The position numbers and the translations under genes are program-made. This document shows, piece by piece, positions 1 to 33,174 of a stretch of DNA of 33,174 nucleotides. The DNA is taken from contig PLON01000019.1 of NCBI GenBank assembly GCA_003142095.1, positions 1 through 33,174 of the forward strand. Reading direction: 5' to 3'. Numbering within the stretch: position 1 is the first letter of the stretch; every line of letters begins with the position of its first letter. The notes under the pieces are model-generated. The model searched no databases. It saw only the letters and a list, made by a program, of their open reading frames with translations, and was not told the origin of the DNA. Origin of the DNA: Acidimicrobiaceae bacterium (GTDB taxonomy: Bacteria; Actinomycetota; Acidimicrobiia; Acidimicrobiales; RAAP-2).

Positions 1-141
1 AAAGATCACTCGGTTGCAACGGTTACGCACCCATAAGGAATCGCCTGCGCATGGGGGGCCATCGGCGTAGACACTGGGCTGCTTAACCCCAACTTGCTCT
101 CGAGAGCGTGGCCCGTTCAAAATTGCAACGAACGTGGGCAA

Positions 142-927
142 TCATTCAACTTCGTTGGTGAGATCCCACCACACTGTCGCAAGGGCTCTCTCCGCCACCG
201 GCTCCCGATTGGCTAGAAATTCTCGAACTTCGGACTCTCGCTCGGGAGGAAGACACAGTCGCACGCGCATGAAACGAGCCGCCGTGTCGAGATTTGGTTC
301 CACTCGCATCAACCCGTGCCACGCTTCCAAGCGTGGTGTTAGTCCCATTTCACCGACCACTTCCATGAGATCCAGTGGCGAAGGACCGCTGGGTCGTTCT
401 AGTCCCCAGAAGTGCCGCCACGCTGCGGTCATGTTCGACAAGGGGTGAGCGGCGGGGAGTTCCAGCACGATTCGATGCCGAGCGTGTTCGTTCATCGCTC
501 GCAAGAACGGCACGATGTCCGCCACGTTGTACACAACGTGATGAGCGACGGCCACGTCGCACTCCGGAGTCTCGGACGCCACCTCGGGCCAGAAGCCTTC
601 GACCGTCTCGACGTCGACGCCAAAGCGAACACCATTTCTTGCGTACATCGACAACATTTCGGCCTGATGATCGACGCCTACTCCGCGGCGGACCTGCGGA
701 ACCAGCGCGTACGTCGCCACTCCTCCGCCGCAACCGACATCGAGAACGCTGGCCTCGTCGCCGAGAGCTTCCCTTGCCCGATCGTGCGAGGGAGAAGTCG
801 GGATGGTGTCGGGCACATCGAAGAGCTCGGGTGGATGAATCCACGGACTCTCCGGAGCTTGGCTCAGAATGTTCTCGGGGATCGACCAGGCCTCGAGCGC
901 TTCGCGCCACCTGCTAGCTGCCGACAC
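142..927 (-). CDS. class I SAM-dependent methyltransferase
   Basis: 261 residues from a GTG start. The glycine-rich SAM-binding motif I (VLDVGCGGG) is at residues 62-70, followed by an acidic end of strand beta2 at D86 (VGVDHQ). This is the Rossmann-type class I methyltransferase fold; the methyl acceptor cannot be told from sequence. It is the last gene of a four-gene minus-strand run: the start lies 6 bp after the stop of the Cys-rich small protein, with a GAGGAAAG ribosome-binding site inside that gene's end. The context (CstR-like repressor, CoA-disulfide reductase-rhodanese) suggests a role in sulfur or thiol stress, perhaps methylating a sulfur or metalloid compound, but this is inference. 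The fold call is secure, the role is not. Confidence 0.85.
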   Translation of the reverse strand: MSAASRWREALEAWSIPENILSQAPESPWIHPPELFDVPDTIPTSPSHDRAREALGDEASVLDVGCGGGVATYALVPQVRRGVGVDHQAEMLSMYARNGVRFGVDVETVEGFWPEVASETPECDVAVAHHVVYNVADIVPFLRAMNEHARHRIVLELPAAHPLSNMTAAWRHFWGLERPSGPSPLDLMEVVGEMGLTPRLEAWHGLMRVEPNLDTAARFMRVRLCLPPERESEVREFLANREPVAERALATVWWDLTNEVE

Positions 928-933
928 CTGGTC

Positions 934-1107
934 TCACTTTCCTCGAAGACGCGAGAGAAAGCCGCTGCTCTTCGAGCCAGCTAGTTCTTCGCTCGTACAG
1001 TTGCACCGCTGATTCTTGGGAACCCCGGCGAGTGCCTGTTCGACGTGCTTGCCACATCCCTTCCATGTGGCTTTCCCGCATCGACGACATGTTGTCTTGC
1101 TGCACAT
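934..1107 (-). CDS. small Cys-rich conserved protein, probably metal-binding
   Basis: 57 residues starting MCSKTTCRRCGKATW. The ATG at 1107 is preceded by AAGGAAG at good spacing, so it is preferred over an in-frame start 16 codons upstream. Cysteines fall as C-x4-C-x2-C, a further GCGKH, and a CNC, all within the first 37 residues, as in a zinc or iron binding knuckle. The C-terminal 20 residues are polar and basic. I recognise this as a small conserved family of actinobacteria without a known function. It sits 25 bp after the CoA-disulfide reductase-rhodanese gene and 6 bp before the methyltransferase gene, so it should be co-transcribed under the CstR-type operator. A metal- or persulfide-carrying role is a guess from the cysteines and the context. 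Confidence 0.75.
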   Translation of the reverse strand: MCSKTTCRRCGKATWKGCGKHVEQALAGVPKNQRCNCTSEELAGSKSSGFLSRLRGK

Positions 1108-1132
1108 CTTTTCTTCCTTTCGTTTCGCGCGA

Positions 1133-2776
1133 TTACGCGTAGGCTGAAGAATCACGGGCGGCCGGCGAATGAAGCCACGTCTCGTATCCCCCGTCGAGAT
1201 TCTTGGCGCTGAAGCTCAATTCGCCGAGCAGCAACGTTGCGGTGTGTCCGCGTTGGCCCACTTGACAGGTCACCACCACGCGCGTAGTCCCAATCTCGCC
1301 GACGCGCTCGCGCAATTCGTCGAGCGGGATATTGCGAGATCCTGGGATGTGTCCGTCGGCAAACTCCTTCTCGGTCCGAACGTCCACCAACTCGTACCCG
1401 CGCGAGCGATACTCCTCCAACTCACTCCACTGGACTGGATCGCAGAGTCCGCTCAAGACGTTCTCGGCCATGTAGCCGAGCATGTTGACGGGATCCTTCG
1501 CGGATCCGAATGGTGGTGCGTAGGCGAGCTCAAGATCAGCGAGCTCCGGTGCCGTGATGCCACCACGAATGGCGGTTGCGAGCACATCAATTCTCTTGTC
1601 CACGCCCGAGCGGCCGACGCCCTGTGCACCCAAGATTTCACCACTAACCGGATCGAAAATCAGCTTCAGAGCCATCTTCTCCGACCCGGGGTAGTAGCCC
1701 GCGTGTGAACCGGGGTGGGAGTGAATGGATATCGCCGCCCTACCAGCCTCTCGAAGTCGCTTCTCGTTCCATCCCGTGGTGGCGATGGTCAGATCAAAGA
1801 CTTTGACGATGGCTGTTCCAATGGTGGCCAGCGGTCGCACGTCGCGGCCCGCGATGTGGTCCGCGACCACCCGGCCGTGACGATTCGCGATGTTCGCGAG
1901 CGGGACCAATGAGGCACTCCCGTCGAGCGCATCAGTCTTCTCCGCGGCGTCACCAACGGCGTAAATCGATGGATCGCTCGTCCGATTGAACTCGTCCACT
2001 TGGATGCCGCCCCGAGGACCAACCGCTAGATCCGCCGTGCGCGCGAGGGCGACGTCGGGGCGAACGCCAATCGCGACAATCACCAACTCGCCCGGTAGAT
2101 GCTCGCCACTTGACAGTTCGACACCCACGGGATCGATGCTGACAACAGAAGAACCCAGGCGGACCTCAACGCCATGACTCGTCAACTCCTCGGTGACCAG
2201 TTGGGCCATTTCGGGATCAAGAGGCGCCAGGACCTGGTCCAACGCCTCTACGAGCGTGACGGGAATCCCTCGATGACGGAGATTCTCGGAGATCTCAAGG
2301 CCGATGAAGCCGCCGCCAATCACCACAGCGTGAGCCGGACGTGCGCCAACGGCATCGCTCATTCGCTCAACGTCCTCCACCGTCCGTAGTGGCAGAGCTC
2401 GTTCAATCCCGGGAATCGGCGGGGTAACCGGAGACGCTCCCGGACTGAGCACAAGTTTGTCGTAGGACAACTCGTAAGAGGTCTTGGTCGAGAGGTCGAC
2501 CACGCAGACCTTCTTGGTGACTGGATCAATCGACTTGACCTCACTGGATACACGAACGTCGAGACGAAACTGTTCATGGAGAGACTCGGGAGTCTGGAGG
2601 AGCAGGTCAGATTCGTCTTCAATCACGCCACCGACGTAGTAGGGCAGACCACAGTTGGCGTAGCTCACGTGTCCACTACGTTCGAGCACAACAATCTCCG
2701 CGTCAGCGTCAAGACGCCGCAGTCGCGTAGCTGCTGACATGCCACCGGCGACACCACCAACAATGACAACGCGCAC
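1133..2776 (-). CDS. cdr: CoA-disulfide (CoA-persulfide) reductase fused to rhodanese
   Basis: 547 residues. It begins with an FAD Rossmann motif (VVIVGGVAGGMSAA, residues 3-16). The active-site Cys42 sits in SYANCGLPYY, the signature of the CoADR / NADH oxidase / NADH-persulfide reductase group. A second nucleotide-binding motif (VVIGGGFIGLE) and a C-terminal FAD-contact motif (YAVGDAAE) follow, then the dimerisation domain. The last ~90 residues are a rhodanese domain with Cys504 in the loop CQVGQRG. Such fusions reduce CoA-disulfide or CoA-persulfide with NAD(P)H, and the rhodanese handles sulfane sulfur. The gene starts 9 bp after the CsoR/CstR-type repressor gene, which supports a persulfide detoxification role. 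The length and both catalytic cysteines look intact. Confidence 0.9.
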   Translation of the reverse strand: MRVVIVGGVAGGMSAATRLRRLDADAEIVVLERSGHVSYANCGLPYYVGGVIEDESDLLLQTPESLHEQFRLDVRVSSEVKSIDPVTKKVCVVDLSTKTSYELSYDKLVLSPGASPVTPPIPGIERALPLRTVEDVERMSDAVGARPAHAVVIGGGFIGLEISENLRHRGIPVTLVEALDQVLAPLDPEMAQLVTEELTSHGVEVRLGSSVVSIDPVGVELSSGEHLPGELVIVAIGVRPDVALARTADLAVGPRGGIQVDEFNRTSDPSIYAVGDAAEKTDALDGSASLVPLANIANRHGRVVADHIAGRDVRPLATIGTAIVKVFDLTIATTGWNEKRLREAGRAAISIHSHPGSHAGYYPGSEKMALKLIFDPVSGEILGAQGVGRSGVDKRIDVLATAIRGGITAPELADLELAYAPPFGSAKDPVNMLGYMAENVLSGLCDPVQWSELEEYRSRGYELVDVRTEKEFADGHIPGSRNIPLDELRERVGEIGTTRVVVTCQVGQRGHTATLLLGELSFSAKNLDGGYETWLHSPAARDSSAYA

Positions 2777-2785
2777 GACAGTCCC

Positions 2786-3073
2786 CTACGCCAGACTCAA
2801 GAAGAGCTTTTGCAAGCTCGCGGACACATCGTCAGCGTCGACCGACGGATCAGTGAGGCATTCCTTCAGGCTGGAAGAGATCAAGGTGAAGGCGGCCGTG
2901 TTGATGGCCTTGCTCACTGCGGCCATCTGAGTGACGATCGCCTCACAGTCGCGACCCTCTTCCATCATGCGCACGATGGCTCCCAATTGTCCGTGAGCGC
3001 GTTTTAGTCGGTTAGTGATCACGGTCGACTGATGGGCATCTTGCAACACGTGTCCGGACTTCTTGCTAACCAT
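2786..3073 (-). CDS. cstR: CsoR/CstR-family repressor, probably persulfide-sensing CstR
   Basis: 95 residues. The ATG at 3073 follows AAGGGG in the upstream sequence and fits the family length; an upstream in-frame extension would run into the operator and is rejected. The three-helix CsoR core is clear (NRLKRAHGQLGAI, residues 21-33). The copper sensor CsoR uses Cys-His-Cys. Here the matching positions are C43, S68 and C72: both cysteines are kept at the family spacing of 29, and the histidine is replaced by serine. Loss of His with two retained Cys is characteristic of CstR, which senses persulfides by forming a di- or trisulfide link. The gene heads the operon with the CoADR-rhodanese and is preceded by a palindromic operator, so autoregulation is expected. 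A noncanonical metal sensor is the alternative. Confidence 0.87.
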   Translation of the reverse strand: MVSKKSGHVLQDAHQSTVITNRLKRAHGQLGAIVRMMEEGRDCEAIVTQMAAVSKAINTAAFTLISSSLKECLTDPSVDADDVSASLQKLFLSLA

Positions 3074-3095
3074 GCTGCCCCTTTGAACATTAGAA

Positions 3096-3115
3096 CTATA
3101 CCCCATAGGGTATAG
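3096..3115 (-). promoter_or_regulatory. CsoR/CstR-type operator over the operon promoter
   Basis: A 20-bp near-perfect palindrome (CTATACCC, four central bases, GGGTATAG; 18 of 20 positions symmetric). TACCC-N-GGGTA is the known form of the CsoR/CstR-family operator. Read on the minus strand it ends in TATAGT, a plausible -10 element, 22 bp before the repressor start, so binding would block RNA polymerase. No good -35 is visible. Confidence 0.8.
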
Positions 3116-3165
3116 CACACCTAAGCACCCACGTGTCACTCAGCCACCGCTTCACCACAAAACGT

Positions 3166-3201
3166 CCTTTGGAACGCTTCGACATTGAGGCGCTCCAAAG
3201 G
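3166..3201. repeat. imperfect inverted repeat (stem-loop)
   Basis: Arms at 3166-3177 and 3190-3201 pair at 11 of 12 positions around a 12-nt loop. There is no following T-run in either direction, so it is not a standard intrinsic terminator. It lies between divergent transcription units. Confidence 0.5.
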
Positions 3202-3344
3202 AGCTTCGATGTATGAGACACGACGAGATCGTGCAGACGGTACTTGCGACATTCAGGTCTTGAACAAGAGACCGAAGGTGCCTGAGCGATCGGACATCAA
3301 ACGTGCCGCTTGAACAGGGGGCAACGTTGTAAATTTGACAACGC

Positions 3345-3372
3345 GTGGACCTTGAGGGACACAATAAGAACC
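3345..3372. repeat. 28-bp dispersed repeat, copy 1
   Basis: Begins GTGGACCTTG and ends ACAATAAGAACC. It matches 9047-9074 at 25 of 28 positions, in the same orientation. Copy 1 is about 57 bp before the HTH-MNT gene; copy 2 is about 100 bp after vapC. Both lie in the toxin-antitoxin island. Function unknown: a mobile-element end or recombination scar is possible. Confidence 0.6.
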
Positions 3373-3428
3373 GGTATTTCTCTAATCTTGAGTAACTGCT
3401 CATAGACAATCAGTACTATATTTACCTT

Positions 3429-3959
3429 ATGATGAATCGGAAGGACAACTCGACCGGAAAGCTCCTTCGACAGGCACGCATCAGCGCCCGACTGTCGCAA
3501 ACCGATGTCGCACGTCGTGCTCTGGTTGCTCAAAGCGTTATCAGTGCCTACGAATCCGGCCGGAGGGAACCCTCAGTTTCAACGCTCGAACGTCTCGTAC
3601 TCGCGACGGGACACCGCCTGGTCCTCAACTTCGAGCGCACAAACGATTATCCGCCCGGCCTGCCTGACACCCCTCTTGGTCGCCGACTCCGCCAGCGCCG
3701 ACGCTCAATACTCGCCTGTGCGGCGCTCCATTGCGCGAGCAACGTCCGCGTCTTTGGAAGCACTGCGCGGGGTGAAGACCGGCCAGATAGCGACGTCGAT
3801 TTGGTGGTCGACCTGGACAAAGGAACAGGGCTGTTTACCTTGGAAGCACTACGCAGGGAACTTTCGGAGATCCTTGGCGTGCCAGTTGACGTCGCCCCGT
3901 CAGACAGCCTCCGACCTCGTGTTCGAGAAGAGGTCGAACGCGAGGCTATCCCACTATGA
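3429..3959 (+). CDS. mntA: HTH-MNT antitoxin (Xre domain fused to minimal nucleotidyltransferase)
   Basis: 176 residues. Residues 11-65 form an Xre/Cro helix-turn-helix (LLRQARISARLSQTDVARR...SVISAYESGRREPSVSTLERL). Residues ~100-175 form a minimal nucleotidyltransferase with the signature GS-x10-DxD (GS at 110-111, DVD at 122-124), the metal and nucleotide site of the MntA family. In MntA/HepT systems the MNT protein AMPylates the HEPN toxin to silence it; an N-terminal HTH adds a way to bind its own promoter. The stop codon overlaps an ATG (ATGA, 3956-3959), the expected start of the HEPN partner. The start is ATG at 3429 (or the next codon, also ATG); no clear Shine-Dalgarno is present. 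Confidence 0.87.
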   Translation: MMNRKDNSTGKLLRQARISARLSQTDVARRALVAQSVISAYESGRREPSVSTLERLVLATGHRLVLNFERTNDYPPGLPDTPLGRRLRQRRRSILACAALHCASNVRVFGSTARGEDRPDSDVDLVVDLDKGTGLFTLEALRRELSEILGVPVDVAPSDSLRPRVREEVEREAIPL

Positions 3960-4358
3960 GTTCACGACGACGACGAGCGCCTCGCCGACATCGTTGACGC
4001 GATTACCGCAATTAGGAGCCACCTCACTCGTGGCGACCTCTCCGACGGACTCATTTTCGACGCCGTTCGACTACGTCTAATCGAAATTGGCGAGGCAGTG
4101 AAGTTGTTAGATCCCAAGCTCGTCGCGAGCGAGCGGGATGTCAAGTGGTCGGACGCGGCCGGTATGCGCGACTGGCTTGCGCACCACTATTTCGACACCT
4201 CCCAGGCAGTGGTCGAAGCAACTATCACGGAGGATCTTCCGCCACTTGAAGCAGCCGTCCTGCAATTTCAGGCGCGCTCGAACTCTCCAAACAGCACGAC
4301 CGCAACGTCCCAAGTCGCGCTCGGAACAACGATCGCGGGCTTGGGCGCTAGCGCATAG
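3956..4358 (+). pseudogene. hepT: HEPN (HepT-like) RNase toxin, apparent frameshift near start
   Basis: The ATG at 3956 overlaps the MNT stop as ATGA, the usual arrangement for this pair, but its frame ends after 13 codons. Directly after the MNT stop, the third frame reads DDDERLADIVDAITAIRSHL and continues without a stop to 4358, giving a full HEPN protein. It carries the toxin signature R-x4-H-x-Y in RDWLAHHYFD. One base must be skipped within the CGACGACGACGA stretch (3967-3980) to join ATG to this frame. The only standard start inside the good frame is GTG at 4098, which would delete about 45 residues including the first helices. It may be a disrupted toxin, a sequencing error, a programmed +1 shift, or TGA readthrough giving an MNT-HEPN fusion. 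Confidence 0.7.
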
Positions 4359-4414
4359 CTGACACCAGCGACGATGACGCAGGGTGTTGCGGAGTGGGAC
4401 TTCGTGTGTCTTCG

Positions 4415-4458
4415 GTGGGCGCTGAGGGACTCGAACCCCCGACCTGCTGAGTGTAAAT
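4415..4458. repeat. attL-like 44-bp direct repeat of the tRNA-Val 3' part
   Basis: Identical over 44 bp to 10554-10597, which covers the tRNA-Val(TAC) gene from its 3' end to the anticodon loop, in the same orientation. Tyrosine recombinases that insert into tRNA genes leave exactly this: an intact tRNA at one end and a displaced 3' fragment at the other. The two copies bound about 6.1 kb. Confidence 0.82.
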
Positions 4459-4583
4459 GGGAAACGATCCGTCGCCGTAAGTCGTCGATGGTCGATTTTG
4501 TTGATTTCTACTGGGCTTTCCGTCGCACCTTGTCGGTTCTGTCGTGCGCCGTCAGACCTGTGTGAGGGATGTTTTGAGGGATG
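4450..4583. repeat. attachment arm repeat, copy 1
   Basis: Starts inside the tRNA core (AGTGTAAAT) and runs about 134 bp to TTTTGAGGGATG. A diverged copy lies at 8071-8191, with long identical stretches such as ATCGATGGTCGATTTTGT-like and CCTTGTCGGTTCTGTC blocks. It includes two spaced TGAGGGAT motifs (4563-4570 and 4575-4582), which could be integrase arm sites. Confidence 0.65.
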
Positions 4584-4628
4584 AATCGCGATGCTCTTCT
4601 CCTCTCAAGCTCTGCTGTTTTCATCTGG

Positions 4629-4645
4629 TTACCCCGCTCGGCTCC
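4629..4645. repeat. 17-bp repeat after a minus-strand gene, copy 1
   Basis: The sequence TTACCCCGCTCGGCTCC is identical at 6307-6323. Both copies lie just downstream of minus-strand genes (the membrane-protein gene and hipA). On the minus strand copy 1 can form a short CTCGG/CCGAG stem with neighbouring bases. A shared 3'-end element or terminator remnant is possible. Confidence 0.5.
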
Positions 4646-4747
4646 GCCTCGCCCGAGTCCATACTCGCGGTCAAGATTTGGGCCGTTAACGAATTCCCCA
4701 AGGGACGTTGAGATGACGGCGGACGCTTTTGCCACTTCTTCTCCCCG

Positions 4748-5866
4748 CTAAGGCTTGGGGCAGGCCTCGAGACCGGGAGAGTACATTAAATCGTAGGCGC
4801 CGTGTCGAACGTAGGCGCCGTTTCGAACGCAGACGATAGACCGTTCGCTCGTTCCGCGCTTCACCAAGTCAAAGTGAAAGACGAGCTCGTGCTTAACGTC
4901 TAACAGGTTCACGTTCTCTGTCGTGGCAGTTACGTGAGTTATCTTCCACGATCCTCGATGAGCAAACAATCTCGTCGTCCATTCACGCACGTCGCTCACG
5001 CCGGCCGTTCGAAGATCAGCGAATCCCCCCACGTAACTCAAAGCGGCGTTGACCGTGGCCAGAGCTTCACTTTGTGCTGGCGTTTGGCCGGGAGTTTTTG
5101 AATGATTAAACGACCAGAGTGCGTAAACAGTCGTAAAGCGACGAGTGCAGTACGTCGACGTCAGAGATTCCGATGATCGAGGCTCTACGCACAACAGGTC
5201 AGGCTCTTTGTTAAGTGGCGTCGTCACCGTGTGGGTGACACCCTTGCGAACGTACTGCAAGGTCAAGCCCTCAACGCCATAGAGATGGCCCTTTAACGGC
5301 GCCACCATGCTCGCCACAATCGAGTCATCGTTGCCCAAGACAACGGAGCGCCCAATTGCTGGCACTAAACCAGGCGTAGTACTTGGGAGGTCGACTCCCA
5401 ATTCCTTTTGATGATGCACGTCAACGTCAACGCGGACGAGGCGAGGTACGGGATAGTCCTTGTATCCGATAAGTGAAACGTGCAGCAACCGAATTCGCAC
5501 GCTCGAGCGATTCGTAAATCGAAAATTGAAGTTGTTGACCGTCTTCGGCCTCGTAGGCATGCCCGCTCCGCCCTCGTTGTGCATAGACAGCGGGAGGGCT
5601 GCGTAATTGACTTCCGAGGCAAGAACACCGATGACCAGCGCAGCCACCATTGCCACTGCCAGCGCGACACTGGTAGTCCAGCGAAATCCGCGATCGAGCC
5701 TGAATCGGGTGGTGACGCCGTGCAACACGATGTTAAGTCCGCGGCCATACGAAACAGGTTGTTCCTCAAGTTCATCTTCGAGGTGCGCCACGAACTCCTC
5801 TCCGTAACGCTCGCGCCACTTTGCGGGATACCACCGGAGGTAGCTGAGCGCCTGACGTCGATACAT
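4748..5866 (-). CDS. single-pass membrane protein paired with PadR regulator
   Basis: 372 residues from ATG 5866. The N-terminus (YRRQALSYLRWYPAKWRERYGEEF) is a helical cytoplasmic segment of the kind found in membrane proteins encoded next to PadR regulators (HAAS/DUF1700-like). One transmembrane helix follows at residues 65-84. The remaining ~285 residues would be extracytoplasmic and mostly beta; I do not recognise the domain. It follows the PadR gene directly: a GTG at 5899 would give a GTGA overlap with the padR stop, and a TTG at 5911 is also possible. ATG 5866 fits the start of homology but has only a weak ribosome-binding site. PadR and membrane protein together probably form a ligand-controlled envelope module. 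The start is uncertain. Confidence 0.7.
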   Translation of the reverse strand: MYRRQALSYLRWYPAKWRERYGEEFVAHLEDELEEQPVSYGRGLNIVLHGVTTRFRLDRGFRWTTSVALAVAMVAALVIGVLASEVNYAALPLSMHNEGGAGMPTRPKTVNNFNFRFTNRSSVRIRLLHVSLIGYKDYPVPRLVRVDVDVHHQKELGVDLPSTTPGLVPAIGRSVVLGNDDSIVASMVAPLKGHLYGVEGLTLQYVRKGVTHTVTTPLNKEPDLLCVEPRSSESLTSTYCTRRFTTVYALWSFNHSKTPGQTPAQSEALATVNAALSYVGGFADLRTAGVSDVREWTTRLFAHRGSWKITHVTATTENVNLLDVKHELVFHFDLVKRGTSERSIVCVRNGAYVRHGAYDLMYSPGLEACPKP

Positions 5867-5895
5867 CGACGTCTCGGAATTAGTGACTTCAATTT

Positions 5896-6237
5896 TCACG
5901 CGGGCGACCAATGACGAGATAGTCGACGCTGACTTTCGGCGAGCACTTTGGCTTGAGCATTCACGTGCTCTTTCAATGCCGTCGCGCCGTTGGCCGTTAA
6001 GCGATAGGGGCGACGTCGATCCTCTGAAGGAACCGGCTCAATCAAACCCTGAGTTTCGAGTCGGGCCAGCGCCTCATACAGCGTGCCGGGAGCGAGTCGG
6101 ACATTGGCGAAATTCTCGACGTCCTTCGTGAGGGCGTAACCGTGTTTTTCGCCGTCAGCCAAACTTGAGAGGATCAAGAACGCGGTACCCGCGTTTCGAG
6201 ATCCCTTTTCCAAATCGAATGAGGAAGTTCGTGCCAT
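5896..6237 (-). CDS. PadR-family transcriptional regulator
   Basis: 113 residues. It has the PadR winged helix: AFLILSSLADGEKHGYALTKDVE (residues ~19-41), then APGTLYEALARLETQGLIEP (recognition helix and wing) and RRPYRLTANGATAL. PadR proteins are small repressors controlling neighbouring membrane or efflux genes. The downstream membrane-protein gene overlaps or abuts its end, so the two are one unit. The promoter is clear: minus-strand TTGACC, a 17-bp spacer and TATAGT, with an inverted repeat in the spacer. Counting 7 bases from the -10 puts the transcript start at the ATG itself, so the mRNA is predicted to be leaderless and self-repressed. Confidence 0.9.
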   Translation of the reverse strand: MARTSSFDLEKGSRNAGTAFLILSSLADGEKHGYALTKDVENFANVRLAPGTLYEALARLETQGLIEPVPSEDRRRPYRLTANGATALKEHVNAQAKVLAESQRRLSRHWSPA

Positions 6238-6243
6238 AACGCC

Positions 6244-6272
6244 ACTATATCGGCTGACGATATAACGGTCAA
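6244..6272 (-). promoter_or_regulatory. padR promoter with embedded inverted-repeat operator
   Basis: On the minus strand TTGACC (6267-6272) and TATAGT (6244-6249) are separated by 17 bp. The spacer and -10 hold a perfect inverted repeat, TATATCG at 6246-6252 and CGATATA at 6258-6264, with a 5-bp centre. This fits a PadR operator. The ATG at 6237 lies at the expected transcript start. Confidence 0.75.
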
Positions 6273-6306
6273 CGAACGATCTCGTTTTCTCCGATATTAC
6301 GTTAAA

Positions 6307-6323
6307 TTACCCCGCTCGGCTCC
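6307..6323. repeat. 17-bp repeat after hipA, copy 2
   Basis: Identical to 4629-4645. It lies 13 bp beyond the hipA stop codon in the direction of hipA transcription. See copy 1. Confidence 0.5.
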
Positions 6324-6335
6324 CTTCGGTCTAGG

Positions 6336-7604
6336 TTACGGCTTGGGTTCGCCGATCACTTCACCAACGAGGAGTCGGCGCACATTCCACTGCAGATGCT
6401 CGACCATGTCGTCCGAAACTCCTTTGGGCGGCGCGATCTCCGTGATCGCACCATCGAGAGCAACGAGTGTCTCTGAGACCAGCGCCGACGCTCGGGTCGC
6501 GGCGATCACGCCCCAAGAATTCGCCTCCGCGAGAATGCTCTCCACAGAAAGTTTCTGATGATCAAAGATCCCGTTGACAGCCAAGGCGAGATCCCACTTC
6601 ACGAGACCTGCCTGGAACAAGTTGGGCAACGCGTCATAGACCTGCGCGAGTTCGGTGCCTGTCGAAAGGTGCATGAGGGCAGCGTTCTTCGCATGCGCGT
6701 CGTTGTTGCCAATTGTGACATGGAAGGTTAGGTGCCGTAGCCAATTCTCCACCGCGGCATCGCTGCTAGGAATCGAGCCAAGCATTTCGGCGATGCGCCG
6801 CACCGTGGCCCGCTTAGGGTCGCCCGGCCAGTCGGGCTCCTGGAACTTCGTGTCCGTGTCTCGCCAGTCGAGGCTCAGTGCCTGGGCGAGATCTTCTTGG
6901 TGGTGCAGATTCACATGACCGTTGACCACCGTCCGGTCGAAGCGCTCGATGGCAAGGTACGTCATGGACTCCGCCGTACGGATTTCACTCGAATAGCTTG
7001 ACAGGCCGATGCGCTGGGTCAGCAAGTGGCTGTAGTGCTCGTCGAAGATGCGGTTCGGCCTCGCGGGGACCTGAGGCTTGAGGATGTGCGTCGAGTGGGC
7101 CCGGCCGTGTGGAAAAACCCACTGCCGCTCGACCTGCGCGACGAGCACCTTCGGTTGATAGCCGGTCAGCGTGGAGCGACTGTCGTCCGCGATGGCCTGA
7201 TCGCTGTCTTCGAGTGCTTGCCTGAGCTTTGTGCTCAACGCGTGATCATCGAGTGGCTCATAGACGGGCTGGTACGTCTTCGCCTCATCTGACTGACGCA
7301 GCGTCACGGCGCCGGCGATCGACCCGCCGAACTCGCGTAGTAGAGCGAACAGGTCATCCTTGTCGATTCGACGCTTGGTCGCCATCGCCTCACGATGGTT
7401 ACCCTCGGGGACGTAACCGCCGAAAAAGTTCGACACCGCTTCGACCGGTGGGCGCCGTCCAGGAATAGTCGCGAACGACTCACTCAGCAGAATCTCGGCG
7501 TGATACGCCACGTCCACATCGAGCGTCACTCTGGTCTTGTTGCGCCGGTCAGGCTCGACGATGCCGACGAAGCGGTCGTGAAGGAACAGGTTAAGACCCG
7601 GCAT
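6336..7604 (-). CDS. hipA: HipA-family serine/threonine kinase toxin
   Basis: 422 residues, close to E. coli HipA (440). The N-terminal HipA domain (~residues 3-105) is followed by the kinase. Recognisable parts are the P-loop STLTGYQPKVLV (144-155, with a possible autophosphorylation Ser/Thr), the ATP-binding lysine K176 in HILKPQ, the catalytic loop IGNNDAHAKN (298-307, D302) and the metal-binding D324 in VYDALP. HipA kinases phosphorylate aminoacyl-tRNA synthetases (GltX in E. coli) and cause dormancy; the target here is unknown. All key residues are present, so it should be active. The ATG start overlaps the hipB end by 14 nt, which couples translation. The unit is controlled from the hipB operator region. 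Confidence 0.93.
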   Translation of the reverse strand: MPGLNLFLHDRFVGIVEPDRRNKTRVTLDVDVAYHAEILLSESFATIPGRRPPVEAVSNFFGGYVPEGNHREAMATKRRIDKDDLFALLREFGGSIAGAVTLRQSDEAKTYQPVYEPLDDHALSTKLRQALEDSDQAIADDSRSTLTGYQPKVLVAQVERQWVFPHGRAHSTHILKPQVPARPNRIFDEHYSHLLTQRIGLSSYSSEIRTAESMTYLAIERFDRTVVNGHVNLHHQEDLAQALSLDWRDTDTKFQEPDWPGDPKRATVRRIAEMLGSIPSSDAAVENWLRHLTFHVTIGNNDAHAKNAALMHLSTGTELAQVYDALPNLFQAGLVKWDLALAVNGIFDHQKLSVESILAEANSWGVIAATRASALVSETLVALDGAITEIAPPKGVSDDMVEHLQWNVRRLLVGEVIGEPKP

Positions 7605-7827
7605 CGTGATCCCCGTACGTCAGGGTCATAGTGATGCCCAGCTCGTGAAGCGCCCGGAAGAGACGCGTCGTGTAGATGTTCCCTTTCCCGGACTCGAGCT
7701 CGACCATGTAGTCGCGAGAGAAGGCGAGTCGCTCGGCGAGTTCCACCTGAGCCAGACCCGCGTCCTCGCGGGCAGCTCTGATCACGGCGGCAACATCCTG
7801 CAGCTTGCGCGTGGTCAAAGTCGGCAT
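7591..7827 (-). CDS. hipB: HipB-like Xre-family antitoxin/repressor
   Basis: 78 residues from ATG 7827, which has AAAGGGG upstream; the open frame extends further up but would run through the operators. The helix-turn-helix is IRAAREDAGLAQVELAERLAFSRDYMVELESG (residues 16-47), followed by a beta segment (ITMTLTYG) as in HipB dimers. It binds the promoter and neutralises HipA. Its stop lies inside the hipA start region (14-nt overlap). Three matching 18-bp palindromes upstream are the likely binding sites. Confidence 0.92.
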   Translation of the reverse strand: MPTLTTRKLQDVAAVIRAAREDAGLAQVELAERLAFSRDYMVELESGKGNIYTTRLFRALHELGITMTLTYGDHDAGS

Positions 7828-7841
7828 GGCGTACCCCTTTC

Positions 7842-7911
7842 TGTGGGAATATCCCCACATTACACCAAGTGGAGATATTCCCACACAATTGAGTGTGGGC
7901 TATTCCCCACA
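7842..7911 (-). promoter_or_regulatory. triple HipB-type operator array with hipBA promoter
   Basis: Three 18-bp imperfect palindromes with the pattern TGTGGGnnTATnCCCACA lie at 7842-7859, 7868-7885 and 7894-7911. Their starts are exactly 26 bp apart. On the minus strand TTGTGT (7883-7888) and TGTAAT (7859-7864), 18 bp apart, are a possible promoter, so the middle site would sit between -35 and -10. The array begins 15 bp upstream of the hipB start. The binding protein is inferred to be HipB. Confidence 0.8.
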
Positions 7912-8070
7912 TTTCTTACCCACTCACGCCACATCCTCATCTCGTCAATCACATCATCCTCGACGTCGGAAGGAATACGAGAGAGGCTTCGCCGCCTAGT
8001 GGATGACCCGCAGTAACCACAGGGTCTCGTGAAAGGTGCGACCAAGATCTGAAATGCTTACAAGCACGGA

Positions 8071-8191
8071 AGTGTAAATGGAAATCGGTCCGTCGTCATA
8101 AGTCATCGATGGTCGATTTTGTCGATACTTACTGGGTTTTTCGTCGCCCCTTGTCGGTTCTGTCATGTGCCGTCGGATGTTTTGAGGGATG
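8071..8191. repeat. attachment arm repeat, copy 2
   Basis: Diverged copy of 4450-4583. It starts with the same tRNA anticodon-loop core AGTGTAAAT and ends with TTTTGAGGGATG, but lacks the rest of the tRNA fragment to its left and has a ~9-bp deletion near the end. It lies between the HipBA and VapBC modules, suggesting two successive insertions or an internal attP-like remnant. Confidence 0.62.
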
Positions 8192-8216
8192 GCGCGTGCC
8201 AAAAACATTGACGAGA

Positions 8217-8245
8217 TGTACAAATGGATGCTGTCGTGTTGTACA
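8217..8245 (+). promoter_or_regulatory. inverted repeat upstream of vapB
   Basis: TGTACAA (8217-8223) and TTGTACA (8239-8245) form a perfect 7-bp inverted repeat with a 15-bp spacer, 8 bp before the antitoxin start. Such sites are typical operators for VapBC/Phd-type complexes. TACACT at 8242-8247 could be a -10, giving a leaderless transcript starting at the ATG. Confidence 0.5.
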
Positions 8246-8253
8246 CTAAAGAG

Positions 8254-8517
8254 ATGGACGTCACTGTGAGCAACCTAAGAGCCCACCTCAGCGAATGGAT
8301 CAATCGCGCCAGCTCCGGAGAGGAAATTCTCGTCACCGATCGCGGTGTTCCAGTTGCTCGCCTTCTTGGCGTGGACGCCGCTCCCCTGCTGGAACGACTC
8401 ACCGCCGAGGGTGTAATTGGTCGAGTTGACCGTACATCGCGACCGAAAGCCACTACTCACCGACGAGTTCAAAGCACCGCGTCGGTAGCCGGTCTCGTCA
8501 CTGAGCAACGCCGCTAA
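8254..8517 (+). CDS. vapB: Phd/YefM-type VapB antitoxin
   Basis: 87 residues from ATG 8254. The N-terminus MDVTVSNLRAHLSEWINRA and then EEILVTDRGVPVARL are the classic Phd/YefM DNA-binding fold; the disordered, basic C-terminus would wrap the toxin. An ATG at 8224 is in frame, but the family begins at 8254 and the upstream part overlaps the inverted repeat. The gene ends 6 bp before the PIN-domain toxin gene. It should repress the pair by binding the TGTACA repeat. Confidence 0.86.
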   Translation: MDVTVSNLRAHLSEWINRASSGEEILVTDRGVPVARLLGVDAAPLLERLTAEGVIGRVDRTSRPKATTHRRVQSTASVAGLVTEQRR

Positions 8518-8523
8518 CCACGA

Positions 8524-8946
8524 GTGACACTGGTCTACTTCGACGCCAGTGCGCTGGTGAAGCTCGTTGTCGATGAGGAAGGTAGCGACCTCGCCGCCGC
8601 TCTCTGGGATGGGTGCGACAGTGCGCTGTCAAGCCGCCTCTCGTACCCCGAGGTTCGCTCCGCGCTCGCCGCTGGCGCACGAGATCACCGAATCGACACT
8701 CGTTCTTTGAGGAAGGTTCAGCGAGACTGGGAGCGGTTCTGGTCGGCGATCCAACCAGTGGAACTCACCGCTGCAGTCGAGCGTCACGCCGGCGATCTGG
8801 CGAGTGCGTACTCTCTCCGAGGAGCCGACGCCATTCATCTGGCCAGCGCCCTGGCCATCGAACTCCCGGATCTCATCGTGGCTGTATGGGATCATCGGCT
8901 CAGAGATGGCGTACTTTCCGCCGGCCTACGCGTCGCGCCCGCTTGA
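8524..8946 (+). CDS. vapC: VapC PIN-domain RNase toxin
   Basis: 140 residues from GTG 8524. The PIN-domain acidic residues are all present: D7 in VYFDASALVKL, E43 in YPEVRSAL, D102 in GADAIHLASAL and D123 in WDHRL. VapC toxins are Mg-dependent ribonucleases that cut tRNA or rRNA. The length is normal and the active site is complete, so it is probably functional. It is co-transcribed with the Phd-type antitoxin 6 bp upstream. Confidence 0.93.
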   Translation: MTLVYFDASALVKLVVDEEGSDLAAALWDGCDSALSSRLSYPEVRSALAAGARDHRIDTRSLRKVQRDWERFWSAIQPVELTAAVERHAGDLASAYSLRGADAIHLASALAIELPDLIVAVWDHRLRDGVLSAGLRVAPA

Positions 8947-9447
8947 CAACGTTGTTATCTCGCATCTGTGAGTTGTACTCGGAGCGCTAATCGCGAACGG
9001 TGAGGTTTCAAACCCGTAGATACATCATCTTGTCCGAGGCGTAAGGGTGGACCTTGGGTGGCACAATAAGAACCACCACGCCGTACTCGCGCAAGAGACG
9101 ACGTTTTCCTACAACAAGTCAATAAATTGACTCACGGTAACGCAAGACCGTCAAAGAATCGTCTAGATAGCCCCTCCGGCGAGCTCACATCGGTCACGGC
9201 GCCTTCGTGGCCATCCTGAGGGCCACGGCCGACGTTAGTGATAACCAGGTGATAGGCCGAAACAGTCGATCCGGTCGATGCAAGAGTCATCGGCGCAGCC
9301 AATCGGCAATCGCGCTTTGTAGAACCCGAAAACGTTGGCGCGCCCACCCTGTCCGTGTTGCAGCACCTGTAAGGGGGTGATTCATAGTGCGGACGTATAG
9401 CTACGGCATCGTCCAGACAACTTTCAGAATGGATCGGTCCAACTGAC
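8947..9447. other. intergenic region between VapBC and TacAT
   Basis: It holds copy 2 of the 28-bp repeat (9047-9074). A 71-residue minus-strand open frame (9132-9347) contains a beta-like segment (VSAYHLVITNVG) and might be a fragment of a secreted-protein gene, but it has no recognisable start signal or complete domain. Otherwise nothing is supported. Confidence 0.5.
9047..9074. repeat. 28-bp dispersed repeat, copy 2
   Basis: Same orientation as 3345-3372, 25 of 28 bases identical. It lies about 100 bp beyond vapC. See copy 1. Confidence 0.6.
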
Positions 9448-9945
9448 TCATGGCTCCAAACTCAGCGCGATATCACTGACCTTTCGCGTATAGCGAAGAA
9501 CGCCATCACCAACACACTGAACAAAGCCGTATTTCTCATAGAACGAACCAGCTCGCTCGTCAAGCGCGTCGACTACGACATACCTACCGCCGACTCGATC
9601 GCTAGCGCCAACCGCTCGACTCAAGGCATCGACGAGGAGTTCCGCACCGAGTCCCTGACCTTGGTGCTTCGCATCAAGCGCCAGTCTCGCGAGAAGGATC
9701 GCGGGAATCTCATTAAGGTCACCGCGGCCTACCTTGTCAGATAGCTCCGCGCGACCAATGACGTGGGGCGCCAGGGTGAAGTACCCGACCACCGCAGTTT
9801 CCTCCGCACACCAGACGTATGTTCGGCTATTGCGCTTCGCGTCGGTGTTCCGAGCAGATTGTCTGAGCCACCGATCAAGTGATTCGACACCCGAGTCAAA
9901 ATTCTCAAGAACATGATGCTCCCCGAGCGGCTCGGAAACGAACAC
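9448..9945 (-). CDS. tacT: TacT/AtaT-type GNAT acetyltransferase toxin
   Basis: 165 residues from GTG 9943-9945. Conserved features of the toxin-type GNATs are visible: FDSGVESLDRWLRQSARN (16-33), RTYVW, PAILLARLALD (81-91), the acetyl-CoA loop QGQGLG (95-100) and the catalytic tyrosine region FYEKYGF (135-141, Y139). These enzymes acetylate the amino group of charged aminoacyl-tRNAs and stop translation. It lies 3 bp after the DUF1778 antitoxin gene in the usual antitoxin-toxin order. Length and motifs are complete. Confidence 0.92.
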   Translation of the reverse strand: MFVSEPLGEHHVLENFDSGVESLDRWLRQSARNTDAKRNSRTYVWCAEETAVVGYFTLAPHVIGRAELSDKVGRGDLNEIPAILLARLALDAKHQGQGLGAELLVDALSRAVGASDRVGGRYVVVDALDERAGSFYEKYGFVQCVGDGVLRYTRKVSDIALSLEP

Positions 9946-9948
9946 CAG

Positions 9949-10215
9949 TTAGCGCTGAGTGAAGCGAAGTTCGCGCTTGGCCACCACCGCCAGGGAATGA
10001 ATCGCTACGGGTGGCTCATCCAGGGCCGAAAGGAGATGGTCAAAGTAGTCGCTCGGCACCGGCGTCCGAGTGGCGAGGACATCGTCAGCACGTCGCGACG
10101 CCGCACTCAACACAAAGTCAGTGAGCGATTCGTTCGACGCTTGGGCGGCCGCAAACAACTTGGCTTCGACCGTTTCAGTCGTCCTAAAATTGAGTCGCTT
10201 TTCCTTCGTCGTCAC
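9949..10215 (-). CDS. tacA: DUF1778 (TacA-type) ribbon-helix-helix antitoxin
   Basis: 88 residues from GTG 10213-10215, chosen because AAGGA lies 8 nt upstream and MTTKEKRLNFRTTETVEAKL is where the DUF1778 domain begins. The N-terminal ribbon-helix-helix binds DNA; the helix SLTDFVLSAASRRADDVL and the tail after residue ~60 bind and block the GNAT toxin. A 19-bp palindrome over the promoter -10 is the likely operator. A longer frame to 10263 would cross that operator and is rejected. Confidence 0.9.
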   Translation of the reverse strand: MTTKEKRLNFRTTETVEAKLFAAAQASNESLTDFVLSAASRRADDVLATRTPVPSDYFDHLLSALDEPPVAIHSLAVVAKRELRFTQR

Positions 10216-10233
10216 TGCAATATCCTTCGCTTG

Positions 10234-10270
10234 GTATGTACATTGTACATACACCCCAGCCAATTGGCAA
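10234..10270 (-). promoter_or_regulatory. tacAT promoter and palindromic operator
   Basis: On the minus strand TTGCCA (10265-10270), 17 bp, TACAAT (10242-10247) form a good promoter. The -10 lies inside a 19-bp palindrome at 10234-10252 (GTATGTACA, one central base, TGTACATAC), perfect apart from the centre. This suits a ribbon-helix-helix repressor acting on its own promoter. Confidence 0.77.
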
Positions 10271-10450
10271 TACCCCGTTTTGGTGCCGCGACTAGGGAAC
10301 CGTGTTGAAATCTAGGGTCCCCCTGTCCCTCCATCGGGAATGCCAGTCTCCGTCGAGCCAATAAGCAAAAACTGCTCCAACGAATCAGCAGGCCGACCTC
10401 ACTCGTTTCGTTGGCTTTTCAGGGGTACTCCACTCGTGGAGGCAGATCAT

Positions 10451-10490
10451 CCCTCAAAGAAAACCTCACTCGTGAGGGTTTTTTTGAGGG
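10451..10490. terminator. bidirectional intrinsic terminator downstream of tRNA-Val
   Basis: Long imperfect palindrome: CCCTCAAA (10451-10458) pairs with TTTGAGGG (10483-10490). Inside it is a CCTCA/TGAGG stem (10464-10468 and 10473-10477) with a 4-nt loop. T-rich runs follow the inner stem on both strands. On the minus strand it would end transcription from tRNA-Val. The outer arms match the TTTTGAGGG motif of the attachment arms. Confidence 0.65.
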
Positions 10491-10553
10491 AAAGTGCGAA
10501 TCCAGAATGTTGTCCTATGGAGGAAGATCCAACAATCACTTGGCCTCTGACTT

Positions 10554-10597
10554 GTGGGCGCTGAGGGACTCGAACCCCCGACCTGCTGAGTGTAAAT
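10554..10597. repeat. attR-like 44-bp direct repeat inside tRNA-Val
   Basis: Identical to 4415-4458. It spans the tRNA 3' end through the T arm to the anticodon loop. The repeat stops in the anticodon loop, a common crossover position for tyrosine recombinases. Confidence 0.82.
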
Positions 10598-10628
10598 CAG
10601 CTGCTCTAGCCAACTGAGCTAAGCGCCC
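10555..10628 (-). tRNA. tRNA-Val (anticodon TAC)
   Basis: 74 nt including the discriminator A, with no encoded CCA. The acceptor stem GGGCGCT pairs with AGCGCCC. The D arm is GCTC/GAGC, the anticodon stem GCTGA/TCAGC with loop TTTACAC, and the T arm has loop TTCGAGT. The anticodon is TAC, reading valine GTA. The 3' half is duplicated at 4415-4458, so this gene is the insertion site of the neighbouring island and was kept whole at that junction. Confidence 0.95.
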
Positions 10629-10664
10629 GAAGTAGTACAGCCTAATGGCAGCGCTCTGCGCGGC

Positions 10665-11396
10665 TCAGTACGGCGCGGCGTCGCGCAGAAACGTGAGGAG
10701 CTCCGGCGTGGCGGCAAAGAATGGACGACGTCGCACACGTTCGCTCGTCACCAGTGCTTTGCGGTCGTACTCTCCCGAGACGGCACCCGCTTCTTCGATC
10801 ATCAGCAGTCCGCCCAAATAGTCCCAGGGGTGTAGCCCCGAGCGCGCTGCCACGCTGAACATATCAAGTGAACCGTCAGCGACGAGGCAGATCTCGAGGC
10901 TCGCGGCACCGAGTGATCGGTACTGGGCCCAGCCGAGGTGTCGAGACGGTAAGCCCGAAAAACTGACAATGGACTTGGCGACATCGACCTGGCCACTCGG
11001 TGAGATTTTCTCACCATCACGACGCGCTCCCCCGCCCTTTTCCGCTTCGTAGGTCGCGCCCGTTGCTTGATTGACAACGAGTGCCGCGACGAGTTCGTCG
11101 TCACGCAGGACGGCGAGGCTGGTCGCAAAAAATGGAACTCCGTGATCACAGTTCGTCGACCCGTCAATCGGATCGAGAACAACGGTGTATTCGCCATTTC
11201 CAGAGACGCCCGACTCTTCACTGACCACACGAAATCCGGCGCCGTGCAACACACGTAACGCAACTTCGTCAGCCGCTATATCGAGGTGATATTGCGTGGA
11301 GCGAAGTCCTGAATACCCATCATGATCACCCGACTTCACGACCGCCGCAATCTCTTGGGCGCACTCGCGAAGTGCATCTAAAAGTGAAGACTTCAC
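10665..11396 (-). CDS. inositol monophosphatase-family phosphatase
   Basis: 243 residues. Metal-binding signatures of the family are present: SEES (59-62), LDPIDGSTN (74-82, with D75 and D78) and HPWDYLGGLLMIEEAG (189-204, D192). Members act on inositol phosphate, histidinol phosphate, fructose bisphosphate or PAP; the substrate cannot be set from the sequence. The ATG at 11396 begins MKSSLLDALRE, giving an ordinary family length. It lies 36 bp from the tRNA-Val gene on the same strand and is divergent from the hypothetical gene at 11437. Confidence 0.9.
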   Translation of the reverse strand: MKSSLLDALRECAQEIAAVVKSGDHDGYSGLRSTQYHLDIAADEVALRVLHGAGFRVVSEESGVSGNGEYTVVLDPIDGSTNCDHGVPFFATSLAVLRDDELVAALVVNQATGATYEAEKGGGARRDGEKISPSGQVDVAKSIVSFSGLPSRHLGWAQYRSLGAASLEICLVADGSLDMFSVAARSGLHPWDYLGGLLMIEEAGAVSGEYDRKALVTSERVRRRPFFAATPELLTFLRDAAPY

Positions 11397-11436
11397 GCAG
11401 TAACGCTAGTAGGGTTCGCGGCTAACCTGATTGGTA

Positions 11437-11994
11437 ATGGCCGCCATAGACGTCGCAGGTTTCGTTGCCGACCTCAAAGATCACGCGGTGACCCACGGTT
11501 TTCACGTGCACGATGAGCGGCATTTCGTAGAAACATATTCACTACGCCAAGCGTGGGAGGTCGATCTGCACCCCGAAGACGGTTGCGGTGGTCCGGTCGA
11601 TCTCCATATTGAACTTGACGTCGATCCAAGGACTCTGCTGGCGTTCGAAGACGCGGTACTCGGACTGCCCGACGAAGTCGATCCGCCCGACGAATTTCAT
11701 TTTCCTCTCGTGTTGACGTGGAGCTTGCCGCCAATGCCCCACGGCCCTGACTTGCTACGTCTGGCCATTGATCTTGCGCCGATCGGTGGGTTGGAAATGC
11801 CTCTCGAGGTCACGGCGACCGACGTCTTTGCCTCGCCCACGGAAAGCAGTGAGCGACGTATCTCGATTGTCGCGCGCCGAGCAATCTCACTCAGTCAGGT
11901 GGCGAAAGGCGAAGATCCCTTATGCGACATCTTTGAGCGCGGACGCATTGTGAGCGACTTCTTGTTGCAATCCGCGGACTCGTGGCTCGGCTAG
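11437..11994 (+). CDS. hypothetical protein
   Basis: 185 residues from ATG 11437 (the codon two before it is a TTG also able to start). It is rich in acidic residues with alternating beta-like segments (WEVDLHPEDG, VDLHIELDVDPRTLLAFEDAVLGL, FPLVLTWSLPP). No signal peptide, membrane helix or known motif was seen. It overlaps the following lipoprotein gene by 13 nt, so the two are likely co-translated. I do not recognise the family; it looks like an actinobacterial conserved protein. Codon use resembles the chromosome rather than the island. Confidence 0.68.
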   Translation: MAAIDVAGFVADLKDHAVTHGFHVHDERHFVETYSLRQAWEVDLHPEDGCGGPVDLHIELDVDPRTLLAFEDAVLGLPDEVDPPDEFHFPLVLTWSLPPMPHGPDLLRLAIDLAPIGGLEMPLEVTATDVFASPTESSERRISIVARRAISLSQVAKGEDPLCDIFERGRIVSDFLLQSADSWLG

Positions 11995-12356
11995 CTCGAC
12001 TCGCGGGCGTACTGGCAATTCTCACGATTTCGAGCGCACTGCTCGCGTCGTGCGGAACCGGCGACGCCACCTCCGACGTGCGACACAGTTGCGTGTACGT
12101 CAAGCGCGCTCTCGCGGTTGAATCCCAGAGCGAACAACCGGGGCTTAGCACTTCGCGACGTCACGAACTTGAATCCAACGCGCTCAGCGAACTGCTGCGG
12201 GCGACTCCCTCGGCGGCGGCCGCCACGTCAATTGACGGAAGTTGGAATCCGCTTATGACGACGATCAACGAAGCGGAACGAGTGCCAATTCCCGACTTGC
12301 AGGCGTCTCTGACTCGACTGTGTCGAGTCGCCGACTCACAAACGCCGTACCTCTAA
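11982..12356 (+). CDS. small lipoprotein of unknown function
   Basis: 124 residues from GTG 11982. The signal peptide has a hydrophobic core (LAGVLAILTISSALLAS) and a lipobox LLASC with Cys24, so it should be exported, lipidated and membrane-anchored. The mature part is about 100 residues, helical, with two further cysteines (C37 and one near the C-terminus) that could form a disulfide. It overlaps the upstream hypothetical gene by 13 nt and meets the minus-strand gene tail to tail with a 4-nt overlap. No domain was recognised. Confidence 0.78.
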   Translation: MARLARLAGVLAILTISSALLASCGTGDATSDVRHSCVYVKRALAVESQSEQPGLSTSRRHELESNALSELLRATPSAAAATSIDGSWNPLMTTINEAERVPIPDLQASLTRLCRVADSQTPYL

Positions 12357-12697
12357 CTCTGCGCGGGCAAACGTTCCTTCAACCAGTCCAAGGAATTTTC
12401 TTCGAGCATCGCCTCTTCCCATCCCTCAAGAAGGTCTTCCAGCGCGGCCTTAGAGCCCACCTTGCCAATGATGACGACGGTCAAGTCGGTGACCGGTTCA
12501 TTCGAAATGAGGAAATCCCCAAAGATGTCCTCCGACACGACCGCGTCGGGCTCGACCATCAAATAGAGTTCGCCGGTCGCCTCGACCCACGAGAGTTCGT
12601 ACTCGTTGTCGGCCTTGTCGGTCCACTCGTTGCCGAACTCGAACTCCGCGCTCTCACGTCGGGCCTCGTTTTGCTCGTAGAAAGATTCGATATCCAT
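12353..12697 (-). CDS. acidic conserved hypothetical protein
   Basis: 114 residues from ATG 12697; TAAGG lies 7 nt before it, better than for the ATG two codons upstream (12703). It begins MDIESFYEQNEARRESAEFEFGNEW and is strongly acidic, with an alternating beta pattern in YELSWVEATGELYLMVEP and DLTVVIIGKV. It is soluble, with no signal peptide. I recognise it only as a conserved actinobacterial type without a known role. It is divergent from the 12833 gene. Confidence 0.78.
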   Translation of the reverse strand: MDIESFYEQNEARRESAEFEFGNEWTDKADNEYELSWVEATGELYLMVEPDAVVSEDIFGDFLISNEPVTDLTVVIIGKVGSKAALEDLLEGWEEAMLEENSLDWLKERLPAQS

Positions 12698-12832
12698 TTT
12701 CATACCTTACGTCGCGAATATGTGCGTTACCGAGTGCGCGGTGTTGTCCACGATGGGGGCATGAAGAATGTCGTCGCACGATGCGCGAACGTGGCTGCTG
12801 TCCGATGCGTGAGGGGCTCTCTACTGGGCCCC

Positions 12833-13531
12833 ATGACCACCAAACTTGACCTCTTAAACAACCTTCGACACGAATGGCGCTGGGTCGGACGACGTCCGAG
12901 TGCCCGCGAGGCGGTGCGACGCCTCGACGAACGTCACCCCGACCTGCGGCTCTGCGATCAGCACGATCTCTGCGATGTCGTGGAGCTTCTCGAGTCGCGA
13001 AGTGGGCGCAGTGTCCTCGAGCGAGCGCAGATCGTACGTGCATTATTGCAAGAGGCGAGCGATCCCGACATTCATCGGGCGCTGCTGCAAACACTCCTGC
13101 CGGGTGTGGTCAGCGTCTGTCGACAGCTGCGCTTCGGTGAAGGCATCATCGAGGAACCGAGCGAGACCCTCGCCATGGCCATCTCTCTTCTGAGCGAGTT
13201 ACTCGTCGACTGGGCGGGCCAGTCGCGCACCTACGCGGCGCCCGACCTCTTATCGGCGCTACGGGGACGGCTACGCCGGTGGATGTTGAAGGAAAAGGAG
13301 GCGCTGCGCAACGTGACCAACTTTGAGGTTGCCGAGTGCGCGGCCGAGGAGGCTTCGCCACTTCTCACTCGACTAGAAGGACTGCGCGAGGATCACGACC
13401 GCCTCGTGCGCCTCACCTACGCACGAGTCTTTGAGGGACGATCCCTGCGCGAACTCGCAGCCCACGACCACAGCGCGCCCGTGTCGCTGCAGAGCGAACT
13501 CGCGCACTTCGCTGTTCGTTATTTGCTCTAG
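12833..13531 (+). CDS. helical protein, possible sigma-region-4-like C-terminus
   Basis: 232 residues from ATG 12833; the frame is open far upstream but there overlaps two other genes, and MTTKLDLLNNLRHEWRWVG is a sensible start. It is all-helical and rich in Arg, Leu and Glu. The C-terminal ~55 residues (LEGLREDHDRLVRLTYARVFEGRSLRELAAHD and on) resemble the helix-turn-helix of sigma-70 region 4, but the similarity is weak and no region 2 is evident. It lies 68 bp before the secreted Ser/Thr-rich protein, on the same strand. A regulator or accessory factor for the next two genes is a guess. Confidence 0.65.
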   Translation: MTTKLDLLNNLRHEWRWVGRRPSAREAVRRLDERHPDLRLCDQHDLCDVVELLESRSGRSVLERAQIVRALLQEASDPDIHRALLQTLLPGVVSVCRQLRFGEGIIEEPSETLAMAISLLSELLVDWAGQSRTYAAPDLLSALRGRLRRWMLKEKEALRNVTNFEVAECAAEEASPLLTRLEGLREDHDRLVRLTYARVFEGRSLRELAAHDHSAPVSLQSELAHFAVRYLL

Positions 13532-13599
13532 TCATTATCAAAGGTTGTGAATGTCCGACGAATTTGCATCGCCTCAGCCGTTACCCTGCAAGGACCACT

Positions 13600-14226
13600 A
13601 TGAGACTGCCGCACTCACTCAAGAGCACTCACTGGGTGATGTGGTCGAGCCCCGTTCTTCTCTTGGTCCTCGTTTTCACCTTGACCGCCTCGTCGAGTTC
13701 GACGCCACCGCGCCACCTCGACTCCCTCACGGTGCCTCCGGCAAGTACAACCCCGCGAACAAGTACCTCGACGCGGCCAACGACGACGGCCCCCGCGACG
13801 ACCACGACGAGCCCGAGCTCACACGCGAAGGTGAGTACCGTGCACCACGTGGCGCGCACGACATCGCTGGCGCGAACGCCGACGGAGAGCGTCCCGACGA
13901 CGATCGCCGTTCCCGACAAGAACTCGTCCAGCGTGACCGCTTCGAACGCCAAGTCCAGCGTGAACGCGTCCGTCGCGAGCGCCTCGAGCGGCGACGTGAG
14001 CGGTCAGCTCAGCCCAGCGTTCGACGTGGCCGACGTGCCCCTGCGGGGCCCCGGAACCTGGAACGTCGCGACGAGCGCTCCGGCGGCAGTGAACCTGGCG
14101 TGCCCGGGCGCGTCGATCACGGTCAACGGCCAGTTCGAGATCGCGGCCCGCACAACGTGCCAAGTAACCATCGCACCGATGGGTCCAGACCGGTCCGTGA
14201 CGTGGGAACTGACACCAACTACCTGA
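13600..14226 (+). CDS. secreted or membrane-anchored Ser/Thr-rich protein
   Basis: 208 residues from ATG 13600, which follows AAGGA at 6 nt; an ATG at 13564 is in frame but lacks a signal. A hydrophobic segment at residues 15-31 (VLLLVLVFTLTA core) is a signal peptide or anchor. Residues ~32-125 are almost wholly Ser, Thr, Ala and Pro, a flexible and possibly glycosylated wall-spanning linker. The last ~75 residues form a compact beta-like domain with two cysteines (NLACPGA and TTCQV). The other open frame here (13551 on) is a shadow caused by the biased composition. It overlaps the start of the membrane BTAD gene. Confidence 0.75.
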   Translation: MRLPHSLKSTHWVMWSSPVLLLVLVFTLTASSSSTPPRHLDSLTVPPASTTPRTSTSTRPTTTAPATTTTSPSSHAKVSTVHHVARTTSLARTPTESVPTTIAVPDKNSSSVTASNAKSSVNASVASASSGDVSGQLSPAFDVADVPLRGPGTWNVATSAPAAVNLACPGASITVNGQFEIAARTTCQVTIAPMGPDRSVTWELTPTT

Positions 14227-15893
14227 GACGTCCGCTCGGCGCTCGCGTTCACGGAACGGCGCTCGTGCTCTACTTCGCCCTCCTACCCTACGTGGTGCTC
14301 TCGAAGTGGCGCCAGACCTCGAGCGAAAGCAGTGGGTCGCTTGTTCGGGTACTTCTTATCGTTCTCGCACTGTTCTGGATCGGTTTTCTCTGCCAGGTAC
14401 TGCGAAACGTCTGGCGGCTGCGCCAAGGACGGCGAGTGAACTCCGGTGGCAGCGCCTGGCTCGCCGGAGTGGTCGTGGCGATGTTGGCGCTCGCGGTACC
14501 GACTCACGCGACCGCGCACGAACCTACGGCCATCTCCGTTCCGTACAAGTCGACGTCTACTCACGATCATGGCCACCTCCCGGTACCTCTCGTGAGCCTC
14601 TCCCCCATGCCGTTAGCCCTCATGGCGAAGCGTCGCAACGACGCCCTACGCCAACCCCAGGGCGGGGATCTCTTCGACGTGGATGAGTCGATCGAGCTCT
14701 TGCGGGCTTTGGACCCGAATCTCATTGGTCATCTCGTCGCCCTGATCGGCGACGAGACCGACGGCGTGCTGGACGTCCCCGACTCTCCAACGCCCTTAGA
14801 GAGCGTTTCTCCACGTTCGGTAATTCTCGCGTGCTCGCTGGGACCGAGCGCCTCGGGTTCCCTCGTGGGATTCGCTCGAGAGGGTGGACGCCTGCCCATA
14901 CGGGCCTCGTGGAACGTTGACGACATCAAGCGGCGCGTGGTCGCGCTGCACGACGGGACCATTGCCTTCGCGAAGAGCGAGCCCGAACTTCTGCGCGCTC
15001 TCGCGACGCGCACACTTCGCCACAGCGTCGTGCTCTACCTCGGCGCCGCGAACGAGCTCGACGACGAACTCAGTGCGTGTGCGATCACGCTCACGCCCTA
15101 CCTCGAACACGAGACCCGCGCGCCCACCCGAGCTCTCAACGAAGCACCTCGCTCCAGCGATCTGCGCGTCGAACTACTGCGCGCCGATCCCTATGTGGCG
15201 GGAATCGTCGAGCCCTTTACCCCCACGCTTCGCCGACGCTGCGTGGAGATGGTCGCCTATTTGGCCCTGCATCGCCACGAGCCGATCACCGGCGAACGAC
15301 TGCGTACTCGCGTGCTCGTGCACGCTGACGTCGAGGCGTCGACGCGGACTCTCGCGAACACGGCGAGCGCCGTACGCCGAAGCCTCGGCGTCGACGCCCA
15401 GGGTCCGCGCTTGCACCCCGTCACTTCGTCGGGCCTCTACGCCACCCACGGATTCTCGAGCGACGTTGAAGTCTTCTTCACCCTCGTGACGCGCGCTCGC
15501 CAACTTCCCGTAGCCGACGCCGCGCCCCTCGCCCACGAAGCGCTGTTGTTGATCAAAGGAGAGCCGCTCGCGAGCACGCTGCGTGGTTTCGAATGGTTTC
15601 TCGCCGAAGGTCACGCGGCGCGCCTCGCCCGCGACGGTGAGTGGGCGGCCTTAGCGCTGCACCACACGTCACTGCAGCGCGGCAACTACGAACTGGCCTT
15701 TTGGTCCCTGCAGCAAGGGCTTCTCATCGATCCCTACAGCGATGCCCTCAGCGACGCGCTCTCTCGCGTGCCGCGACTACGCGAGTTTGGCGGCGATCGA
15801 ACCCGCCTTGCGCAACGCCAGCCCGTCGGCGCCCGCGGTGCTGTAGCGATGAGTTGGTCGTTCTCGGGCCTCTCGCAACAGGTCTTTCAATAG
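14202..15893 (+). CDS. membrane-embedded BTAD/SARP-like regulator
   Basis: About 563 residues if GTG 14202 is the start (25-nt overlap with the preceding gene); the start is uncertain. Three hydrophobic helices lie near residues 17-36, 47-67 and 83-101. A middle region of ~250 residues follows. The C-terminal ~200 residues then carry a winged-helix-like segment (RRRCVEMVAYLALH, LRTRVLVHADVEASTRTLANTASAVRRSLG) and a helical bacterial transcriptional activator domain (VFFTLVTRARQL, EALLLIKGEPL, LALHHTSLQRGNYELAFWSLQQGLLIDPY). SARP-type regulators are normally soluble, so membrane helices suggest sensing at the envelope, perhaps via the secreted partner gene. Its last 117 nt overlap ddl on the other strand. 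Confidence 0.75.
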   Translation: MGTDTNYLRRPLGARVHGTALVLYFALLPYVVLSKWRQTSSESSGSLVRVLLIVLALFWIGFLCQVLRNVWRLRQGRRVNSGGSAWLAGVVVAMLALAVPTHATAHEPTAISVPYKSTSTHDHGHLPVPLVSLSPMPLALMAKRRNDALRQPQGGDLFDVDESIELLRALDPNLIGHLVALIGDETDGVLDVPDSPTPLESVSPRSVILACSLGPSASGSLVGFAREGGRLPIRASWNVDDIKRRVVALHDGTIAFAKSEPELLRALATRTLRHSVVLYLGAANELDDELSACAITLTPYLEHETRAPTRALNEAPRSSDLRVELLRADPYVAGIVEPFTPTLRRRCVEMVAYLALHRHEPITGERLRTRVLVHADVEASTRTLANTASAVRRSLGVDAQGPRLHPVTSSGLYATHGFSSDVEVFFTLVTRARQLPVADAAPLAHEALLLIKGEPLASTLRGFEWFLAEGHAARLARDGEWAALALHHTSLQRGNYELAFWSLQQGLLIDPYSDALSDALSRVPRLREFGGDRTRLAQRQPVGARGAVAMSWSFSGLSQQVFQ

Positions 15894-16883
15894 TTCACCG
15901 AACGACACTGGCGGATCGACGAAGAGGTATTTCGAGAGCGACCCGGGAATGGTGTTGATCTCGTTCACGTAGAGTTCTTCGTCGTTGGCGAGAAAGTCCA
16001 GCCGCGCCACACCGCGCACCAGGCACAGTTCGGCAATGGTGCGACTCAGTCGAAGGATCTCGTCGCGCCGGTCCGGCGAGAGGAGAGCCGGCAGTTCGCG
16101 CGGCGCCGCGACCATGCCCTCGCCGCCCACGTACTTGTCGCGATAGTTGAGAATCTCCGCGTCGTTCGAACGGCGCAGCGGTCGCTCGATCGCCGAAAGT
16201 TCCAGTGTGGGAAAGGTTCGCATCGCGATCTGAACGTCGGAGAGATCCGCGCGGTAGGGCTCAACGACGCATCCGTTGGCGAAGTGAATATTGGTGCTGA
16301 GCCGAGCGCGCGCCGTGGCGAAATCGGCCACCACGTCGATGCCGATCGACGAACCTCCAAAACGTGGCTTCAAAATGTACGGGCCCTCGAACGCGAGGCT
16401 CGACGTCTCTTCGGAGAAGAGTTCGCGCGCGAGCGTCGGTAGCCCGGCCTCAGCGATGAGCGACGAGAAGGCCCATTTATCCATGCCGAGCGCCGCACCG
16501 GCGAGCGTGGGTCCCGAGTAGGCAAGTCCGGCGAGATCGAGTGCACCCTGAAGCGTCCCATCCTCACCCGGTCCGCCGTGAGTCGCGAGGATGAGAGCAT
16601 CGACGTCGAGACGTCGCTCGCGTCCGAGGCGTGAACCACCGGTGTAAAAACCTCCGGCGTCGCCGAGACGCAGGCTGACCTCGCTCGACCCTCGCGGGAC
16701 GCCGTCGAGAAACGCTTCGGCTTCGACGTCGCTCGGGACCAAATAGAACGAACCCGACTTTGTCCAGTAAATGCCCGCGACGTCGGGCTCGACGCGCGCC
16801 AGCTCGCGCAGAGCCTGCAGGCCCGTCAGAATTGAAATGTCGTGTTCGGGAGTAGGACCCCCGAAGAGAACTCCACTAGTCAC
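15777..16883 (-). CDS. ddl: D-alanine--D-alanine ligase
   Basis: 368 residues from GTG 16883, preceded by GAGG at 6 nt; a GTG at 16898 is the alternative. ATP-grasp motifs are clear: VLFGGPTPEHDIS at the N-terminus, HGGPGEDGTLQGAL, ILKPRFGGSSIGI, then RLDFLANDEELYVNEINTIPGSLSKYLF near the end. The enzyme makes D-Ala-D-Ala for peptidoglycan, which MurF joins to the UDP-muramyl peptide. It is third in a minus-strand operon after the hydrolase and the MurF-like ligase (30-bp gap). A tail of ~25 residues beyond the usual end (after LLREARERP) lies within the region that overlaps the BTAD gene. Confidence 0.93.
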   Translation of the reverse strand: MTSGVLFGGPTPEHDISILTGLQALRELARVEPDVAGIYWTKSGSFYLVPSDVEAEAFLDGVPRGSSEVSLRLGDAGGFYTGGSRLGRERRLDVDALILATHGGPGEDGTLQGALDLAGLAYSGPTLAGAALGMDKWAFSSLIAEAGLPTLARELFSEETSSLAFEGPYILKPRFGGSSIGIDVVADFATARARLSTNIHFANGCVVEPYRADLSDVQIAMRTFPTLELSAIERPLRRSNDAEILNYRDKYVGGEGMVAAPRELPALLSPDRRDEILRLSRTIAELCLVRGVARLDFLANDEELYVNEINTIPGSLSKYLFVDPPVSFGELLKDLLREARERPTHRYSTAGADGLALRKAGSIAAKLA

Positions 16884-16913
16884 CGAACACCTCGCCACGA
16901 CCTCATTAAGACA

Positions 16914-18479
16914 TCAAGGATAGTGGTCGGGCAGGTCGTTCAAGAACAAGACGCCGTCGCCGGGCACGAGATTATTGCGAATCCACTTCACCGCGTCATC
17001 TCGTGTATCAAAGCGCCGCGTGGGTCCGGAGTATCCGGCCGAGAGAGCCACGATGTTCGTTCTCCCGATCGCCAACAATTCGGCGGGCACCGCTTCCACC
17101 AATTGGGCCAAGCGCAGGTTTTCGCCGTGTTGCTCGGCGCCGAGTTCCACCAGTCCGGGAGTTACCACCACGCGTCGGCCGGTGACCGTGAGCGACGCGA
17201 GCGTATTGAGGGCCGCGATCACGCTCGCGGGGTTGGCGTTGAAGGTATCGTCCACGACCACGATTCCCGCCGGGGACGTCGCGACGTTCAAGCGGTTGGC
17301 CACCGGCTGCACCTCGGAGAGGCGTGAGGTAATCTCGGACACGTCAACGCCGAGTTCTCGCGCCGCCGCGATCGCGCAGGCCAGATTGGTCGGTTGGACG
17401 CCGACGATTTCGTCACGTTCCACGATCGTCGCGCCATCGACAACGATCGTCCAGCGATGCGCATCAACGCCAACGCGCACGTCCGCACTGACCATCGTCG
17501 AGCCCGCGGTGACGACCCGCTTGCCCTGTTCGCGCAGATCCCTCACCCATCCGCCAAGACGAGCATCATCGATGTTGAGAACAATGGTGGGAGCGACTTC
17601 CGTGATCTCATGTTTGGCCGCTTCGACCACGTCGAGACTCTTCATTCGCTCCAAGTGCACCGGACCGATCGCCGTGACGACGGCAATCTCCGGCGCACAC
17701 CACGAGGTCAGCTCGCGGATCTCGCCGGGACCGTACGTGCCCATTTCGCCAATGAAGATTCTCGTGTCATCGGCGACGTTTTCGTTGATGGCCCGCGACA
17801 GTCCCGCACGATTGTTGAAACTCCGTGGTGACGCCACGGCCCCGGCGTTTGGTCCGAGAAGGGTGCTCAGGTAGTTCTTGGTCGACGTCTTTCCATAGGA
17901 GCCGGTGATCGCCACGACCCGGGGACTGGCTTTGGCGAGACGACGCAGCGCCTGATCGACGAACCGTTGCGCGCGACGATCCTCCATGGGGCGAAGGGCG
18001 CGCGTCACGAGGTCCAACATCGGCGGCACGGCGAGCACCATGACGACGGCCCCGAGGTACGGATGCGGCGCGAGAGCGCTGACGCCCGCAATCACCGCCG
18101 ACACGAACGTCGCCAGAAGGGCGGTCGTGCGCAGGCGCCGAGTCCACTCGAGGCGACTCGTGCGTCCGCGTATCGAAAGTCCCACGGGACAGAAGAGTCC
18201 GTAGATGACCGTCGCGACGACGAGAAGGTCCCAGGCGCGAAAGACAATGGTGACGAGCATGGCCACGATGAGGACGTGACTGAGCGTGAAGGGACGTCGA
18301 GGTCTCGCCGTCGTGGTCTTGGCGCTCGTGCGCTGCGGCGAGGACCAGCGCGCGAGAAAACGCATCAGCGACGTCGGGTCATAGTGTTCGCGTTGCAGAA
18401 CGCGTAGCCACCGTGCCATCTGCGCGCCGTAGGCGACCGCGAGCAACGCGCTGAGCGCGAGTGCCTCAGCGATCTTCAC
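16914..18479 (-). CDS. membrane-anchored MurF-like Mur ligase
   Basis: 521 residues from GTG 18479, overlapping the hydrolase stop as GTGA. Residues 1-160 hold about four to five hydrophobic helices (near 5-22, 66-82, 84-100, 118-135, 141-157) in place of the usual MurF substrate-binding domain. The Mur ligase core follows: P-loop ITGSYGKTST (191-200), SFNNRAGLSRAI (220-231), VVDDTFNANPASV (408-420), PGLVELGAEQHG (441-452) and the ending NDLPDHYP. MurF adds D-Ala-D-Ala to the muramyl tripeptide. Adjacent ddl supports a role with D-Ala-D-Ala, but the changed N-terminus may mean a different, perhaps lipid-linked, acceptor. The membrane-bound MurF-like subfamily is known to me; its substrate is not. 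Confidence 0.85.
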   Translation of the reverse strand: MKIAEALALSALLAVAYGAQMARWLRVLQREHYDPTSLMRFLARWSSPQRTSAKTTTARPRRPFTLSHVLIVAMLVTIVFRAWDLLVVATVIYGLFCPVGLSIRGRTSRLEWTRRLRTTALLATFVSAVIAGVSALAPHPYLGAVVMVLAVPPMLDLVTRALRPMEDRRAQRFVDQALRRLAKASPRVVAITGSYGKTSTKNYLSTLLGPNAGAVASPRSFNNRAGLSRAINENVADDTRIFIGEMGTYGPGEIRELTSWCAPEIAVVTAIGPVHLERMKSLDVVEAAKHEITEVAPTIVLNIDDARLGGWVRDLREQGKRVVTAGSTMVSADVRVGVDAHRWTIVVDGATIVERDEIVGVQPTNLACAIAAARELGVDVSEITSRLSEVQPVANRLNVATSPAGIVVVDDTFNANPASVIAALNTLASLTVTGRRVVVTPGLVELGAEQHGENLRLAQLVEAVPAELLAIGRTNIVALSAGYSGPTRRFDTRDDAVKWIRNNLVPGDGVLFLNDLPDHYP

Positions 18480-19228
18480 TGACGCAGAGCCTTCTCGGCG
18501 GCGTCCATGAGGGCGGTAGGCGCCTCCAGTGGTACGAGATGGCCCACGCCGTCGAGAACGGTCAGGCTCGTTGGCCCCTCCGTCAGCTCCATGGCTCGCC
18601 TCGCCACGTCGACGGGAACCTCGTGGTCGTTCTCGCCCCAGACAAAAGTGACAGGCATGGCGAGCAACGTCAGTTCGCTTTCGTAGCTTTCGTTGACACT
18701 CGCCACGAGGACGTTGCGCATGACGCCCTCCGCGTTTCGATAGTCCGTCGATCCGTACTTGTTGCGCGCCGCTTCGAGGCGACGCGGACTCACGAGACGA
18801 CGGCGAGCGAGCGAGCGCAGCGTTCGATACGCCAGCGGAGAGAGCGCCGAACTCGTCGCGCGCACGAGCGGCGCGCCCGACACCACGAGAGCGTGAGTGA
18901 GTTCTGGGTGGCGACTCGCCGCGACCACCGCAATACATCCGCCTCGGGAGTGCCCGACGAGAACGATCGGTTCCTCGGCGATCTCGCGCAGTGTCGGCAG
19001 GATCAAGTCGGCGTAGTGTCGTGCGCCCCCGGCCACGAGAGGCGCGGGCGACGCGCCACAGCCCGGAAGATCAAGCGCCACCGACGCGAAACCGCGCTCC
19101 GCCAGAGCCGTCGCCGCGGCGGCGAAGTCTGCACCTCGCCGCGCCCAGCCGTGTAGCCACACCACTCGAACCGGTCCCGCGCCGTAGGACTCTCCAAAGA
19201 CCCGCGAATCACCGTAGCTACGAAGCAC
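18476..19228 (-). CDS. alpha/beta hydrolase
   Basis: 250 residues from GTG 19226-19228. It has an oxyanion-loop motif LHGWARRG, the nucleophile elbow GHSRGG (92-97, Ser94), the acid D201 in WGENDHEVP and His230 in DGVGHLVPLE, so the catalytic triad is complete. No signal peptide. Substrate unknown; possible esterase, lipase or peptidase. It is the first gene of the operon leading into the MurF-like ligase (4-nt overlap) and Ddl, so a role in cell-envelope metabolism is possible. It is divergent from the helicase gene at 19301 across a 72-bp promoter region. Confidence 0.9.
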   Translation of the reverse strand: MLRSYGDSRVFGESYGAGPVRVVWLHGWARRGADFAAAATALAERGFASVALDLPGCGASPAPLVAGGARHYADLILPTLREIAEEPIVLVGHSRGGCIAVVAASRHPELTHALVVSGAPLVRATSSALSPLAYRTLRSLARRRLVSPRRLEAARNKYGSTDYRNAEGVMRNVLVASVNESYESELTLLAMPVTFVWGENDHEVPVDVARRAMELTEGPTSLTVLDGVGHLVPLEAPTALMDAAEKALRQ

Positions 19229-19300
19229 GTCTCAAAGGTTAGTGAGGCCCAACCTCGGGCCAGAACCACGTCACGGGCTCCCGATAGCGTCGTAGGCACC

Positions 19301-20908
19301 ATGGACGAGGCGAACTTCTCAGACGACCTCTTGTTCGGGCTGACCCCCGAACAACGAGAGGCCGTCATGTCGCCCGCGCGACGACACCTCGTTCGCGCGA
19401 CCGCCGGGTCGGGCAAGACCCACGTTCTGACCTTACGAATTCAACGACGCGTCGCTGATGAAGAGATCGCCCCCGACCAGATTCTGGCCATGACCTTTAC
19501 TCGCAAGGCCGGCGACGAACTACGCAAGCGCCTCTTTCGCGCCGGGGTGCGCGACGTCCGCGCGGGCACCTTTCACCGCGCAGCGCTGAACCTCGTCACG
19601 CAGTATCGCGAAGATCGCCACCTGCGGCCCCTCACGCTCGAACCGAACCGACGCAAGTTAGTGAGTGCACTCGCCGCGCAACTGCGCGACAGCGGAGAAT
19701 TGAAACTTGAGGACTGGCAACTGCCGCGTCTCGAGCAAGAGATTGGCTGGGCGCTCAGCCAGGGCTACAACGGCACAACGTACGCGAAGCACGCGCGGCG
19801 ACTGCGACGCGAAGCGCCATTGCCGCCGGCCCAACTCGCCGAAGTACTCGATCGCTACGTGGGGCTATGCCGCAGTCGCGGACTATTGGACTTCGACCTG
19901 CTCTTGAGCGAGGCCATCTCGCTGCTACGAGACGAGCCCGACGTGCTCGCCTCGTTTCGCTACCGCAATCGTTCGTTGTACGTGGACGAGACTCAAGACA
20001 TGAACCCCCTTCAGTTCATGTTGCTGCGACAGATGGCGGGCGACGACCCCGATCTTTTTTGCGTCGGCGACCCGAATCAGTCGATCTACGGCTTCAACGG
20101 CGCGACCCCGACGCTCATCAACGACATCCTCGCCACCTGGCCCGACACGGTCGTACTCGACCTCACGCGCAACCATCGCTCGACCGCCAACATCATTGCG
20201 GTCGCGAATACGTTGCTCGAACCGGGAGCGCGCGGGATCGAGCCGGCGAAGGACGAGGGCGACGTGCCGCTCATTCGCAACTACGACACCGATGAACAAG
20301 AGGCCGAACACGTGGCCACCTGGCTCGCGGCCAAGCACCAACCGGGCAGCCCCTGGCACGCCATGGCCGTGCTGGCGCGCACCAACGCCCAATTGGAACT
20401 TGTCGCGAGTTACTTAGAAGCCGCCAACATCCCCGCCGAACGTCGCGGACCAGAACATTCACCCGCCTCGGACCTGATGGCCTCTGAGCCAGCCGCGCGG
20501 CGATTAGAGGAACTCGATCGAGACGCCGTCGCGCTCTCCACCATCCACCGAGCAAAGGGCTTGGAATTTCAACACGTGGCTGCGATTGGCTGGGCCGAAG
20601 GCCAGTTACCCAATTACAACGCCACGTCGGGCGAACAACTCGCGGAAGAACAGCGCCTGGCGTACGTGGCTCTCAGTCGTGCGGAACAGTCGTTGCTCAT
20701 CACCTGGAGTCGAGGTCGTAACGATCCGCGCTACCCCGACCGATTGCCGTCGCGCTTTCTTGGTCCCATCGAACGAGTCGTCGCCGAGATCGAGCATCGC
20801 AATGCACCGCTGCGCGGGGACGCGAGAAAAGCTCGCCTCGACGCGATCAAGGCGTCGCTCACCGAGAGTCTGGCGCTGATTGAAGAGGGCACGCGCTCGA
20901 CGAAGTGA
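19301..20908 (+). CDS. compact UvrD/Rep-family (SF1A) DNA helicase
   Basis: 535 residues. SF1 motifs in order: Q motif LTPEQREAV (14-22), Walker A ATAGSGKT (33-40), Ia MTFTRKAGDELRKRL, II YVDETQDMN, III GDPNQSIYGFNGA, IV LTRNHRSTANI, V STIHRAKGLEFQHV and VI RLAYVALSRAEQSLLITWS. This is a 3'-5' ATP-dependent DNA translocase. It is about 130-200 residues shorter than UvrD/PcrA, mostly between motifs IV and V, so the 2B subdomain appears reduced, and it lacks the C-terminal nuclease or HRDC domain of some relatives. A role in repair or replication restart is inferred. The ATG at 19301 is the natural start. Confidence 0.92.
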   Translation: MDEANFSDDLLFGLTPEQREAVMSPARRHLVRATAGSGKTHVLTLRIQRRVADEEIAPDQILAMTFTRKAGDELRKRLFRAGVRDVRAGTFHRAALNLVTQYREDRHLRPLTLEPNRRKLVSALAAQLRDSGELKLEDWQLPRLEQEIGWALSQGYNGTTYAKHARRLRREAPLPPAQLAEVLDRYVGLCRSRGLLDFDLLLSEAISLLRDEPDVLASFRYRNRSLYVDETQDMNPLQFMLLRQMAGDDPDLFCVGDPNQSIYGFNGATPTLINDILATWPDTVVLDLTRNHRSTANIIAVANTLLEPGARGIEPAKDEGDVPLIRNYDTDEQEAEHVATWLAAKHQPGSPWHAMAVLARTNAQLELVASYLEAANIPAERRGPEHSPASDLMASEPAARRLEELDRDAVALSTIHRAKGLEFQHVAAIGWAEGQLPNYNATSGEQLAEEQRLAYVALSRAEQSLLITWSRGRNDPRYPDRLPSRFLGPIERVVAEIEHRNAPLRGDARKARLDAIKASLTESLALIEEGTRSTK

Positions 20909-20969
20909 TCAATCGAGCACGGGTATAGTTCGCACGAGTGACGCACATTTTCAACAAGATGGGCCAGCG

Positions 20970-22520
20970 ATGAACGGCGCCCGCGCACTCCTGGCGACCT
21001 TGGCAGCAAACGACGTTAACGTCTGCTTCGCGAACCCCGGTACGTCGGAGATGCACTTCGTCGCCGCACTCGACGATTCACCGGAGATGCGCGGCGTGCT
21101 CTGCCTCTTTGAGGGCGTCGCCACCGGCGCCGCCGACGGATTCGCGCGCGTGAGTGGACGTCCCGCGGCGACCCTGTTGCACCTCGGACCAGGTCTCGCC
21201 AATGGCTGGGCCAACCTCCACAACGCGCGGCGCGCGCACGTACCCCTCGTCAACATCGTCGGCGATCACGCCACGTACCACGCGGCCTACGACGCTCCCC
21301 TGCAAAGCAACATCGAGTCCCTCGCGGCGCCGCTCGAGGGTTGGTATCGGCGCAGCACCGCGAGCGATCAACTCGCCCGCGACACGGCCGACGCCGTCGC
21401 GGCCAGTTACGGTCCACCCGGGCGAGTCGCGACGCTCGTCGTGCCGGCCGATGTGAGTTGGAACGCCGTCGACGAGCCGAGATCGTGGCCCCGCGCCGAA
21501 CGATCAGCGCGTGCGCACGTCGACGACGAAGAACTGTCGCTGTCGGTGCGCGTACTTCGCTCGCGACGCACCGCGCTACTGCTCGGCGGATCGCTCAGCC
21601 GTGAGCACCTCGCACTCGCTCACCGCGTTGCTCGGGCCACCTCATCGCGAGTAGTCATGGAAACGTTTCCCACCATTGTCGATCGCGGAGCTGGTGTGGC
21701 CGAACCGGAACGGCTCAACTACCTGAGCGAGTTCGCCCTCGACCAGTTGAAGGACGTCGAAACAGTCATCCTGATCGGCGCACGCGAGCCGGTGGGTTTT
21801 TTCGCCTATCCGAACGTGGCGAGTCGACTCGTCCCGGACCCCGCCGAGATCATCGACTTGGTCGCCCCGGGTGGCGACGTGGGTACGGCCTTGGAAGCGC
21901 TCGTCGACGCGCTGTCGGCTCCCTCTCTCGACGCCGAGCGCGGAGACGTACCCGTTGCCCCGACGGGCGATCTCACGACCCAGTCCTTCGCCGCAGCGGT
22001 AGCGGCGACCTTGCCCGAGGGCGTCATCGTCGCCGACGAGTCCAACACGAGTGGTGTGCACCTCGCGGGCGCCATGCGCTTCGCTTCGCCACACCGCTGG
22101 ATGACGCTCACCGGCGGCGCGATTGGCTACGGACTGCCCGTAGCGCTCGGGGCCGCCGTGGCGTCACAAGGACGGGTGCTCGCTCTCGAGTCCGACGGCT
22201 CGATGATGTACACCTTGCAAGCCCTCTGGACAATGGCCCGCGAGGGACTCGACGTGACCGTGGTCGGGCTGTCCAATCGCAGCTACGCCATTCTCAACTT
22301 CGAACTGTCACGCGTGGGAGCCAGCGCGACCGGAACACAGAGTGCGCGCATGCTCGATATCGACGATCCCACGCTCGACCTCGCCGCACTGGCCTCCGCC
22401 CAGGGAGTCCCAAGCGTGCGAGCGACGAACGCCGAAGAATTGGTCAGCGCGCTTGAGCGTTCCTACGCAACGCCCGGACCGATGTTCATCGAAGCCGTGT
22501 TACCCAAACGTTTTGGCTAG
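20970..22520 (+). CDS. thiamine-diphosphate enzyme, acetolactate synthase-like
   Basis: 516 residues from ATG 20970; the frame runs upstream, but MNGARALLATLAANDVNVCFANPGTSEMHF is the conserved family start. E48 in CLFEGVATGAADGFAR is the catalytic glutamate that activates thiamine diphosphate. The cofactor motif is SDGSMMYTLQALWTMAREGLDV..SNRSYAIL near residues 408-440, with GAIGYGLPVALGAA before it. It belongs to the acetolactate synthase large-subunit-like / benzoylformate decarboxylase group, whose true reaction is usually unknown; no small regulatory subunit gene is adjacent. The usual GDGS reads as ESDGS. It follows the helicase by 61 bp and converges on fabZ with a 4-bp gap. Confidence 0.85.
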   Translation: MNGARALLATLAANDVNVCFANPGTSEMHFVAALDDSPEMRGVLCLFEGVATGAADGFARVSGRPAATLLHLGPGLANGWANLHNARRAHVPLVNIVGDHATYHAAYDAPLQSNIESLAAPLEGWYRRSTASDQLARDTADAVAASYGPPGRVATLVVPADVSWNAVDEPRSWPRAERSARAHVDDEELSLSVRVLRSRRTALLLGGSLSREHLALAHRVARATSSRVVMETFPTIVDRGAGVAEPERLNYLSEFALDQLKDVETVILIGAREPVGFFAYPNVASRLVPDPAEIIDLVAPGGDVGTALEALVDALSAPSLDAERGDVPVAPTGDLTTQSFAAAVAATLPEGVIVADESNTSGVHLAGAMRFASPHRWMTLTGGAIGYGLPVALGAAVASQGRVLALESDGSMMYTLQALWTMAREGLDVTVVGLSNRSYAILNFELSRVGASATGTQSARMLDIDDPTLDLAALASAQGVPSVRATNAEELVSALERSYATPGPMFIEAVLPKRFG

Positions 22521-22524
22521 CGGA

Positions 22525-22956
22525 TTAGCCGTCGGCGAGGACGAAGAAAATCTCCGTCGCCGCGGCGAGCTCGCCACCGACGAGGGCACGGCCCGCACCT
22601 TTTCCGCCACGCGATGACAACTTGGTCATCTCGCACTCGACCGTCACCGTGTCTCCGGGGAGGACTTGGCGACGAAAGCGAGCGCGCTCGACTCCACCAA
22701 AAAGCGGCAGACGCCCGGTGTAGCGCTCGTCAGCGAGCACGACGACCGCGCCGCACTGCGCGATGGACTCGAGCAGCAAGACGCCCGGCGTCGTCGGACG
22801 ACCCGGAAAGTGCCCCGAGAAGAACCACTCATCACCACGCAACGTCCACTCGGCGCTCGCGCGCACGCCCGGCTCAAGTGTGACGAGCGTGTCGAGGAAC
22901 AAGAACGGTGCACGGTGCGGTAACCAGTCCATTGGATTCATTGAAAGGTCGCTCAT
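22525..22956 (-). CDS. fabZ: 3-hydroxyacyl-ACP dehydratase, FabZ-like
   Basis: 143 residues. The hot-dog fold dehydratase signature is complete: LPHRAPFLFLD (12-22), then GHFPGRPTTPGVLLLESIAQ (48-67) with catalytic His49 and Glu63. FabZ removes water from 3-hydroxyacyl-ACP during fatty-acid elongation. Other FabZ-like hydratases exist, so the substrate is not certain. The ATG overlaps the stop of the NYN-S1 gene (ATGA), which makes it the third gene of the kgd operon. Its stop converges on the TPP-enzyme gene. Confidence 0.88.
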   Translation of the reverse strand: MSDLSMNPMDWLPHRAPFLFLDTLVTLEPGVRASAEWTLRGDEWFFSGHFPGRPTTPGVLLLESIAQCGAVVVLADERYTGRLPLFGGVERARFRRQVLPGDTVTVECEMTKLSSRGGKGAGRALVGGELAAATEIFFVLADG

Positions 22957-23978
22957 GGCAACGCCAGCTCGGCGATTCGTCGTTCACTATCCACCGTCAC
23001 CAGTCGAAAGGTGCGCTGATCGCCGCGCTTCAAGACGTCTCTCGCTCGAGCAGGTGCGGGCGTGCCGAGCGAAGTGGTCGGGGCGTAGCACTCCACTTGC
23101 TTTCCGCCCTTCAACTCAACTTTGATGACGGCGCCGTGCGAGGTAAACGCCGTCACTTCACCCTGGACGCGCGACCCCACTCGATAGGTGTTCTTGAAGA
23201 GCGTGAAGTCGGCTTCGGGATTGACCGGCTGACGGCCGCGCTTGAGCGCCACCGCCGGCGCGGGAGCCGCCTCGTGCTTGGCGACTTTTTTGATCGATTT
23301 TGCCGGAGCCTTCGCGAGTTTCTTCGCGGGCTTCTTCGCGGGTTCCGCCGTCTTGAGAGCTTTCTTCGCAGCTTTGGCGGGCGCTTTCGCTATCTTCTCC
23401 GCGACCTTTTCGGGCTTGGCCGCCGCCTTCTTGACACTCGCCGCCTTCTTCGCCTTCACCGGCGTCAAGGTCGTGCCGATCGTAGGTTTGACACCACTCG
23501 GCAAGGTCACCGCCAACTTCTTCGCGCTCCGGGCGACCTTGGCGTTGCGCACGGGCACGCGCGGCGTAAAGACCCAACCAACTCCGCGCACGGGTTTGCC
23601 GCCGATTAATCGACCGACCTCAAAGAGCCACGGGTACTCGTCTTGAAACTCTTGAAACGAGTCGTTGCTCAAAACCACGCCGTCAATGCGGTCGGCGATC
23701 TTCAAGATGAACGCGTCACCGCGCCCCACGGCACCGGCGGGCGGTGTCACGATCTCTCCGGCGAGCGAGGCGTCGGTAAAGCGACTGCGCTCGCCCGTGG
23801 CGACACGGTGTTCAAAGGTGGCGTCGGCGACGACGATGATCTCCGCTGTCGGGTTCTCTTCGCTGAATGCGGTCACGGCTTCGTCGAGCTGGGTCAGACT
23901 CGGCAACACGCGACCCTCGGTCGCGAGGTTTGATCCGTCCACCACAACGCGGAGCCGTGGCCCTTTGGAGGGACTCAC
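22953..23978 (-). CDS. NYN-domain nuclease with Lys/Ala-rich linker and S1-like domain
   Basis: 341 residues from GTG 23978, overlapping the kgd stop as GTGA. Residues 8-140 are a PIN-like NYN (Zc3h12a/regnase-type) nuclease: VVVDGSNLA (D14), VVADATFEHR (D52), GRGDAFILKIAD (D88) and VLSNDSF (D106), four acidic residues fit for a metal site. Residues ~172-245 are a Lys/Ala/Pro-rich histone-H1-like stretch. Residues ~265-340 look like an S1/OB RNA-binding domain (RVGSRVQGEVTAFTSHGAVIKVEL). The architecture predicts an RNase with two nucleic-acid tethers. It is translationally coupled to kgd upstream and fabZ downstream, an unexpected pairing. The NYN call is strong; the S1 call is good. Confidence 0.87.
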   Translation of the reverse strand: MSPSKGPRLRVVVDGSNLATEGRVLPSLTQLDEAVTAFSEENPTAEIIVVADATFEHRVATGERSRFTDASLAGEIVTPPAGAVGRGDAFILKIADRIDGVVLSNDSFQEFQDEYPWLFEVGRLIGGKPVRGVGWVFTPRVPVRNAKVARSAKKLAVTLPSGVKPTIGTTLTPVKAKKAASVKKAAAKPEKVAEKIAKAPAKAAKKALKTAEPAKKPAKKLAKAPAKSIKKVAKHEAAPAPAVALKRGRQPVNPEADFTLFKNTYRVGSRVQGEVTAFTSHGAVIKVELKGGKQVECYAPTTSLGTPAPARARDVLKRGDQRTFRLVTVDSERRIAELALP

Positions 23979-26900
23979 CCGACCGTCCGCTCGAGAAGGT
24001 CCGCCTGCTCCGCCGCGTGCACGAGGCTGCTTCCGGTCGCCGGACTGGCCGACTCCGCGCGCGCCACGTGTGACACTTTCAGTCCGCGCAGTTGGTGATG
24101 CCTCTGCACGAAGGGCCACGCGCCCATATTCTCCGGCTCTTCTTGGAGCCAGACAACGTCAGAGACGTTTGGGTAGCTCTTGAGTACGCGATCAATTTCA
24201 ACAGCGGGCCACGGGTAGAGTTGTTCCACGCGAACAACCGCCACGCGTGACGCTGACGCCGCGTCACGCCGGGCCAGCGCCTCGTGGGCGACCTTGCCCG
24301 ATGCCAAAACCACTCGAGTAACAAGACTTGCGTCGCTCACGTGATCGTCGAGCACCGTCTGGAACGAGCCGTGTTCGAATTCGCTGAGTGGCGAACGAGT
24401 CTGCACCGCGCGCAGCATCGACTTGGGCGTGAAGACGATGAGCGGAACGGGATGTTCACGCAGCACCTGGCTACGTAGGAGGTGGAAGTACTGGGCGGAC
24501 GTAGTGGGCTGGGCCACACGAATGTTGTTTCGCGCACTCAGCGAAAGGTAGCGCTCAATACGTCCACTCGAGTGCTCGGGCCCTTGACCCTCGTAGCCGT
24601 GGGGCAAGAGCATGACGAGTGTGGCGAGTTGGCCCCATTTGTCTTCCGCGGCGACAAGGAAGTTGTCGACAATGATCTCGGCGCCGTTCGCGAAGTCACC
24701 GAACTGCGCTTCCCAAGCCACCAACGTGTTCCTCGCCTCAACCGAGTAGCCGTATTCGAATCCGAGGGCCGCGTACTCGCTCAAGAACGAGTCACGCACG
24801 GTGAAGAATCCCGGGGCACCCATGCTCGCGAGGGGAACGTACTGATTACCGTTCTCGTAGTCGATGAGAGCCGCGTGGCGGTGCGAGAACGTGCCTCGGC
24901 GGGTGTCTTGACCGGTGAGACGAACGTTCGAACCCGATTTCACGAGTGAACCCACGGCCAATGCCTCACCGAACGCCCAGTCCACTTCACCCGATTCGAG
25001 CAACGCCATGCGCTGGGCGAACTGTCGCTCGAGCTTCGGGTGGATAGTGAAGCCCTCGGGTGCAGTGATGGTCGCTCTCGCGATGTCGAGCAACGTAGCG
25101 CGATCGACGCCCGTCTCGGGCGCGGGTAGATCAACCGGCGTCTCGGCCGCGTGCACGCGATCTAATTTCGGCACGGGTACAGTTCGAACTTCGTCGAGCA
25201 CGCTCTGCAGGCGAGTATTGAATTCATTCAGCGCCGCTTCGGCTTCGTCGATGGAGATATCGCCGCGACGAACGAGAGTCTCGGTGTAGATCTTGCGCAC
25301 CGAGCGCAGTTGATCGATGATCTTGTACATCTGAGGTTGGGTGTAGCTCGGGTCGTCGCCCTCGTTGTGGCCGTAGCGGCGATAGCAGACGATGTCGAGG
25401 ACGACGTCGCGCTGGAAGGCTTCACGATATTCGAAGGCCAGTCGCGCCGCGCGCGCGCACGCCTCGGGGTCGTCGCCGTTCACGTGAAAGATTGGCACCT
25501 GGATCATCTTGGCCACGTCGGTCGGGTAGAAACTCGAGCGAGCCGACTCCGGCGCCGTCGTAAATCCCACCTGATTGTTGACGACGATGTGTATCGCTCC
25601 GCCAATGCGGTAACCCGACAGCTGCGAGAGATTCAACGTCTCGCCCACCACGCCCTGGCCGGAGAAGGCCGCGTCACCGTGGATTAACACCGCGAGGTAC
25701 GGGCGTTCGACGAAAGGGAGATCCTGATCGGTGCCGTCGCTCGGGCGAATTACGAGGTCCTGCTTCGCGCGAACGATGCCTTCCACCACGGGTGAAACCG
25801 CTTCTAGGTGCGAGGGGTTCGAGGCCATCGACACGTCAATGGTGACTCCGCTCGCGCTCTTGAAGACGCCGCTCGCACCTTTGTGGTACTTCACGTCGCC
25901 ACTGCCCTGAACGCTGTCGGGATCGAGGTTGCCTTCGAACTCCGAAAAGATGTCGCTGTAGGACTTACCCACGATGTTCGCGAGTACGTTCAGTCGTCCA
26001 CGGTGCGCCATGCCAATAACGGCCTCTTTCACTCCGTGATCGGCCGCCTCGTCGAGTACCGTCTGCAACGCAACGATGGTCGATTCGGCGCCCTCGAGAC
26101 CAAAGCGCTTTTGGCCCACGTAGCGCGTGTGCAAAAACTTCTCGAAGACTTCGGCTTCGCTGAGTGCGTTCAGAATTCGACGCTGTTCTTCTGTGCTGAC
26201 CGAGACGTTCACGCCTTCCACGCGCTCTTGGATCCAACGCTTTTGCACTGGGTCCATGATGTGGCCGTACTCGATGCCGATCGTGCGGCAGTACGCGTCG
26301 CGCAAGATCACCAAAATCTTTTCGAGTGTCGCCTCGTATAGTCCCGCGAGTCCGTCTACCACGAACGAGCGCTGCAGGTCCCAGATCGTCAGCCCGTAAG
26401 AGGCGAGGTCCAGCTCCGCGTGCAGCGGCGGCGGCTCGCTGCTCAAGGGATCGAGGTGCGCGTTCAGGTGACCACGAACCCGATACATGTTTATGAGGGC
26501 CTGAACGCGAATCTGCTTCAAGATCCGTTCGGCCTCCCCCTCGGTCGCCGAGGGGTTCGAGTCCTTCGCCCAGCGCGCCGGCTCATACGGCACACCGAGT
26601 GAGGCAAACACGTCGTCGTAGAAGTCGTGACTACCAGTGAGACATTCGGCCACGTACTTCAAGAAGAGCCCGGACTCCGCACCTTGGATGATGCGGTGGT
26701 CGTAGGTCGACGTCAACGTCATGACTTTGCCGACGCCCAGTTCCGCCAGCGCACGCGGGTCCGCCGCTTCGAAACCCGCGGGCCACGTAAGAGCGCCCAC
26801 ACCAAATATCGCTCCTTGACCCGACATCAAGCGCGGTACCGACTGCACTGTTCCCAGGGTTCCGGGATTGGTGATGGAGACCGTGGCTCCGGCAAGGTCG

Positions 26901-27580
26901 TCAGCACCGTAAGCGCCACCGTGCACCTTGCGCACGAGGTCCTCGTAGGCGAGAAGGAACGATCGAAAATCCATGGCGTCGGCGTTTTGAATCACGGGGA
27001 CGAGCAAGTTGCGTGTCCCATCCTTCTTCTGCACGTCCACGGCGAGACCGAGTCCCACGTGATCGTGGTGGCGTACGCCGGGTGTTCCCTTGGCGTCGAC
27101 GGCGTCGACGAACGTTGAGTTCATCGCGGGAATCTCGCGCAGTCCTCTAACGATGGCGAACGCGATGAGGTGAGTGAATGAGACTTTGGCCCCACTCGAG
27201 CGCGCGAGCGACTCGTTGAGTGCGGCCCGGTTGATTTCGAGAAGTCGGGCGGCGACCGTGCGAACGCTCGTCGCGGTCGGCACGGCCAGACTGGCGATCA
27301 TATTGGTCACGATGCGCGCGGCCGCACCGCGCAGCGGCGTGGCTTCGGCATCAATGGCGACGGGCTTTGCGGAGGGGACCGGCGCCGCGAGCGCACTCGT
27401 TGTCGTCGCCACGGTCGGCAGCGTCGAGCGTTGGTAGTCGGCGAAGAATTCGCGCCAACTTTCCGCGACGGACGCCGGGTCGGCGAGGAAACGGTCGTAC
27501 ATGTCGTCGACGAGCCAGGCGTTGGGCCCAAACGAGCCCTGCGCCGGGCGAGCAGACGATGATTCGGGGGGGGTAGTCAC
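23975..27580 (-). CDS. kgd: multifunctional 2-oxoglutarate metabolism enzyme (Kgd, SucA/SucB-like)
   Basis: 1201 residues from GTG 27578-27580. The N-terminal ~45 residues (FGPNAWLVDDMYDRFLAD..SWREFF) are the E1o signature. Residues ~75-340 are an E2-like acyltransferase core without a lipoyl domain (VSFTHLIAFAIVRGLREIPAMN, TSTYDHRIIQGAESGLF). The rest is the ThDP-dependent E1 part (EYGHIMDPVQKRWIQER, GMAHRGRLNVLANIVGK, GDVKYHKGASG, NNQVGFTT). This single-chain layout is typical of actinobacterial Kgd, which decarboxylates 2-oxoglutarate in the TCA cycle and works with separate E2 and E3 or makes succinate semialdehyde. It heads the operon with the NYN-S1 and fabZ genes. A weak ribosome-binding site precedes the GTG. 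Confidence 0.96.
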   Translation of the reverse strand: MTTPPESSSARPAQGSFGPNAWLVDDMYDRFLADPASVAESWREFFADYQRSTLPTVATTTSALAAPVPSAKPVAIDAEATPLRGAAARIVTNMIASLAVPTATSVRTVAARLLEINRAALNESLARSSGAKVSFTHLIAFAIVRGLREIPAMNSTFVDAVDAKGTPGVRHHDHVGLGLAVDVQKKDGTRNLLVPVIQNADAMDFRSFLLAYEDLVRKVHGGAYGADDLAGATVSITNPGTLGTVQSVPRLMSGQGAIFGVGALTWPAGFEAADPRALAELGVGKVMTLTSTYDHRIIQGAESGLFLKYVAECLTGSHDFYDDVFASLGVPYEPARWAKDSNPSATEGEAERILKQIRVQALINMYRVRGHLNAHLDPLSSEPPPLHAELDLASYGLTIWDLQRSFVVDGLAGLYEATLEKILVILRDAYCRTIGIEYGHIMDPVQKRWIQERVEGVNVSVSTEEQRRILNALSEAEVFEKFLHTRYVGQKRFGLEGAESTIVALQTVLDEAADHGVKEAVIGMAHRGRLNVLANIVGKSYSDIFSEFEGNLDPDSVQGSGDVKYHKGASGVFKSASGVTIDVSMASNPSHLEAVSPVVEGIVRAKQDLVIRPSDGTDQDLPFVERPYLAVLIHGDAAFSGQGVVGETLNLSQLSGYRIGGAIHIVVNNQVGFTTAPESARSSFYPTDVAKMIQVPIFHVNGDDPEACARAARLAFEYREAFQRDVVLDIVCYRRYGHNEGDDPSYTQPQMYKIIDQLRSVRKIYTETLVRRGDISIDEAEAALNEFNTRLQSVLDEVRTVPVPKLDRVHAAETPVDLPAPETGVDRATLLDIARATITAPEGFTIHPKLERQFAQRMALLESGEVDWAFGEALAVGSLVKSGSNVRLTGQDTRRGTFSHRHAALIDYENGNQYVPLASMGAPGFFTVRDSFLSEYAALGFEYGYSVEARNTLVAWEAQFGDFANGAEIIVDNFLVAAEDKWGQLATLVMLLPHGYEGQGPEHSSGRIERYLSLSARNNIRVAQPTTSAQYFHLLRSQVLREHPVPLIVFTPKSMLRAVQTRSPLSEFEHGSFQTVLDDHVSDASLVTRVVLASGKVAHEALARRDAASASRVAVVRVEQLYPWPAVEIDRVLKSYPNVSDVVWLQEEPENMGAWPFVQRHHQLRGLKVSHVARAESASPATGSSLVHAAEQADLLERTVG

Positions 27581-27650
27581 CCAACCAGCCTAGGGCCCAC
27601 AAAGCGCTATTTGATGGGTGGTGAGCCACGTTCGCCGGTAGGTTTTCAAC

Positions 27651-28457
27651 GTGCCAACTCCAACGAGCGCGTCGCGTCAGTTGCATTTCATCGCGGACTC
27701 ACCAGTGCCGGGACTTGCCGTGGCCGAGCACCGCGTGGCGAACCCCGAGGCGGCCCTGATCTGCGTGCACGGCGCTCTTGATCGAGCCGGCTCCTTTGCC
27801 CGGCTGTCGCGGCGCATCACACGCTTTGACGTCATCGCTTACGACCGTCGGGGTTACCAGGGGTCACGAGACCTGGGTCCGGTCGATTTGGCCCACCACG
27901 TGTCGGATCTTCGCACCCTCGTCGAACGCGAGGCGAATCACCAGCCGGTCATCCTCTTCGGGCACAGTTTCGGCGGAGTCGTCACGTTCGCGACGGCTAT
28001 CGAGATTCCCGAGTTGGTGCGACTGGTCGTGAACTACGAGTCGCCTTTACCGTGGGTTCTATGCCGCTCGAACGTCCACGCAATTCTGAGTACCGACCCC
28101 GCGGATGAGGCGGAGCGCTTTTTTCGACGGATCGTGTCCGACAGAGCGTGGCAGCGACTCGGCGAAGCCCAACGCGAGTCACGGCGACTCGATGGTGGGA
28201 CGTTGTTGACGGATCTAGCGACCGTGCGTAACGAGACCGCGCCGTTCGACCTCGCGGCTCTGAAGGTGCCGGCGACGTACGTCCACGGGGATGGACTCGG
28301 CGAGGACTACTTCCGCGCGCTAAGCGTAATTCTCGAAGAACTCAATCCGCTCATCACAACCGTCGAAATTGAACATGCCTCACACGCGGCGCATCTACAA
28401 AGTTCCGCACAGTTGGCGACACTGATTCACCAGCGCTGGGACGAGACGTGCGCGTAG
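27651..28457 (+). CDS. alpha/beta hydrolase
   Basis: 268 residues from GTG 27651. It has the motifs ICVHGALDRAGSF (37-49), YDRRGYQGSRD (64-74), nucleophile elbow FGHSFGG (103-109, Ser106), an acid near D214 in HGDGLGED, and a His in EHASHAAHL (H245 or H248). It is a serine hydrolase of the fold without a signal peptide; substrate unknown. It is divergent from kgd across 70 bp and overlaps the TIGR01777 epimerase gene by 10 nt, so the two are co-transcribed. Confidence 0.88.
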   Translation: MPTPTSASRQLHFIADSPVPGLAVAEHRVANPEAALICVHGALDRAGSFARLSRRITRFDVIAYDRRGYQGSRDLGPVDLAHHVSDLRTLVEREANHQPVILFGHSFGGVVTFATAIEIPELVRLVVNYESPLPWVLCRSNVHAILSTDPADEAERFFRRIVSDRAWQRLGEAQRESRRLDGGTLLTDLATVRNETAPFDLAALKVPATYVHGDGLGEDYFRALSVILEELNPLITTVEIEHASHAAHLQSSAQLATLIHQRWDETCA

Positions 28458-29365
28458 GCATCACGGGCTCGTCGGGACTCATCGGACGAGCGCTTAGCGC
28501 ATCGTTGCTCAAACGCGGCGACACGGTGGTCGTATTCGTGCGCCCGACGACAGCGCAACGTTCGGACCCGTGCGTGCGTTGGGACCCGTCGAGCGCGTAC
28601 GTCGACGAGACGGACCTGCGTGCCGTGGGCCGACTCGACGCCATCGTGCATCTGGCGGGAGCGGGAATCGGTGACCGACGGTGGTCATCGAATCGCAAGT
28701 CACTCATCGTTGCGTCGCGCGTCGAGTCGACGTCACTGCTCGAGCACGTCGAACGTTCGTTGCCCGACGGTGTTGGGTTCGTGGCGAGCGCCTCGGCGGT
28801 CGGTTGGTACGGGGACCGTAGAGACGAACAACTCGACGAAACATCCGCGCGTGGTGATGGATTCCTCGCCGACGTCTGCCATGAGTGGGAGGGTGCGACC
28901 GGGCCACTCGAGTCGCGCGGTGTGCCCGTGGCGCACTTTCGAAGTGGGATCGTTCTGTCGACTTACGGCGGCGCCTTGAAGAAGCAGCTGCCGCTCTTTC
29001 GATTCGGACTCGGCGGAACGTTTGGATCGGGTCACCAATGGATGAGTCCCATCTCACTCGTCGACGAGGTTCGCGCCATTCTCTGGATAATTGACCACCA
29101 GTTGACGGGACCGATCAATCTGGTCGCACCCACGCCCATCACGAATCGCGACTTCACGCACTCATTGGCGTCAGCCCTCTCTCGTCGCGCGTTTCTCGCC
29201 ATACCCACGTTCGCCTTGCGTGCGGTACTCGGACGAGAGATGGCCAATGAACTTCTTCTCGCGAGTCAACGAGTCACGCCACAACAACTTCTATCGTCGG
29301 GTTTTGTCTTCGAGCATCTCGATGCACAGAGCGCGCTACGCGCAATGCTCTCGTCTCGCGACTGA
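28448..29365 (+). CDS. TIGR01777-family NAD(P)-binding epimerase-like protein
   Basis: 305 residues from GTG 28448. It has the extended-SDR Rossmann motif GITGSSGLIGRAL (4-16) and then HLAGAGIGDRRW, the mark of the SDR39U1/TIGR01777 family, followed by SASAVGWYGDR, where Tyr is the likely catalytic residue. The family is conserved from bacteria to humans but its substrate is not settled. The length is typical (~300). It overlaps the alpha/beta hydrolase gene. A 137-bp gap with a CTTGAG/CTCAAG inverted repeat (29408-29423) separates it from the transporter protein. Confidence 0.92.
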   Translation: MRVGITGSSGLIGRALSASLLKRGDTVVVFVRPTTAQRSDPCVRWDPSSAYVDETDLRAVGRLDAIVHLAGAGIGDRRWSSNRKSLIVASRVESTSLLEHVERSLPDGVGFVASASAVGWYGDRRDEQLDETSARGDGFLADVCHEWEGATGPLESRGVPVAHFRSGIVLSTYGGALKKQLPLFRFGLGGTFGSGHQWMSPISLVDEVRAILWIIDHQLTGPINLVAPTPITNRDFTHSLASALSRRAFLAIPTFALRAVLGREMANELLLASQRVTPQQLLSSGFVFEHLDAQSALRAMLSSRD

Positions 29366-29407
29366 TGCGAACGCAATGCGCCTAGCAATGGAGGCGTGAC
29401 GGGTCTC

Positions 29408-29423
29408 CTTGAGTGGGCTCAAG
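29408..29423. repeat. short inverted repeat between epimerase and SBP genes
   Basis: CTTGAG, 4-bp loop TGGG, CTCAAG. No T-run follows, so it is a weak terminator candidate or a regulator site for the gene at 29503. Confidence 0.4.
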
Positions 29424-29502
29424 TACAGTAGCCATGACACTTTGATGTGGCTCAGCGCATCCCTCTCTATCCATTCTGGTAGTCACTGGCAGGCAATTAA
29501 GT

Positions 29503-31335
29503 ATGAAGTTTCACCTTAAATTGAGATTTGCCGTAGCCGTCGTCGCTGCCATGGGAGCCCTCGGACTCGGACTGCTCGCGGCGCCTGGAGGCGGCGCGAC
29601 AACGGGCGGCGGTCCGGCGAGCGGCACCGTCACGTACGGCGAAGCGCCCGGCGCGGCGCCGAACTGGATCTTCCCCTACACCGGCTACCTCAATTTTTCG
29701 GCGTCGAACATCAATCAGTTTCAACAACTCATGTTCCGCCCCCTCTACTTCTTTGGTAAAGGTTCCACGGCCGCCTTCGACCCCTCGCTTTCACTGGCGA
29801 GCGCGCCGGTCCTCAGTAACGCTGATCGCACGATCACGATCAAACTCAAAGGTTGGCGCTTCGCCGACGGCCAGATCGTTGACGCGTCCTCGGTGATGTT
29901 CTTTTTAAACCTCTATCACGCAGACCCCACGGGATACGGCGACTACACCCCCGGTAAGGGCATCCCCGACGACCTCGCTAGCGCCAGTGGTTCGGGGCTC
30001 ACGGTCGTTCTTCACATGAAGACTGCGGTCAATCCGAACTGGATTCTCTACAACTACTTGTCGGAGATCACGCCGATGCCCAACCGATGGGACATGGTCT
30101 CAGCCCACGTGGCCGGTCGATGTGCACTTGGAACCTACGGTGCCGCTTCAACGGACGCGTCATGTAAATCCGTCGAGGCGTATCTCGACAAACTCTCGGC
30201 GTCGACCGCAACCTTTGCGTCGGCCTTTTGGCAGGGTGGTGACGACGGTCCCTGGAAACTCACCAGTTTCGACAGTTCGGGCAACGCTACGTTCCAGGCG
30301 AACGCCTCCTACTCGGGACCCCAAAAAGCGCAGGTTCGTTACGTCAAAGAGATCGCGTACACCTCGGAGTCGACGGAAGTGAACGATTTGCAATCAGGCA
30401 AACTCGACCTCGGCTACGTGGAGCCGACTGATCTCACCAGTCCCGCTCCGAAGTCCGGAGAGCCCGGAGCAAATCTCGCGGCGCTCAGTGCGAAGTATCG
30501 AATGTCGGTCACCATTCCCTACGCCTTCAACTACGCCGCGATGAACTACTCCTCGTCGAATCCTCTCCAGGCCGAGTTTGAACAGCTATATATACGTCAA
30601 GCGCTCCAAGAGTCCATTGACGAACCGGGAATCGTCCACGACGTGGACTCTTACTACGCGGTGGCCAACTACAGTCCCCTGCCGCCCACTGCGGCACCGG
30701 CCTTCAGCAAGACCCCGACGAGCCCGTATACCTATAACCCAGCGGCGGCGAAGACGCTCCTCACCAGTCACGGCTGGACCTTGGTCGGAACGATCATGAC
30801 CTGTATGGATCCCGGTACGACCGCGGGCCACTGTGGCGCGAACATCGCCCAAGGTGCGCAACTCAGTTTTTCCTTGATGTACGTGACGGGCAACCCGATC
30901 GTCGATGCGACCGTCACGACAATGGTCTCTGATTGGCAAAGCATCGGCGTATTGGTGACGGCCACCGCCAACACGTTCAATCTCCTCGCCGCCGCGTGCA
31001 CGGTAGGGAGCGGCACTCAATGGTCCATGTGTTGGTCGGGAGAGAGTTGGACCTACGAGCCGAACTTTTATCCCTCAGGAGACCAGACCTTCCTCTCCGG
31101 GGCCGATTCCAACCTGGGCGGGTACGACGACGCAGAGATGAACGCCCTCATTACTGCGGACACAACCGGTAAGGCGACGCTCAGTTCCTACGAGCAGTAC
31201 GCCGCCGACCAACTCCCGGTGCTCTATCTGCCGACCGAAGAGACCATCGGCGAAACGGCGAGGACCCTCAAGAGTTCGATCGGCTGGGTACCCAATGCCT
31301 TGTCGAATTTCCTCCCCGAATACCTGCACTATTAA
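29503..31335 (+). CDS. ABC transporter family-5 substrate-binding protein, paralog 1
   Basis: 610 residues. It has a Sec signal peptide (basic start MKFHLKLR, hydrophobic core AVAVVAAMGALGLGLLAA) but no cysteine after it, so no lipobox. The body follows the family-5 (peptide/nickel/oligosaccharide) fold: FRPLYFF, LKGWRFADGQIVDASSVMFFLN, DGPWKLTSFDSSGNATFQANASYSG, YIRQALQESIDEPGIVHDVDSYY. Two Cys in GRCALGTYGAASTDASCKS, and another pair in MTCMDPGTTAGHCG, are kept in the paralog and are likely disulfides. It would deliver peptides or similar solutes to an oligopeptide ABC permease, whose genes are not in the window. The paralog follows after 332 bp. Confidence 0.9.
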   Translation: MKFHLKLRFAVAVVAAMGALGLGLLAAPGGGATTGGGPASGTVTYGEAPGAAPNWIFPYTGYLNFSASNINQFQQLMFRPLYFFGKGSTAAFDPSLSLASAPVLSNADRTITIKLKGWRFADGQIVDASSVMFFLNLYHADPTGYGDYTPGKGIPDDLASASGSGLTVVLHMKTAVNPNWILYNYLSEITPMPNRWDMVSAHVAGRCALGTYGAASTDASCKSVEAYLDKLSASTATFASAFWQGGDDGPWKLTSFDSSGNATFQANASYSGPQKAQVRYVKEIAYTSESTEVNDLQSGKLDLGYVEPTDLTSPAPKSGEPGANLAALSAKYRMSVTIPYAFNYAAMNYSSSNPLQAEFEQLYIRQALQESIDEPGIVHDVDSYYAVANYSPLPPTAAPAFSKTPTSPYTYNPAAAKTLLTSHGWTLVGTIMTCMDPGTTAGHCGANIAQGAQLSFSLMYVTGNPIVDATVTTMVSDWQSIGVLVTATANTFNLLAAACTVGSGTQWSMCWSGESWTYEPNFYPSGDQTFLSGADSNLGGYDDAEMNALITADTTGKATLSSYEQYAADQLPVLYLPTEETIGETARTLKSSIGWVPNALSNFLPEYLHY

Positions 31336-31667
31336 CTCGCACAATTAACTTGTGGGGTCGTCGCGTCAACACGATCGGCCGTAAATTAACGCTCTAGAAA
31401 TCGTGAGGAGATACCGGACCAATTGGTCCTAAATGCTAATCGTGAGCGATCACGCAGTAATCCCCGGCCTCGAAGTCCAGTAAAGCGCCACGAATTCGCG
31501 ATAGACGCTCGAGTTCTCGACGACAACAACGAGGGCGATTAGTCCGATATTGTGCGCTTTGGCTAACTTGTATCCTCCCCAACCCCCCGATACAGTTACC
31601 TAGTCATCGTTGACGAAAGTGAAAACTGGACGTGACCACTTCGGTGGTACGGGGAGGCAACAACAAC
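31336..31667. other. intergenic region with palindromes upstream of paralog 2
   Basis: No gene seen. A perfect 14-bp palindrome, GGACCAATTGGTCC, lies at 31416-31429, and CGTGA/TCACG arms at 31441-31454 flank a 4-bp centre. The stretch before 31668 has a strong GGGGAGG ribosome-binding site. No T-rich terminator hairpin was found after the first paralog. Confidence 0.55.
31416..31429. promoter_or_regulatory. 14-bp perfect palindrome, possible operator
   Basis: GGACCAATTGGTCC is perfectly symmetric and lies in the gene-free stretch about 240 bp before the second substrate-binding protein. A regulator site is possible; no binding protein can be named. Confidence 0.35.
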
Positions 31668-33174
31668 ATGCAACTAAGAACCAAGCTTCGGCTTTTGGTG
31701 TCCGTAGGCACAGTGGCCGGCGCGATGACCATCGGGCTGGTAGCACCATCAGTAGGCGGTGCGGCGTCAGCCAAGGTCAGCACCTCTTCAAACACCGTTA
31801 CGTTTGCGGAAGCTCCCGGTGACTCTCCAAACTACATTTTTCCTTATCTCGGTTGTCGGTACTTCTCGGTCGCGACGTTGAGTCAGTTCCAAGAGATGAC
31901 GTACCGTCCCGTCTACTGGTTCGGTACTCCCGGCTCGTCGGCCGTGGACTACAGCCTGTCCCCCGCTAAGGCTCCGGTCTTCTCGAACGGTAACAAGACC
32001 ATCACCATTGATATGAAGGGCTGGAAGTTCGCCGACGGTCAGACCGCCAACGCTGAATCTGTCATGTTCTTCTTGAACATGTACAAGGCCGACCCCACAA
32101 GTTACTGCGGCTACAACAAGGGATACGGCATTCCCGACCAGGTCGCGAGCGCGTCCGGTACGGGCAACACCGTGACCATCAAGTTCACCGGTTCGGTCAA
32201 CCCGAACTGGATCCTGTACAACTACTTGGCAGAACTGACCCCGATGCCCAACTCGTGGGACATCACCGCTGCTGGCAAGACCTCGACCTGCGCGAGCGGC
32301 GTCTACGGCTCAGTTGCGACCGACACTGCGTGCAAGGCCGTCGAGAAGTACCTTGACAGCCAGGCTGCGACCGAGACCGACTTCTCGGATACGCTCTGGA
32401 CGAGTGGTGCCGACGGCCCATGGAAGTTGATCAAGATGGACGACCTCGGCAACGCAACGTTCATTCCGAACCCGACCTACTCCGGACCAGTCAAGGCTCA
32501 AAAGGGCATCGACTTCGTGAAGGAAGACGCGTTCACGACGGCCAACGCCGAAGAGACGGCGCTGCGCTCTGGCTCCATCACTGTGGGTTACGTCGACGAG
32601 ACTGAGTTGACGAGCAATGCGCCCGCACCGCTGAAGGTCGGACCGAACTGGTCCGCCATCTCGAGCAAGTACAACTTGGCGACCGGTGGCACCTGGGCAT
32701 TCAACTACGCGCCGTTCAACTTCAGCACCAAGGACCCGAAGCACGCGATTGTTTCGCAGCTCTACATCCGCCAGGCGCTACAAGAGGCTGTCGACCAGAC
32801 GGCCATCATCAACAAGGTGGACAAGGGCTACGCCGTGCCGATTGATAGCCCGCTGCCGCCCGAAACCCCCAAGTCGGTCAGTGGACTCAAGCAAGCGCTC
32901 GAACCAGTACCCAACCCCTACCCCTACAACTTGAGCGCAGCCAAGAAGTTACTGACGAGCCACGGTTGGAAGCTGGTCGGTGGCGTGGACGCTTGTGAGT
33001 CACCCGGCGCCGGAGCAACGGACTGTGGTGCGGGTATTGCCAAAGGCGCGACCTTGAACCTGAGCATCCTGTGGGCCAGTGGAGTACCGTCGCTCGACGA
33101 CACGTTCAACGCGGAAGTCGCCGACTGGGACTCCATTGGTTTCAAGTTCACTGACACTGAGGCGACGTTCAATG
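31668..33174 (+). CDS. ABC transporter family-5 substrate-binding protein, paralog 2 (partial)
   Basis: At least 502 residues, running off the window end without a stop. ATG 31668 follows GGGGAGG at ~10 nt, a strong site. It has a Sec signal peptide (MQLRTKLRLLVSVGTVAGAMTI start) without a lipobox cysteine. It aligns throughout with paralog 1: WKFADGQ, ESVMFFLNMYKADPTS, VNPNWILYNYLAELTPMPN, SGADGPWKLIKMDDLGNATF, YIRQALQEAVDQTAIINKVDKGYA and LTSHGWKLVGG. Two extra cysteines, C63 (LGCRYF) and C147 (SYCGY), are absent from paralog 1 and could form an added disulfide. The function is solute capture for an oligopeptide-type ABC importer; permease genes may lie beyond the window. Confidence 0.9.
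   Translation, partial: MQLRTKLRLLVSVGTVAGAMTIGLVAPSVGGAASAKVSTSSNTVTFAEAPGDSPNYIFPYLGCRYFSVATLSQFQEMTYRPVYWFGTPGSSAVDYSLSPAKAPVFSNGNKTITIDMKGWKFADGQTANAESVMFFLNMYKADPTSYCGYNKGYGIPDQVASASGTGNTVTIKFTGSVNPNWILYNYLAELTPMPNSWDITAAGKTSTCASGVYGSVATDTACKAVEKYLDSQAATETDFSDTLWTSGADGPWKLIKMDDLGNATFIPNPTYSGPVKAQKGIDFVKEDAFTTANAEETALRSGSITVGYVDETELTSNAPAPLKVGPNWSAISSKYNLATGGTWAFNYAPFNFSTKDPKHAIVSQLYIRQALQEAVDQTAIINKVDKGYAVPIDSPLPPETPKSVSGLKQALEPVPNPYPYNLSAAKKLLTSHGWKLVGGVDACESPGAGATDCGAGIAKGATLNLSILWASGVPSLDDTFNAEVADWDSIGFKFTDTEATFN

Follow-up and report, generated by a model that had tools for sequence, protein, structure and literature searches.

The closest described relatives of the protein analysed here are the extended PIN endoribonucleases Regnase-1/ZC3H12A-C and KHNYN/N4BP1, with which it shares the NYN fold (Z ~14) and the DGSN and SND motifs; ZC3H12 and KHNYN are also its only named solved relatives at E < 1e-3 by profile. 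Mouse Regnase-1 carrying both D226N and D244N is reported to be inactive (PMC4772114), and an Asp cluster is likewise reported to be required in the CRISPR NYN (PMC11346440). Another bacterial NYN protein, Rae1/YacP (PF05991), belongs to a different Pfam family and is reported to cleave mRNA at the A site of the ribosome; a possible tie to the ribosome is a point of likeness (PMC12320835, PMC6294520). RNase R (RNB-S1-K/R-rich tail) resembles our protein in that S1 and a basic extension come after the nuclease; both are reported to contribute to the binding of duplex RNA and to association with the ribosome (PMC12320835). RNase R is, however, an exonuclease, and its catalytic fold is unrelated.

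The NYN-S1 protein differs from Regnase and KHNYN in being bacterial, in carrying an S1 domain instead of CCCH or KH domains, in having Gly for the first Asp of the DD pair, and in its basic arm. Of this domain order the first-pass annotation knew no described example, and we found none in the literature searched, to which the 2006 paper defining NYN (which may mention such proteins) did not belong. The claim of novelty is tempered by a 2010 mention of a bacterial fusion of LK-nuclease (DUF88), OST-HTH and an S1 or cold-shock OB-fold domain (PMC2848206). Such fusions are likewise bacterial and combine an NYN-superfamily nuclease with an RNA-binding OB-fold, but they belong to the LK/DUF88 branch with OST-HTH and not to the Zc3h12a branch.

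Domain architecture and conserved residues

The window (the whole stretch of 33,174 nt analysed here) contains the NYN-S1 gene and its immediate neighbours at the following positions:

22525..22956, minus strand: fabZ (3-hydroxyacyl-ACP dehydratase), downstream of the NYN-S1 gene with a 4-base overlap; NCBIfam NF000582 above cut-off
22953..23978, minus strand: NYN-S1 gene, 341 aa, GTG start; from the ORF list
22956..23222, minus strand: S1 domain, residues ~253-341; family matches and fold match
23229..23531, minus strand: Lys/Ala-rich linker, residues ~150-250, probably disordered; composition, net charge and low pLDDT
23544..23954, minus strand: NYN (Regnase/PIN-like) domain, residues ~9-145, holding D14, D88 and D106; Pfam PF11977 and model
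23975..27580, minus strand: kgd (multifunctional 2-oxoglutarate dehydrogenase/decarboxylase), upstream of the NYN-S1 gene with a 4-base overlap; NCBIfam NF008907, 1702.5 bits

The open reading frame and both overlaps, already annotated at first pass, were confirmed, the shared bases being GTGA between kgd and the NYN-S1 gene and ATGA between the latter and fabZ. The gene is present in a single copy in its own genome (2.64 Mb). A promoter and terminator scan of the kgd-fabZ region gave no excess over shuffled sequences (promoter sites 1 vs 0.7), and tRNA-Val was the only RNA feature detected in the window. Elsewhere in the window lie a HipA-like kinase gene (6336-7604, minus strand; HipA_C E 2.1e-32, Couple_hipA), possibly a member of a toxin-antitoxin system, a D-Ala-D-Ala ligase-like gene beside a gene that by eye looks like MurF, forming a cell-wall pair (15777-18938, minus strand), and two adjacent long open reading frames on the plus strand (12242-13531 and 13551-15893; 429 and 780 aa) with no Pfam match at E <= 1e-6.

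Pfam RNase_Zc3h12a (PF11977) matches residues 9-116 of the window protein (E 4.1e-9, 36.8 bits vs a cut-off of 23) and 31/31 family members at E <= 0.1. At E <= 1 the window protein drew no match to PF05991. Pfam S1 (PF00575) stays under its 22-bit cut-off in the window protein (E 0.1, 13.5 bits); at E <= 0.1 it matches 22 of the 31 family members (best 3.7e-8) and misses the other nine, and profile comparison yielded a match to ribosomal S1 over the whole chain (E 2.4e-8). The AlphaFold2 model consists of two confident domains with a low-confidence middle. Within the NYN domain pLDDT is mostly > 90, the block 81-90, which holds D88, being less sure (73), and over residues ~150-250 it is ~46-61 per ten-residue block, by which the model suggests that this region is probably disordered. 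The predicted N-terminal domain adopts the NYN/PIN fold of PF11977 and is matched by ZC3H12C (Z 14.4, rmsd 2.7, 131 residues), KHNYN (Z 14.2) and MCPIP1 (Z 14.0), and the predicted C-terminal domain adopts the S1 OB-fold and is matched by M. tuberculosis ribosomal protein S1 (4nng; Z 14.1, rmsd 1.5 A, 86 residues); Foldseek results agree for both parts. The order of RNase-like NYN, basic linker and S1 read at first pass is thus borne out by domain matches, predicted fold and family conservation, and its description of the linker as histone-H1-like is fair for the composition, as Pfam HC2 (histone H1-like nucleoprotein) matches 8/31 members at E <= 0.1, the window protein not being among them.

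In an alignment of 67 distinct orthologs, from which 7 partial, open or frame-broken loci had been removed beforehand, residues D14, D88, D106, E110 and N17 are invariant (67/67). The three Asp residues had been singled out at first pass as the acidic residues whose lack of conservation in homologs would speak against the proposal. In ZC3H12A/KHNYN the residues aligned with D88 and D106 are, respectively, the second member of the DD pair and the Asp within SND, and by the mapping made in this analysis D88 and D106 are equivalent to D226 and D244 of Regnase-1. The position of the first Asp of the Regnase DD pair is taken by G87 (67/67), leaving three of the four catalytic Asp residues of the Regnase type. 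Within the S1 part, residues S280, H281, G282 and Y298 are invariant in the 67 orthologs, and conserved SHGA and CY.P stand in place of more usual S1 residues. Because the S1 domain is divergent in these motifs and in the members that Pfam misses, RNA binding by it is not assured.

The replacement of a catalytic Asp by G87, together with the histone-like arm, would also suit a protein that is no longer a nuclease and that binds RNA or the nucleoid, with the NYN fold kept as a scaffold. Since invariance of all five residues goes beyond the needs of a scaffold, we regard such a loss of activity as improbable.

Distribution and the position of the basic arm

A match to the NYN-S1 family was found in 58 of 61 sampled relatives, comprising 37/37 genomes of the window's family (hereafter f1; its own genome included, G018 being cut by the contig end) and 21/24 other genomes of the order. 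Within the class, 58/198 genomes have a strong match to the NYN part (counted by reading; G159 is partial). The full-length profile gave 110/198, about half of which were matches to the Lys/Ala tail or to ribosomal S1, and hence only strong NYN-part matches were counted. An NYN-only profile matched 28/396 phylum genomes, each within the class (Acidimicrobiia, an assignment that rests on the labels of the matching genomes), and gave no match in the ~358 sampled actinobacteria outside it; PF11977 itself was found in 12/198 phylum genomes, each again within the class. Most of the named relatives carry the label Acidimicrobiaceae, Acidimicrobiales or actinobacterium, and two of 31 (L011 and L029) are labelled Acidobacteria and may be mislabelled bins. 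A viral origin was rejected, as 35 stretches in viral contigs fit a pattern and none encodes a relative. Two loci (L115 in G055 and L116 in G152) encode an additional short protein that matches the NYN profile weakly (E 2.2e-15 and 8.0e-14) and has an Arg-rich end, perhaps another NYN family.

The family's conservation in the class is broad, suggesting a housekeeping role, and its NYN part is also matched by PRORP1/2 (Z ~13, rmsd 2.8-3.1). Both would fit an enzyme that acts as the PRORP metallonuclease domain does, maturing tRNA or rRNA from their precursors, and for which mRNA is not the main substrate. However, the sequence profile of the family finds KHNYN/ZC3H12 and not PRORP at E <= 1, and the gene is missing from 8 genomes of the order in the 198-genome class sample and so is dispensable there. 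RNase P RNA is moreover present in 39/41 relatives, the genome of the window included (RF00010, E 2.3e-82), so that RNase P has not been replaced, and the candidate role of a protein-only RNase P in its stead was rejected. A principal role in stable RNA processing is therefore unlikely in our view.

The 45 f1 proteins have a linker with a median net charge of +23 and almost no tail, vs a linker of +10.5 and a tail with medians of 152.5 residues and +35.5 in the 22 non-f1 proteins (where the tail of L081 ends at the contig end); the difference in linker charge has a p of 0.004 in a test that ignores kinship. Taken together, linker and tail are net positive in all 67 proteins, with a minimum of +11. 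Genus g27 within f1 (two genomes) carries a basic linker (+15 each) as well as a basic tail (+23 and +14). Tail charge was measured in 8 of 11 genomes of other orders, the remaining three not matching the motif pattern, and amounts to +30 to +49 in seven and to +4 in one that is cut near a contig end. In G118, of the same order, the tail is short and without positive charge. The basic arm switches position, an observation that is new here: most other lineages carry it behind S1, the window protein carries it in the NYN-S1 linker, and g27 has it in both places. Its presence is kept while its position moves. In the phylogenetic tree 14 f1 rows group together (98/99), and the direction of the positional change is given as likely, on a tree that is midpoint-rooted and has no firm root.

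Gene neighbourhood in the family and the order

Throughout f1 the NYN-S1 gene has kgd as its immediate upstream neighbour and fabZ as its immediate downstream one, as far as the contigs extend and broken frames aside. Among 50 distinct f1 loci, 44 show the 4-base overlap with kgd and 42 that with fabZ (approximate counts, with start codons chosen by script; three loci are without fabZ data as the contig ends there). A neighbourhood confined to a single genome, which the first-pass annotation had named as evidence against its proposal, is not what we observe. In G106 (genus g26) the NYN-S1 gene is adjoined by neither kgd nor fabZ.

Outside f1, the order's other families include 34 genomes that have both genes on one contig. 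In 34/34 of them kgd is located upstream in the same orientation, at a distance of 0.1 to 5.3 kb, and in 30 of these a gene for a HAD hydrolase and/or an M20 peptidase lies between them on the opposite strand. The exceptions are G118, G051 and G042, in which 0.1-0.35 kb separate the gene from kgd, and G053, where the gap is 0.83 kb and neither HAD nor M20 was matched. Because the HAD or M20 gene intervenes on the opposite strand in most of these genomes, the NYN-S1 gene cannot be generally co-transcribed with kgd. fabZ lies directly downstream in one of the 34 (G226). At that locus (L148, of another family) the HAD gene is still located between kgd and the nuclease gene; the arrangement is either an intermediate or a separate gain of fabZ, between which the midpoint-rooted tree does not decide. 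The stretches taken from 11 genomes outside the order yielded neither kgd nor fabZ, nor a HAD or M20 gene, and kgd was not found at E 1e-150 in 9/60 genomes carrying the NYN-S1 gene. The contiguous kgd-NYN-fabZ order is a local, family-level arrangement; synteny with kgd is real and old within the order.

These data bear on the suggestion, made at first pass, of a link between RNA turnover and central metabolism, by which the nuclease would control, or be controlled with, the expression or flux of kgd and fabZ. The overlaps within f1, the constant upstream position of kgd and the second occurrence of fabZ in G226 would be consistent with it. However, contiguity with both genes is found in f1 only (with kgd alone nearly so in G042, G051 and G118), being interrupted in 30/34 genomes and extended to fabZ in 1/34, and it is the same neighbours that are missing from the stretches of other orders and, for kgd, from part of the genomes carrying the gene. 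Moreover, 4-base overlaps are frequent between bacterial genes. The suggestion is not upheld, and we consider a metabolic tie of this kind very improbable.

Proposed function

Our preferred reading, to which we assign a probability of roughly 60%, is that the NYN-S1 protein belongs to the Regnase/KHNYN branch of the NYN/PIN superfamily and acts as a metal-dependent RNA endonuclease, tethered by S1 and the arm and serving as a housekeeping accessory RNase. Judging from the fold and the invariant residues, the NYN domain would cut RNA via its Asp cluster. Comparison with RNase R suggests that the enzyme would be held on single-stranded mRNA or translating ribosomes by its S1 domain and its basic disordered arm, raising the local substrate concentration, and a role on mRNA is suggested by analogy with Regnase and Rae1. 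The enzyme would be an accessory RNase of one actinobacterial class, working beside RNase E/G. A replacement of RNase E/G was rejected: RNase E/G is present in 187/198 class genomes, that of the window included, and the NYN-S1 enzyme is thus an addition and not a replacement. The kgd-fabZ operon would be a family-level rearrangement: in the window's lineage, where no gene intervenes, transcription would run on from kgd into the NYN-S1 gene. Across most of the order the NYN-S1 gene is divergent from the HAD or M20 gene and would therefore need its own promoter. Counting against this reading are the glycine in place of a catalytic Asp, the divergent S1 domain, the promoter scan without excess over shuffled sequences, and the invariable presence of kgd upstream in the order, which could mean more than inheritance.

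Rae1 has, to our knowledge, neither an S1 domain nor a basic arm. In f1, PF05991 was matched in 0/13 sampled genomes while the NYN-S1 gene is kept in 13/13, and the genome of the window has no PF05991 match at E <= 0.001. A replacement of YacP across the class is not supported, as PF05991 co-occurs with the NYN-S1 gene in 22/58 genomes and is found in 68/140 genomes without it. A bolder version of the preferred reading, which we put forward tentatively and hold to be rather doubtful, would make the protein a bacterial Regnase, restricted to the class and tethered to ribosomes. As a quality-control endonuclease convergent with Rae1 of Bacillus, it would cut mRNA on or near ribosomes engaged in translation, having borrowed a domain of the ribosomal S1 type and a movable histone-like arm.

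The locus carries a warning that a striking operon, 4-base overlaps included, can be a local arrangement, the wider setting here being divergence from a HAD or M20 gene. The different places of the arm in relatives offer a simple natural comparison of the use of a basic disordered arm to an RNase. If the proposed role is true, an actinobacterial class would possess a further mRNA endonuclease of its own, whose Regnase-type nuclease domain is better known in animals.
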